51,344 nt of DNA from a virus. The DNA is taken from positions 1 through 51,344 of the IMG/VR virus record IMGVR_UViG_3300047471_000717. One strand, given 5' to 3'. The position numbers were made by a program, and so were the translations under genes. The notes beneath the pieces were generated by a model. It saw only the letters and a list, made by a program, of their open reading frames with translations, had not been told where the DNA came from and made no database searches. This document shows, in pieces, positions 1 to 51,344 of this stretch (its first letter is position 1; each line of letters opens with the position of its first letter).

Positions 1-507
1 AGTGCCCCGCAGCCATTCAAAGTGGGACAGATTTTGACTGAGGGCGAAGCAGAGCAGTTGAATCAGGATTTGGCAGCCAATCTGAGGAACAATTTTGCAG
101 CCAAGATCAGATCAAAGCTCAAGGCACATAAGAAGGCCAACAATTTGGCCGATAATGCAGATGTGGCAACAACGGTCCTCGACAAGCCCGCGCTTGATAA
201 AGAGTTTGCCGATTATGCAGCCAAGTATCAATTTGGAATGGTCCGAGCGCCGGCCCAACCGAAGGTGGCCAAGCCAGCGGCCGATCCAGTCGAGAAGATG
301 GCAGCCAAGGTGGCCTGGGAAAAGATCAGTGAACAGCTCAGAGCCAGAGGCATTAGAGTCAACACAGTTGATAAAACCAAACGTAATGAACTGATCGCGC
401 AAGCGATTGGCCAATACCCAGCAATCAAAGCTGAGGCCCAGCGTCGAGTTGAGGCCTCTCGGTTGATCGCGCTCGATGCCGCCCCAACCGCACAGGCCGC
501 AGAGTAG
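1..507 (+). CDS. Conserved phage early protein, 3' part (5' end lies at 51281)
   Basis: The frame is open from base 1. An ATG at 22 exists, but the codons before it (SAPQPFKVGQ) read as normal protein, and they join in frame to the start at 51281-51340 if the AGTG shared by both ends is counted once. The joined protein would be about 188 residues. It has an N-terminal segment with the pattern EGEAEQLNQ then RNNFAAKIRSK, a form I recognise from conserved phage proteins of unknown function. A lysine- and alanine-rich helical middle and an Ala-rich tail follow. There is no signal peptide or membrane segment. It is the first gene after the promoter at 51215, so it should be expressed early. The function is unknown. 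Confidence 0.8.
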   Translation, partial: SAPQPFKVGQILTEGEAEQLNQDLAANLRNNFAAKIRSKLKAHKKANNLADNADVATTVLDKPALDKEFADYAAKYQFGMVRAPAQPKVAKPAADPVEKMAAKVAWEKISEQLRARGIRVNTVDKTKRNELIAQAIGQYPAIKAEAQRRVEASRLIALDAAPTAQAAE

Positions 508-551
508 TTTTGGCCCGGTAGGTTTATCTCCATTTTCCTACCCTGCCAAAA
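508..551 (+). other. Two-part hairpin between early genes
   Basis: Directly after the TAG stop at 505-507, TTTTGGC (508-514) pairs with GCCAAAA (545-551). Inside it, GGTAGG (517-522) pairs with CCTACC (537-542), leaving a 14-base loop. The hairpin fills the whole intergenic gap and ends on the next gene's first ATG. It has no clear U tract, so an RNA processing or translation-control element is as likely as a terminator. Confidence 0.5.
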
Positions 552-787
552 TGTCCCCGCCAATGAACAGTGAACCAAATTGGTTAGAACTCATGTACGA
601 GGCCCTGGCATCAGAGTTCGGGATTGTCATCGCAGTTGATGATCCAGAGCGCGTGAAGCAGGCATTGTACAGGGCCCGATCCAAGTCTGGCGAACCATCA
701 TTGGCGGGGCTCCAAATCAGAGTCAGTCCCTTGTGTCCGAATGAAGAACTCTGGATCGTGAAGGCGGAGCCAAAAGATGACCTATGA
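551..787 (+). CDS. Small early protein, unknown function
   Basis: Encodes 78 residues from the ATG at 551, or 74 from the ATG at 563. Neither start has a good Shine-Dalgarno sequence, and the first lies at the foot of the upstream hairpin, so the true start is uncertain. The predicted protein is soluble and mixed alpha/beta. The segment LASEFGIVIAVDDPERVKQALYRARS looks like a genuine folded sequence. Its end overlaps the next gene by 11 bases. I do not recognise a family. Confidence 0.7.
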   Translation: MSPPMNSEPNWLELMYEALASEFGIVIAVDDPERVKQALYRARSKSGEPSLAGLQIRVSPLCPNEELWIVKAEPKDDL

Positions 788-947
788 TTCTTGGAAAGCC
801 CACAACCCCATCGATGATTGCTGTGAGTTCTGTGGCGCAGGCCCCAATCACAAGGGCTGGCAGCCAGAGAGATGTACTGGAGAATGTGGCCGGCAGTGGC
901 GCGATCCAGACGCAGAGTATGATCAGATGCGGGACGAACAATTGTGA
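777..947 (+). CDS. Small Cys-rich protein, possible zinc binder
   Basis: A 56-residue protein starting with MTYDSWKAHNP. Its cysteines are arranged as CC-x2-C (CCEFCG) and, about 16 residues later, C-x3-C (CTGECG), which fits a small zinc-ribbon-like knuckle. The start overlaps the previous gene by 11 bases. Its TGA stop (945-947) forms a GTGA overlap with the next start at 944, so it sits inside a translationally coupled chain. The function is unknown; a nucleic-acid-binding role is an inference from the Cys pattern only. Confidence 0.7.
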   Translation: MTYDSWKAHNPIDDCCEFCGAGPNHKGWQPERCTGECGRQWRDPDAEYDQMRDEQL

Positions 948-1147
948 ACAGGCGCGCCAGGATCGAATTAGAGCGCCGGGAAATGTTGTTCTATCGAGGC
1001 GATTGGGACAAGTTGAAGCTGTTGCTTGGCAGGCGTATCCCACCCACAGAATTTATCCGAGACCTCCTCCATCGCGCAATCAAACAAATGGAAACCAATA
1101 CAAATGTCAGAACCAGAATCCCCACTCAATCAGGTCCAACCGAATAG
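944..1147 (+). CDS. Small basic early protein
   Basis: Encodes 67 residues from a GTG at 944 that overlaps the previous stop as GTGA. The sequence is rich in Arg and Glu (NRRARIELERREML) and is probably helical. Its segment RIPPTEFIRDLLHRAIKQ looks like an amphipathic helix. The next gene starts inside its 3' end at 1104. No known family is recognised. Confidence 0.7.
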   Translation: MNRRARIELERREMLFYRGDWDKLKLLLGRRIPPTEFIRDLLHRAIKQMETNTNVRTRIPTQSGPTE

Positions 1148-1346
1148 TCTCGAAGAGTTATTCAATCAGGACCCCAGCATTTGGTCGGGCCCAGATGATC
1201 CTAGGTGCATTCAGATTGTGAATGCCTTCCGTGCTGAGCGCGCTCGATGGGGCCAGGAACAAAAGGTTGCCAAGTCCAAACCCAATGGCAAGAAGGCCAG
1301 TCCAAACTTGAGTCTCGATGATCTCAACATGGACGAAATTCTATGA
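1104..1346 (+). CDS. Small early protein, unknown function
   Basis: Encodes 80 residues starting MSEPESPLNQ. I chose the ATG at 1104 because the upstream in-frame sequence overlaps the preceding gene and does not look protein-like. The N-terminal half is acidic and the middle (NAFRAERARWGQEQKVAKSK) is basic. The C-terminus (LSLDDLNMDEIL) is short and acidic. It ends with an ATGA overlap into the nuclease gene at 1343, suggesting co-translation with the recombination genes. Confidence 0.7.
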   Translation: MSEPESPLNQVQPNSLEELFNQDPSIWSGPDDPRCIQIVNAFRAERARWGQEQKVAKSKPNGKKASPNLSLDDLNMDEIL

Positions 1347-2287
1347 TCACCAACACCGCATTTTCCAAAATCCTCCCCACTCTACAATTCGCCTTCGATT
1401 CCACATCCCTGACCGCGCTCAAGGAATGTCCGAGGAAATACGAATACAGTATCGTTCGAGGCTATGAACCAAAACAACGCTCATATCATCTCACGTTCGG
1501 CATACTCTACCACGAAGCCCTGGAGACCTATGATCATGAACGATCCAAAGGACTGGAACACGATCGAGCGACACGGGCCGCAGTTCTCAGTACGCTTACG
1601 AAGACCTGGGATTCAAAGTCGCAAAGACCCTGGAACAGTGGCGACCAATACAAAAACCGTTTCACACTTGTCCGTACTATTGTCTGGTATCTCGATCATT
1701 TTGCAGATGATCCTATTCGCACAATTCAGCTGGCTAACGGCAGACCAGCTGTTGAACTTTCTTTTCGGTACGAATTTCCTTTTGTTTTTGGCACTGGCGA
1801 TACAGCTATTGCATGTGGCCACCTCGACCGACTCGGGGAAATAGGTGGTGGGGTTTGGGTAGTCGATCGCAAAACCACCAAACATGAACTCAATGAGAGG
1901 TATTTTCAGCAGTATAGCCCAGACAATCAGATGAGCTGGTATACTTTGGCTGGTAAGATCATCGGCTCAACCCCCGTTCAAGGAGTCATACTTGATGCCG
2001 CCCAAGTCCTTGTTAATTCGTCGCGATTTCAGCGACAGCCAATATCGCGAACTCAATCACAGCTTGATGAATTTATTAAAGACATACAACATTACCTTGG
2101 ACTCGCCGAGCAGTACGCTGATGATAACTATTGGCCCCAGAACGTCACGGCGTGTTTCAACTATGGAGGATGCAAGTTTCGATCCATCTGCTCTCGATCG
2201 CCCGAAGTCCGAGACCAGTTCTTGAATGATGAAACCCAGTTCACAAAACGCATCTGGGACCCGCTCATCGCGCGCGGGGATATCTAA
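1343..2287 (+). CDS. PD-(D/E)XK nuclease, Cas4/RecB-like, probable iron-sulfur exonuclease
   Basis: A 314-residue nuclease. Family marks visible are His57 in FGILYHEALE, Asp162 in GHLDRL, and the D-x-K core Asp175/Lys177 in VVDRKTT, followed by QMSWYTLAG. Cys29 (KECPRKY) and Cys271, Cys277 and Cys283 near the C-terminus match the four-cysteine [4Fe-4S] pattern of Cas4 and AddB-type nucleases. The expected role is 5' or 3' end resection giving single strands for phage recombination. It lies next to a Sak4-like ATPase and an SSB-like gene, which together form a recombination module. It starts by ATGA overlap with the preceding gene and ends TAATG into the next. Confidence 0.88.
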   Translation: MITNTAFSKILPTLQFAFDSTSLTALKECPRKYEYSIVRGYEPKQRSYHLTFGILYHEALETYDHERSKGLEHDRATRAAVLSTLTKTWDSKSQRPWNSGDQYKNRFTLVRTIVWYLDHFADDPIRTIQLANGRPAVELSFRYEFPFVFGTGDTAIACGHLDRLGEIGGGVWVVDRKTTKHELNERYFQQYSPDNQMSWYTLAGKIIGSTPVQGVILDAAQVLVNSSRFQRQPISRTQSQLDEFIKDIQHYLGLAEQYADDNYWPQNVTACFNYGGCKFRSICSRSPEVRDQFLNDETQFTKRIWDPLIARGDI

Positions 2288-2499
2288 TGCCAAGGGATGG
2301 AAACGATTATCTACTTGGTACTAGCGATAGTACTGAAAAATGGGGAATCGCGTTTGTTATTGAACGCGAGATCATGAATATTATAATTGGCAAAGACACA
2401 CACTTTATCGGATCAATTTCAGTCGAAGAAATTCTTGGCCTTCGAGATTGGATCAATGAGCAACTGGCACGCAAGGATATTAGTAAATGCCTTCACTAA
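2287..2499 (+). CDS. Small protein between nuclease and Sak4-like ATPase
   Basis: A 70-residue protein starting MPRDGNDYLL. The start overlaps the nuclease stop by one base (TAATG), and its 3' end overlaps the ATPase gene by 13 bases. It is soluble and acidic, with a C-terminal helix (SVEEILGLRDWINEQLARK). The tight packing between two recombination genes suggests an accessory role, but no family is recognised. Confidence 0.65.
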   Translation: MPRDGNDYLLGTSDSTEKWGIAFVIEREIMNIIIGKDTHFIGSISVEEILGLRDWINEQLARKDISKCLH

Positions 2500-3350
2500 A
2501 GGATCACAGTTCAAATGTTACAACGAAGATGCTCTTGCTTGGTGATTCTGGCGTGGGCAAGTCCGGCGCATTGGCCTCATTGGTCGAGGCCGGATACAAT
2601 CTTAGGATCTTGGACTTCGACAATGGACTGGATATCCTAGCCAACGTGCTCAAGGCCAAAAACAAACCCGAGTTGTTGGAAAAAGTTAACTTCCAAACCT
2701 GCACAGATGGATCGCGGATCTCAGGCATCAATATTGTCCCAACCGCCACTGCCTGGACAAGAGCCATTAAAATATTGGGAGATTGGCCCGATGGAATTGG
2801 AAAAATCGAAACCTGGACCACCCAGGACATCCTGGTCATCGACTCTCTTACTTTTGCTGGAAAGGCTGCTCTTCGATTTATTCTTAACCTCAATGGTCGT
2901 GTCGGGGATATTCCTGGTTGGAGCGATTATTTTGCGGCCCAGCAATTATTAGAGAAGCTCTGCGCATCCCTCTATTCAGATATGGTGAAAGCCAATGTCA
3001 TCTGCATATCCCATGTTCGAGAAGTCGCCAAGACGCACCAGGAGGTTGATTCGAAAGGGCGGCCCATCACGGTCGAAGAGGAGGGCTCTCGTAAGGGATT
3101 CGCCGAAACAGGAGCGGGCAAAGCTCTGTCGCCAGTTATTGGCCGATATTTCAACTCAGTTCTCCTCGTTGACATTGAGGGATCAGGCGCAGGTACTAGA
3201 CGCATTATACGCACTGTCCCGCATGAGAACATAGGTCTCAAGAATAGTTCGCCAGCAATGGTGAAGCCCAAGTACGGAATCGAAACCGGACTAGCAGAGT
3301 ATTTCACCAGTGTGAGAGGCTCTTCGAATGTCAACCCCACTCCGAATTGA
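2487..3350 (+). CDS. Sak4-like / AAA_24 RecA-fold ATPase
   Basis: A 287-residue protein with Walker A GDSGVGKS at about residues 19-26 and Walker B ILVIDS at about 115-120. The segment RILDFDNGLDIL after the P-loop is typical of phage nucleotide-binding proteins of the Sak4/AAA_24 group. These RecA-like cores anneal or pair single-stranded DNA in phage recombination. Its place between a Cas4-like nuclease and an SSB-like protein supports that role. It overlaps both neighbours, 13 bases upstream and 23 bases downstream. Confidence 0.82.
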   Translation: MPSLKDHSSNVTTKMLLLGDSGVGKSGALASLVEAGYNLRILDFDNGLDILANVLKAKNKPELLEKVNFQTCTDGSRISGINIVPTATAWTRAIKILGDWPDGIGKIETWTTQDILVIDSLTFAGKAALRFILNLNGRVGDIPGWSDYFAAQQLLEKLCASLYSDMVKANVICISHVREVAKTHQEVDSKGRPITVEEEGSRKGFAETGAGKALSPVIGRYFNSVLLVDIEGSGAGTRRIIRTVPHENIGLKNSSPAMVKPKYGIETGLAEYFTSVRGSSNVNPTPN

Positions 3351-3966
3351 AACCGAACAATCCATTCTCCAACTCACCGCACTCGGTTTGAGTGCCAAAC
3401 TCATCCACAAACAGATAGGAGTAAACCCGCACACAGTATCATATACGCTTCGCAAATATCACACAACCAAGAGACAACTCAGACTCAATCTAATACAGCA
3501 AACATCACAGGAGTTAGCAATGGCACAAGTGGACTTTTCAAATCTGTTGTCGCAGCCTATGGATCAGATCAAGCGGCCACCGGTTAAGCCAGCAGGCACG
3601 TATCATGCAACGATTGCAGAGCATAAGTTCGGCAGATCGGCAAAGAAAGGAACTCCGTTCGTTGAATTTCAGTTCACAGGGGTTCAGCCAGGAGATGATA
3701 TTGATCCCGAACAACTGAAGGACACCGATGGAACCCCCATTGATTTGTCCAAATGGAAACCCAATACCCAGTTCTATCTGACCCAGGACTCGATCTTTCG
3801 CCTCAAGGAGTTCATTGAGGTGCTGCAGATTCCGACGAAGGGGCGGTCGATGAATGAGGCCATCCCAGAGACTCGCGGTCTGCCAGTGCTCTTAACTGTC
3901 TCAATGAAAGCCTCTGAGGATGGCAGTCAGTTTTTCAATCGCGTGGAGCACGTGACAGCGGGTTGA
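3328..3966 (+). CDS. HTH plus SSB-like protein with two possible starts (3328 and 3520)
   Basis: One open frame encodes 212 residues from 3328. Residues about 8-45 look like a helix-turn-helix (ALGLSAKLIHKQIGVNPHTV). From Met65 the sequence MAQVDFSNLLSQPMDQIKRP resembles the N-terminus of phage SSB-like proteins such as the DUF669 group, and would make a 148-residue protein on its own. Both starts have good ribosome sites: GAGAGG eight bases before 3328 and AGGAG six bases before 3520. The shorter product is probably the main single-strand binding protein. The longer product may be a genuine DNA-binding fusion, or the result of a lost stop codon between two genes. Confidence 0.72.
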   Translation: MSTPLRIETEQSILQLTALGLSAKLIHKQIGVNPHTVSYTLRKYHTTKRQLRLNLIQQTSQELAMAQVDFSNLLSQPMDQIKRPPVKPAGTYHATIAEHKFGRSAKKGTPFVEFQFTGVQPGDDIDPEQLKDTDGTPIDLSKWKPNTQFYLTQDSIFRLKEFIEVLQIPTKGRSMNEAIPETRGLPVLLTVSMKASEDGSQFFNRVEHVTAG

Positions 3967-3970
3967 TCAA

Positions 3971-4186
3971 ATGCATCCATCCACATTTGAATATCTAAAG
4001 CCCACTGATGATCAATTGGCCCAGATGACTAAGGTTAGACAGGCCGCGAAGGAATACAATGAGGTTCTTGAAAAGGAACTTCCAGACGGTCCTGACAAAA
4101 CCTTTATTATTCGAGCCCATCGCTCTAATGCCATGTGGGCTAATGTTGCAATCACAAGGCTTCCAGATGGAACGCCTCGAACTTAA
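3971..4186 (+). CDS. Acb2/Tad1-hairpin-like small protein, candidate counter-defence sponge
   Basis: A 71-residue protein. The pattern F-x-Y near the start, a long helix (DDQLAQMTKVRQAAKEYNEVLEK), PDGPDKT and a second helix ending MWANVAITR match the helical-hairpin proteins I associate with the Acb2/Tad1 family. Characterised members bind cyclic nucleotide signals and so block CBASS or Thoeris defence. This whole group has many uncharacterised phage members, so the biochemical role here is inference. It starts five bases after the SSB-like gene and is followed by two hairpins. Confidence 0.6.
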   Translation: MHPSTFEYLKPTDDQLAQMTKVRQAAKEYNEVLEKELPDGPDKTFIIRAHRSNAMWANVAITRLPDGTPRT

Positions 4187-4255
4187 TCAGGGCCAAGTCT
4201 TGCGTCCCTGATGAAAGGCAGGAGCGGGTCATCCAAGTCCCCGATCCGCTCCTGC
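4187..4255 (+). other. Two strong hairpins in an early intergenic gap
   Basis: TCAGGG (4187-4192) pairs with CCCTGA (4206-4211) directly after the TAA stop. A second stem pairs 4218-4230 (GCAGGAGCGGGTC) with 4243-4255 (GATCCGCTCCTGC), 13 pairs including one G-U, with a 12-base loop. Neither is followed by a T run. The gap has no gene. Likely roles are mRNA processing, stability, or control of the start at 4271. Confidence 0.55.
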
Positions 4256-4270
4256 TGACTGGAGTTCCAA

Positions 4271-4501
4271 ATGAAAACAATGCCAACAGCCCAAATCCCA
4301 TTCAATATTCCCAAGCTTGGTCGCATCATTCTAACCCGAAACGATGGCGAAATCCGAGTCGCGGTCTTTGAACTGGACGCCACTGGCAACAACGTCAAAA
4401 CCCTCAGCAGCTATATCATTTCCAAATCCAATTTGGCAGTTGCAGCCAGCGATGCAGCTGAGATCCTCCGGGATATTACATTGGAATTGCTAGACACATG
4501 A
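4271..4501 (+). CDS. Small early protein, unknown function
   Basis: A 76-residue protein starting MKTMPTAQIPFN, with GGAG six bases before its ATG. It has beta-rich sequence in the first half (GRIILTRNDGEIRVAVFEL) and a C-terminal helix. Its TGA overlaps the polymerase-half gene as ATGA at 4498. That coupling suggests co-expression with replication proteins. No family is recognised. Confidence 0.7.
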   Translation: MKTMPTAQIPFNIPKLGRIILTRNDGEIRVAVFELDATGNNVKTLSSYIISKSNLAVAASDAAEILRDITLELLDT

Positions 4502-5547
4502 CTCTGTATAAACCCTGCATAACTGCGTATGGTCCTAAGGATGCCAAGATCGTTCTGTTGGGCGAAGCCCCAGGCGAGTCCGAAGAAATTGCGGGCATTC
4601 CATTCGTTGGCGCCTCTGGACAACTCCTGGGGGAACTTTGCAAGATCGCAGACATTAACAAGAATCAATGCTATCAAACCAATGTTTTTTGGACCCGACC
4701 ACCGAATAATCGATTGGAGAATTTTCTTGGATCACGAGGGCAAGACCAAATCATTACTGAAATGCCCGCGCTGCAGCCGGGACGTTATCTTAGAACTGAG
4801 TTTCGTCCCGAACTCGTACGCCTATACGCTGAGTTGGCAGCTGTTAAGCCCAATCTCATTGTCGCGCTCGGCAACACGGCGTGCTGGGCGGTCCTCAGGC
4901 AGACCAACATCTCGAAAATAAGAGGCACCGTTGTTGCCAGTCCGTATGGGAAAATACTCCCTACGTATCATCCCGCCGCAATCTTTCGGCAGTGGGATCT
5001 GCGGCCAGTGGTCATCGCTGATCTGATCAAAGCCAAACTGGAGTCCGAACATGCCCAGATCAATCGCCCGGCGCGCGAAATCATCATCAACCCGAACTTT
5101 GAAACTATTGCCGCCTTCTACGCTCAAGCCAAAAACTCAAAAGCAATTGCTGTTGATATTGAAACATCTCGAAAACAAATTACATGCATCGGCTTTGGAA
5201 TTTCGCGCTCGCTTGCTCTTGTCATACCATTTGTCGATCATCGAATGGGCGATAAGAGTTTCTGGCGCTCCGCAATCGAAGAGATTGAGGCATGGCGATG
5301 GGTCCAGAGATTGTTAGCATTACCAACCCCGAAGATATTTCAGAACGGACTATACGATTTGCAGTACATTCGAAGGGTCGGATTATCCATTACCAATTCA
5401 CTCCACGATACTATGTTGTTACATCATGCAATGCACCCGGAGCTTTTGAAGGGGCTTGGATTTTTGGGCTCGATTTATACGAATGAGCCAGCCTGGAAGA
5501 TCATGCGCAATCGAAGTAGCGATCATTTGAAGAGTGATGATGAATGA
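4498..5547 (+). CDS. Uracil-DNA glycosylase fused to the N-terminal part of a family A polymerase 3'-5' exonuclease
   Basis: A 349-residue protein. Residues about 1-180 form a family 4/5-like uracil-DNA glycosylase: GEAPGESEE at 22-30 and TYHPAAIFR with His158. Residues about 200-349 are the start of a DnaQ-like proofreading domain: Exo I DIET (Asp220, Glu222) and Exo II NGLYD (Asn283, Asp287). The protein stops after SLHDTMLLHHAMHPEL and EPAWKIM, the place where complete phage polymerases continue. The Exo III motif and the polymerase domain are in the separate gene at 6152. UDG-polymerase fusions occur in phages; here the fusion is cut in two by a methylase-like gene. It starts and ends in ATGA overlaps. 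Confidence 0.88.
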   Translation: MTLYKPCITAYGPKDAKIVLLGEAPGESEEIAGIPFVGASGQLLGELCKIADINKNQCYQTNVFWTRPPNNRLENFLGSRGQDQIITEMPALQPGRYLRTEFRPELVRLYAELAAVKPNLIVALGNTACWAVLRQTNISKIRGTVVASPYGKILPTYHPAAIFRQWDLRPVVIADLIKAKLESEHAQINRPAREIIINPNFETIAAFYAQAKNSKAIAVDIETSRKQITCIGFGISRSLALVIPFVDHRMGDKSFWRSAIEEIEAWRWVQRLLALPTPKIFQNGLYDLQYIRRVGLSITNSLHDTMLLHHAMHPELLKGLGFLGSIYTNEPAWKIMRNRSSDHLKSDDE

Positions 5548-6155
5548 ACATCCTGATCGCGTGTGAAATATCCGGGCGCGTTCGGGACGCATTCAGGCGC
5601 AAGGGCCACAATGCCTGGTCCTGCGACATCCTGGGCCTAGAGGACATTCCAAAGCCCTATGCAGAGTGCCAGCAATTCCCCGAGTTTCACATAAAAGATG
5701 ATTGCAGGAATGTCATCGGCAGCAGGTGGGATATGATGATAGCTCATCCGGAGTGTACATTCTTGTGTAACAGTGGGGTCAGGTGGCTATACGAGACCGG
5801 ATACAAAAGGAACCCGATTCGTTGGGAGGCCATGAAAAATGCAGCGGGATTCTTTGCAACTTTGTTGAATGCACCGATAGAAAGGATTGCACTAGAAAAC
5901 CCGATCATGCACGGGCATGGGAGGCAGTTGGTTGGAAGAGGGCCTACCCAGATCATTCACCCGTGGATGTTCGGGGAACCTGAGAGCAAATCAACCTGCT
6001 TGTGGTTGAAGGGTTTGCCAAGGCTGGTTCCCACGCATCATAACAAGTACCCAGAACAGGCAATATTCCGGATGGGGCCCGGACCACTTCGGTCCTTCAA
6101 GAGATCACTCACTTTCAAGGGAATTGCCAATGCCATTGCGGAGCAATGGGGATGA
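5544..6155 (+). CDS. Methylase-like protein inserted within the split polymerase locus
   Basis: A 203-residue protein. LIACEISGRVRDAFRRKGHNAWSCDI resembles the SAM-binding start of cytosine-C5 methyltransferases. HPECTFLCNSGVRWL sits where the catalytic Pro-Cys loop would be, and ALENPIMH resembles the ENV motif. The protein is too short to hold a normal target recognition domain, and its PC loop is HPEC instead of the more usual HPPC. Phage relatives are often annotated as DNA cytosine methyltransferase-like, but activity is not certain. It starts by ATGA overlap with the UDG-exonuclease gene and overlaps the polymerase gene by four bases. Confidence 0.72.
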   Translation: MNILIACEISGRVRDAFRRKGHNAWSCDILGLEDIPKPYAECQQFPEFHIKDDCRNVIGSRWDMMIAHPECTFLCNSGVRWLYETGYKRNPIRWEAMKNAAGFFATLLNAPIERIALENPIMHGHGRQLVGRGPTQIIHPWMFGEPESKSTCLWLKGLPRLVPTHHNKYPEQAIFRMGPGPLRSFKRSLTFKGIANAIAEQWG

Positions 6156-7699
6156 GCAGGATCCAAACCTCAACCCTCTCACCGAATCTGGATGCCCATA
6201 CGCAGCATCAGGTTTACAATGGGCTCGATTGTTGTCTCACGTTTGAGATATTTGAAACACTCGAAAGGCAATTGCGGCAGAAGATTGATCCCTCGAACGC
6301 GCTCATTTATCAGTTCGAGCGGGGAATGCAAGCGCCGGCCCTCGAACTGATGGAGCGTGGGTGGCTCATTGATCCAGTTGAGCGGGCCAACGGAAAGGCC
6401 CTGCTCTCAAAGCGCAAAGCCACCCTCATTGCCATCCTCAATGCATTCGGTCAGGCCTTCTGGGACCGAGACCTGAACGCGAACAGCCCCAAACAAATGA
6501 AAGAATTCTTCTACGATCGAATGAGATTGCCAGTCCAATACAAGAGCGACAAGGGCGTCCGCACTGTCTCTACCAATCGCGAAGCCCTCGAAAAGCTGTA
6601 TGACTACTTCTATGCCCGCCCAATCATCAATACAATCCTGGCCATTCGGGAGACCTCGAAGAAGTTGTCTGTTTTTGAAACGGAGATCAGCCATGATGGA
6701 CGAATGCGAACGAGTTACAATATTGCAGGTACGGAAACGGGCCGATGGAGTAGTAGTTCTAGTGCAGACGGATCGGGGACAAACCTACAGAACATCACCC
6801 ATGAGCTACGAAGGATGTTCGTATCTGACAGGGGATTTAAGCTCTGCTATCTCGATCTTGAACAAGCAGAATCTAGAGTTGTGGGGTTACTCATCTGGAG
6901 AACCTGTTCCGATGCGACTTATCTCGACGCTTGTGAAACGGGAGATCTCCACACAACCACAGCCAGGCTTGTCTGGCCAGGACTTGGCTGGACCGGCGAA
7001 CCCAAAGCCGATCGAGCCCTTGCTGATGCGACCTTCTACCGTGGCTTTTCTTATCGCGATATGTCTAAGCGTGGCGGGCACGGCACTAATTATTTCGGTA
7101 CTCCACGAACTATGGCCCGGCATCTGAAGGTCGAGGAGCGGGTCATGGCTCAGTTCCAGGCCAGTTATTGTGGGGCGATCGGCGCTCCTGGAGGTGCCTT
7201 TCCAGGCATCAGACATTGGCAAGATTGGGTCAGGCGGGAGTTACTCCTCAATCAATCACTGACCACCCTGCTTGGCCGCAAGCGCATCTTTTATGGCAGG
7301 CCCGGCGACGATGCCACCCTTCGCGAAGCCATCGCCTACGAGCCCCAATCAGTTGTTGGAGATATTCTGAACTGCGCCCTCTGGCGCGTCTGGAAACATG
7401 AGCGTAGGGTACAGATCCTGGGTCAAGTGCATGACGCGATCGTGTTCCAGTACCCAGACAATCCATCAACTGAAGCTGACATCCTCAATAATGTGCTTGC
7501 CCTTACCCGCATACCCATAACCTCCAACAACCGCACCATAACCATCCCTTCCGAATGCAAGATTGGCTACAACTGGGCGAACGCAGACCCAGCGCGCAAG
7601 CTCTATGCCGATGGTAACCCAATGGGGCTGGTGAAGTGGGGAGGGCAGGTTGATGGCCGTTATCGAGAAGATCATCCCGAAGCTACAGCTGGCTCATAA
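6152..7699 (+). CDS. Family A DNA polymerase, C-terminal half (Exo III plus polymerase domain)
   Basis: I chose the ATG at 6152 because GGAG lies eight bases upstream and it overlaps the methylase stop as ATGA; an ATG at 6146 would leave only two bases. This gives 515 residues. Tyr22 and Asp26 in VYNGLDCCLT form the Exo III motif missing from the 4498 gene. Polymerase motif A is CYLDLEQAESR (Asp235), motif B is DMSKRGGHGTNYF, and motif C is VHDAI (His427, Asp428). The thumb and palm look complete. Proofreading needs residues from both polypeptides, so a complex with the 4498 product is expected. Confidence 0.9.
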   Translation: MSRIQTSTLSPNLDAHTQHQVYNGLDCCLTFEIFETLERQLRQKIDPSNALIYQFERGMQAPALELMERGWLIDPVERANGKALLSKRKATLIAILNAFGQAFWDRDLNANSPKQMKEFFYDRMRLPVQYKSDKGVRTVSTNREALEKLYDYFYARPIINTILAIRETSKKLSVFETEISHDGRMRTSYNIAGTETGRWSSSSSADGSGTNLQNITHELRRMFVSDRGFKLCYLDLEQAESRVVGLLIWRTCSDATYLDACETGDLHTTTARLVWPGLGWTGEPKADRALADATFYRGFSYRDMSKRGGHGTNYFGTPRTMARHLKVEERVMAQFQASYCGAIGAPGGAFPGIRHWQDWVRRELLLNQSLTTLLGRKRIFYGRPGDDATLREAIAYEPQSVVGDILNCALWRVWKHERRVQILGQVHDAIVFQYPDNPSTEADILNNVLALTRIPITSNNRTITIPSECKIGYNWANADPARKLYADGNPMGLVKWGGQVDGRYREDHPEATAGS

Positions 7700-8882
7700 G
7701 GATTGGATCGATGACTTTCTCGATTACACATCTGGAATCCCCAGTCCCGAAATCTTCCGCCTCTGGAGCGCCATAACATGCGTTGCGGGCGCACTCGAAC
7801 GACGTGTCTATATCGTGAGTGCTGGGACTCCGGTCTATCCAACCCTATACACACTATTGGTGGGCAAACCCGGCACCGGCAAGAGTCAGGCGATCCGCCA
7901 TGTCAACTCGCTCTGGTACGCGACCAAGGATCTCCATGTAGCCAGCCACTCCGTAACCAAAGCTAGTCTGGCCGATGAACTCAACGCGGCCAAGAGATGT
8001 ATTGTTCCTCCAAATGGAACGCTCATTGAATACCATTCACTTCAAATTGCCGCATCTGAGTTTGGAGTTCTCGTTCCCGCACACGACCTGGAGTTCCTCA
8101 ATTTCCTCAACGCGATCTACGATAACGATAGCAACTACCGCGAATCCCGACGAACTGGAAATCGAAAGATTGATGCTATTAATCCTCAAATTAATATCCT
8201 CGCAGGAACCCAGCCAGCTTACCTAGCATCACTCCTACCTGAAGAGGCCTGGGGAATGGGATTCATGACACGTATGATCATGGTTTATTCTGGGGAAAAA
8301 TTTAACATCAGACTCTTCGATAAGGTAACAGCTTCGCCCGATCAATTCGAGGTTCTTTTGGATGGTCTCAAACAACTACTCATCGCGTTTGGCAAAGCTG
8401 ATTGGCAACCTGATGCAGCGCACTCGATCCAGGCTTGGCACGATAGCGGCGAACCCCCACAGCCAGAGCATTCGAGGCTCGAATCTTATAACAGCCGCCG
8501 GATTCTTCACCTTATGCGTCTCTGTATTGTTTCTGCTGCTAGTGGCGGGCATCCTCTTTACATCACGTTGGTAGATTTTCATCGCGCGCTCAATTGGCTC
8601 GTGCAGGCAGAGCAGACAATGCCAGATATATTCAAAGAGATGGTCCAACGCTCAGATTCGCAGATCATCCAAGAATTGCATATGTTTGTTTGGAATCTAT
8701 GGATCAAGAGCAACAAGAATAATATTCATTCGGCTAGGCTCTGGAACTTCCTCCAGACCAAAGTCCCCAGTGATAAAATCCAACGCGTTCTAGAGACCGC
8801 GATCAGGTCCAATATCCTGGACCATGATCCAAGTTCAGATACATATAGACCAAGACCCCGAAACGAGCACGGGCTCGAATAG
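7653..8882 (+). CDS. DUF3987-like primase/helicase ATPase
   Basis: A 409-residue protein. I chose the ATG at 7653, which is preceded by GGAGG, over the in-frame TTG at 7650. The N-terminus DWIDDFLDYTSGIPSPEIFRLW followed by Walker A GKPGTGKS (residues 71-78) is typical of phage DUF3987-type ATPases, used as replicative helicases or the helicase part of primases. AASEFGVLV may be the Walker B-like segment. The only other P-loops here are the Sak4-like and terminase ones, and there is no DnaB or DnaG, so this is the best replicative-helicase candidate. Its TAG stop ends one base before the convergent late gene. Confidence 0.75.
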   Translation: MAVIEKIIPKLQLAHKDWIDDFLDYTSGIPSPEIFRLWSAITCVAGALERRVYIVSAGTPVYPTLYTLLVGKPGTGKSQAIRHVNSLWYATKDLHVASHSVTKASLADELNAAKRCIVPPNGTLIEYHSLQIAASEFGVLVPAHDLEFLNFLNAIYDNDSNYRESRRTGNRKIDAINPQINILAGTQPAYLASLLPEEAWGMGFMTRMIMVYSGEKFNIRLFDKVTASPDQFEVLLDGLKQLLIAFGKADWQPDAAHSIQAWHDSGEPPQPEHSRLESYNSRRILHLMRLCIVSAASGGHPLYITLVDFHRALNWLVQAEQTMPDIFKEMVQRSDSQIIQELHMFVWNLWIKSNKNNIHSARLWNFLQTKVPSDKIQRVLETAIRSNILDHDPSSDTYRPRPRNEHGLE

Positions 8883-9053
8883 CTATTGATGAATAATGAA
8901 CCCGAAATCGTGCCAGCCCAACAGGAACAGCAGGATGAAGATCAGGAACTCGTTCATATAAATAAACGGGCCCGTGACCATACCCCATCTCACACCCATC
9001 CATGAGAGGATGCAGAGTAGCATGATCAACCAAAAAATAAATCCTATCGACAT
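8883..9053 (-). CDS. Small two-helix membrane protein at the end of the lysis cluster
   Basis: A 56-residue protein reading MSIGFIFWLIMLLCILSWMG, then a short turn, then a second hydrophobic stretch (FLIFILLFLLGW). It has an AGGGAG ribosome site (9061-9066) seven bases before the ATG at 9053, overlapping the preceding gene's stop. Two membrane helices with a short loop fit a holin, antiholin or other lysis accessory protein. Its stop codon abuts the stop of the opposite-strand ATPase gene (8882/8883) without any gap. Confidence 0.72.
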   Translation of the reverse strand: MSIGFIFWLIMLLCILSWMGVRWGMVTGPFIYMNEFLIFILLFLLGWHDFGFIIHQ

Positions 9054-9064
9054 GACTGTTCTCC

Positions 9065-9439
9065 CTAGTTTGGTCTGGTTGCGTTTGGTGGCGGTTGTAT
9101 CAACGAGCGGTTCATCAATAGATCGATCTGGGCCTGCATAGCAGTCAGCCGACTGACCATCAGTTGGTAGGTTTTTTCATCGTTCTTATCATGCAAATCG
9201 AATTGACCCTTGGTTACCAATTGTGAATCCTGTTCGCGATTCTCCCGTTCGATCCTGGCAATGTCAGCAGTAAAACGTCGAACGAATTCATCATGCTCGC
9301 GCAGGGATAGGTAGTTGGCTTTGATATCCTTTAGTTCTGCCCTGGGATCCGCCAGTTGCCAAAATCCGCCAATGATCGCGATCAGTAGAATCCCAGTTGG
9401 AACATAGCTGCTCCAACCAGGAGCACCTGATGTAGCCAT
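9065..9439 (-). CDS. Membrane-anchored coiled-coil protein, possible inner spanin
   Basis: A 124-residue protein. One membrane helix at about residues 14-29 (VPTGILLIAIIGGFWQL) is followed by a long charged helical region (RRFTADIARIERENREQDSQLV). That layout, next to an endolysin and a holin-like gene, resembles an Rz-type inner-membrane spanin. I see no nested lipoprotein (Rz1-like) frame, so the spanin call is tentative; a generic lysis-cassette membrane protein is the alternative. Six bases separate it from the holin-like gene. Confidence 0.6.
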   Translation of the reverse strand: MATSGAPGWSSYVPTGILLIAIIGGFWQLADPRAELKDIKANYLSLREHDEFVRRFTADIARIERENREQDSQLVTKGQFDLHDKNDEKTYQLMVSRLTAMQAQIDLLMNRSLIQPPPNATRPN

Positions 9440-9445
9440 GACACA

Positions 9446-9823
9446 TCACACCGGCTTTGCCATGGCAGAGGCCGCGGTCGTGCCAGCAGGGACAATGGTT
9501 TGTGCAGGGATGGCCATAGCCAAGGCCTGGCCCGCAGGGGTTGGTTCAACGATGATACCTTTGACTGGTGATGCTGGATTAGCCGCAATGTCCGCGACAA
9601 CCGCAACCGCATTCTTCTCCGAGTGCGTGATAAAGCCCCACCCAGCTACAATCCCAGATGCAGCTAGGCCAATGAATGTCTCACTGGTAATGACACTCAT
9701 TACTTGATCTGATGTGAACCAGCCCTTTCCAACGAAGAAGCCAGCAATGACACCGCCGAATGTTGAGACCAATGAACGAACGAGGCTTTTGATTTGTTCG
9801 GTGTTGATGCTTGATGTGTTCAT
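9446..9823 (-). CDS. Holin-like protein
   Basis: A 125-residue protein. Hydrophobic segments lie at about residues 18-37 (LVSTFGGVIAGFFVGKGWF) and 49-67 (TFIGLAASGIVAGWGFITH), followed by an Ala- and Pro-rich soluble tail of about 55 residues. This resembles the Pam3-gp28-type holins of alphaproteobacterial phages. It overlaps the endolysin stop as ATGA, which couples expression with the lysozyme. The long Ala-rich tail is somewhat unusual for a holin. Confidence 0.65.
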   Translation of the reverse strand: MNTSSINTEQIKSLVRSLVSTFGGVIAGFFVGKGWFTSDQVMSVITSETFIGLAASGIVAGWGFITHSEKNAVAVVADIAANPASPVKGIIVEPTPAGQALAMAIPAQTIVPAGTTAASAMAKPV

Positions 9824-10803
9824 GAATTGGGCATCCCCTCAGAGGGTGCAGCAGATGGTGCCTGGGCAACAACCTTGGTTGCGGTCTGGACCTGAGACCC
9901 AATTGTTTGGATGTGTTGGCCAATGGTCTGGAAGAGATCCACACCTGATTTGGTCTTGAAGGACTCAATCAGTTGCAAGACTTCCTCGATGATTGGAATG
10001 GCCGCGTTCGCGCCAACAGACACAGCTGGTGGAACGAATGGCAGACCACTAATGAAGGGCATGAACTTTTTGATGCTCTCCAGGAACATGATGATCTGTG
10101 GGATCGGGTCCTGGATTTGTGCGGGTACTGTTGGAACCACTGGAACATCTACCATCGAACTAATCTCCTTTCCTGGCCACTCAACCACCAATTGTGATTG
10201 CGTGGTATCACCATATACTACATTGAGATCAATGCCAGTTCCCTTTATTCCAGGGATCTCATGGGGTTCTGGACCGATGCCATCACCTGTATATTGCCAC
10301 AACCAATACGATTGGAAGCCGGCTGGCACAACTGCACTCGAACCATACTGGGCCAGCCAGAGCCGGCGGCTCGTCAGATAGTCATGATCGGCCTGACCCA
10401 GTTGCCCAATGGTTTCCTTCAATCGATTCCCAGAATAGATAGCAGCTTCTCGCCCGATCGCTTGCTCAAGCTGATGCATAAACTCGACCGCCTGATGTAT
10501 GGACATATTGTTGCCCTGAGGATGATCCTCATAGTCCAACACCATCAACGTGGTCTTGTCTGGCGCAGCCGTCTTAACAAAGTGTTCTACCTGCGCCCCA
10601 ACATCAGACCCATTATTAAAATGATATGCGCCCCAAAGCATTCCAGCTGATAGACACCCATTGCGTCTGGTTGCATAGCGTTCATCAACAAACGATGTAC
10701 CTTCAGAAGCCTTATGTATAATCCCCCATATACCTGCTGCAGCTGTCTGCCTGAAGTCTATGACTTCATTGTGATGTGATAAATCGCTGACTCGTGGAAT
10801 CAT
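9820..10803 (-). CDS. Endolysin, GH25-type muramidase with a C-terminal extension
   Basis: A 327-residue protein. The N-terminal 210 residues carry the GH25 lysozyme marks: DLSHHNEVIDF with Asp7, GIIHKASEG, WGAYHF, and the catalytic pair LDYEDHP (Asp90, Glu92). It should cleave the MurNAc-GlcNAc bond of peptidoglycan. Residues about 215-327 form an extra, hydrophobic and Pro-rich region (IPQIIMFLESIKKFMPFISG, AAIPIIEEVLQLIESF) that is not a cell-wall-binding repeat I know. There is no signal peptide, so release would depend on the neighbouring holin. It overlaps both neighbours by four bases. Confidence 0.88.
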   Translation of the reverse strand: MIPRVSDLSHHNEVIDFRQTAAAGIWGIIHKASEGTSFVDERYATRRNGCLSAGMLWGAYHFNNGSDVGAQVEHFVKTAAPDKTTLMVLDYEDHPQGNNMSIHQAVEFMHQLEQAIGREAAIYSGNRLKETIGQLGQADHDYLTSRRLWLAQYGSSAVVPAGFQSYWLWQYTGDGIGPEPHEIPGIKGTGIDLNVVYGDTTQSQLVVEWPGKEISSMVDVPVVPTVPAQIQDPIPQIIMFLESIKKFMPFISGLPFVPPAVSVGANAAIPIIEEVLQLIESFKTKSGVDLFQTIGQHIQTIGSQVQTATKVVAQAPSAAPSEGMPNS

Positions 10804-11093
10804 CCTGAGCCCTCCAGGATCATGGCAATTTGACCCACCACAATTGGTGCGCCGAACTGTTTCGAGACCCGCTCTTTGAGCAATGCCAGTTCCTCAACGG
10901 TCATATCATGTTCACCGCTCAGGATCTTCTGGCCCAGTTTAAATCTGAGAACATGATCCGCCACATTGGTCTCGCCATTCTGTTGCCCAACCAACGCGGT
11001 CGCACAAGCACGGCCCAAGGTCAGGGGCTTAGTACCATCTGTGAGGGGCTCACCATCTAGTGTGACCAAGAGTCTATCAAAGTTAATCTTCAT
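10800..11093 (-). CDS. Small conserved phage protein before the endolysin
   Basis: A 97-residue protein starting MKINFDRLLVTLDGEPL, with GGGAG upstream of its ATG. The segment TLGRACATALVGQ, then LGQKILSGEHDMTVEELALLKERVSKQFGAPIVVGQ, looks like a compact helical domain. Similar short proteins are common beside phage lysis genes but have no established function. It overlaps the endolysin gene by four bases. Confidence 0.65.
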   Translation of the reverse strand: MKINFDRLLVTLDGEPLTDGTKPLTLGRACATALVGQQNGETNVADHVLRFKLGQKILSGEHDMTVEELALLKERVSKQFGAPIVVGQIAMILEGSG

Positions 11094-11095
11094 GC

Positions 11096-12613
11096 TCAGT
11101 CTCCCGTTAGAATATTAACAACACCATGCCCAGGAATTGTGACTGGGAAGAATCCAGTCTGTCCCTTGCTTGTGTGCGAGAATCCTGGTGCGGCCAACGT
11201 CAGCGTCGTGACCCAATCAATCTCAACTGCAACACCACCACCCGAGCCAATCAATATGCTCGCCGCACCAGGCCCAATCTCCAATACATTGGCATCTTCG
11301 CCAACAAAAACCCCAGCAGTATTTGATGGCGCGATGAAGATGTTATTGGACCCATCCGATCCAATAGCCTGGAGATCTGGACCGCCGCCAGCTTTGGCAA
11401 AATTGATCGTGGAATTATTCGGTGCCCTGATCGCCGCTCCTCCAAACGTGGCCGCTGCCATATCAATTCCATAATCCGCATGGTTGCCCTGGATTTCAAT
11501 CGAAATGTCTGCATTGCCCAGATCCTGGAACGAGGCCTGTTTCACCGAATCCAATACAATTAGAATGCCCCGATTCCAAATCGCCGTACCTGGCCCCTCA
11601 ATTGAAATTGCCGATGTTGATCTGAATGAACCCGCTCCAGATATTGTCAGGGCGTTGGCAACCGGAGCACTCAATCCGGCTACGCCCAAGCCTTCGCCTC
11701 GATTCGCATTGTTGTTATTTAAATCTAATTCATAACACTGGACATTATAACTGCCGCTCGATGCATCCATTTGCATTACGGTATTGATGTTCCAAACATC
11801 GGCCGTACCGGACTGAGCTTCGACACCAACGTAGAGACCAACCTTATCATAGACGGTGCCAGTTCCAAGGTTTGAGGTCAGGCCAATGTTGACGAGCCAC
11901 TCACGCGCGCTGGCGGTTTGGGTTGTGGCTTGGATTGAGAGTTCGGATTTGGTCAGGTAGATGTCATTGCCAGTTGGAACCACAACGAGCGAAGGCGTTC
12001 CGGTGAAGAGCAATGAAGTGGCTGTGAGATCGCCGCCAATGCCGAGCAGGACTTGGGCATCGGCAATGGTGGCGGCTTCAACGACTGGGATCATTGCGGC
12101 CGAGACAATGTTAGTGGGCAGGGTTGAGACTGCGGTTGGGTTGCCAGCAGAGTCGAAGCCAAAGATGAGGCCCGCTCGTTGGGCCTGGGTAGGTAGGTCA
12201 TTATCAAAATTGATGTCACTAACTGGGAAGACAATGGCTCTGGAATATTGCTCCTGAAGTTGTTGGATCTGAAACTCCAGCGTGTCCAATCCACTCTCAA
12301 CAACTTCTGGATAAAACCCATCCTGATTAACTAGGTCTACCTCCTGCGTAAGCGGCATCACCCTCTGGATTGTGAGCTTGGTCCCCACTGCAATGGCCGA
12401 TCCAACCAACGGATACGTCAGTGTTCCGCCCGCCGAATTCCCCAATCCAACAATCGAGTATGTAGCTGAGTTCACCAGCGTCTGCGTTCCATCAGTATCA
12501 GTGAAATAGACAAACGCATCACTCGCCTCTGGTATTTCAAATGTAAATGAAAATGCCGTTGTGGCCCCGTTGCCCTGATAGATGATCTTGGATGCCTGGG
12601 TGGTGACGGTCAT
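11096..12613 (-). CDS. Tail fibre or spike with a podovirus-type N-terminal domain
   Basis: A 505-residue protein. The first 130 residues (IIYQGNGATTAFSFTFEIPE ... LTIQRVMPLTQEVDL ... GFYPEVVESGLDTLEFQIQQ) are a common virion-attachment domain of podovirus spikes. The remaining 370 residues are Gly-, Ser- and Asn-rich beta sequence without a clear catalytic motif. The C-terminus (GFFPVTIPGHGVVNI) may be a trimerisation or head domain. It is separated from the other fibre genes by the internal virion protein genes, so it is probably a different appendage. It follows the 1534-residue protein by a four-base overlap. Confidence 0.72.
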   Translation of the reverse strand: MTVTTQASKIIYQGNGATTAFSFTFEIPEASDAFVYFTDTDGTQTLVNSATYSIVGLGNSAGGTLTYPLVGSAIAVGTKLTIQRVMPLTQEVDLVNQDGFYPEVVESGLDTLEFQIQQLQEQYSRAIVFPVSDINFDNDLPTQAQRAGLIFGFDSAGNPTAVSTLPTNIVSAAMIPVVEAATIADAQVLLGIGGDLTATSLLFTGTPSLVVVPTGNDIYLTKSELSIQATTQTASAREWLVNIGLTSNLGTGTVYDKVGLYVGVEAQSGTADVWNINTVMQMDASSGSYNVQCYELDLNNNNANRGEGLGVAGLSAPVANALTISGAGSFRSTSAISIEGPGTAIWNRGILIVLDSVKQASFQDLGNADISIEIQGNHADYGIDMAAATFGGAAIRAPNNSTINFAKAGGGPDLQAIGSDGSNNIFIAPSNTAGVFVGEDANVLEIGPGAASILIGSGGGVAVEIDWVTTLTLAAPGFSHTSKGQTGFFPVTIPGHGVVNILTGD

Positions 12614-15600
12614 CTGCGTTTTTCCTTAGAGGTTCCAGTGAGCAGTCCTTGTCCCCACTTCAGGACACTACCATTCGGGTTCTCTTTGCGCTTGCCAACA
12701 TCGAATCCATATTGGACAGCCGTGCCAAGTTGCTGTGTAGCACCAAGCCCAAACAGCCAACCCGGAGTTTCGATCGCGTGCTTGACGGCCTTCTCAGCCT
12801 TCTTGCCATTGATCATGCGCTTGGCATCAACTGCTGTCGCCAGCGCGCCCTTGAAGAAGTCATCAAATGGACTCAGGGACGGGTCTCGGCCATGCAGCAG
12901 ACTGTATGTGAGCGCATTGACAACTGGCACCTGACCGCCGAATTGTGAAACCGTTGCCTCGGCCGCCGCACCCTGCCAGGATTCATTTTGATTCCCACGT
13001 ATGACTTGATGCACAATAGCTGGTGCTACAATCAATGCAGTTGCAGCAGCCGCGCCTTTGATAAAGCGATCGGAGGTATCGAGTTCAGTATCTGTAACAT
13101 CCCTAACTGCACTTCTGGTTCGATTATAGTTGTGATTCCAGTACCCATTGTATGCCACGGTGAGCCATCGATTAACTTCGCCCCGGCCGATGTTGGCACG
13201 ATTCACTAGACTTGCCGAACCGTGGGCCTGGCGAACGGCTTTGTCAGCAACAAACACTGCATCATCGTGACTGAGCCCATCCACTCGGGCCTCTTTGTAC
13301 TTGGACATGAAGACTGGTGTGGCCGTCAATTGATCAATGTATGCAACCATTGCCATTGACCACTGGATGTGAAGGGCCCGGACCCTAGCAGCATCATCAA
13401 CGAAGCCCTGGCTAACAACCTTGGACATCTGCGCGCCAAAATCGCGTTGCATTGATCGCTGCCTATTGCGAAGCTCTGGCGAGTTTACCAATGCCCACTC
13501 ACTCAACGATTTCATTTGCTCTTCGTTGGCAAAGAACCTCCGCGCAGCATCTGGCAGGAACTGGCCCATTCCCAGATCCTTCATGTTCTTGATCAATTGT
13601 AATGGCCCAATCTCATATGCTGATGCAGCAGCGGCACTACCTCCATGGATCGCCGCTGTCGAAACCCGCCAGCCCATCAACATCGCCACAACATTCTCGC
13701 GCATATTGCGGCTGGCCCAATTAGCCATCACATCAGATTGGGCACCGCCGTTGTTGGCAATATCATGAAGCCAGGGTTTGAACTGTTCCACATACTCAGG
13801 ACCGAACGCTTTATCGAAGCCCTGTTTCACAATTGGATCGCTCAGGACTTTGTTGGCATTGGCAACAGCTTCTTGCAAGAAGACTGCATGGGCGGTTTCG
13901 TTAATTCGATTGTGGATGCTATTGATGGTCAGATCCAATGGATAGGCCACACCAGTACGTGCCTTTAGGGCTCTGGCCATTGGCAGTGGATCAAAGTATG
14001 GCTTGTCTGCCATTTCAGTTGTGCGCTCGTGGCCCAACAAAACTGCACGGGGATCTTTCACAAGGGGATAGTATCCACCAGACGCCTTGCCATTAGTCAG
14101 TTCCAATGGAACTCTCTCAACTAATGGCACCGAGACGCCCGTTCGCCGTTCAGTTAATCCCTCAACCAACGGGGCTAACTTGGCGAACATATCCCAAACA
14201 CCCTGGACAAACTTAATGTCCATCTCGGTCATGTGCTTATCGAGAAATGCCCTTACTTCTGCTTCAGTCCAGCCCATTCCCCGAGTCAACACCGATAGAT
14301 TGGATGCGTTGCCAGAGTTCAACGCAATGGCGATTTTGTTCTCATTCGTGAGTCGCATCACATTTCCATCAGCATCCTTCAGGATCTGATTATCAACTAC
14401 ATCTGCCAATGCCCTGCCCCACGCGCGATCAACGGGCAGATTCTTGACATCCTTCGCCAACTCCCCAATCATATCTGCCTTGGCATTCTCCCCTTCGTAT
14501 AGCTTGCGATAAACTGATTGATTCAAATCCCCCAATGGATCATTCTTGTCCGCCCAATCAAACAGCTGTTCCATTTTAATGAGGCGTGCATCAATATTGC
14601 GAGCAGCTCGTCTGGTCTTGCCAATGATCCCCTTTGCAACGGGATCAAAGTTCTTCTTCTCCAATGTGTCTAGGTTCTTGGCAATATTCCCGATCACATT
14701 TTCATATGCTTCCTTCTTTTGCCCAACCTCAATCTTCTTAACATCTCGCCCCGCATGTTCGAGGCTGTCAATCGAATTGACCAGATCACGGAACTCACTC
14801 ACAGTGAAATCATTGTATGAATTCTTGGCTGGCAGATCGGGCGGGATAATGATTTGGCCCTCACCAAACTCACCGGCTTGGGTCTTGATAAAATCATCTA
14901 ATGATTTGCCCTTGAGCGCCGCACTCAAATTGGTTGGATCGCGTTTGATATCAATGCCAACCTGTTGCAGTAGTCGATGAATCTGATCTGTAAATGGTTG
15001 TGCGACCGATGGAATATTAGCTTCGCTGGCGAATTGCCCAAAGGTCCGCTCTGCAGAGGCTTTAAACTTATCAAACGCTATTGCTTGTTTGGCCAGACCA
15101 AATGCCAAAAGCCTACGTTGGGCCCACTTGAATGCATCATCGATCTTACCCTTCAGGAGGGCCCGTTCAATCTCTCGCCCAGCTTGCATCAATTCGCGTT
15201 GCATCCTCGCAGAGTTTATATCTCTAATCGCAGTTCCTTCGAATTTATTATTAATCATCTTCTGAACATCTGCTCGCGCTAGCGGAGTTTCAACCCCATT
15301 CTGTTTCGCTAGAGCGCGCAGTTCAGTAGCCAAGATATCCATCTGTTGGTTGCCAAGAACGGCTTCTTCGGCCTCTCTCCGAATGTTTTCATCCAAATTC
15401 CCATACCGCGCTTCCATGCGGCGAGCAGTTTCCTCACCTACAATGCGCTTCAAATGCTCTTCTGGAGTTTCCTTATTTCCCCTACGAGCATCCGAAAGCA
15501 TTTCGAGTCTATTGAGTAGTGCCTCTCCCGAATTGAATCCAAAGAGAGAGGCAACGTCATCAGGATGTACTCCATCCTTTGTAAACATTTCTTTTGGTAG

Positions 15601-17214
15601 GCCAGAGCGTTTGTATTGGTCAGACAACTTGAGACCGGCAGGTATGAAGTCGTTGGGAGATTGACCCGTTCGGAAGTAGGTATCGGCAATGAGTGTTGGA
15701 TTATACTTTGTGTCCGTCTGGACCTCTTGGCGAATAGTGGTTTCATTGGATTTCCATTCGGCAGTCTGGCGACGTTTGATTTCTTTAGAGGCGGCACTGA
15801 TGGCTTTCTCATCGATCGCGTTCTGGCGGGCCTCAATCTTCTTATTATATGCTGCAAACTCTGGCTCAGTCATGCCAGCGGCTTTGGCATCGGTGAAGAT
15901 GGGATTGAGATGGAGGGCTTCTTGTTGGATTTGGGCCACTGCAGCGACTGGATCAGATGGCAATGCAGGCTTCTCGCCCTCAACCTCTGATGCCTTGGGT
16001 AATTCCTTAGCCTCAGCCAAACTCACACCATCGCGTCTCAATCTCAAAAAGTCTTGTAGCTTCGTATGAACACTCGAATCAATTCGAGTTACATAGCCCC
16101 CGAGCGAGACCTCAACATCACCCCCTGTCTGCTGTGCATCCTTGACCTTGGCCTCAAGATCGGGGATCCAGCCCAGCAGGCCATCATCAGGCGATGGGTA
16201 TTTCTTTTCACTTGCATAGAGATCAGCAATGGCATCGGCAGGAATACCAATGGTCTGATCATTGGTTGCCTTGGTAGCCAGATCTTCGAATGCATCAACT
16301 GATCGCCCGTGCGTCTGAGTCTGATCTCTGGCTTCAATCATGCGATCGAGATTGATTGAGTCGAGTTTGGCTTGCTGGGTGTGGACCTCATCAATGATTG
16401 GATCGAAGCCAGCTGGGGGTGTTATTCCATGCTCTAGCATGGCAGCAGATTCGGGTCTGATCTGGGGCTTGGCCTCTTTGGCAACAGCCTGACCTTCTGC
16501 AATTGGATGGGCACCTGCCAATCCCATCACTGGTTCGATCAATGCGCCCTGGCCAATGATGCCCAGATCGCGTTCAAGCCTGGCAGCCATAGCTGGGTTC
16601 ATCGCCCCATAGCCAAGCCCCGGATCCTCCTGGGCAATCTGAGCACCCAGGCCAGCCAGTCCACCAATCACTGCTCCTGGTGCCCTTGCCGCGACCTCCA
16701 AGGCATTGAACAACGGAGTGTACGCCGCAAACGTCTTTGGAAACTGCTCCCTCAGATCCTTATGGAATTGAGACTCCTCACCAAACCCAAACTTTGCAGC
16801 CTCTGATGTTGCATTCCAGAGCCTCGCCAACAATGATGGCTGCGTTGACTCCGCTGCCATATTCGTGACCCGCTGCAAATTCTCATAATCATCATGCGAA
16901 ATCTTGGCATGAAGCGGATCAGCCTCAAGGTAGCGTTGGATAGCTGGATTAGCCGGAATGATCGTGGAAGCCTGGCGCTGCCCAATATCCTGCTTTGCAC
17001 CAGACAGATCAGCATCAATTACGGTTCCTGGAATACCAGACTTCTTCGACAGTGTGAGCGCCTCACCCGCCTGCTGCCCGTTCGAGCCAACACTTCCGAT
17101 TGCCCGTGGCAACACAGCCGGCTTCGCAAACCCCGCATACGGATCACTCTCATCAACCTGATTCGGTGCTAACGCTGGCGCATCAAACCCAGCATATGGA
17201 TCATCATTGGCCAC
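12610..17214 (-). CDS. Very large internal virion (DNA ejection) protein
   Basis: A 1534-residue protein starting at a GTG. Its position after two smaller internal proteins matches T7 gp16-like ejection proteins. The start holds two copies of DPYAGF-x-x-P-A. The region IPADAIADLYASEKKYP ... DDGLLGWIPDLEAKVKDAQQ resembles the large polyvalent-protein type domain of other phage ejection proteins. The rest is mostly charged and helical, with a hydrophobic stretch (AAAATALIVAPAIVHQVI) near residue 1400 that could insert into the host membrane. I do not see a clear lytic transglycosylase motif, which T7 gp16 has. Confidence 0.78.
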   Translation of the reverse strand: MANDDPYAGFDAPALAPNQVDESDPYAGFAKPAVLPRAIGSVGSNGQQAGEALTLSKKSGIPGTVIDADLSGAKQDIGQRQASTIIPANPAIQRYLEADPLHAKISHDDYENLQRVTNMAAESTQPSLLARLWNATSEAAKFGFGEESQFHKDLREQFPKTFAAYTPLFNALEVAARAPGAVIGGLAGLGAQIAQEDPGLGYGAMNPAMAARLERDLGIIGQGALIEPVMGLAGAHPIAEGQAVAKEAKPQIRPESAAMLEHGITPPAGFDPIIDEVHTQQAKLDSINLDRMIEARDQTQTHGRSVDAFEDLATKATNDQTIGIPADAIADLYASEKKYPSPDDGLLGWIPDLEAKVKDAQQTGGDVEVSLGGYVTRIDSSVHTKLQDFLRLRRDGVSLAEAKELPKASEVEGEKPALPSDPVAAVAQIQQEALHLNPIFTDAKAAGMTEPEFAAYNKKIEARQNAIDEKAISAASKEIKRRQTAEWKSNETTIRQEVQTDTKYNPTLIADTYFRTGQSPNDFIPAGLKLSDQYKRSGLPKEMFTKDGVHPDDVASLFGFNSGEALLNRLEMLSDARRGNKETPEEHLKRIVGEETARRMEARYGNLDENIRREAEEAVLGNQQMDILATELRALAKQNGVETPLARADVQKMINNKFEGTAIRDINSARMQRELMQAGREIERALLKGKIDDAFKWAQRRLLAFGLAKQAIAFDKFKASAERTFGQFASEANIPSVAQPFTDQIHRLLQQVGIDIKRDPTNLSAALKGKSLDDFIKTQAGEFGEGQIIIPPDLPAKNSYNDFTVSEFRDLVNSIDSLEHAGRDVKKIEVGQKKEAYENVIGNIAKNLDTLEKKNFDPVAKGIIGKTRRAARNIDARLIKMEQLFDWADKNDPLGDLNQSVYRKLYEGENAKADMIGELAKDVKNLPVDRAWGRALADVVDNQILKDADGNVMRLTNENKIAIALNSGNASNLSVLTRGMGWTEAEVRAFLDKHMTEMDIKFVQGVWDMFAKLAPLVEGLTERRTGVSVPLVERVPLELTNGKASGGYYPLVKDPRAVLLGHERTTEMADKPYFDPLPMARALKARTGVAYPLDLTINSIHNRINETAHAVFLQEAVANANKVLSDPIVKQGFDKAFGPEYVEQFKPWLHDIANNGGAQSDVMANWASRNMRENVVAMLMGWRVSTAAIHGGSAAAASAYEIGPLQLIKNMKDLGMGQFLPDAARRFFANEEQMKSLSEWALVNSPELRNRQRSMQRDFGAQMSKVVSQGFVDDAARVRALHIQWSMAMVAYIDQLTATPVFMSKYKEARVDGLSHDDAVFVADKAVRQAHGSASLVNRANIGRGEVNRWLTVAYNGYWNHNYNRTRSAVRDVTDTELDTSDRFIKGAAAATALIVAPAIVHQVIRGNQNESWQGAAAEATVSQFGGQVPVVNALTYSLLHGRDPSLSPFDDFFKGALATAVDAKRMINGKKAEKAVKHAIETPGWLFGLGATQQLGTAVQYGFDVGKRKENPNGSVLKWGQGLLTGTSKEKRR

Positions 17215-18967
17215 TGGGGTTCAGCCTTTTGTAGATCTGATAGATCTCTTGCTCTTGAGGGGGTCTGCCATCATATCTGGCTTTGAAGTTCTTTATAATC
17301 TCCTGACGAGTATCATCTGGGATTTTAAATGCAGGTTCATCTGAGCCAAACCCAAAGCCATGCCAACCAAACATTCCTGGTCGCTCAATCTGTCTCAAAA
17401 GCCTCGCTGCAATCTTACCCTGTTCATCAGAATTCGGATACTTCCCATTGTTCGCAGCCGCTGCACTCTCCAGTTCTGCTTTGTACGCGCCCATGAATTG
17501 ATTGTATTGTTCGGTCTTGGCCTTGTCAGTTCGAGATGGAAAGATCTCAGCTCCGCCTAGTTGTTCCACAACCAATGGATTCGTTCGGGCCTTGTTGAAC
17601 TGGCTGTTCGCCTCAATCTGACCCTTGTAGCTACGCTGCGCCGTGAATACCTGATTCTGTTGCTGAAACGTCAGATCTTTTTCCTTCGGAACCACCATCA
17701 AGAATCCCTCAGGATCGGTCTCTTTCATGCCCATTATTCGATTGAAAGTATCGACCCGTGCCTGAGTCAGTGGAACATCATCCTTGGTGTTCTTCTGAAT
17801 CAATGATCGAAGCTGTGGAATGGCCGCTGGGTTATCCTTTGAGACCTGTTGCCAAACCTCCTCAAGTGCGGGGTTCGAATGGATGGCATCCTCAGATGTA
17901 ATCTTCGGACTCTGCGTCGAACCATTAATCACCTCACGAAGTGTATTCAAATTTCCCCGTTCGAATTCTCTTTGACCTTTCTTGACCATATTATATTCGC
18001 TAGAGATCTTATTCTCCAACTGAAGTTCGAACCCTGGATTGTTCTTGTATTGATCCTGAGCGGCGATCCGCTTCGCAGTCAATTGTGCTTTCAAAAGCCA
18101 ATCATTCCCCGCATCTGGCGTCAGCGGCTCAATGTCCTTGACCCTACCATTCACAATATCATTAGCAATCTTCTTGGTCCCCACATTTGTATCTGCCGTC
18201 TGTAGAGTCTTTTCAATTCCATATTGAGTCTTTTGATTGATATCATCCCGGTGGCGTTCATAGAAGGCACGGGCTTCATCAGGGTCAGAGATAGCCAAGG
18301 ATTGAATCTTGCGTGCATAGATGTCACTGCTGACTTCTAGGGCCTTTTCATCAGCAGTTGCTTCTGATCCACCATGGGTTGAGAGAATATTCGTCCGAGC
18401 CACACTCTGAGCATGCCTAACTGATTCCTCAACCTGAGCCTCGGAACTTGAGTTCGGTGCGCCGTTTACGGCATTTTGAACAACAGATGCTGCAGTGGTA
18501 TTTTCATATGATCGCAATTGCCCAGCCGAATACCGACCGGCTTCGCCAACCATATAGCCGAACTGGCGTTTGGAATTGTTATCGAAGATTCGCTTAACTT
18601 CGGTGTTGGTGGCTTGGCCAAGGTACTTTTGTCTCAATGCCTCTTGATCAGATAGAAACTTGGGCATTGCATCGTGGGCTTGGCGACCCTCAAGCTGTTG
18701 AAAATCAGTCAATAGTTTGGTTTTGTCAATGTCCCATTTGACAAAGAGATCATTGCCATCAGCCTCATTCAATCGGTCTTGGAGGACGTTGGCATGTTTG
18801 GCCAACACATCACCCAGTTGTTCGACTTGGCGTCCCAGACCTTGTTCGGCCTGGCCAACGGTCGAACCGAATGCCTCAGGCGTCGCACCAGCCCCAGTCT
18901 GGTATGGCAGGCCCGACGCTGGAGTCTGCGTGACCGAAGGAACACCCGAATAAGGAACCGTTGCCAT
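17204..18967 (-). CDS. Internal virion protein, gp15-like
   Basis: A 587-residue protein starting MATVPYSGVPSVTQTP. After a short Pro- and Gly-rich start it is almost wholly helical and charged, with long coiled-coil-like stretches (LGDVLAKHANVLQDRLNEADG; DFQQLEGRQAHDAMPKFLSDQEALRQKYL). Size, helix content and position between a gp14-like and a gp16-like gene fit the middle component of a T7-type ejection complex. It overlaps the large protein's start by 11 bases. Confidence 0.72.
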   Translation of the reverse strand: MATVPYSGVPSVTQTPASGLPYQTGAGATPEAFGSTVGQAEQGLGRQVEQLGDVLAKHANVLQDRLNEADGNDLFVKWDIDKTKLLTDFQQLEGRQAHDAMPKFLSDQEALRQKYLGQATNTEVKRIFDNNSKRQFGYMVGEAGRYSAGQLRSYENTTAASVVQNAVNGAPNSSSEAQVEESVRHAQSVARTNILSTHGGSEATADEKALEVSSDIYARKIQSLAISDPDEARAFYERHRDDINQKTQYGIEKTLQTADTNVGTKKIANDIVNGRVKDIEPLTPDAGNDWLLKAQLTAKRIAAQDQYKNNPGFELQLENKISSEYNMVKKGQREFERGNLNTLREVINGSTQSPKITSEDAIHSNPALEEVWQQVSKDNPAAIPQLRSLIQKNTKDDVPLTQARVDTFNRIMGMKETDPEGFLMVVPKEKDLTFQQQNQVFTAQRSYKGQIEANSQFNKARTNPLVVEQLGGAEIFPSRTDKAKTEQYNQFMGAYKAELESAAAANNGKYPNSDEQGKIAARLLRQIERPGMFGWHGFGFGSDEPAFKIPDDTRQEIIKNFKARYDGRPPQEQEIYQIYKRLNPSGQ

Positions 18968-19513
18968 CTAGAACCCCGCAACGCCTTTTTGCTGATACCC
19001 AAGCCATTTGTCACTGAACGACGAGGCCCCGCCAAGGATCGATGAGGCAACTCCAATACTACCCGCTGTCTGGGCTGCACTAGCCTTCATTGTATCCAAC
19101 TGACTCTCAGCAGTGAACTGTTGGCCCTGTGCAAGGTAGCCGCCCGATTGCTTCATGGCATTATTCATGATTGTGAGTGTATCAAGTCTGCCAATCTCAG
19201 CGGCAGATTGTTGGACATCAAGGTTCGAGCCAGTGTTGACATCAAGCCCCGATGCCGCCTGAGCGGCCTTGATTTGTCCAAGATTCTGGCCAGTCTTGAT
19301 GTCCTGGATCTGAGCCTGCTGCCTGCCTGAGGCCAATGCAAACTGCGCATTCTGCGAGGCAATCTTCTGGTTATTAGCAGCGACCTGTGCTTGGTATGTT
19401 GCTGCCTGTGCATTGGCCTGGGCCGTCTTGGACTGCCCATACGCTGACACACCAGCCCCAGCAACCGAAGCTGCCAATGACCCTACTGCCAATAACGTGA
19501 CTGGATCAGCCAT
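18968..19513 (-). CDS. Internal virion protein, gp14-like
   Basis: A 181-residue protein with a hydrophobic Ala- and Gly-rich N-terminus (VTLLAVGSLAASVAGAGVSAYG). A long Gln- and Ala-rich helix of about 100 residues and a Gly-rich C-terminus follow. This is the usual form of the smallest core protein in podovirus ejection complexes, which T7-like phages insert into the outer membrane. It shares the last base of its frame with the next gene (19513). Confidence 0.75.
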   Translation of the reverse strand: MADPVTLLAVGSLAASVAGAGVSAYGQSKTAQANAQAATYQAQVAANNQKIASQNAQFALASGRQQAQIQDIKTGQNLGQIKAAQAASGLDVNTGSNLDVQQSAAEIGRLDTLTIMNNAMKQSGGYLAQGQQFTAESQLDTMKASAAQTAGSIGVASSILGGASSFSDKWLGYQQKGVAGF

Positions 19514-19953
19514 CAGCTTTGCCTCAGTTCGAACGGGCGCCGAAAGGTACCATCATTCATATCAGGATAGACTTTGAAACCCAACCACCTCAGCCACCGA
19601 ATCGATCGGCTAAACCTGGCATCAACATGCCCCTGAATCACATTAAAATGCTGCTTCAATCCCTGCAAATAGATCTGGGATCGCCGAGCAAATACAAACT
19701 GATGCTTCTCAATGAGCGGCGTTGTTATCAACCACATATATGCCGTATCACTTAACATTGTCTGTTGATAAATCCCCCACATACACGCAGGCTCACCATC
19801 AATCATGGCAGTGAATGTATAGCTGGCATCCTTGACCGCGCCCCTGATGATCTTTTCTTTGTCCAACCCAACCCGTTCGATGCCCTCTTCGAGCCTCATT
19901 CGCAGGGCGATCTGTTTCACATGGCTCGCCTCTACTGCACAAACCTGGATCAT
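19513..19953 (-). CDS. Gp13-like / GNAT-fold virion-associated protein
   Basis: A 146-residue protein. The pattern (EPACMWGIYQQTMLSDTAYMWLITTPLI ... RSIRWLRWLGFKVYP) resembles a GNAT acetyltransferase fold and the DUF2833/T7 gp13-like family found beside podovirus internal virion genes. T7 gp13 is needed for virion assembly; real acetyltransferase activity has not been shown for most relatives. It overlaps the nozzle gene by four bases. Assignment rests on position and fold-like pattern. Confidence 0.65.
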   Translation of the reverse strand: MIQVCAVEASHVKQIALRMRLEEGIERVGLDKEKIIRGAVKDASYTFTAMIDGEPACMWGIYQQTMLSDTAYMWLITTPLIEKHQFVFARRSQIYLQGLKQHFNVIQGHVDARFSRSIRWLRWLGFKVYPDMNDGTFRRPFELRQS

Positions 19954-22535
19954 TTGCTATCACCAATGATGATCTCAGGAATGACACCCAGAACTGTGGC
20001 AGGCAATGGATAGTTCTGTTGAATGCAGACCTGACCATAAACATTCCAACTGGGATCCATTACAATGCGTTGATCACCGGTCTCAAGTTCAATGGGCTGG
20101 CCCATCAGCTGTGTATCACGTTGTTTGTGCTCGACCATGTTGTTGAATGTTGAGCCGAAGGCGAGACCCCGTGTGTCAGCCACTCTCGTTGTCAATGCCG
20201 CGATTCGTTTGCGTTTTCCTTGAATTGTGGGTTCTCCGACATCCAAATACAATGTCTGTAATTGGGGCATGAACGGCAACCCGACAGTCACTTTGGAACA
20301 GGGATGATCAAGTGTGATCTGGCCATTTCGCACGGTTTGGTTTGGGAACACATTTCCATCACCAAGGATTGCTACATTGGCCCCTTCGAGGTGTTGCAAA
20401 TTGCCAAATATTGTATCCTCTGCCGTCAGTGACCAAGTGCCAGCATCAGCAAACGGAACAATATATGTGGTCCCGTTCCAGATCAGATTGGTTATGTTTC
20501 GGGTGAGAGTTACAAATATTGTTCCAGATCCACTGACAGAGGTGACCACGCCGATGCCTCCGCCCATTCGAATAACCTTACCAACATCCCCAGGTCCAAA
20601 AACCGGACTCACAGCTGCAAAAGCCACATTGCCAGTAAACCCACTAGCATAGAGAATCGAATTGGGATAGGTCAGGGTATTGGTTAGACCACAGTCAACC
20701 GAGAACGCGTCCTCAACACCATATGGAAATTCCCGTGTATGCATTCTCTCAATATACTGTAGATATGATCTATTCCCAATCAATCGTGAGACCACCGTAT
20801 AAATCACATTCTCCCGATCTTCTCGAACCGTTGCAACAGATTTGTACAGACCAAATGTATCATGCTGGGCCCAACCCTGAATCTCTTGTTCCTTTAGGTA
20901 GGTCAATGATAATAGCTTGCCATCACTTCGAACCGCCCATACTACTTTGAATGGCTCCTCCGCAAACGCCCACTCTTTAATAGTATAACCAATAAACAAA
21001 TGATTAGATAACAAAGAGATGTCCACACCAGTATAGATATTAGTGTAGAAGTTGTATGAAAGATCTCTAACTGTAGAGTTAAAAACATAAAGTATATCAT
21101 AATTAATCGCCAACGGAGGGACGTCCGAGCAGCCGTTGTAGGCTTGGGGAGTGGCTGTGATGGTGGTGGGGGTGACGGCCGCGTTCGGAGATCCACCAGA
21201 TACCTGCCAGGCTCCGCCAGACGTGAGCATGATGAGACCGCCGGGCATTCCAATCATGTATTTGATCGCATTGACTTGGGCCGATACGAGTGTACCTGTG
21301 ATTGCATCACTGGCTTTGACTGGGTTCGATACGTCAAAGTTTGAGAATGAACCCGGCTGGCTCATCCAAAATGTTTCAGGATTAGCTGTTGACGCTGCAA
21401 AGACCCTACGCTGTGAAAAGAACCCAACCGAACCTGGATTGTTTCCTCCCGCAAATGGATCCGTGTGCGCTGGTGGGCCCCGAGTAAAATCAGGCAGGAT
21501 ATTAGAATCAACACTATCAGTAGTCGTACTATCACCCATGAATCCAAAATTAACCCCGATCGGGATCGTGCCAGCCGTGACTGGTGAGGCTTCGTAGACA
21601 TTGTAGTATCTGGCTCCAGTTACTGGGTTCCAGGCCAAAGCAATGCTGCCAGCAGCCGATGAAATGTCAGTTGTACTGGTTGCATCAGCCCTGTTCGAGG
21701 CCACACTCTCCTGGCCAGTGGCACTCACGGCTGTTACTTCATATGCATATGCGGCCGTGCCAGACCCAGCAGTCGGAGTGGCACTGAGTCCTGTTGGCGC
21801 AGCAATATCAGCACCAACTGCAATAGTGGTGAATGTCCAATTATCTGATGCCAATCGTCTCAATTCATAGATTGGATACCCTGGATGTGTAATGGTCATA
21901 ATATCTGCCGTCTGGGCAAACTTCAACATTGCCAGATCATTGGCCGCGTACGGCGATACTGCCGTAAACACACGTCCGACTGTTCCGCCAGACACATAGG
22001 CATTGTATGTGGTTGTGTTGATTGAGTTGCCGCCATAGAGATCGATCATTGTAAATGTACTGGCGCCAGTGGGTTGGACCAGAACCGTCATCTGATTGAG
22101 TTCGGTCATCCCGATAATGTTATTGATAAAAATCGTATCCCCGTTCGAAAACCCGTGCGGGGTGGCAGTAGTTATAGTTCCTGGGTTCAACTGCGTAATT
22201 GCGCTGATGCCAATGGCTGTTTCCAGGACTGGCGCACCATTGGTGATGGCACGCATGTAGAAATCACCAAACTCCAAGATGTAGGTTTGGATGGTAGAGA
22301 ATTGAAACGGGATCAATCGGACTGGCAGGGCTGGATCATTAGTGCCATATTGGGATTGTTTAGCGAGGCAAACAAATTCTGTGCCAGATCGAGTTGATGC
22401 GCCACCTCTATAATCAACAAAGAAGTTCCTGCACTTGGCCAGTCCTACATGATACTTCGCATAGTCCACCCGTGCATACAGCGAACTGGAGAGTTCGCCC
22501 GCACTGAATGACGGTTGGATGATGGCATTTGACAC
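19950..22535 (-). CDS. Tail nozzle (tubular protein B-like)
   Basis: I chose a GTG at 22535, giving about 861 residues beginning with (M)SNAIIQPSFSAGELSSSLYA, the form in which related nozzle proteins start. A GTG at 22607 would add 24 residues that overlap the upstream fibre gene and do not match. VDYAKYHVGLAKCRNFFVDYRGGASTRSGTEFV is characteristic of the family. The protein contains an Ig-like segment (GLSATPTAGSGTAAYAYEV). It should form the distal tail tube. The start codon overlaps the TAG of a short leader (see 22547-22570). Confidence 0.82.
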   Translation of the reverse strand: MSNAIIQPSFSAGELSSSLYARVDYAKYHVGLAKCRNFFVDYRGGASTRSGTEFVCLAKQSQYGTNDPALPVRLIPFQFSTIQTYILEFGDFYMRAITNGAPVLETAIGISAITQLNPGTITTATPHGFSNGDTIFINNIIGMTELNQMTVLVQPTGASTFTMIDLYGGNSINTTTYNAYVSGGTVGRVFTAVSPYAANDLAMLKFAQTADIMTITHPGYPIYELRRLASDNWTFTTIAVGADIAAPTGLSATPTAGSGTAAYAYEVTAVSATGQESVASNRADATSTTDISSAAGSIALAWNPVTGARYYNVYEASPVTAGTIPIGVNFGFMGDSTTTDSVDSNILPDFTRGPPAHTDPFAGGNNPGSVGFFSQRRVFAASTANPETFWMSQPGSFSNFDVSNPVKASDAITGTLVSAQVNAIKYMIGMPGGLIMLTSGGAWQVSGGSPNAAVTPTTITATPQAYNGCSDVPPLAINYDILYVFNSTVRDLSYNFYTNIYTGVDISLLSNHLFIGYTIKEWAFAEEPFKVVWAVRSDGKLLSLTYLKEQEIQGWAQHDTFGLYKSVATVREDRENVIYTVVSRLIGNRSYLQYIERMHTREFPYGVEDAFSVDCGLTNTLTYPNSILYASGFTGNVAFAAVSPVFGPGDVGKVIRMGGGIGVVTSVSGSGTIFVTLTRNITNLIWNGTTYIVPFADAGTWSLTAEDTIFGNLQHLEGANVAILGDGNVFPNQTVRNGQITLDHPCSKVTVGLPFMPQLQTLYLDVGEPTIQGKRKRIAALTTRVADTRGLAFGSTFNNMVEHKQRDTQLMGQPIELETGDQRIVMDPSWNVYGQVCIQQNYPLPATVLGVIPEIIIGDSK

Positions 22536-22546
22536 TAGAGAATTCC

Positions 22547-22570
22547 AATCGATGTATCTGAGACTGTCAT
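22547..22570 (-). repeat. Truncated copy of the adaptor gene's first codons
   Basis: These 24 bases match 26288-26311, the start of the adaptor gene, at 23 of 24 positions. They encode MTVSDTSI, then run on as GIL and stop (TAG at 22536-22538). The ATG overlaps the fibre stop codon as ATGA, and the TAG overlaps the nozzle GTG as TAGTG. It is probably a remnant of a fibre-plus-adaptor duplication that now serves as an 11-codon coupling leader. Confidence 0.75.
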
Positions 22571-25533
22571 GTTTTCGATCCAGCTTCAAGATCTGCAACG
22601 CGCCCACGTAGTGTTTTCAATTCTTGTAACAACAACGGAACATATTTTGAATAATCAACTCCCCACCAATCAGTTTTCTCATCATGTGTAACTGCCAGTG
22701 GATAGACCTCGTTGGCCTGTTGCGCCATCACACCATGAGCGCGCTCGCCGGTCGATTTCCAAGCAAAATCATAAACTTCGGTACTATCAATAATACTACC
22801 GGCATCGAAAGACTTGAGATCTTTCTTTAGATCAGCACTAGAGGTTGTATTATAAGCAGTAGCCGATGAATCATGTGAGATACTACCAACTGTGATAGCA
22901 GAAGCATTGAAAAAGAATACTGAATTGGCTATATCTGTCGTTGGGCGTAGAGTTATTCCACAGCCCAGAGCCGTATCATATCCAATATTCAGGACGGTCC
23001 CAAATGGTCCTAATGCGCCAGTGCCAGCGGCAATGGTTTTAGAAGCCGTCAAGATGCCAGTTATAATGGTATTACTAGATGTAACTGTTACCTGAGGCGT
23101 GCTGTTGACAATAATCTTGTGCGGTAAATCTTGCGCGTTTCCAGCATAACTACCACCGCTGTTAACACCATAAACATGCGAACAAGTGAACGTGTTGCCG
23201 TTGAAGGCATCAATGCCCCAAGTCCATCCCGCAGCCTCCTGTTGCTGCATGTAGAAACTCGGCGTGATTACAGGTGCGGCGATTGAACTTTGATACAAAT
23301 TTCCAAGCAGATTAAAACGAACCGGGGAACCTGAGAATATCCCTTCTTTGATATAAGGCTCGGCCGCGCTTTCAACGAAGCCAAGATCTCCTCGGAAACT
23401 GCATCCATGCACATCAATGATGCCTACTGATGTGCCCGTGCTATCAACCAGAATGTTGTTAGTGACATGTTCTAGAGTGCCACCAAGACGCACGAAGTCG
23501 GCTTGAATATTATAGGTATTGGAGTAATCGCCGTGCTTGATCCAAATATCAGCTTGCCCCGCACCACCCTCGAAGTGCATTCCTTGTACTGTAAGCCCAC
23601 CACTATTAAGACCCAAATTCTCAACCCTAATACCCCACCGTTCCGCATCGGAGGTCCAAGATCCTGGATAACCTGCGCCTTCTATCGAGCCACCATAGAA
23701 TGAAATCGGGCCTCCCCATTTGGCATAAAAAGCATGTTGTCTAATGCCACCCCAATGACAATCAAAGAAACAAACCTCATTAGTCGGGCTGACGATCCAA
23801 GAACCTAATGTGACTATAGAGCAATCAATTCCATAATTGAGAAAATTAAATCTGCAATGAATTGCTGTCATGCCAACAAGATCATTAGTTTTCATACCAT
23901 AATAGAATTGAACGATTTCTATATCTTCCATCTCAAACATAAACATAACGTTGATTGAAATGCCTATAATGTCAACAAAACCCTGATTAGCGCCAATTAA
24001 TGTAAAACCAGAAATACGGTTTGCGGATCCAGCTCCCGAAAGATAATCGGTTAAATTACCCTTAAACTGAATAGCCGTGCTGGGATCGGAGCGCGTAAAC
24101 CGCAACATTGTGTTTGCACTACCCGCACCAATAATTCCAATGCGATCGGCGGTATTAGGAAGAGGGGGATGGGCACTATCATCGATCACGATTGTCTGAT
24201 CGAATTGATAAGTTCCAGGCGGAAAAACGACATTGCCGCCGCCGTTTGCATTCAGGAATGCAACACAATCAAGGATAGCCGAAGAGTCGTTATGACTGTC
24301 ATCACCCTTGGCACCAAACATTCGCACGTTTGGATTGACTACTGCTAACTGCCACCATGCACCATCAGCCGATTGAAATCCACCCGAAGTTGTTCCACCT
24401 ACCTTTTTATAAAAGGCCGCGCCCAGATCACCAATAGTAGAAAACCCGCCTGTTTGGATATATTGAGTAGAACTGACAATAGTAGCGGTTGCAGCTGCAG
24501 TTCTGGTAGCAAAACTAATTACACTAGTAACTGGTGTCCATGCTGCACTCTGTCGTGCATATTGTACACCATCATTTGGCGCATCTCTCAGGATTGCATT
24601 CGAGCCGGAGGTTGTGGCAACGATGGAAGCAGTTCCAGTTGTATAGACTGGAACACCAGTTGAAAGATGGAAATCCTGACCTGTTCCGCCCTTTGCAGAG
24701 CTAATTGGGGCATTTAGTTTGGCTTCAGTTATTGCACCATCATCAATAGTGAAGGTGTTTCCATGCAAAGATACTGGCGCAGTAGCTGTGTATGCAGCAC
24801 TAGTTGAATATAGTGTCCAAGGAAGTGGGGTAGTGTCAAGGATTCCGCCCGCAGTCGCAATGGCAACCCAACCAGTAGCGGGGTTTACAGACCCGCCAAC
24901 GGCGAATGTGAATGCGCCAATGGCTTCAGACCAATTGTCAAGGTCTGGCGCACGGGTCAGCGGAGCACCAGCACTCGCAAAGATATAGATTCCATTGTGT
25001 TCTGATAGCGTCTGATCCTTCAAAAGCCATCGATCATTGGCAACACCAGCCACACCATTCAATGAGGCGGGGGCACTCGCAATATTGACATTGCCAGTCG
25101 AAGCAGCAGTCACCGATACCTTTATGGCTAATCCAGCGGCCAGCGAATCAACATATTGCTTTGGTGCAGCTTGAAGACTGGTTGCAGGGATGGCCACAGA
25201 TAGAATCAAAGGTCCGGTCATTGACCCGCCCGCGATTGGCACGGCCCCAAGATTACTGAGTGCAACTGGCGCAGTCCCAGATCCAGTACCGCCCTTTGCA
25301 ACTGGCAATATTCCGCTAATCGATGCCTGAGTTATCTCAGTCCAATCGCCATTCTGCCTACCATATTGTAGGTTATCGGTGGGTGCATCTGGAATACCCT
25401 CATCAGCAGCGGATTGAAACATGAAGCTCTTTTGATAAACCCGCGTTCCGCCAACATTTTGAACGGGCGCGGGGATGGCCCGGTTCATATCCTGGCCGAA
25501 ACGATTAATTGGCCAATTGGAGTCGGCTACCAT
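22567..25533 (-). CDS. Tail spike with pectate-lyase fold and S74 endosialidase-type chaperone
   Basis: I chose the ATG at 25533, giving 988 residues beginning MVADSNWPINRFGQD, which matches the start of the spike at 26319. The N-terminal part has the GGTG-type linker repeats and AGLAIKVSVTAAS found in fibre shafts. A right-handed beta-helix begins near RMFGAKGDDSHNDSSAI with VVFPPGTYQFD. The last 100 residues (SSADLKKDLKSFD ... STEVYDFAWKSTG ... AHGVMAQQANEVYPLAV ... GVDYSKYVPLLLQELKTL) are an intramolecular chaperone domain that is normally cleaved after trimer folding. It lies between the adaptor and nozzle genes. Confidence 0.85.
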   Translation of the reverse strand: MVADSNWPINRFGQDMNRAIPAPVQNVGGTRVYQKSFMFQSAADEGIPDAPTDNLQYGRQNGDWTEITQASISGILPVAKGGTGSGTAPVALSNLGAVPIAGGSMTGPLILSVAIPATSLQAAPKQYVDSLAAGLAIKVSVTAASTGNVNIASAPASLNGVAGVANDRWLLKDQTLSEHNGIYIFASAGAPLTRAPDLDNWSEAIGAFTFAVGGSVNPATGWVAIATAGGILDTTPLPWTLYSTSAAYTATAPVSLHGNTFTIDDGAITEAKLNAPISSAKGGTGQDFHLSTGVPVYTTGTASIVATTSGSNAILRDAPNDGVQYARQSAAWTPVTSVISFATRTAAATATIVSSTQYIQTGGFSTIGDLGAAFYKKVGGTTSGGFQSADGAWWQLAVVNPNVRMFGAKGDDSHNDSSAILDCVAFLNANGGGNVVFPPGTYQFDQTIVIDDSAHPPLPNTADRIGIIGAGSANTMLRFTRSDPSTAIQFKGNLTDYLSGAGSANRISGFTLIGANQGFVDIIGISINVMFMFEMEDIEIVQFYYGMKTNDLVGMTAIHCRFNFLNYGIDCSIVTLGSWIVSPTNEVCFFDCHWGGIRQHAFYAKWGGPISFYGGSIEGAGYPGSWTSDAERWGIRVENLGLNSGGLTVQGMHFEGGAGQADIWIKHGDYSNTYNIQADFVRLGGTLEHVTNNILVDSTGTSVGIIDVHGCSFRGDLGFVESAAEPYIKEGIFSGSPVRFNLLGNLYQSSIAAPVITPSFYMQQQEAAGWTWGIDAFNGNTFTCSHVYGVNSGGSYAGNAQDLPHKIIVNSTPQVTVTSSNTIITGILTASKTIAAGTGALGPFGTVLNIGYDTALGCGITLRPTTDIANSVFFFNASAITVGSISHDSSATAYNTTSSADLKKDLKSFDAGSIIDSTEVYDFAWKSTGERAHGVMAQQANEVYPLAVTHDEKTDWWGVDYSKYVPLLLQELKTLRGRVADLEAGSKT

Positions 25534-25534
25534 T

Positions 25535-26311
25535 TTATATAGTCCCATAGAGATTACTGAACGGGGCAATCCACGAACTAGGCATGGCCAATCCAACACC
25601 CTCTCGGAAGTTGATCCAATCAGCTTGGTATTCGATGACGGTCAAGCCCTCATTGCCATCTGTGGCCCTGGCCTGCAAGATGTATTGGTTAGCTAATTGA
25701 AAATTGATATTGGCCAGACCCCGATCACCAGTCAATGCAATGGTCAGTTTAGCAGCTAATGCACATACGAAGGCCTCAACAAACTGGGCACTAAACAAGG
25801 CTGGGTTGACGATCTCGGCCGTATACACACCAATGGCCTGATATTGGTTGGTGACCAGGACATTGATCTGGTTCCCATCTGAATCCATATCCATCTGAGC
25901 TTCCCACCTCACGGCCGGGCCCTGGACATAGGGATACATGGTTACAACATTTGAAAAGATCGGAACCCCGATCACGCCAGTTGAGATCTGGGGCACAATC
26001 TTTCGAAACTGAATACAGTCGGTTGGATATGCGTACTCGTAGAGCCATGGCGGCGGAGGGTATGCTGGCGTCCAAATAGTTGCTCCAGTTGGATTGGTCG
26101 GAGTTCCTGGTGCTGACTTCAGCAACGCCAATTGAATCGTCTTCGTTGTAAAATTCCAAAACGCCATCCCCTCGACTTCATCCCGAGTGGCAGTATAGAT
26201 CAAATTACACTGCTTGGCCTCGTTCGATTGCTCTGTGAGACTGGCAATGGTCGACCGCGTGCCTACCTTGGCTAGGGCCCGGTTGCAAATCGATGTATCT
26301 GAGACAGTCAT
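25535..26311 (-). CDS. Tail adaptor (tubular protein A / gp11-like)
   Basis: A 258-residue protein starting MTVSDTSICNRALAKVGTRS. This start, followed by SNEAKQCNLIYTATRDEVEGMAFWNF, is typical of podovirus head-to-tail adaptor proteins that sit under the portal. A helical bundle continues to the C-terminus (AKLTIALTGDRGLANINFQLANQYILQARATDGNEG). The spike gene begins one base after its stop. Its first codons recur as a remnant before the nozzle gene. Confidence 0.82.
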   Translation of the reverse strand: MTVSDTSICNRALAKVGTRSTIASLTEQSNEAKQCNLIYTATRDEVEGMAFWNFTTKTIQLALLKSAPGTPTNPTGATIWTPAYPPPPWLYEYAYPTDCIQFRKIVPQISTGVIGVPIFSNVVTMYPYVQGPAVRWEAQMDMDSDGNQINVLVTNQYQAIGVYTAEIVNPALFSAQFVEAFVCALAAKLTIALTGDRGLANINFQLANQYILQARATDGNEGLTVIEYQADWINFREGVGLAMPSSWIAPFSNLYGTI

Positions 26312-26318
26312 TTGATCC

Positions 26319-29300
26319 TCACGTCGCGAAGCACTGAAATATCATTTTACAGGTTATTGGCGCGAACGCGACATTCAACACAAATCCATCCATTGTCCAA
26401 CTTGAGAATCTGGTATCAAAACTATTATTTCCTGCAGCATCAATCAATTGAATCGCGTCATCTATGTTTTGGGCATACTGCCCAACTCCAGTTTGGAAAC
26501 AACTGGCTAATCCACCAATTCGTCCGCCATTGGTTACTTCTAGATTCCAACAAAGCGATCCAACAAACAAACGGCCGTCTGTCGAGGCATCGCTTGTGGC
26601 CCAAATATTTACACGTTTGGCGGGAAAACCTACACCACTAATTGTAACAAGCCCAGTTGTTCCTGCTGTAAATGTATGAACAATACGTTGCCCGCCCTGA
26701 CTTGGATCAATTGCACCACCACTGACCCAGATCGAGAACCTGCTATCAAATATGGTAGGCGCAGGAACATATGTTATAGGCGTTGTACTATCGAGCCCAG
26801 TAGCCGCATAATTAGATCGCCTCGGATTACGAATAATAATATTACCAGATTGCCCCGAAGGTGTACCACTACTGAAAAAATGATACATCGCAGGCCCATC
26901 TATGCCTCGATCATCATATATGATCTCATCCTCACAAATCACATCTTGCATTGGTTCGCTATTCAATTCTCCAAGTGTAACAGCACCATTCGTGGCCGGA
27001 TTTCGAAGAAACCCGATCTGAGGATTCTGTCCAACACCAAATTCGAAACTCTCAGATGATGGCCCATAACCAACAGGTTGAGCAGTTGCTTGTTGTGAGG
27101 CAAAATATGAATTACGAACAAACCTCATGTTTCTAGATCCAGGTGCCGAGATCATGGCTCCATCGCAGTTATTAAATACATTGTCTATAAAGGCAATATT
27201 TCGAGTCGCAGTTATCTCACAGAACGAGGCCGAGAAATCAGACGTTGGACAATTGAATGCTACGTTGTCGCGAATGGTAAGCCAGTATTGACCAGAGCTT
27301 GATGCTGCGTTCGTGCCCGGACCTCCACTGCACATTCCAGCACCTTCGGTGTTATTTCCATAGAACTCACCACCTTTACCTTGAGTTATAAAGCAAAAAC
27401 ATCGTTTATCCCCGCGCGATTGATTACGCCGTACAATACAGTTTTCACCATAAACATACGTCGAGCCGCCAGAGTCATAATCAGTGATAAATACATCAAT
27501 ATGATCTCCATCGTTGGCTCCACAGCCAGTAAAAGTACAATCCTCAACGATCGCGTCTTTGCAGCCAAGGAGTTGAATAGCCGTGCTTTTGAGGTTTATG
27601 AAATTACAATTACTAATAACACAACGATTTACTTGGGTTAGGTAGATACCAAAACTTCTGGTTAGGCAATTTGGATTGCGTCTGTTAATAGAAGATTGGA
27701 CCAGAAGTGCTATGTCGGCATAACCACCGAGCGCAATCACAGACGGAACAGAAGTATAACCCGCACCTTGTTCAAGTATGGTGGTGCTGATGATAGTACC
27801 ACCAACACCCGAGACGGTAGCATAGCCAAACGCTGGCCTGGTCGCACCTCCACCAACAAAGTTTAGTGTGATATTATTCGTAAGATAGGGAAATGTCGGA
27901 TGTGTCCTCCAACCAGCCCCACCACTACCGATAGTCACACTGGTAATTTTGTCACCGGTTTTAATTGCAGTCAGACTTGTTCCAGAGATTCCCGCCGCGA
28001 GTAAACCACTGCCCATGACATAATCAGCTTGTGGATCAGTAATTGGTGTGCCATCGAGCTTCGAAAGCCAAACTGCATATGTACAAAGTGAAGCATCAAA
28101 CCCAAGATGCTCAAAGTAGATATCTTCTCTGGTATAAGTATTAATGGCTGGATTTGCAGGTGCATTAAAAACGCCCCGATTGGCGGTTATTGTGTTTAGT
28201 ATAATAACACTAGAAAACTTTCCATTTCCAAGAAAACGAGTGTTGCTGTTTATATTGAGATCGGAACTAATTAAATAACGACCAGTCGGAAAGAAGATCG
28301 TTCCTCCACTTGATAGTGCAGCAATGGCAGCTGTTACAGCAGCAGTATCATCTGTTGTGCCATCTCCAACCGCACCGAAGTCCTTAACACTGACAATATC
28401 GCGTTCTTTGTTTTGCACAGTGCGTAAGACAGCGCCGGTTCCAGCCTGCAGGAAGTTGATAGTTGTCCAAGCCGCACTCGTACGGGCATATTGTGATCCA
28501 TCGTTGGGGGCATCCCGGAGGATGGCATTGGAGCCGGATGTTGTGGCAACAATGGCAGCAGTGCCAGATGTATAAACTGGAACGCCTGTTGATAGATGAA
28601 AGTCTTGGCCCGTTCCGCCCCACTGTGGACCAATGGCCGTTCCATGCCAAGTACCAGATGTGATTGTGCCAACAGTTGCAATATCAGATCCAACCAATTT
28701 GGCCGCAGTTATGGACCCGGCCAGCTTCGCATTGGTGATTGCCCCATCAGAGATCGAAAAGACATTCCCAGTCAGAGTGATCGGCGCAGTTGCTGTGTAG
28801 GCCACACTGGCCGAGTATTGGGCCCAAGGCATTGGGGTGGTGTTGATGGTGCCTGGGGTAGTGGTTTGTGCGACCCAGCCAGTCGCAATTTGACCACCAC
28901 CAGTCACAAAGGTAAAAGCACCGATAGCCTCAGCCCATGTATCGAGATCGCCCGCACGGGTCCATCCAGCAAGACCTGTTATATAAATTCCATTCTGCGC
29001 AGGCAGAGTTTGGTTCTTGACCAATATGCGACTCAGATTAGTCAAGACCCCATCGATGGTTTGTTCACCTACTAATGTGATGTCGGCAACAGTTGCAACC
29101 GCAACTGATTGTTTTACGGAGAGGCCGGCGGCCAAGCTATCGACGTATTGTTTGGTTGCAGATCCAAGTGCGAGGGTTGGATCACCAGCGAGAATCAATG
29201 GGCCGCTCAGAGTGCCACCAGCGAGTGGGAGGCCACCCAGATTGCTCAGGGCGCCAGATCCCGTACTAGCGCCCGTTCCACCATTCAGGACTGGCAAGAC

Positions 29301-29861
29301 ATTGGTCATTTTGGTTGATGCATTGATTGTGCCATCCACAATCATTGCATTGGTGACACGGGAGGGTCCAATGGACAGAACACCAGAGCCAGCCGCACCA
29401 GTAACATCTCCACCAGAGAACCCAGGCAATCCCGCCACTGGCACCGATAATGCTGTCTGCGAGGCCCCAGTCACAAGGCCTTTGGCATTGACAGTGATCG
29501 TTGGAATGTTCGAGGCACTGCCAAATGAGCCAACATTAGAATTGACCGTTGCGAGTGTGGTCGCGAACGAGTTTACGGGCGTAGTCACATCACCAGTTGA
29601 TGCTTTGGTTTGGAGTGTTGTACCGGAGAACTGGAGTGTACTGCCCAGACTAACTGCATCTGGTATGGCCGCGCTTGAGGTTGGATTTCCCAACAATGAC
29701 AACGGATCAATAGGGACTAACCCGCCCCCACCGCCATCCGCGACCTGAGCCATAAAGCTCTTCTGCAGAACCAGTGTCCCGCCGACCGTCTGCGTACTAT
29801 TTGGAATGGCCTTGGTCAGATCCTGCCCATAGCGATTGATCGGCCAATTATTATCAACCAT
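26319..29861 (-). CDS. Large tail spike with pectate-lyase fold
   Basis: A 1180-residue protein starting MVDNNWPINRYGQDL. It shares its N-terminal anchor (QKSFMAQ) and a shaft segment (GGTGQDFHLSTGVPVYTSGTAAIVATTSGSN) with the spike at 22567, so the two are paralogues. The beta-helix starts near VKDFGAVGDGTTDDTAAV and FFPTGRYLIS. Repeated parallel-beta sequence follows to about residue 960, then a beta-sandwich-like C-terminus. No S74 chaperone is present. It is probably a capsule- or polysaccharide-degrading receptor-binding protein. Confidence 0.82.
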   Translation of the reverse strand: MVDNNWPINRYGQDLTKAIPNSTQTVGGTLVLQKSFMAQVADGGGGGLVPIDPLSLLGNPTSSAAIPDAVSLGSTLQFSGTTLQTKASTGDVTTPVNSFATTLATVNSNVGSFGSASNIPTITVNAKGLVTGASQTALSVPVAGLPGFSGGDVTGAAGSGVLSIGPSRVTNAMIVDGTINASTKMTNVLPVLNGGTGASTGSGALSNLGGLPLAGGTLSGPLILAGDPTLALGSATKQYVDSLAAGLSVKQSVAVATVADITLVGEQTIDGVLTNLSRILVKNQTLPAQNGIYITGLAGWTRAGDLDTWAEAIGAFTFVTGGGQIATGWVAQTTTPGTINTTPMPWAQYSASVAYTATAPITLTGNVFSISDGAITNAKLAGSITAAKLVGSDIATVGTITSGTWHGTAIGPQWGGTGQDFHLSTGVPVYTSGTAAIVATTSGSNAILRDAPNDGSQYARTSAAWTTINFLQAGTGAVLRTVQNKERDIVSVKDFGAVGDGTTDDTAAVTAAIAALSSGGTIFFPTGRYLISSDLNINSNTRFLGNGKFSSVIILNTITANRGVFNAPANPAINTYTREDIYFEHLGFDASLCTYAVWLSKLDGTPITDPQADYVMGSGLLAAGISGTSLTAIKTGDKITSVTIGSGGAGWRTHPTFPYLTNNITLNFVGGGATRPAFGYATVSGVGGTIISTTILEQGAGYTSVPSVIALGGYADIALLVQSSINRRNPNCLTRSFGIYLTQVNRCVISNCNFINLKSTAIQLLGCKDAIVEDCTFTGCGANDGDHIDVFITDYDSGGSTYVYGENCIVRRNQSRGDKRCFCFITQGKGGEFYGNNTEGAGMCSGGPGTNAASSSGQYWLTIRDNVAFNCPTSDFSASFCEITATRNIAFIDNVFNNCDGAMISAPGSRNMRFVRNSYFASQQATAQPVGYGPSSESFEFGVGQNPQIGFLRNPATNGAVTLGELNSEPMQDVICEDEIIYDDRGIDGPAMYHFFSSGTPSGQSGNIIIRNPRRSNYAATGLDSTTPITYVPAPTIFDSRFSIWVSGGAIDPSQGGQRIVHTFTAGTTGLVTISGVGFPAKRVNIWATSDASTDGRLFVGSLCWNLEVTNGGRIGGLASCFQTGVGQYAQNIDDAIQLIDAAGNNSFDTRFSSWTMDGFVLNVAFAPITCKMIFQCFAT

Positions 29862-29862
29862 T

Positions 29863-32454
29863 TTATTTCCCTACCACTGTCCAAGCCGAGCCATTCCATT
29901 GCGCAGCATAGTGGGTTGTGTGCGTGCCAGTGCCAATAAGGGTATCGCCCCAGTTCAAACCATTGGTACCATCGCTGACGTTGATAATCTCACCGTTGTT
30001 GTAGCCAGTGGTGGGGATGGCATCGACAGTATAGATGTGCTTGGCACTACATCCTATCTGCGTTGGGATGTAGACATTGCCAAAGTCTGTATCCAGAAGG
30101 AACTGGTGTGGGCTCGTGGCGCTATCTGATACTCCAATCAAGGTGGGTCCATAAACAAAGAACGTTTTACCGGACATTAATATTCCAGCCACATCATATG
30201 CGCCAACGACAGTCATGCCTGCGAACATCGATGAGGCAAGGTTTCCTTGGAATCCCGTTAGGTTGCCAGATTTGATTCCGTATTGTGAGTTGCCGCCAGG
30301 AGCCTGCCCATTCGTTCCCTCAATGCGAACACCAAGAAAATTCAGCCCTGCAGCTGAAGATACTACTTCGATTCCTATGTCACAGTCCTTGATCCAGCAT
30401 CCAATCAGGGTCACGCCACCAGCAGAATAGGACCCACCATCAGGCGCTCTATTCAATGCAAATGCACTGCCACATTTTTCAAAATAACAACCAATGAAAG
30501 CCTGACCACCTTGACCGCTCGCTGTTATGAACCCTTGTTCATACCCGATGACCCGACAATTTCTTGTTGGTCCATCTGTTACTTTTGCTATGCCAATTGA
30601 CCCTGTGTAGTTTGCTCCAGGATTTAATGAGCAATTGTCCATGGTGATTTCAAACGAGCCAAAGTAAGCACCGCCTGTTGGTGTGTCATGACCATAATCG
30701 CTCAATCCTCGATTGGCCGTCACCGTACAATCGCGAATCATGCCAACTGCAGTGCCACCTAATCTGATCCCGCCCCCATTTGCATGGGAATTGACAACAT
30801 TGAATCCATCAATGAGAACTTGAGTGGATGATGAGTTTGTTTGCTTGAGTATGAAGTCAGCAAAGTTTCCTGAGAGTGTTGCTCCCTTTTCGCCGCGCCA
30901 AACTATGCGCGGGCCTCCTGCGGTAAAATCGATCGGCTTAGACACATAATAATTGCCTGGAGGAAAATAGATCTCACCCTTTTTCACGAACTGGAAGCCA
31001 ATGATATCTCCAGCCTGGACTAGACCACCGATGTTAGTATAGACAGTGACAGTACTGGATGTTGAAGAACTTATTCCACCACTCAAAGAGAATCCATCGC
31101 CATAAACTGTGGCATTATTTGCATCATAGATACTATAACCATTAGTAGTTCCAACAGTTGTCGATAGGGTTATTGTGCTGCTTACTGTCATCATTGGTTG
31201 GCTGGTGAAGTTTTGCAGCAGCGTGTCTGGATAGCCAGCATCTGCCGTGGTGTATTGACGAAGGACATAGACGCCGCCGCCTTGAACGCTGGTGATGAAG
31301 ATTGGAAATATTGTGGATGGCGATGCATCTGTGCCGCCGTTGTTGATCAGCCAATCGTTGACGGCGATAGTGCCGGTGACGCTCGATGCGACCAGGATGT
31401 TGTTAGTCTGCATGGCACTGGAAGCAACAGTCTGGAGCGCGCCATCAACTACCCAGGAGCCACCACTACCACTTATGATCTTACAAGGCACGACAGTACT
31501 ACCACCATGGTCCCTGATGGTCTGACCAATTGCAACGGTTCCAGTGACGCCGCTAACCGATAGTGTATTGACCACGCCATTGTTGGTGATAGAGCCAGTA
31601 AAAAATGCCGAGGTCACTACACCTGTGAATGAGGCAACGAGATTGGATGAGAATGCGGTGAGGGAACGAGTCAAGGAATTATAACAGGCCCCGATCGCGG
31701 CCCAGTCATCAGTCACGCCATCACCAACTGCGCCGTAGTCTCTGACATTGTGAATATCATAAAGCCGAGCGGGCATCGTTCGGGGAGTTATTGGGCCCAT
31801 TGCACCAAGTACAGCTGGATACCAGATAGCGGCCAGTTTATCATTACCAGCATCAGTTGGATGAACACCATCGGCAAGATCGGCGGTAGTCATGCCAGAG
31901 TTTAAGTCAACGAAGTAAAACTTCGACCCTTTGGATGCGACAAGTGGACGTAGGCCAGTATTAAATACATTTACATTTGCAGCTATCGTTGGATCCCCCA
32001 CGTCTATAGGCAGGAGCGAACCAACAATCGTTGTGACGCTAGGTTCCTGGGTCGTAATGGCATCAAGCAAGGAATTGTATATACTGAGCGCAAGGGGAAT
32101 ATCCCCTGAGCCGTGCCAGACATCATTGGTTCCGATTAGGAGCAATATAAGGTCCGGGGTATATGTTGTAAGAATGCCAGCCAGGACTCGGCCCCAGATG
32201 CTGTTAATACCCTCTCCCGTAAAACCCGCGTGATCTGGATCGGCGAAGGTACCATCCGAGAGTGGGCCGACAAAATCAACAGCAACTCCCCTGGCAGTGA
32301 GCAATGAATAAAGCTGCTTTCTATAACTACCATAGGATGTGTTTTGGCCCTGGGTAATTGAATCGCCCAAGGGCATGATTTTTATCGTGCTACCAAGTGG
32401 TATGCCCGTTCCATCACCGGCCAAAAAGGCATAATCAACAAATGGCTGTGTCAT
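29863..32454 (-). CDS. SGNH-hydrolase plus beta-helix spike, probable deacetylating depolymerase
   Basis: An 863-residue protein. Residues about 20-215 are an SGNH/GDSL esterase domain: GDSITQG with Ser32, GTND with Asn110, and DGVHPTDAG with Asp195 and His198. After RTMPARLYDIHNVRDYGAVGDG a pectate-lyase-type beta-helix begins, interrupted by repeats of the form FTGSITNNGVVNTLSVSGVT that also occur in the next gene. The esterase may remove acetyl groups from host surface sugar. It begins by an ATGA overlap with the preceding spike gene. Confidence 0.85.
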   Translation of the reverse strand: MTQPFVDYAFLAGDGTGIPLGSTIKIMPLGDSITQGQNTSYGSYRKQLYSLLTARGVAVDFVGPLSDGTFADPDHAGFTGEGINSIWGRVLAGILTTYTPDLILLLIGTNDVWHGSGDIPLALSIYNSLLDAITTQEPSVTTIVGSLLPIDVGDPTIAANVNVFNTGLRPLVASKGSKFYFVDLNSGMTTADLADGVHPTDAGNDKLAAIWYPAVLGAMGPITPRTMPARLYDIHNVRDYGAVGDGVTDDWAAIGACYNSLTRSLTAFSSNLVASFTGVVTSAFFTGSITNNGVVNTLSVSGVTGTVAIGQTIRDHGGSTVVPCKIISGSGGSWVVDGALQTVASSAMQTNNILVASSVTGTIAVNDWLINNGGTDASPSTIFPIFITSVQGGGVYVLRQYTTADAGYPDTLLQNFTSQPMMTVSSTITLSTTVGTTNGYSIYDANNATVYGDGFSLSGGISSSTSSTVTVYTNIGGLVQAGDIIGFQFVKKGEIYFPPGNYYVSKPIDFTAGGPRIVWRGEKGATLSGNFADFILKQTNSSSTQVLIDGFNVVNSHANGGGIRLGGTAVGMIRDCTVTANRGLSDYGHDTPTGGAYFGSFEITMDNCSLNPGANYTGSIGIAKVTDGPTRNCRVIGYEQGFITASGQGGQAFIGCYFEKCGSAFALNRAPDGGSYSAGGVTLIGCWIKDCDIGIEVVSSAAGLNFLGVRIEGTNGQAPGGNSQYGIKSGNLTGFQGNLASSMFAGMTVVGAYDVAGILMSGKTFFVYGPTLIGVSDSATSPHQFLLDTDFGNVYIPTQIGCSAKHIYTVDAIPTTGYNNGEIINVSDGTNGLNWGDTLIGTGTHTTHYAAQWNGSAWTVVGK

Positions 32455-34220
32455 TTACCAACCACAGTGTAGGCCGAGCCATTCCAGCGCACCAGAACGC
32501 GATTGCCGCCACTACCAGTGCATGTAGCACCCCAAGTGGCAGTGGACCCATCAGTTATGGTGAACTGATCCCCTTCGAGAACATTAACACCGTCTGTGGT
32601 CCCCAACTGCGAATAGGTCCAGGTCGGGGACTCGTTGCAGTTCAACAACTGTATTGTGTAGGCGTTGGCAGGAAAATCCCAATTAACGCCCGTGCCACCG
32701 TTGACCGCGTTCCTGTCGAAATGCCCGGCCATGAATACCAAATTGGCCCTGATTGCCGCAGAATAGATCTTACATGCAGCAATCATAGTCATATCACCGT
32801 AGCCATCCATGCTTTGAAAAACACCATTGGAACAATTAGGTCCAATAGTTAGATGGTATTGGGTTGGTATTACATATCCACCGATTTCGGGACCAGCATT
32901 AGAATGCCCAAGCGAGCTTACTGAGCCAATGTAGAATCCATCGCACGTTCCGGCAAGAATGACACCATTGATATTGCTTTCTTGCGATCCGGTTTGGATG
33001 GCAAAGCCAGAAGCACCAACATCATTACCAATAGTTGTGATTGTTTGGGATGATACGGAATATACGACAGAGTGGTATCTGGCTGGTGTGTTTGATATTC
33101 TATAAGTTCCAGTGCTGCCAGTTGATCCCGTTAGTTGACTCACGATTATAATCGCGCCAGCAACATTAACCCCGCCATCAGATACTGTCTGCAAGGGCTT
33201 GATTGTTCCGGTCAGGCCACTTGCAACGGTCAGAACGCCACTGGTGTCATTGGGAAGATCAGTTGCCATTGAAATTGGGCCAATGGCCTGCAGTGGGCCT
33301 TCAATGATCCAAGAAGTACCGCTTCCGCTAATGATTCTGTACGCCGATACACCTACGCCATGGATGGTTTGGCCAATGACGATGGTTCCAGTAACAGCAC
33401 TGTTGATTGTCAGTGTGTTCACTGAGACCCCATCGTTAGTAATGGTCCCAGTAAATGTAGCTAAGACGGCATATGCAATCGATCCTGTGAAGGTCGCCGC
33501 CACGCCACTATCGAGCCCGATCAGATAACTGGTATTGCACTTCTCACAACGATTGGTCTGAAAGGCCCAACCTTTGCCATACATTCGAGCGGCGACATCG
33601 CAGCTTGTGAAGTTGCAATTCTCTACAAGGCCGCTGCCACCCATGGTCAAACCAGAACCCGTGCTGGGACCTGGAATAGTACAGGTCTCGATGAGAATGC
33701 CCTGTGAGCTGTTGCCAGGCGAGTCCTCAGTTGTTATTCCTGAGGCGTGGACATTCCTAATGGTCACACCATTGCAGGAGCCGACCCTGATGGAGCCTCC
33801 AGCCCCTGCGGCGAAACCTATGTTTTCAATAATAACATTGGCTGTGTTGTTGGGTGTTGCGAGATGGCGGTCTAGGATGTAGCCGGTGGTTGAAAGGCCC
33901 CCCGTTGCAGCAATGGTTGTTGATTCTCCCTCACCAGCAAATCGAATGCTTAGTCCTGGATCACCGGGCGCGGGGTCGTAGTTGAAGGTTATTGGTGATG
34001 ATACTGTATAGAAGCCATCGGGAAAGAAAATCGTGCCACGATTGGGGCCAGATGTCCAATCCACGGCGGCTTGAATGGCTGCGGTGCTGGTGGTGCCACC
34101 AGTAGGATCGGCACCAAAGTCGAGCACATTCTTGACCTCAGCCAGGCGCACCGGCATCGTGCGCAGGGTTGGAGCGCCCTGTGCAGCGAACTGAAAGTCT
34201 GTAAAAAGTACATCAGCCAT
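32451..34220 (-). CDS. Beta-helix tail spike, pectate-lyase superfamily
   Basis: A 589-residue protein starting MADVLFTDFQFAAQGAPTLR. The beta-helix entry is VKNVLDFGADPTGGTTSTAAIQ, followed by FFPDGFYTVSSPITF. Two copies of an inserted VTGTI-x-IGQTI-type beta module are shared with the neighbouring SGNH spike. The C-terminal ends of both proteins are also alike (WNGSAYTVVGK here, WNGSAWTVVGK there), which points to a shared trimer tip. It is probably a depolymerase; no catalytic residues can be assigned by eye. Confidence 0.8.
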   Translation of the reverse strand: MADVLFTDFQFAAQGAPTLRTMPVRLAEVKNVLDFGADPTGGTTSTAAIQAAVDWTSGPNRGTIFFPDGFYTVSSPITFNYDPAPGDPGLSIRFAGEGESTTIAATGGLSTTGYILDRHLATPNNTANVIIENIGFAAGAGGSIRVGSCNGVTIRNVHASGITTEDSPGNSSQGILIETCTIPGPSTGSGLTMGGSGLVENCNFTSCDVAARMYGKGWAFQTNRCEKCNTSYLIGLDSGVAATFTGSIAYAVLATFTGTITNDGVSVNTLTINSAVTGTIVIGQTIHGVGVSAYRIISGSGTSWIIEGPLQAIGPISMATDLPNDTSGVLTVASGLTGTIKPLQTVSDGGVNVAGAIIIVSQLTGSTGSTGTYRISNTPARYHSVVYSVSSQTITTIGNDVGASGFAIQTGSQESNINGVILAGTCDGFYIGSVSSLGHSNAGPEIGGYVIPTQYHLTIGPNCSNGVFQSMDGYGDMTMIAACKIYSAAIRANLVFMAGHFDRNAVNGGTGVNWDFPANAYTIQLLNCNESPTWTYSQLGTTDGVNVLEGDQFTITDGSTATWGATCTGSGGNRVLVRWNGSAYTVVGK

Positions 34221-34225
34221 TTGCT

Positions 34226-34408
34226 CTATCCAGCCAACAAATTATTGCCACTGTTATCCACAAGAACAACCCCACTGCCATTCAAGAGATGGCCAGTTGG
34301 CGGAGCCGCTGGAGTGCCATGGGTCCAACCCAATGCTGCTGTAGATGCCAGACTCACGAGTGAGCCCAATACAAAGCTCCTACGAGAGGGTCCTGTTTTG
34401 GTCGCCAT
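34226..34408 (-). CDS. Small protein with a twin-arginine (Tat) type signal
   Basis: A 60-residue protein starting MATKTGPSRRSFVLGSLVSL. SRRSFVLG matches the Tat consensus S-R-R-x-F-L-K well, and the hydrophobic stretch that follows ends near ALGWTHG. Only about 30 residues, Pro- and Gly-rich, would remain after cleavage. Its start overlaps the previous stop as TGATG. It stands in a row of four genes with export signals. No family is recognised. Confidence 0.6.
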   Translation of the reverse strand: MATKTGPSRRSFVLGSLVSLASTAALGWTHGTPAAPPTGHLLNGSGVVLVDNSGNNLLAG

Positions 34409-35307
34409 CAGAACCCCCAGTATGTGTGTTGTTGGCTATTGAGATTATCAATCGGTGTAGTTCCTGGGACATTCGCGCCGTTCCAGAGTCCGATTTCACC
34501 AACCTTGCCAGTTATAAGATTCCCGAAATAATCTCCGATTAGTTTCATACTCCCGCTAATTGTACCCGTACCCGCCGCACCCGTTCCACCAGGTCTAGCA
34601 TCAACAATAATCTCAGACGACCCACCATTGGTAGTTGTTTGTATTGTGTGCCAAGTACTGTCTGTTGCAGCTTGTGTGAGTGTTGCGCCTGAATAGACTG
34701 CTGCTGTATTGGCTCCGCTATAACCAATTGATGTCCCGTTACCACTATCACCAAAATATGCATTGCCGCTCGCGCGATATGCAACGGCAGAAACAAAATT
34801 AGGCTGAGATTGAGGACTGCTCAGGCCCACAGTTACAATCAGATCCTGTGCCCCAGCAGCTTCCATACAAAGCCGACCACCTTGGCAAGATATGGTTAAG
34901 GTCGGACGAGTGGCTTCTGTGGCTTGGGTGGCATCGCAGGCAGCTGAACTGCAGGCGTTTGTACCAGATTGATCGTAGAGGGTCTGGACGGTGCAGCTGA
35001 CCGCACAGGTTGTTGCTAGAGGTGTAATGGTTTCGTTGATTCCACCGCCTATTGAGCAAGTGAGCAATGTGTGTAGGGCATCTGAAGGTGAATAGATATC
35101 GGCAATGTTGCCGGTGTAGGCTGTAGTGTAGCAGCGTAGGCCCCACCAAGCCACGGCATTGGGCGCGACGTCGCCGGGGCCTTGGTAAACAGTGGGGGTG
35201 CCACTACTTGAGGCTTTTCCGGCCCCGGTCATGGGGACTTGGGCCTGTGCGAGGCAGATCAGGCCAGCCAGCAGCAGCCCAAACGATAGGCCAAAGGCTT
35301 TGCGCAT
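34408..35307 (-). CDS. Exported arabinofuranosidase-B-like (GH54 catalytic fold) protein
   Basis: I chose the ATG at 35307, which gives 299 residues with a clear Sec signal (MRKAFGLSFGLLLAGLICLAQAQ); the longer frame begins within the preceding gene. The core resembles the concanavalin-like domain of alpha-L-arabinofuranosidase B: AVAWWGLRCYTTAYTGNIADIYSPSD, then YDQSGTNACSSAACDATQ and PTLTISCQGGRLCMEA with several paired cysteines. The cysteines fit an exported, disulfide-bonded protein. Catalytic activity is not certain; phage relatives may only bind sugar. Confidence 0.72.
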   Translation of the reverse strand: MRKAFGLSFGLLLAGLICLAQAQVPMTGAGKASSSGTPTVYQGPGDVAPNAVAWWGLRCYTTAYTGNIADIYSPSDALHTLLTCSIGGGINETITPLATTCAVSCTVQTLYDQSGTNACSSAACDATQATEATRPTLTISCQGGRLCMEAAGAQDLIVTVGLSSPQSQPNFVSAVAYRASGNAYFGDSGNGTSIGYSGANTAAVYSGATLTQAATDSTWHTIQTTTNGGSSEIIVDARPGGTGAAGTGTISGSMKLIGDYFGNLITGKVGEIGLWNGANVPGTTPIDNLNSQQHTYWGF

Positions 35308-35309
35308 GG

Positions 35310-37019
35310 TTATGGAACTTTCTGGACGTAGGTCAGATTCCCTGCAAGACCACCAGAACCAGATTGCGATATGCAAAGATCGTGCGCGGCCGTGTTGGTA
35401 AGAGCTATTGTTCCAGATCCACTACCGAGCGTCAAACCTCCGTTGGCCGCGAGTGACAGCCCGCCCGAGCCAGCAGCCGCACCAGCACCAATTAGAGCTT
35501 CCTGCGCGGTATTGCATTCTGTGGTACTGATCAATCCATCGAAGACATTGACAATTGTTGCTGCTGTTGCGATCAATGACAATGAACAGACGTAGATCTT
35601 CTGTGATGTCTGTAGTGCTAGGAGTTTGACCGTTGTGGTTCCGGTTATACTGATTGGGATGTTGATTTTTTGTGAGTATGCACAGGGGTCGTTTGAGGTG
35701 TAGCCGACGACATTGGTACCGGCAGGTAGGGCTGCATTGACTTGGACGCCATTGGTCGTGCCTGGAGTGGTTTGGTCAATCCGCACATTGCCAATGATGG
35801 CCGAGCCAGCGGGGATTGCCCCGGTTACATCAAGGTGAAGTTGTTTGAGGATTGATACAATACTGACCGTACCAGTACCAGCTGCTGCATCAGCTTTGGC
35901 ACCTTGGGTAACATCAGCACCATCAGCCACTGTAACAGCACCACCGCCAGCACCACCAGCAACCACATTGACGCGAAGATTGCCAGCAGTATCAAGGCTC
36001 AATGCACTGGATTGGGCATTTGTATATGATGGGGCACTGGTTGTGACCGCGCCCAGAGCGAGATGTCCAAGTTCGCCAGATGTGGTTGAGCCCTGCGCGA
36101 GAACGCCCCAGTTGGCGGCCGTTCCTGGGTTGGTCAGGAATGGGGTCATGGATGCGATGCCTTGGACTGTAAGGACATCGATTGAAGCCGTACCCGCAGT
36201 ACCTAAAGCCGGCTGCTTTGCTGCTGTGGATGCGCCTGTTGGCAATACAGAGGACTTGACGTTGACAAATGCACCATTAGTTGCATCGCCCCGAGCGCGA
36301 TCCCAGGTGGTGCCATTGAAGAGCCAGCCAGCAACGGCACCTGTGTTGTTGCCGTTGACACCATCACCCAATGCAAGGGCTGTGAGCCATTTTTGCATAT
36401 TGGTTGAGTCGGCCAAACCAATGGCTGTACCGTTGGCTGGGAATGCGGCACTGAAGGCAGATGAAGTTCCGCCGCCCGATGATCCGCCGCCCCCTCCACC
36501 AGTTCCAGTTGGCAGACCTGATCCGCCGACCATGTTCACAGTGGTTGTGGATGTTCCAGTTATACAGGTTAATTGTGTAGCGCCACCAACCGTGAACGCG
36601 AACCATCCACCATTGGGGGCCAATGGCTGATCACTGGTGGTTGCAGTTGCGCCCAGTTTGCAATAGGCAAGATTGGTGGTCCCAACATTAGAAGCAACCA
36701 CAACCGCACCAGATGGCAATGTTCCTGTTACGCCACCCGTCGTTACCGAGATTGGTGTACCAGTTGTTGGACTGGCACCTGGAAAGCCAGTGATTGAGGC
36801 AGTTGCTGTGACTGATGCATCAACCTGCATTTTGCCGGCATTGGTGCATTGGATCCAACCAGCCTGACCATCAGTCAATGTGACTGGGGCTGCATTGTAT
36901 GCACATGCGATTGGAACTGGCGGCCCAGGCTGCGGCAGTACCTGAGCCACCAATGGGGCGAGGCCAATGCCACCCAGGACAAGACCAGATGCGATGATAA
37001 GCGATGTCCTGAGTTTCAT
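35310..37019 (-). CDS. Large exported Gly/Ala/Thr-rich protein
   Basis: A 569-residue protein with a Sec signal (MKLRTSLIIASGLVLGGIGLAP, likely cut near LVAQ). A Gly-rich linker near residues 168-185 joins an N-terminal beta region to a middle of low complexity. The C-terminal 130 residues (DPCAYSQKINIPISITGTTTVKLLAL ... AAHDLCISQSGSGGLAG) contain four cysteines and look like a compact beta-sandwich. Its size and composition resemble a surface adhesin or virion decoration. The function is unknown; a signal peptide is unexpected for a virion protein. Confidence 0.68.
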   Translation of the reverse strand: MKLRTSLIIASGLVLGGIGLAPLVAQVLPQPGPPVPIACAYNAAPVTLTDGQAGWIQCTNAGKMQVDASVTATASITGFPGASPTTGTPISVTTGGVTGTLPSGAVVVASNVGTTNLAYCKLGATATTSDQPLAPNGGWFAFTVGGATQLTCITGTSTTTVNMVGGSGLPTGTGGGGGGSSGGGTSSAFSAAFPANGTAIGLADSTNMQKWLTALALGDGVNGNNTGAVAGWLFNGTTWDRARGDATNGAFVNVKSSVLPTGASTAAKQPALGTAGTASIDVLTVQGIASMTPFLTNPGTAANWGVLAQGSTTSGELGHLALGAVTTSAPSYTNAQSSALSLDTAGNLRVNVVAGGAGGGAVTVADGADVTQGAKADAAAGTGTVSIVSILKQLHLDVTGAIPAGSAIIGNVRIDQTTPGTTNGVQVNAALPAGTNVVGYTSNDPCAYSQKINIPISITGTTTVKLLALQTSQKIYVCSLSLIATAATIVNVFDGLISTTECNTAQEALIGAGAAAGSGGLSLAANGGLTLGSGSGTIALTNTAAHDLCISQSGSGGLAGNLTYVQKVP

Positions 37020-37030
37020 CAGAGTGGTCC

Positions 37031-37435
37031 TTACTTTTTGTCGGACTCGGGCGGGGAGAACATTGGTTTGGGTTTGGAGTCGGGCTCATTCACGAGCGGG
37101 GCTTTGTATTGATTGTCGAGGCCCGGTCTGGGTGCGCCCGGTGGAAGAACCTTGGCCTCTGAGCCCGTGCCCTGTACTGGAATCGCCTTGGTCGGATCGC
37201 GTTCGGGCGCGGTCGTTCCAAAGTAGTCCGAGTACAATCTCTTGGCCTCATCATCCAACGGAGTCATCTGACGTGAGGGCGGGCGCGGGGAACCCTTTTT
37301 GGCCACACCGCCCCTGCCATCATCAGTATCCTGCACATAGCGATACGCGATGCTGCCAGAATCATCCCCAATGACGGTTCCGGGTTCCAACAGCATATCA
37401 TCAATGTAGTGTTGGGCATCGAGTCGGTATTGCAT
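37031..37435 (-). CDS. Conserved hypothetical protein of the head gene cluster
   Basis: A 134-residue protein. The N-terminal 35 residues (MQYRLDAQHYIDDMLLEPGT, then VIGDD) form a recognisable conserved motif of phage head-region proteins. The remaining 100 residues are hydrophilic and Pro-, Lys- and Asp-rich, probably disordered. There is no export signal, unlike both neighbouring genes. The role is unknown. Confidence 0.68.
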   Translation of the reverse strand: MQYRLDAQHYIDDMLLEPGTVIGDDSGSIAYRYVQDTDDGRGGVAKKGSPRPPSRQMTPLDDEAKRLYSDYFGTTAPERDPTKAIPVQGTGSEAKVLPPGAPRPGLDNQYKAPLVNEPDSKPKPMFSPPESDKK

Positions 37436-37440
37436 GTTCG

Positions 37441-38088
37441 TTATTCCTCAGTCCAAGTGAGTGAGCCATTCCACACAGAGGCATTGGTAACGGTAACGCC
37501 TTGGATATTGGCGCAGATTTGCATTGCAGCCCCGGTTAGCGTGGGCGGCTGCAAGAGGTTGGCATTGTCTCTGGCATAGTCAAAGACCAGAGGCACAATA
37601 ATGGCAGCGGTTGTTACTACTGGCATTGTGAGCGAAGCTGCATCCAAGTAGGTTGGGGCAGTGTCAGTGATAGTTGGATTGGCCACATAGGAGATGAGCG
37701 TTGCGCTTGCGGCTGCATTGGTGGCCGAGCGACTCATGATTTGAGTCGTCGTGCCGGGATTGGCAGTGGTTGAGGCCGCTGTACCACCAGTATCAACCGT
37801 CACACGCTTCAACATGACCACGGGCAGCGATTGAACTGCCGTGGCCGTAGTTCCAGAGATCTTGAGACTCTGAAGCTTCACAGTTTTGGTCGCCGAACCG
37901 GCGATACAGATCACATCGGTTCCGGCAGTGACTGGTACGAGACCCACAAAGGCAGATGAATATGTGGTCTTGCCCTGATAGTTGGACAGCACGCCAACCT
38001 GAGGAACTGTATTGACCTGCGCGTGGATGGAAGTGGCCACGAGGGCCACTCCAATCAGGGCAGATGAGAGGAGCAGAAGTTTTTTCAT
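37441..38088 (-). CDS. Exported protein of unknown function
   Basis: A 215-residue protein with a clear Sec signal: MKK, a hydrophobic core (LLLLSSALIGVALVATS), and a cleavage site after IHA. The mature part is Thr-, Ala- and Val-rich, predicted beta, with two cysteines (DVICIAG and MQICANIQG). It is not recognisable as a known fold. It follows the cement-protein gene, which makes export of its product puzzling. It may be a virion surface protein with a signal-like start, or an independent exported protein. Confidence 0.68.
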   Translation of the reverse strand: MKKLLLLSSALIGVALVATSIHAQVNTVPQVGVLSNYQGKTTYSSAFVGLVPVTAGTDVICIAGSATKTVKLQSLKISGTTATAVQSLPVVMLKRVTVDTGGTAASTTANPGTTTQIMSRSATNAAASATLISYVANPTITDTAPTYLDAASLTMPVVTTAAIIVPLVFDYARDNANLLQPPTLTGAAMQICANIQGVTVTNASVWNGSLTWTEE

Positions 38089-38100
38089 GGGTTCTGTTCC

Positions 38101-38565
38101 TTAGTTGGTGATGTAGATGCCGGCAGGATAATTGATCGAGTCCTGACGGTCGAGAACCAGAGCCGATGTGACAGCACCGGGCGTGAAGTGCAGCGAGCCC
38201 ATTACGTAGGCAAGGCGCAGATAGCGAGGCTGTGGATCATTACCAAGGCTATTCCACAACCCATTGGCGGGCCAATCGATCGGGAAGAGCTTCGCGTTGA
38301 CCACCAATTCAGCCGCCGCATAGGCCCTTGATTCAGCATATACCGTATATGTTGAATTGTCGGTCGAGCCCTGGGCCTGAACCGTCAACGTACCACTGTC
38401 CGTTGTCGAGAAGCCAGTTGTGATGAAGCAGGCGATTTTGAGTGCTGGATCATCACCAACGCCCATGTTGCGCGCGTTGAGCAAGTCAATCACGTTTGTA
38501 CTTGCGATAGTTCCCGTGGTCAGGTTCTGAGCCGACGAGAACAGAAGGAGTCCGTCCATGATCAT
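38101..38565 (-). CDS. Capsid cement/decoration protein, Bbp16-like
   Basis: A 154-residue protein directly downstream of the major capsid gene. The pattern DGLLLFSSAQNLTTGTIASTNVIDL, then GVGDDPALKIACFIT and a C-terminal beta-sandwich, matches the BPP-1 cement protein type. Such proteins form trimers on the HK97-type shell. ATG at 38565 and an in-frame ATG at 38559 are both possible starts. Confidence 0.78.
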   Translation of the reverse strand: MIMDGLLLFSSAQNLTTGTIASTNVIDLLNARNMGVGDDPALKIACFITTGFSTTDSGTLTVQAQGSTDNSTYTVYAESRAYAAAELVVNAKLFPIDWPANGLWNSLGNDPQPRYLRLAYVMGSLHFTPGAVTSALVLDRQDSINYPAGIYITN

Positions 38566-38614
38566 GATGTGTGTTCCTTGGTTTGGGTTTCACTCAGAGG
38601 CTGATGTCTATTCA

Positions 38615-39682
38615 TCAAGTCACCCGTGCTTCGGCGTTGGTGATAGCATCAACCGTGCGGATAGGGATACCAAGGAAGGTTGTGACGGGACGGCCAGCAA
38701 ACTGTTCGATTTGGAGCAAGACGTTGGTTTTGTTCACAGCCTGCAGATGGAGGAAGGTTTTGACAGTACGGTTACAATAAATAACCGTTCGGCCCATCGC
38801 GCCCTGGATCGAGGGTGCATCTGAGGTCTGAGTCGTTGTTTGCATTGGGCTTGTGGTCGGGAGTCGATTGAAGGCTCGAATGAGGGCATTAATAATATTG
38901 GCCGCATTGACTGTTGAAAGGTCAGATACGTCAATATTGCAAATGCGAACATTGTAGCGCCAATCGCGGACGCACATGCCGAGTTCCCATTTGAAGTGGT
39001 CTACCCAGGCCCAGAAGTAGGCACCAGTTGCGAAGGTCTGGGTTACGTCTTGGACACGTTGTTTGCCCATGTCGGTGTGTTGCAGACCGGCATTGGAGCC
39101 CTTGGGGAAGATACACGTCGTAGTGTCTGCACCCCAAGTAACAACCCAAATCGAAGTATTGTCACCGCCAGTGCCCTGAGCATCGATCACATTATAGGCT
39201 GTGAGCGCACTGGTAGTCGTCACTGTATTGTAGCGCGGGGCCAAGCCCGTGAACCGCTCGGGGTTGACGGCAGTGCTGCCATAGATGAGGGTCGAGGCCA
39301 TTTGTTGGTTCATGCCCTCAAGGAACGCACGGGATTCAGACAGGCGGAACTCCGCTGAGTCGCCATTGAGCTTGGCAACATCCACATCAAGTTGAGATTC
39401 AGCCTCAAGGTTACCGCATGTGTCTACGATCTGGGCTGTGGTCGATTTGGTCGGCACAATGCCGTAGTTCAAAAGGCGCCAAGTCGCCGTTGGAAGTCCC
39501 GTGCGAATGGTTGTCTTGTGCCCTGTGACCAGATTTCCTTGGATTGCCAGCATATCCAACAAAATCTCGTTCGATTGCGACAGGATTTCCACAATCCTGG
39601 CAATCTTCATCTGCCCATTTTCATCATCAACGCGCTTTGCCCAATCGGCGTAGGTGAGCGCGCCCGTGCCTAGTACGGCCAT
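38615..39682 (-). CDS. Major capsid protein, BPP-1-like HK97 fold
   Basis: A 355-residue protein beginning MAVLGTGALTYADWAKRVDD. The N-arm, then ILSQSNEILLDMLAIQGN and RTGLPTATWRLLNYG, is characteristic of the Bbp17-type capsid proteins. SRAFLEGMNQQMASTLIYGS and the C-terminal A-domain continue as expected. It lies between a scaffold-like and a cement-like gene, in the order used by BPP-1. A 49-base gap, with nothing obvious in it, precedes the cement gene. Confidence 0.9.
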   Translation of the reverse strand: MAVLGTGALTYADWAKRVDDENGQMKIARIVEILSQSNEILLDMLAIQGNLVTGHKTTIRTGLPTATWRLLNYGIVPTKSTTAQIVDTCGNLEAESQLDVDVAKLNGDSAEFRLSESRAFLEGMNQQMASTLIYGSTAVNPERFTGLAPRYNTVTTTSALTAYNVIDAQGTGGDNTSIWVVTWGADTTTCIFPKGSNAGLQHTDMGKQRVQDVTQTFATGAYFWAWVDHFKWELGMCVRDWRYNVRICNIDVSDLSTVNAANIINALIRAFNRLPTTSPMQTTTQTSDAPSIQGAMGRTVIYCNRTVKTFLHLQAVNKTNVLLQIEQFAGRPVTTFLGIPIRTVDAITNAEARVT

Positions 39683-39683
39683 A

Positions 39684-40322
39684 TCATGAATCCTTTTGAT
39701 TCATAGACGGGTAGAAGATCTCAGCGACGGATTTTTCCTTGCCGCTGGGAGGCCCGCCTGCAACGTGGCTTCCCTCAGTCAGAGCCTTAGCCATCACGGC
39801 TAGACCCCTGATGAAAGCTGGATTGTTTCCAACACCTGTGATGTCCAGGGATTGACGAAAGGCGGCAGCAGTGGCTGAGCCCATTGTATCAATGGCCTTG
39901 GAAATCATCTGCTTTGTGGGTTCGAACTTGGATCCGCCGATCTCAGGATCGGCTTTCACCTCATTGACCCACTTCTCGTTAGTGTCGGTCCAGGCTTTGG
40001 TATAGGACTCGCCTACCGTTTTCATGGCCGAGTTGTAGAGATCGAGCATTTTGGTGCCCCGTTCGGCGGGGCTCAGTTTCTCATCATTTACGATGGATGC
40101 GTAGTCACTTAGGGTCTTTTCATCAACCGTTGCACCATCTGGTGCCTTGTAGCCCTTGGGATCGAAAAGAGCAGCAGTCTCAGTCTTTGATTCAGTCTTT
40201 TCGCTGGCGATGGTTGGTTGGGTGTCGCCAGCGGGGACTGGAGTCTGATCTGAGACCACTGGTGCAGGCGCAGGAGCCGGAGTTGCCTGTACAGGTGGTG
40301 TGACTGGGGCTTCATCAGCCAT
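39684..40322 (-). CDS. Capsid scaffolding protein
   Basis: A 212-residue protein. The first 45 residues are Pro-, Ala- and Thr-rich and disordered (MADEAPVTPPVQATPAPAPA). The middle is acidic and helical (EKLSPAERGTKMLDLYNSAMKTVGESYTKAWTDTNEKW), and the basic C-terminus carries GGPPSGKEKSVAEIFYPSMN. This composition and the position just before the capsid gene are typical of a scaffold. It ends one base before the capsid gene. Confidence 0.78.
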   Translation of the reverse strand: MADEAPVTPPVQATPAPAPAPVVSDQTPVPAGDTQPTIASEKTESKTETAALFDPKGYKAPDGATVDEKTLSDYASIVNDEKLSPAERGTKMLDLYNSAMKTVGESYTKAWTDTNEKWVNEVKADPEIGGSKFEPTKQMISKAIDTMGSATAAAFRQSLDITGVGNNPAFIRGLAVMAKALTEGSHVAGGPPSGKEKSVAEIFYPSMNQKDS

Positions 40323-40623
40323 GGTTATTTTCCCTCATCATTTGAAGATAGAGTTCTGGCGCGGCCGATTCGATCGCCGATCTCAGCTGCAACCCAACAT
40401 TCATCTCGCCACATGAATGTGCCATCAAAAGTGCATCGCTCGAAAAGGGATTGGATCCAATGCGGGCGCTCAATAAGATCTCGTACATCCATTTGCGAAA
40501 GCCTTGAATTTGCATCACATTCTTGATCGTTTCGTTGCGCTCAAGTGCAGCTTGTCTGATGTCTTTTCGTCGCCGTTCAACCTGCTTCGGATCAGAGACA
40601 TCGATTTCAACTTCATCAGCCAT
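40315..40623 (-). CDS. Bbp19-like phage protein
   Basis: A 102-residue protein. RRRKDIRQAALERNETIKNVMQIQGFRKWMYEILLSARIG and NPFSSDALLMAHSCGEMNVGLQL match the conserved Bbp19-type domain found between portal and scaffold genes of BPP-1-like phages. The exact role is not established, though a part in head assembly is likely. It overlaps both neighbours by eight bases. Confidence 0.82.
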   Translation of the reverse strand: MADEVEIDVSDPKQVERRRKDIRQAALERNETIKNVMQIQGFRKWMYEILLSARIGSNPFSSDALLMAHSCGEMNVGLQLRSAIESAAPELYLQMMRENNHG

Positions 40624-41269
40624 TTACAGCAGCCTTTTCAGGAGCATTGGCCTCTGCCATGCGCCTAGCGTCTGCTGGCTTCAATTCATACTGAACCATA
40701 TGCCCAATTTCTTCGGTCAGATCGAGATCACACCAAACCCTGTGCCCATGTTCTAGCATCATTCGTGTGAAGATATAATCCTCGCCCAATGTAGTTTCGC
40801 GCTCTTCGTTGGCCTCAAGTCTGAAATAGGGACGCTTGAGACAATCAAATACAGAGGTCTTTACTAATAAACACCCCGTTGGAATGTGAGTCATTTCAAC
40901 CAAACCAGTTCGAATATCAGGAGTTGAGCTATTGCCCAATAAATCAAAGGGAGGCCCACGGCGCACGTAAGTAGCACACACAATGTCTTTCCCATGGGCC
41001 AGCAGCCGTTTGGGTGTGTCTTGGGGGAAGGTCATATCAGAGTCGAGGAAGAGAATGTAGTCTGGTTTTAACATCTGCGCGGCTTCAACAATCTGATTCC
41101 TAGCGTTCACAATGATGGAGGAATGGCCTTTGATAAGGCCCTGTTTGCCGGGATATTGCCTGCCAATGGCCCAGATTGATTGCATGAATTCGCTGTGGCA
41201 GAGCATTCCGCAGGGGACACCCAAACAGATGAAGGGCCATTCTTTTTTGATGGGGATTACATCGGTCAT
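40616..41269 (-). CDS. GT2-like glycosyltransferase in the head gene cluster
   Basis: A 217-residue protein. SSIIVNARNQIVEAAQ, then YILFLDSDMTFP with the D-x-D pair Asp76 and Asp78, and GEDYIFTRMM near the C-terminus are the marks of a GT-A fold glycosyltransferase. It is short, with only the catalytic domain, and has no membrane helix. It is embedded between the portal and Bbp19-like genes, with overlaps on both sides. Possible targets are the virion, the host surface polymer or modified DNA; nothing in the sequence decides. Confidence 0.75.
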   Translation of the reverse strand: MTDVIPIKKEWPFICLGVPCGMLCHSEFMQSIWAIGRQYPGKQGLIKGHSSIIVNARNQIVEAAQMLKPDYILFLDSDMTFPQDTPKRLLAHGKDIVCATYVRRGPPFDLLGNSSTPDIRTGLVEMTHIPTGCLLVKTSVFDCLKRPYFRLEANEERETTLGEDYIFTRMMLEHGHRVWCDLDLTEEIGHMVQYELKPADARRMAEANAPEKAAVNG

Positions 41270-42936
41270 TGTTGGGCTCCGCCGATCATAGCCTGGAGGG
41301 CGTTTTGGCCACCGCCAAGATCAGTTTCACTCAGTGTTTTGCCTGCTTTGGCCGCGCCCTGGCCAACATCGGTTAAGTATTGCAACTTCTGCGCCTGGGC
41401 TTTGGCAGCGCGCATTGCGGCAATGACCTCTGGGGTGTTCATTAGCTTGGGATCATTTCCAAGAAGCGAACTATACTCTTGAATACTTGCGTCCCAGTTG
41501 GGGACATCTAGGGCTTCTGGATGGATTGCTGCCAGATTACCTACCAATTGGAAAACCCGCTCGATTGCGGCTGTGCTGGCTGCTGATTGGGCCGCTGCCA
41601 GCATGGATGAGTATTCGACCTGGATTGGCTTGCCATGGATTTCGGGTGGGGCTGGCGGCAGTAGACCACCTCTCATCATAATGCCGAACAGGCGGTCAAT
41701 GGCGGGGTCTAGGGCCTCTGTCTGGAAGCGTTCCAGGACCGGGCCCAGCATTACCAGCTTTTCTTCGCGCCGGGCATCAACCGCAGCCGCCGATCGAGGT
41801 TCTGCCTGCAATTCTTGAAACATCAGGAATAAGTCGTTGAAAAATATCCCCTTGATGCGCTTCTGGACCTCTGCAATGTCAGCCATCAACTCCTGGATCG
41901 GCGGTCTGAAGTTTTCATATGCTGGCTTGAAACCCGCTCCATCTTTGCGAGAAATATAAGTAACGCCACCGGGGAGAGTTGATGCTGGAGCATTTTTAAG
42001 CTCCACATCGGCAACCATTGGAGGATTCGCCAGCTTATCAATGGCTTGGGCCTTGCGGCGGGTCTCCTGTTGTAATTGTTTGATATCCCCGAGTGCGTCC
42101 ATGCCTGGACCCCGCCCGTACGCATCATTTCCCGATATATCCCAGCGCGGTACAATACCGGGCCATTCATGGAAGCCTCGCTTTGAGAGGAACTCCTGCT
42201 CGGTTGGTGAGCCCCGTTCCCAGTAGAACTCTGCCCATGGGAAGCGTTTGTTGATACCGCCCTGGCCATCGTTGGCCTGGATGGCATGACAAACGATGAT
42301 TTCCTTGACCAAACCCGTTCCACCCATTCTGGCCAGGTTCTCAACGCTCTGTGATACCTTACCTGGCCATTCTTCTATCATCTGAGACACCGTTCGGGTG
42401 ATCTCACGATAAAAGATGTGCGCCATGCCATATTGATCGTTGCCACAATAGTATTCGCCCGCGCACGGGTTGCAGCACCAAATCACATTTTCAAAGTCCT
42501 CATAGATTAACATTGGGGCCGTTCCAAAGACGGCCAGATCGGCGTAGCAAACGGCAATGCAATTATAAAAATTGGATTCCTGAAAAACCCGCATCATTCG
42601 ACGTCTACACTCAGTCAACCAGATATTAACCGAGTTTACTTCGTCTTTGTCATACCCTTCGAGTGTGAGATTGAACCACGGACGGGTTGGCGATGTAATG
42701 CCGGACATCATTCCAGAGGCTAGGACTCTGGCAGCAATAGTCCCCGTGGAATCGATGATAGCGCCATTGATCATGGCACCGCGGTTCATTTGGTTGGGGG
42801 TGATCAGCCATCGGTATCGGCGTGGGAGTATGAATCGTGCCAGCTCTGCCCAATGTGTCCACCATGAGTATCGCTCCGTGCGCAGACCAGCAAGTCTGCC
42901 TTCGAGTTGCTCGCGCAATGGGAATTGTGAACTCAT
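41266..42936 (-). CDS. Portal protein
   Basis: A 556-residue protein in the expected place after the terminase. RWLITPNQMNRGAMINGAIIDSTGTIAARVLASGMMSGITSPTRPWF and the later stem region (KQLQQETRRKAQAIDKLANPPM) are typical of podovirus head-tail connector proteins. A helical C-terminus (EVIAAMRAAKAQAQKLQYLT) would be the barrel or crown. It should form the dodecameric ring through which DNA is packaged. It overlaps both neighbours by four bases. Confidence 0.88.
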   Translation of the reverse strand: MSSQFPLREQLEGRLAGLRTERYSWWTHWAELARFILPRRYRWLITPNQMNRGAMINGAIIDSTGTIAARVLASGMMSGITSPTRPWFNLTLEGYDKDEVNSVNIWLTECRRRMMRVFQESNFYNCIAVCYADLAVFGTAPMLIYEDFENVIWCCNPCAGEYYCGNDQYGMAHIFYREITRTVSQMIEEWPGKVSQSVENLARMGGTGLVKEIIVCHAIQANDGQGGINKRFPWAEFYWERGSPTEQEFLSKRGFHEWPGIVPRWDISGNDAYGRGPGMDALGDIKQLQQETRRKAQAIDKLANPPMVADVELKNAPASTLPGGVTYISRKDGAGFKPAYENFRPPIQELMADIAEVQKRIKGIFFNDLFLMFQELQAEPRSAAAVDARREEKLVMLGPVLERFQTEALDPAIDRLFGIMMRGGLLPPAPPEIHGKPIQVEYSSMLAAAQSAASTAAIERVFQLVGNLAAIHPEALDVPNWDASIQEYSSLLGNDPKLMNTPEVIAAMRAAKAQAQKLQYLTDVGQGAAKAGKTLSETDLGGGQNALQAMIGGAQQ

Positions 42937-43160
42937 TGGCCCAGCAGGCTTTTCTTGGCTGTGGATAGTGGTTTGAGATCGCCCTGGGCAGATGTCAGAA
43001 TTGATTGGGCAAACCCGTATGATTGCGGAGCCGATGCCTTGTTAATGAGAGATGTGCCGAATGATGGTGGACTTGGAGTTGATGGGACGCCCGGAGGAGT
43101 TGGGGCCCCGCCAAATGATGATTGGGTGGCTGGTTGATTAAAGATGCTCATGTCAGTCAT
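42933..43160 (-). CDS. Small Pro/Ser-rich protein between terminase and portal
   Basis: A 75-residue protein starting MTDMSIFNQPATQSS; a second in-frame ATG at 43151 is possible. The sequence is Pro-, Ser- and Gly-rich, likely unfolded, with a short helical basic end (LKPLSTAKKSLLGQ). It overlaps the portal gene by four bases and the previous small gene by eight. Such low-complexity proteins are common between terminase and portal genes; no function is known. Confidence 0.65.
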   Translation of the reverse strand: MTDMSIFNQPATQSSFGGAPTPPGVPSTPSPPSFGTSLINKASAPQSYGFAQSILTSAQGDLKPLSTAKKSLLGQ

Positions 43161-43335
43161 TCATTTTTGATTTGGGATAAAAGACATCCTTGGTTGATTT
43201 CTTTTTCTTCTTGCGTTGATCGGCATTATTAAATTCCTTGCCAACTGATTGTGGGACCCCAGCTTTCTTGGCAAATGCTGCGTTGTGAGCCACGGCCGCC
43301 ATAAAGTGTGCCTGTTTGGCAGATGTACTTGGCAT
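43153..43335 (-). CDS. Small basic conserved phage protein
   Basis: A 60-residue protein: MPSTSAKQAHFMAAVAHNAA, then KKAGVPQSVGKEF and a run of lysines. This S-x-K-Q-x-x-F-M-A-A-V-A-H-N start with GVP-x-SVGKEF is a widespread signature in phage head clusters. It ends with a short basic tail. The start overlaps the terminase stop as TAATG. The role is unknown. Confidence 0.72.
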   Translation of the reverse strand: MPSTSAKQAHFMAAVAHNAAFAKKAGVPQSVGKEFNNADQRKKKKKSTKDVFYPKSKMND

Positions 43336-44837
43336 TACACTGTCTCCAGTGCTTTGTCGAATGGATTGTATTCGGATTCGAAGCGGGGCTCTTGGATGCC
43401 TTCGCGGCCAGCCAGAGAATGGGGAATTACAGGGTAGGCGAATGTCAACATAAATGCATCAGCAATATCTGGGCTCGATAAACCCCTTTTCTTCATATCC
43501 TCTTTACGTTCTAACTGAATCTCGTTCCGGCCATTGAAGCCGTACTCGGGCCCGATCAATTCTTGTTTGAATTGCTGGTCGTTGGGAATGCAGCCTCCTG
43601 CCTTGAGCCATTCTTTGCCTGCGCCCCACATTTCGGCCCGCTTGTTGGCATAGATGGTGCCATCGCCTTCGGTTCGGAGTTGGTCTGATTTGCCGCCAAA
43701 CTGAATATCCCAGACCGGGCACTGCAGTTGTCTCAATCTGTCTACAACGCCGCCACCAACACCACCGCCGTCCACAAAGACCGCATCGGCTCTGTATTGC
43801 AAATACGCCTGACTGACTTTGCCCGCCAATGTCATTGTATCGACGCCCCGCAACACGATAGGAGAAATCGATCGGCCATCTCGACCTTTTCGGAAGTAGA
43901 TAACAGATGCGTCGTCACCAAACCGAGCGACATCAACCCCAATGATGAAGGGGTCATGAAGGTGTACATATAGTTCCCGTTGTGCAGCTTCGTCGACGAT
44001 GTTGGAGGGGATGAATTGGAGCGAACCTGCGCGAGGGAATACGCCTCGAACGCGAATTCGGACAAAATCGGAATCTTCTCCATAGTCTTTGATCCATCTG
44101 TCGATTTGGCCCTTGTTGGTGATTGAGACATCTCTGGAATCTACCTGGATGGATTGCCAGCGGTGGGCGAACTTCCCCCCAGGAAAACATTCCTTGAATC
44201 GTCCGGTATTTCGAGTTGGATTTCCACAGATGAGCCAAATAATCTGAGTATCCGAATCAGTAAGCGCACCTTCAGTTGTTTCGAAGATGATGTCTGGAAT
44301 CGCTGAGCCTTCGTCAAATACGACAATAATTCTCTTTCCTTTATTGTGCATTCCAGCGAAAGCTTCAGTGTTGCGTTCGGACCAGGGGACAATGTCAATT
44401 CGCCAGGTATCAGCATGGGCGGGATCTCGGGAACAGAGTTTGGTCGCAGTGACTTCGAATAGGGATTTGGCAATGAAAAGTCTGTGCCATTTATTCAACT
44501 CAACCCATGTTTTAGTTTTGAGCTGATTTTCGGTGTTTGCGGTTACAACCCCACGCGCGTCCTCGTAGGTTGAGATTCCCCAGAGGAGAATCCAGGCGAC
44601 AAATGCAGATTTGCCAATCCCGTGACCGGAAGCTACGGCAATTTGGATAGCCTGGGTTGGGCTCAGAAGCCCGTCCCGGATCTTTTTGAGTAATGATTCT
44701 TGCCATGGTTCGGGTCCCAGTTTGGTTTCAAGCTCAGTTGTGGGTTCGCCCCAGGGGAATGCCCAGAGCACAAATTTGTAGGGGTCCGCACTGAGCCGTG
44801 CGAGGTCCTCTATCAATGAGGCCTGTTCATCACTCAC
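43335..44837 (-). CDS. Terminase large subunit
   Basis: A 500-residue packaging motor. Walker A is VASGHGIGKS at residues 68-77, and Walker B is IIVVFDEGS with Asp175 and Glu176. CGNPTRNTGRF fits the coupling motif. The RNase-H-like nuclease domain shows GVDVARFGDDASV (Asp302, Asp308-309) and VFVDGGGVGGG (Asp356). These are complete, so ATPase and nuclease should both be active. It lies 40 bases downstream of the small subunit. Confidence 0.93.
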   Translation of the reverse strand: MSDEQASLIEDLARLSADPYKFVLWAFPWGEPTTELETKLGPEPWQESLLKKIRDGLLSPTQAIQIAVASGHGIGKSAFVAWILLWGISTYEDARGVVTANTENQLKTKTWVELNKWHRLFIAKSLFEVTATKLCSRDPAHADTWRIDIVPWSERNTEAFAGMHNKGKRIIVVFDEGSAIPDIIFETTEGALTDSDTQIIWLICGNPTRNTGRFKECFPGGKFAHRWQSIQVDSRDVSITNKGQIDRWIKDYGEDSDFVRIRVRGVFPRAGSLQFIPSNIVDEAAQRELYVHLHDPFIIGVDVARFGDDASVIYFRKGRDGRSISPIVLRGVDTMTLAGKVSQAYLQYRADAVFVDGGGVGGGVVDRLRQLQCPVWDIQFGGKSDQLRTEGDGTIYANKRAEMWGAGKEWLKAGGCIPNDQQFKQELIGPEYGFNGRNEIQLERKEDMKKRGLSSPDIADAFMLTFAYPVIPHSLAGREGIQEPRFESEYNPFDKALETV

Positions 44838-44877
44838 ATTGAACTGTCCAATGGACCGCCTGCTCTGAACACTAAAG

Positions 44878-45567
44878 TCATTCCTTTTCGAATAGGTTTT
44901 GGGTTGAGAGTTCTTTCATGAGTGTCTCGGGCGAGTTGTTGGGCCGCAGTTCGAGCATGGGACGAGTGTCGGGCTGCGGCCCATTCGAAGCAGAGGGGGA
45001 GGAGTCCGCTACTCCGATACCGGCTCGCCGCCGCGCAGATTCGAGCCGGGATGCAAAGTCAACGTTGACATTGACATTGACATTTCGGGACTGTGGACCG
45101 AACCCGGTCCTGTCAGCTGCCAGTGTCAATAGATCATTGAGTTCCCTGATTGTGAACTCTTCGGGATTCTCGGTGAGCCGTGCCTGGAGTTCCTCCGCCG
45201 ACAACATACTGAGCGCGGCCAGCCGCTCATGAACCGATGTGAACTGTTCTTCTACCTGGCCCTGATAATAGGAGACAAGGTTCTTAAAGGCAGGATCGTG
45301 TTGGATCGTAGAGATGTAGGACGGCGAATAACCCGTGATCGCCGAAACCTCAACCTGCTTACGTCCCTCAGCGAGAAGCCGTGCAAGCGCATGATGAGTA
45401 TTCCGGATCTTGAGAACTGGGTTTGATTCGGATTCGAGACCGCCTTCTGGGACATCCCACAGTGCTCCTACATCGGCCTCAGTGAGATCCCTGGTCTTGG
45501 TCGCGTTCAATACCATTTTCTTGCGGCCCCGTGCTGGGGGTGGCTTGAAGTCTATGCCTATATCCAT
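44878..45567 (-). CDS. Terminase small subunit
   Basis: A 229-residue protein upstream of the large subunit. ARLLAEGRKQVEVSAITGYSPSYISTIQHD is a helix-turn-helix typical of DNA-recognition subunits. The part after it (SYYQGQVEEQFTSVHERLAALS) is a helical oligomerisation region. The C-terminal 70 residues are Pro- and Ser-rich, ending ELRPNNSPETLMKELSTQ. It should bind the packaging site. The start overlaps the previous frame by ten bases. Confidence 0.82.
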   Translation of the reverse strand: MDIGIDFKPPPARGRKKMVLNATKTRDLTEADVGALWDVPEGGLESESNPVLKIRNTHHALARLLAEGRKQVEVSAITGYSPSYISTIQHDPAFKNLVSYYQGQVEEQFTSVHERLAALSMLSAEELQARLTENPEEFTIRELNDLLTLAADRTGFGPQSRNVNVNVNVDFASRLESARRRAGIGVADSSPSASNGPQPDTRPMLELRPNNSPETLMKELSTQNLFEKE

Positions 45568-45791
45568 TTTGGGGCCCCAGGCCTTCTTAGTGGTGAGTCT
45601 CGATGGCTTGCATCATGAGTTGTTCGAGCCCGTAGCCGAACGCGATCATCATCAACATAAACAGTGGAATAACTGCAATTCCCCAGATTATCAGTTCGAT
45701 CTTGCGCGGCTTGTGCGATGTCATTTGCTCTGCGCAGTTCGGCGAGGAGCCGTTCTTTGTATGTTCGCCTACTGAGCCATTCCCCAATCAT
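45558..45791 (-). CDS. Small late-operon frame coupled to the terminase, tentative
   Basis: A 77-residue frame starting MIGEWLSRRTYKERLLAELRRANDIAQAAQ. Its ATG overlaps the previous stop as ATGA, which favours a real start. The first 37 residues are a plausible charged helix, whereas the rest (VRLRARTTHDASHRDSPLRRP) looks like a shadow of another frame. A frameshift into the membrane-protein frame at 45587-45724 would give a charged helix followed by a membrane helix. Which product is made cannot be decided by reading. Confidence 0.42.
   Translation of the reverse strand: MIGEWLSRRTYKERLLAELRRANDIAQAAQDRTDNLGNCSYSTVYVDDDRVRLRARTTHDASHRDSPLRRPGAPKWI
45587..45724 (-). CDS. Small membrane protein nested in the late-operon leader genes
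   Basis: A 45-residue frame from the ATG at 45724: MTSHKPRKIELIIWGIAVIP then LFMLMMIAFGYGLEQLMM. It has one clear membrane helix with a basic N-terminal side. It lies inside the 45558-45791 frame in a different reading frame, and no strong ribosome site is seen. It may be a separate nested gene or the frameshifted end of that frame. Confidence 0.5.
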   Translation of the reverse strand: MTSHKPRKIELIIWGIAVIPLFMLMMIAFGYGLEQLMMQAIETHH

Positions 45792-45940
45792 TTGATTGTC
45801 TTTGCGAATTCGGCCGCATCCAGAGCTTCTTGGGCGCGTCTCTGCAGAAAGGCAATGGACTGCTCGGGCGTCTGATCGCCGACAAAACGCGCGCTGGCAA
45901 TCTCCTGTAGGCCCTGGCGTAGGATCTCTGATTCGGTCAT
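45788..45940 (-). CDS. Small helical late protein
   Basis: A 50-residue protein beginning MTESEILRQGLQEIASARFV and ending AQEALDAAEFAKTIK. It starts at 45940 with an ATGA overlap with the preceding gene's stop and ends with another ATGA overlap into 45791. The coupled junctions and the regular helical composition support it as real. It may be a small regulatory or structural protein. Confidence 0.65.
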   Translation of the reverse strand: MTESEILRQGLQEIASARFVGDQTPEQSIAFLQRRAQEALDAAEFAKTIK

Positions 45941-46131
45941 TTGTCCTGTATCACTTCGCCCTTGAGCCTATTAACCAATGTATTGGCGCGATGAACCAAA
46001 TACTTCAGATTAGTCAGATGCTTAGTTGCCTCGCTCTGTAGAAACAATACCTCTTCAAGCAAACATTCCGCATTGTGCAGTGCCTTGCGCCGATTCCGCG
46101 CGCTGGCCTCATGGCGAACTGGCTCCTTCAC
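45937..46131 (-). CDS. First gene of the leftward late operon
   Basis: A 64-residue protein from a GTG at 46131: MKEPVRHEASARNRRKALHN, then a long helix (ECLLEEVLFLQSEATKHLTNLKYLVHRANTLVNRLK). Charged and helical throughout, it resembles a small coiled-coil protein. The start lies 36 bases after the -10 of the leftward promoter at 46168-46196. It ends in an ATGA overlap with 45940. The function is unknown. Confidence 0.65.
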   Translation of the reverse strand: MKEPVRHEASARNRRKALHNAECLLEEVLFLQSEATKHLTNLKYLVHRANTLVNRLKGEVIQDK

Positions 46132-46153
46132 TTGGCCCCGTACACATTCTCTG

Positions 46154-46171
46154 GCTTCGCAACCGCGAAGC
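46154..46171 (-). promoter_or_regulatory. Hairpin/operator overlapping the late promoter -10
   Basis: GCTTCGC (46154-46160) and GCGAAGC (46165-46171) form a perfect seven-base inverted repeat with a four-base loop. It overlaps the -10 and the predicted transcription start of the leftward promoter. It could be a repressor site or a 5' mRNA hairpin. Confidence 0.55.
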
Positions 46172-46196
46172 TACAAAGGCAATTCGAGAAAGTCAA
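46168..46196 (-). promoter_or_regulatory. Predicted leftward (late) sigma70-type promoter
   Basis: Reading leftward, TTGACT (46196-46191) is followed after exactly 17 bases by TAGCTT (46173-46168). The same arrangement, with TTGACA and TAGGTT, occurs at 51215-51243. It lies just upstream of the first minus-strand gene at 46131 and would drive the whole 37-kb late block. Confidence 0.6.
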
Positions 46197-46200
46197 CATC

Positions 46201-46227
46201 TAGTATCACACATTGCCCACGATACTA
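46201..46227. promoter_or_regulatory. Inverted repeat beside the late promoter
   Basis: TAGTATC (46201-46207) and GATACTA (46221-46227) are perfect seven-base arms around 13 bases. The element lies just upstream of the leftward -35, a normal place for a regulator site. No cognate regulator could be identified. Confidence 0.5.
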
Positions 46228-46237
46228 ATGAAACGCC

Positions 46238-46252
46238 CATACGTATGATGTT
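46238..46252. repeat. 15-base direct repeat, copy 1 of 2
   Basis: CATACGTATGATGTT occurs here and again at 51202-51216, exactly. Its first ten bases (CATACGTATG) are a perfect palindrome. The second copy overlaps the -35 of the rightward promoter there, which suggests a shared control site. A low-confidence plus-strand frame (46245-46439, two Cys in HGCEVCDHYP) starts within it; no ribosome site is seen for that frame. Confidence 0.6.
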
Positions 46253-46423
46253 TGGTTACACAAAATTGAGGTTGGGTGTGGGCGCCATCGACGGCCACCC
46301 CATTGGGGGGCCTACCCCCAGGTCGACCATTGTCAAATGGATGGTTCGCGTTCATGCGATGGTATCCTGGTGCGCGGCGCCGCATGGGTGTGAGGTCTGC
46401 GATCATTATCCGTATGAAATAAT
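46253..46423. other. Gene-poor divergent region rich in short palindromes
   Basis: No convincing gene is seen. Palindromic items include TGGGGG/CCCCCA (46304-46320), GGTCGACC (46321-46328), CATGCG/CGCATG (46353-46386) and GCGGCGCCGC (46374-46383). It sits between the leftward and rightward promoters, so it may hold operators or an origin. Confidence 0.45.
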
Positions 46424-46447
46424 AATCACGGAAATGTGATTGGACAT
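46424..46447. promoter_or_regulatory. Operator-like repeat, copy 1 of 2
   Basis: AATCAC (46424-46429), six bases, then GTGATT (46436-46441), followed by GGACAT. The same layout with GATCAC occurs at 48455-48478. Over the 23 bases from ATCAC to GGACAT the two copies differ only in the two bases after ATCAC. The arms are complementary, so a dimeric regulator site is likely. It overlaps the -35 of the promoter at 46441. Confidence 0.6.
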
Positions 46448-46469
46448 ATGTAGGGGGCAGGTGTATGTT
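46441..46469 (+). promoter_or_regulatory. Predicted rightward promoter
   Basis: TGGACA (46441-46446), 17 bases, then TATGTT (46464-46469). The -35 overlaps the operator-like repeat. The predicted start, about 46476, lies just before the ribosome site of the small gene at 46498. Confidence 0.5.
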
Positions 46470-46497
46470 GCATATGTTAAAACAATGGAGAAATCAA

Positions 46498-46608
46498 ATG
46501 AGCTGGCTTTTTGGATTTGAAGTTGCCGCAATGTCGGGCGTGATTTTGTGGCTATCGATTGGTTTGGTTTGCTCCAAATTCGCGGATAGGTTGGATTTGG
46601 AGGAATAA
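46498..46608 (+). CDS. Tiny single-helix membrane protein
   Basis: A 36-residue protein: MSWLFGFEVAAMSGVILWLS, then IGLVCSKFADRLDLEE. One membrane helix spans about residues 8-25 and a short charged end follows. GGAG lies seven bases before the ATG. It has its own promoter upstream and a terminator 22 bases downstream, so it is a separate one-gene unit. A host-membrane function such as exclusion of other phages is possible but not shown. Confidence 0.65.
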   Translation: MSWLFGFEVAAMSGVILWLSIGLVCSKFADRLDLEE

Positions 46609-46630
46609 TCAGCTTTTGGTCGAACAATTT

Positions 46631-46668
46631 GACCCAGCACATGCAAAAGTGTTGGGTCATTTTCGTTT
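46631..46668 (+). terminator. Rho-independent terminator
   Basis: GACCCAGCAC (46631-46640) pairs with GTGTTGGGTC (46649-46658) through ten pairs including one G-U, with an eight-base loop. ATTTTCGTTT follows. It lies 22 bases after the tiny gene at 46498-46608 and should end that transcript. Confidence 0.75.
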
Positions 46669-46692
46669 GTATGTAAAAACGTTTTCGAGTAT

Positions 46693-46812
46693 GTTGAATC
46701 CTCTTCAGTAAAATCCGCCTCTCTTAAGAGTTTTTTTTTTTTTTTTTTTTTTTTCAGTAGAAATAGTGGAGGCTGCAACCTGGAGTTAGTGAACGCGTAA
46801 AGAGGATTCAAC
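46693..46812. repeat. 13-base inverted repeat around a palindrome and a run of 24 T
   Basis: GTTGAATCCTCTT (46693-46705) and AAGAGGATTCAAC (46800-46812) are perfect inverted copies 94 bases apart. Inside lie CTCTTAAGAG (46721-46730), itself a palindrome, and 24 consecutive T (46731-46754). No gene is seen in 46609-46924 on either strand. No target duplication flanks the repeat. A further small hairpin (TGTTGC/GCAACA, 46836-46855) lies before the next gene. Confidence 0.7.
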
Positions 46813-46924
46813 CAACAGGTGGACGTTGTATTAGGTGTTGCATTACAGGGCAACATGTGTCATGCTTTGCAGCTGGATGCTAAGCACATTTGCTCAATGC
46901 ACCACAACCCCAGGAGGCAATGCC

Positions 46925-47530
46925 ATGGGCGCGCGCAATCCTAACAATAATCCAACGGATCGAATCCTGCGATTGCTTGAAGAAATGGATGAACTCTCGG
47001 CTGCATACAATAGCCTATACAAACGCGCCGTTGAATCGAATATCTCATTTACAGGAGTAATGCCTAGACCGAATCTCTTGGAGTTTCATCTAGAGATGCA
47101 ACGCCAGGGCAACACATATCTTCGCACGCGCCCCAATGTCATCGCAGCGCGCGAGCGTATGCGGCATATGCGATTTAGAGATGCAATGTTTGATGAACAG
47201 GGCGAACCTAGGGTTCGTGAACGGCACCGTCAACCAATCCCACGTAAGCGCGACAATCCAGTAATGGTTGATAGTCCTGATTCGAAATATAATATGCCAT
47301 ATCATATTGATGAAGAGCTGGCAAAACAGCTCGAAGAGGATAACAAAATGATCGCGGAACAGAATCTCGCGAGGCAGAATAACATTGATAGCATTCGCGC
47401 GGGCAAAGGGCCGAATCCAGTTCATACGAATCCGGTTATAATGCCTGAGCATATCGTTGCGGGGAACAATTATGTAGCGCCGAAAGATTTATTTTCAAAA
47501 AACAAACCAGATGCACCACAGGAGGATTGA
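46925..47530 (+). CDS. Early protein, paralogue of the 48160 product at its N-terminus
   Basis: A 201-residue protein starting MGARNPNNNPTDRILRLLEE. AGGAGG lies seven bases before the ATG at 46925, which sets the start; an upstream in-frame ATG at 46835 lacks a site. The N-terminal pattern NNPT-x-RI-x-RL-x-x-EM-x-EL also starts the protein at 48160. The middle is Arg-rich (RERHRQPIPRKRD) and the C-terminus is Asn- and Pro-rich. No known family is recognised. Confidence 0.72.
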   Translation: MGARNPNNNPTDRILRLLEEMDELSAAYNSLYKRAVESNISFTGVMPRPNLLEFHLEMQRQGNTYLRTRPNVIAARERMRHMRFRDAMFDEQGEPRVRERHRQPIPRKRDNPVMVDSPDSKYNMPYHIDEELAKQLEEDNKMIAEQNLARQNNIDSIRAGKGPNPVHTNPVIMPEHIVAGNNYVAPKDLFSKNKPDAPQED

Positions 47531-47588
47531 CAGCCCCATTTTATTAGTGTACCAACATAATGCACGGCCAAACCAAATGGAGACTAAC

Positions 47589-47930
47589 ATGCAAACCAAA
47601 ACTAAGCGCCCCGAGATGATGCTCTGGCTCTCAGACGCACGCGGGCAATACATTCCACGCGATTTTGCCAACTCATTCGCAGATCGGGCAAAGGCCGTTC
47701 CCGATATCGATCCCATCGATTGGGAAATACTCGAAACTGGCCCCGATCATGAATGGTATTGGGATGCATGGGAAACTGTTTGCAATACAGCCGCAGTGAT
47801 TGATGAGAATGGAACGCGTTATTTCATCTATCAAGACGGCGATTGCTGGCTCGTTCCAGAGGGTATGGAATGGTCGGACCGGGAAGATGGCTTTGTTTGG
47901 CCAGACGAAGAGTCGGACGAAGAGGATTGA
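47589..47930 (+). CDS. Very acidic early protein, possible DNA mimic
   Basis: A 113-residue protein from the ATG at 47589, with GGAG six bases upstream. By hand count about 29 Asp/Glu stand against about 9 Lys/Arg, and the C-terminus is almost wholly acidic (DEESDEED). Trp is frequent (EWYWDAWE, DCWLVPEGMEW). The pattern LWLSDARGQYIPRDFA resembles short proteins of phages and rhizobial genomes of unknown role. Its charge and early position suggest, without proof, a DNA-mimic anti-restriction protein. A strong hairpin follows. Confidence 0.72.
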   Translation: MQTKTKRPEMMLWLSDARGQYIPRDFANSFADRAKAVPDIDPIDWEILETGPDHEWYWDAWETVCNTAAVIDENGTRYFIYQDGDCWLVPEGMEWSDREDGFVWPDEESDEED

Positions 47931-47947
47931 GGCTATATTGATAGGTC

Positions 47948-47975
47948 GAAGCACACATTTCAAAGTGTGTGCTTC
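47948..47975 (+). terminator. Strong hairpin after the acidic-protein gene
   Basis: GAAGCACACA (47948-47957) pairs perfectly with TGTGTGCTTC (47966-47975), loop of eight bases, 17 bases after the stop codon. No T run follows (TGTGTCAATT), so it may be a weak terminator or a processing site. Confidence 0.5.
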
Positions 47976-48020
47976 TGTGTCAATTGCCAACAAGATTCGT
48001 CGAGCGTATGGGCTGATCAT

Positions 48021-48182
48021 ATGGATAGGGAAAAGGCAATCCAGAGGCTTCACGAAGCATGGGCAATTCAATGCCTCTTGTGTCCGGATATGGAACGGGC
48101 AATGCCATTAGAATTGTATGTGCAACAGAATTTGGAAAAACTCATGAAAGGGAATGAAAATGCCAAGGGCAGTCGAGAATAA
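48021..48182 (+). CDS. Small helical early protein
   Basis: Encodes 53 residues from the ATG at 48021 (MDREKAIQRLHEAWAIQCLL). An in-frame start at 47967 would add a Cys-rich prefix (CFCVNCQ) but lies inside the upstream hairpin. No strong ribosome site is seen for either. The sequence is helical with two Cys (CLLCPD). The next gene starts inside its 3' end. Confidence 0.5.
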   Translation: MDREKAIQRLHEAWAIQCLLCPDMERAMPLELYVQQNLEKLMKGNENAKGSRE

Positions 48183-48456
48183 TCCAACAGAGCGCATTCA
48201 GAGGCTCATGATTGAGATGGGCGAGCTGGTGGCAATTGTGCAAACCCAAGCGCCAGCACTATTGCCAAGGCTTCCCAATTATGAGTCCGAGCGGGTCCGG
48301 CAAACCCTCACCTATCGGAGGAATGTGAACCGAACTCGGCCAGCTGGCACGGCCACAGACCAAATCATGCGAGAGTGCCTGGAACAAATCGGGGCCAGTT
48401 ATGGGCCAGCCCCAGGCTCGAATCTGTTTGAAAAAATCAAGCCCCCCAACGGCTGA
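48160..48456 (+). CDS. Small early protein related to the 46925 product
   Basis: About 98 residues from the ATG at 48160 (an ATG at 48154 is also in frame). The start MPRAVENNPTERIQRLMIEM matches the N-terminal pattern of the 46925 protein. Then follow PRLPNYESERVRQTLTYRRNVNRTRP and a C-terminus ending KPPNG. The basic middle could bind nucleic acid. The family is unknown. It precedes the palindrome-rich gap at 48457. Confidence 0.68.
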   Translation: MPRAVENNPTERIQRLMIEMGELVAIVQTQAPALLPRLPNYESERVRQTLTYRRNVNRTRPAGTATDQIMRECLEQIGASYGPAPGSNLFEKIKPPNG

Positions 48457-48563
48457 TCACACAAATGTGATTGGACATTGGGGTAATATTACCCCAATCT
48501 TGGACCCTATCCAAAACCTGGCGAACGCAGTTCGCACTCGTGTCAGGCGATCTCGATGATCGC
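48455..48563 (+). other. Palindrome cluster: operator copy 2 and four further hairpins
   Basis: This gap holds, in order: GATCAC-N6-GTGATT (48455-48472, operator copy 2, followed by GGACAT), a 22-base perfect palindrome centred on TAATATTA (48477-48498), TTGGA/TCCAA (48500-48514), GCGAAC-GCA-GTTCGC (48521-48535) and GCGATC-TCGAT-GATCGC (48547-48563). Apart from the first bases, which overlap the preceding stop, no gene is present. The -35-like TGGACA (48472-48477) has no good -10 at 17 bases. Confidence 0.7.
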
Positions 48564-48583
48564 GCAGAAAATGGAGAACTTCT

Positions 48584-48796
48584 GTGACTAGAACAATCAA
48601 TGATCTTCAATGGGATATCGAGTCCCCATCATTCTATAAGCTGGCCAATTGTGATATCCGATTGGTATTTGATGGCGCTCGATGGTGGCTTTACTCGCGC
48701 AAGCGAACGGGCGGGTCAATGCATTTCGAATCAAGGGCCAAGGCCATTGAATGGCTGGGCCAGGAAATCCAAACCAAAGCATCAATCGGGTCCTGA
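48584..48796 (+). CDS. Small early protein
   Basis: A 70-residue protein from a GTG at 48584, with GGAG seven bases upstream. The sequence TRTINDLQWDIESPSFYKLA, then RLVFDGARWWLYSRKRTGGSMHFESRAKAIEWLGQEI, looks like a small beta-beta-alpha domain with a C-terminal helix. It lies between the palindrome cluster and another structured element. The function is unknown. Confidence 0.7.
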   Translation: MTRTINDLQWDIESPSFYKLANCDIRLVFDGARWWLYSRKRTGGSMHFESRAKAIEWLGQEIQTKASIGS

Positions 48797-48811
48797 CGCA
48801 TGATGCTTGGA

Positions 48812-48875
48812 CCCCGTGCGAGCAATGGCCACAGGCGCAACTAGATCGATGCCTAATGGCCAGGATCGCACGGGG
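48812..48875 (+). other. Long structured element of 64 bases
   Basis: CCCCGTGCGA (48812-48821) pairs with TCGCACGGGG (48866-48875). Inside, two TGGCCA sites can pair with each other and AGGC (48833-48836) pairs with GCCT (48851-48854), about 20 pairs in all. It fills the gap between 48796 and the HIRAN gene. ATTTCTCATT follows, only weakly U-rich. It may be a terminator or a small structured RNA. Confidence 0.6.
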
Positions 48876-48906
48876 CATTTCTCATTAGTAAATGGAGGAT
48901 GCGAAC

Positions 48907-49281
48907 ATGACAACATTAGCAATAGTCGGCGCGCGTTTCAGACCCCCCGCACAGGCAGTTTTGGAAAATCTCTCATCTGGCACAAAACTCCTATTGAAGC
49001 GCCAGCCAGACAACCCATACGATTCGAACGCGGTTCAAGTCATGTTGCCCTTGGACGAAAACCATGGCGACACAGTATCGGGCCTCCTACTAGCCTCTGA
49101 TATTCCATTCGAAGAGCCCCTCCATTTAGGGTTCATTCCAAGAGATGATGCAGCAACTATAGCCCCAATCATGGATCAGCAATATTTGAACGGTGACGGA
49201 GATGGTGTGAGTGAGTGGCCAGGAACTCTAACATTCCTGTTGTCTGGCCAGCCCGCAATATCATTCATCAAACCAGAGTAG
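48907..49281 (+). CDS. HIRAN-domain protein
   Basis: A 124-residue protein; the ATG at 48907 has GGAGG eight bases upstream. The conserved HIRAN features are visible: IVGARFRPPAQAVL at the start, KLLLKRQPDNPYDSNAVQVM in the middle, and LGFIPRDDAATIAP. HIRAN domains bind DNA ends or damaged DNA and occur fused to helicases and nucleases; stand-alone phage copies are known but poorly studied. Its place in the early block suggests a role in repair or protection of DNA. Confidence 0.75.
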   Translation: MTTLAIVGARFRPPAQAVLENLSSGTKLLLKRQPDNPYDSNAVQVMLPLDENHGDTVSGLLLASDIPFEEPLHLGFIPRDDAATIAPIMDQQYLNGDGDGVSEWPGTLTFLLSGQPAISFIKPE

Positions 49282-49286
49282 AACCA

Positions 49287-49484
49287 ATGCTCGATGAATC
49301 AACCGTGTTTCGCCAACTCAATGATTCCCTTGATATGGCCGCATCATCGGCCCGGCAATTGGTCCTATTGCGCGATGATATTCGTTGGGACACCATCGCG
49401 AATCTTTTGATTGAAATGAAAAGCAAGACTTTTGAATTGCGTTTGAGATCATTGCAGCCCCAAGACCGGGAGATCAAGAAATGA
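49287..49484 (+). CDS. Small helical early protein
   Basis: A 65-residue protein starting MLDESTVFRQLNDSLDMAAS. Two helices appear to form a hairpin (RQLVLLRDDIRWDTIANLLIEM, then KTFELRLRSLQ). The start is six bases after the HIRAN stop. Its stop overlaps the next gene as ATGA. No function is recognised. Confidence 0.65.
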   Translation: MLDESTVFRQLNDSLDMAASSARQLVLLRDDIRWDTIANLLIEMKSKTFELRLRSLQPQDREIKK

Positions 49485-50011
49485 TCTGGACAGTCTCAGG
49501 GGTTATTGCATCGGTTACAGGCAATACAACACCCAGCGGAGCTGTGTGGGGCATCGATGGTGGCAATTACTTTGGTGGCGGCTCACTCGCGGGCCAATCA
49601 TACTCGGTGACCTGGACCACCATCGGTGATTGCGAATGCATTCGGTATTATAGCTCGAGCCCAATCCAGGATGTATCGATCACAATCAATGGCCACACTT
49701 ATGACTTTGGTGGCAATGGTTGGTACGGGGAATTTTATTTGAACGGGCCCAATCTACAGCAAACCAGTTATTTGGATGGCGGTTCATTCATCTCAACGAG
49801 TGTTGGATTCGCCATGACTCCTGGCGTATTGGGCGAGTTCGAAATCATTAATAATGCCCTTTATTCGACTCAAGTCACTAGTGGCATTTTTATGGAGGCT
49901 CCGCATAGTTTCAATGCCCTTGCAAGTGTACCTGGGCCAATCCTTGGCACTGGCTGGCCTGCTCTGGCATTCATTGGACTGTTCCTGTGGCAACGTAGGC
50001 GGATCAAATGA
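49481..50011 (+). CDS. Beta-rich protein with PEP-CTERM-like C-terminal sorting tail
   Basis: A 176-residue protein. The C-terminus is VPGPILGTGWPALAFIGLFL followed by WQRRRIK: a short VPGP motif, one membrane helix and an Arg cluster. This is the tripartite plan of PEP-CTERM-type exosortase signals, common in rhizobial proteins. The body (WTVSGVIASVTGNTTPSGAVWG ... AGQSYSVTWTT) is Gly-, Ser- and Thr-rich and beta, as in such proteins. No N-terminal signal peptide is visible, which is odd, because known substrates have one. A plain C-terminal membrane anchor is the alternative. Confidence 0.68.
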   Translation: MIWTVSGVIASVTGNTTPSGAVWGIDGGNYFGGGSLAGQSYSVTWTTIGDCECIRYYSSSPIQDVSITINGHTYDFGGNGWYGEFYLNGPNLQQTSYLDGGSFISTSVGFAMTPGVLGEFEIINNALYSTQVTSGIFMEAPHSFNALASVPGPILGTGWPALAFIGLFLWQRRRIK

Positions 50012-50271
50012 AGGATAGCAAATACATTTGTCTCAGTTGTCTGGCCGAACTCTCGCCCGGCGACCAACTCTATTCATCGGCAAAGCGCAGGATTTGTAAC
50101 TTTGTGACCATGCATCGCTCGCACGAGCGGCCCCCAACAGTCACACTGGCAATCGAGACTCCCGATGCCCAAACCATGCACTTCGAGGAACCAACGCATC
50201 CAACATGGTTCCATTGTGAACTATGCAATCGATTCGGCTGGTGCTTTCCATATGTTGGGGCCTCCAAATGA
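50008..50271 (+). CDS. Small zinc-finger-like protein
   Basis: An 87-residue protein. Two Cys pairs, CLSC near residue 8 and CELC near residue 70, plus three His in between fit a zinc-binding fold (about 60 residues apart). The start overlaps the upstream stop as ATGA and its stop overlaps the next start at 50268. A role in nucleic-acid binding is inferred only from the Cys pattern. Confidence 0.65.
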   Translation: MKDSKYICLSCLAELSPGDQLYSSAKRRICNFVTMHRSHERPPTVTLAIETPDAQTMHFEEPTHPTWFHCELCNRFGWCFPYVGASK

Positions 50272-50438
50272 AAATGACCGATCTCGAATTAATGGTGCGC
50301 GTTCGCATCGCCGCCAATATGTGGTTTAGAAAAGAGGATTTGCTTTTATTGGAGGAGGTTTTTAGGCGATGGCAGATGAACCAGATCAAACCCGAGCACG
50401 CAATCGAGACAAACATCCCCGACGAGGAATCAACATGA
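50268..50438 (+). CDS. Small helical early protein
   Basis: A 56-residue protein from the ATG at 50268, overlapping the previous stop. MKMTDLELMVRVRIAANMWF and KEDLLLLEEVFRRWQMNQIK look like two amphipathic helices. An acidic tail (NIPDEEST) ends it. It overlaps the next gene by four bases. No family is recognised. Confidence 0.62.
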   Translation: MKMTDLELMVRVRIAANMWFRKEDLLLLEEVFRRWQMNQIKPEHAIETNIPDEEST

Positions 50439-50767
50439 ATGATGATGAAGTGCGCGAGGAGAAGTTGGCCGGCCTTACAGATGAGGTTCGTCGTGCGATC
50501 GAATCAATCAAAGGCCCAAGCACAACCTCAGCGTTGGCCAACCGACAGGTTGGGAATGTTGATTTGATCGAATCTAATATATTGGAAAAGATCAAAGCCA
50601 GCCGACAGATGTTGGACAAGCTTGAATCTGTCGTGGCCGAACGGGCCAACCAAGTCCGGGACAAAATCTCCGACTTCACCGAGATCGCCAATATCACAAT
50701 CAATGCAACCGAATCACTTTCACACACAATCGATGTAATGTTGAGCCACGAACTCAAACCACTATGA
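50435..50767 (+). CDS. Coiled-coil early protein
   Basis: A 110-residue protein; I chose the ATG at 50435 because GAGGAA lies upstream and it overlaps the previous stop as ATGA. It is almost wholly helical with heptad-like spacing (LIESNILEKIKASRQMLDKLESVVAERANQV, IANITINATESLSHTIDVML). It probably oligomerises. The role is unknown. Confidence 0.68.
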   Translation: MNDDEVREEKLAGLTDEVRRAIESIKGPSTTSALANRQVGNVDLIESNILEKIKASRQMLDKLESVVAERANQVRDKISDFTEIANITINATESLSHTIDVMLSHELKPL

Positions 50768-50991
50768 AGATCACGTCCGAGCGCTCGATTTATTTGTTGA
50801 TGTGTGCGGCCCTCAAGAACGGGACCCAAACTGTGTCGTTTGATCGGCCCCAGGACGCGATCACTTGGCGGCATGCGTGTTACAAGATGCGTCGGTTTCT
50901 TGGCGCAGCTGGCCAAGCCCAATTCGATCCCCTGCGATTCAAAGTCTCAGGCCACAACCTGATAGTGGAGCGAAAAGATGCCCAAATATAG
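50764..50991 (+). CDS. Small early protein
   Basis: A 75-residue protein (MKITSERSIYLLMCAALKNG). The middle, FDRPQDAITWRHACYKMRRFL, is a basic helix, and the end (FKVSGHNLIVERKDAQI) is a beta strand. It is coupled upstream by an ATGA overlap and overlaps the next gene by 14 bases. Function unknown. Confidence 0.65.
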   Translation: MKITSERSIYLLMCAALKNGTQTVSFDRPQDAITWRHACYKMRRFLGAAGQAQFDPLRFKVSGHNLIVERKDAQI

Positions 50992-51199
50992 GTTTACTGC
51001 GCATATTGATTGGGACGAGGAAATGGAAGCAGAGGATCTCAGAGGCATTTTTTACGAGAGCACCAACAATGATGCGGCTGATTTGAAAGCCGCCCTTCGG
51101 GATTGGTTGGCTGATCGCAAGCGCGCCATCATCAATGATCTCAAGAATATCCCCGATGACGCATCGGTTGTAATAGAAGTTGATGAAATCGGCCAATGA
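50978..51199 (+). CDS. Small acidic early protein
   Basis: A 73-residue protein: MPKYRFTAHIDWDEEMEAED, then a helix (DLKAALRDWLADRKRAIINDLKN), then a strand (ASVVIEVDEI). It looks like a small alpha/beta fold. It lies just upstream of the promoter at 51215. Function unknown. Confidence 0.65.
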   Translation: MPKYRFTAHIDWDEEMEAEDLRGIFYESTNNDAADLKAALRDWLADRKRAIINDLKNIPDDASVVIEVDEIGQ

Positions 51200-51201
51200 C
51201 A

Positions 51202-51243
51202 CATACGTATGATGTTGACACAACCATTTGTAATGGTTAGGTT
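51202..51243 (+). promoter_or_regulatory. Rightward early promoter with internal operator
   Basis: TTGACA (51215-51220), a 17-base spacer and TAGGTT (51238-51243). The spacer carries AACCATT-TGT-AATGGTT (51222-51238), a perfect inverted repeat that a repressor could use. The 15-base repeat CATACGTATGATGTT (51202-51216) overlaps the -35. It would drive the gene at 51281 and the replication block. Confidence 0.65.
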
Positions 51244-51280
51244 TATCAATTCCAACCATCACAACTGAGGAGTGATACCA

Positions 51281-51344
51281 ATGGTAGATGTTACACAGGA
51301 AACGCCCCACATCGAGTATACGATTCAAGGTCTGAATTTTAGTG
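51281..51344 (+). CDS. First codons of the early gene that continues at base 1
   Basis: ATG at 51281 with GAGGAG eight bases upstream (51267-51272). It encodes MVDVTQETPHIEYTIQGLNF followed by a codon cut by the window end. The bases AGTG that end the window also begin it; joining on this overlap keeps the frame into the 1-507 gene. Counting them twice would shift the frame and reach a stop within 40 bases. Confidence 0.75.
   Translation, partial: MVDVTQETPHIEYTIQGLNFS

Follow-up and report, generated by a model that had tools for sequence, protein, structure and literature searches.

A conserved dyad beside a -35-like hexamer in a palindrome-rich gap of a phage genome: a likely early-gene promoter/operator region

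Why does a phage genome carry five palindromes, almost without spacing, in a single short gap? Such an island lies at 48455-48563 of the window, i.e. the whole stretch of 51,344 nucleotides analysed here (IMG/VR record IMGVR_UViG_3300047471_000717). A previous reading made from the letters alone (the sequence-only reading) described there an operator-like repeat, a 22-base perfect palindrome and three more hairpins. It held that this density was not explained by a promoter or a terminator, and suggested a replication origin, a packaging site or a structured regulatory RNA. All five palindromes are present; together they occupy a gap that separates two small early genes and is non-coding except for the upstream TGA. 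The features are listed below, together with their state in the relative described further on.

48160-48456, plus strand: upstream small early gene, 98 amino acids from the given ATG, 92% amino acid identity in the relative
48456-48471, plus strand: H1, ATCACAcaaaTGTGAT, 6 bp with a loop of 4, containing the dyad ATCAC-N6-GTGAT, a recurring operator-like element
48472-48477, plus strand: -35-like hexamer TGGACA, 5/6 to TTGACA, abutting H1
48477-48498, plus strand: H2, ATTGGGGTAATATTACCCCAAT, the 22-nt perfect palindrome with arms of 11 bp, in promoter-spacer position, a candidate second operator
48500-48514, plus strand: H3, TTGGAccctaTCCAA, 5 bp (TTGGA/TCCAA), not conserved
48521-48535, plus strand: H4, GCGAACgcaGTTCGC, 6 bp (GCGAAC/GTTCGC), 5 bp in the relative
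48547-48563, plus strand: H5, GCGATCtcgatGATCGC, 6 bp (GCGATC/GATCGC), in this genome only
48584-48796, plus strand: downstream small early gene with a GTG start, 70 amino acids, 97% amino acid identity in the relative, preceded by the ribosome-binding site GGAG

The TGA stop codon of the upstream gene (48454-48456) overlaps H1, and a sixth palindrome (CAGAA...TTCTG) follows H5, around the ribosome-binding site. No other stretch of the window contains at least four non-overlapping hairpins of at least 6 bp in 110 nt. This four-hairpin density was matched in 3 of 150 dinucleotide-shuffled genomes, and a stem of at least 11 bp was present in 10 of 150. The folding z-scores of the island against shuffles were -2.9 as RNA and -4.8 as DNA. 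The density of palindromes is modestly beyond chance and, taken alone, not spectacular; conservation is the stronger evidence.

The late genes (terminase, head-tail adaptor, major head protein) occupy the minus strand between 9 and 46 kb, and the named matches of the terminase include epsilon15-type terminases. The early and replication genes are on the plus strand, where they start at 46.5 kb, reach the end of the window and continue over 1-8.9 kb; among them are a PD-(D/E)XK nuclease, an AAA ATPase, UDG plus exonuclease, PolA and a primase/helicase. As the two ends of the window are contiguous in the related contig G006, the window is a circularly permuted, near-complete genome. By PolA, the closest isolated phage is Caulobacter phage Kuura (OQ067476; 41% identity), which suggests an alphaproteobacterial host. 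Late and early genes also lie on opposite strands in Kuura; its relatedness to the window is by PolA, none being demonstrated for the terminase or other structural genes.

We compared the island with related contigs. Apart from a near-identical copy of the window, it is carried by only two of them, G006 and G007, and searches with the small flanking proteins matched only these same two. Since G006 and G007 are identical over the aligned island, they were counted as one relative (about 88% identity). In this relative, 10 of 100 columns of the island differ (8 substitutions and 2 gaps), vs. 43 of 129 neighbouring four-fold degenerate sites (P = 3e-5). For H1 and H2 together, only 2 of 46 positions differ, vs. 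33% of four-fold sites (P = 5e-5). The stem of H1 is unchanged, with a change in the loop only, H2 keeps its arms minus one near-central pair (T to C), and H4 is kept except for its broken innermost pair. The pairing of H3 is destroyed, and H5 is absent, an extra gene following GGCGATC in the relative (gene-loss junction). Covariation in relatives had been proposed as a check of the stems: against this relative, H1, H2 and H4 show no compensatory change, and both arm changes break pairs. Judged from this alignment, only H1 and H2 are well conserved, and the conserved unit is H1 and H2 (with H4) and not five hairpins; the expected conservation of the stems fails for H3 and H5.

Then, is the dyad of H1 found elsewhere? 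The genome has exactly two copies of H1 with its flank (ATCACNNAAATGTGAT-TGGACA), one in the island and one at 46425. Likewise, AAATGTGATTGGACAT is present in two copies in the window and two in the relative, on the early-gene strand and upstream of early genes. Including the left arm, both window copies (46425 and 48456) read ATCAC(G/A)(G/C)AAATGTGAT-TGGACA. The features around the second copy, and the hairpin that follows the island's downstream gene, are the following.

46425-46440, plus strand: second H1 dyad, repeating the 16-nt core and flank exactly, ahead of the first early gene
46441-46469, plus strand: promoter-like TGGACA-N17-TATGTT adjoining this second dyad, with the first early ATG (46500) about 30 nt further on, conserved in the relative
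46630-46663, plus strand: intrinsic-terminator-like hairpin after the first early gene, the paired stem being also found in the relative
48812-48882, plus strand: large terminator-like hairpin after the downstream gene, CCCCGTGCGA...TCGCACGGGG and then T-rich, conserved

The dyads and the terminator-like hairpins outline two small units, each with a control site, gene(s) and a terminator. Between landmarks, the relative differs in gene content, in a pattern as in cassette exchange. The hairpin at 48812-48882 is terminator-like, or a small structured RNA: in the relative its outer stem is identical and is followed by GCATTTTTT (T-rich tail), the inner loop GCAACTAGATCGATGCC is conserved, and the inner stem is changed with pairing partly kept.

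Several other features of the early region were observed. Different early genes are preceded by repeated leaders such as ATGCACGGYCAAACCAAATGGAG (47556-47588 and L038), which may serve cassette exchange between relatives. A perfect 10-bp hairpin (GAAGCACACA-N8-TGTGTGCTTC) lies in an early intergenic gap at 47948-47975, a stretch that is replaced in the relative. In the divergent late/early region, the hairpin GGCCACCCCATTGGGGGGCC (46290-46330) belongs to a well-conserved part, and in the divergent/early leader region CTCTTAAGAG is followed by more than 20 T (46715-46756), the relative also having a long T run. The early genes at 46925-47530 and 48160-48456 have in common the N-terminal stretch NNPTxRIxRLxxEM, and a gene in G009 (L041, about 1932-2273) has a similar beginning. 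Finally, the first 60 residues of the early protein encoded at 3328-3966 are helix-turn-helix-like (sub-threshold LuxR/HTH_23 matches), which makes it no more than a candidate DNA-binding protein.

To other phages, the search was extended with 2.9 million viral contigs, scanned by DNA pattern alone and with no protein information. Besides the relatives and a contig with 99.9% identity to the window, the scans matched G019 to G024 and G018, whose four copies all lie on the early-gene strand. In an all-against-all protein comparison, G020, G022 and G023 share the nuclease, AAA ATPase, UDG/exonuclease and PolA of the window, and the primase/helicase is also common to the window, G020 and G023. 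The dyad is linked to a shared replication module. The window terminase matches none of these three contigs, in a search set without positive control and with contigs that may be fragments. The same comparison found no regulator gene common to the dyad-bearing phages, and the motif is absent from the PolA relatives G009 and G010. A position matrix of the dyad gave 25 hits in 1.32 Mb and 0 in shuffled sequence, and all hits scoring at least 20 are among the sites described here. Where the placement is clear, the dyad occupies a short gap with its hexamer side facing the next gene, whose start codon comes some 35-80 nt after the dyad (about 110 nt in the island and the relative). The hits in G019 and G021 are not clearly placed before a gene, and L073 has two strong dyads without a nearby -35. 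H1 with a strict TTGACA had no match in genome_contigs, so bacterial chromosomes do not commonly carry the site in this form. Against isolated phages, blastn with the region or with the motif as query gave nothing useful. The "operator-like repeat" of the sequence-only reading is thus right for H1, a recurring dyad that adjoins a -35-like hexamer and stands before early genes, as the operator of a regulon would at candidate promoters.

Two further observations concern the surroundings of the dyads. GTTTAAAC, often as GTTTAAACGC, recurs near dyads in L164 (G018; 6345-9790) and L161 (G022), and is possibly a second signal. In the window, CCCCAA (48444-48449), TTGGGG (48478-48483) and CCCCAA (48492-48497) would allow an alternative pairing, a possible attenuator; an enclosing stem is also found at two G018 copies, and not generally among copies.

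We also examined the promoter features beside the dyad. At all listed sites except L087, Kuura and two L073 sites, the abutting hexamer matches TTGACA at 4 to 6 of 6 positions, a likeness that is partly built into the search patterns. The match is 6/6 in G020, G022 and G023, which were found with a pattern fixing part of the hexamer. G018 was first found via its 9781 copy, and its other three copies score 4/6, 5/6 and 5/6. At the non-abutting sites, the best TTGACA-like hexamer lies downstream by 10 nt (TTGACA, G018_6365), 21 nt (TTGACA, L087) or 9 nt (TTGACT, Kuura). These offsets of about one or two helical turns would fit a protein on one face of the helix, an argument from three cases of which one (Kuura) has an imperfect dyad. 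With the hexamer downstream, the dyad would be upstream of the transcript start. The G018_11688 copy has a T5 centre where others have A-runs, i.e. the same dyad on the other strand and a different RNA loop. The candidate -10 is TATGTT, at N17, for the 46425 copy and TATATT in G024, although -10 matches across sites are not demonstrated to be above chance level. Near the 46425 copy, the only plus-strand promoter-like match lies after the dyad. In the island, CAATCT is found at N17, the best match is 3/6 at N18 and none is convincing. Here the promoter reading is at its weakest: a promoter in the island may have low activity and depend on an activator, or there may be operators only and no working promoter.

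H2 starts at the last base of the hexamer and extends over the spacer position and the greater part of the -10. An H2-like dyad in the same place is smaller in G023 (P = 0.02) and weaker in G024 (P = 0.10), and there is none at the other sites. H2 is probably a second operator, e.g. a phage-specific repressor site. Its 16-nt core was found in five viral contigs without similarity to the region, about chance level, and H2 with one free position had no match in genome_contigs. Two other roles were considered for this palindrome. Within H2, the nonanucleotide TAATATTAC is similar to the geminivirus rolling-circle origin; the likeness is one of letters only, with no other support, and such an origin was set aside. 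An intrinsic terminator is not supported, as H2 does not have a G+C-rich stem followed by a T run (CTTGGACCC comes next).

From these results, the island is likely to be the early-gene promoter/operator region of a phage with an epsilon15-type terminase. H1 would be the DNA operator of a dimeric regulator, which at the adjoining -35-like hexamer would be in contact with RNA polymerase or overlap it. With the same site before the first early gene, one regulator would control both units, whether by activation or by repression. H2, in spacer position, would add the second operator, while H4 and H5 would lie in the untranslated leader and may be functionless. The statement that neither promoter nor terminator explains the palindromes is doubtful for the promoter, since H1, TGGACA and H2 are laid out like a promoter with operators; no terminator was called at 48455-48563. 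The arrangement resembles a Sigma-70 phage early promoter with a flanking dyad operator (class II-like activator or repressor site) by its dyad with an A/T-rich centre beside a TTGACA-like hexamer, its intergenic place before early genes and its several copies per genome. It differs by the island having no -10 of quality, by the unusual 22-nt perfect palindrome in the spacer, and by a binding protein that is only postulated. The early region of Kuura has one dyad-like site, the highest-scoring one in that genome, which lies in an early gap and has its TTGACT downstream; unlike in the island, one arm is imperfect (GTGAA) and there is no H2-like palindrome. Ahead of an early gene of Kuura, the gap at 43568-43813 (L165) contains TTGACAACGCGAGAAAACGCGT, a different A-rich-centred dyad right after TTGACA.

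The main rival is a cis-acting RNA of two tandem stem-loops, similar to HK022 put or a lambda nut site, through which the early transcript would modify RNA polymerase and allow it to read through the terminators downstream of each copy. The two put RNAs of HK022 are each about 70 nt long and contain two stem-loops (PMC9378689). As with these RNAs, the window has two copies in early operons. In both the 46425 copy and the island, a second stem, of different sequence in each copy, folds immediately after H1, with terminator-like hairpins downstream. In addition, three of the four H1 copies in the window and the relative have a GAAA loop closed by G-U or A-U. However, the second stem is not general among copies, no significant downstream fold being found in G020, G022, G021 and G018_6365, and the loop becomes U5 in G018_11688. 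With a near-consensus -35 directly downstream of the dyad, H1 would moreover lie before the start of the transcript. Covariation of the stem sequence is never observed, a weak point as the search patterns demanded the stem. We consider this explanation unlikely. Less likely still is its more specific form, a put-like, factor-independent two-stem-loop antitermination RNA (first stem conserved, second variable) that would serve read-through between shuffled early-gene cassettes in phages of alphaproteobacteria.

It is also improbable that the tandem hairpins act as a leader or processing RNA, in which they would serve as RNase III sites or stabilisers or would control translation between the two genes. 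Their intergenic position, the strong tandem folding and the presence of hairpins in further gaps of this operon (47948-47975, 48812-48875) agree with such a role, which leaves the recurrence of H1 with a -35-like flank unexplained. The loss of H3 and H5 and the pair-breaking changes without compensation in the other stems also argue against it. Rfam 15 gave no match above gathering score in the window. The suggested structured regulatory RNA is disfavoured.

A replication origin, single-strand initiation site or packaging site is very improbable. The hairpin cluster, the phage-encoded polymerase and primase/helicase, and the association of the dyad with the replication module in several contigs would agree with an origin. 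However, there is no iteron array, the GC-skew has no turning point at 48.5 kb, and the dyad copies are single and scattered before genes, with four in G018. Packaging is unsupported, the terminase genes being on the other strand, 3-5 kb away. Overall, the sequence-only interpretation is thus partly supported, for its operator and not for its origin or packaging site. Finally, a chance cluster of one conserved operator and unrelated small palindromes is likewise very improbable: shuffled genomes do reach the same density (3/150) and H3 and H5 are not conserved, but H1, H2 and H4 are conserved above neutral expectation and H1 recurs in other phages.

Most probably, the island is an element of an ordinary kind, an early promoter/operator region; its motif did not appear in a text search of the literature. 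This case also shows a way to tell which part of a striking palindrome cluster is conserved and which is accidental. If our explanation is right, the dyad would provide a compact control signal that can be searched for in a group of phages having their replication module, but not their terminase, in common, and a handle on the regulator of their early genes.
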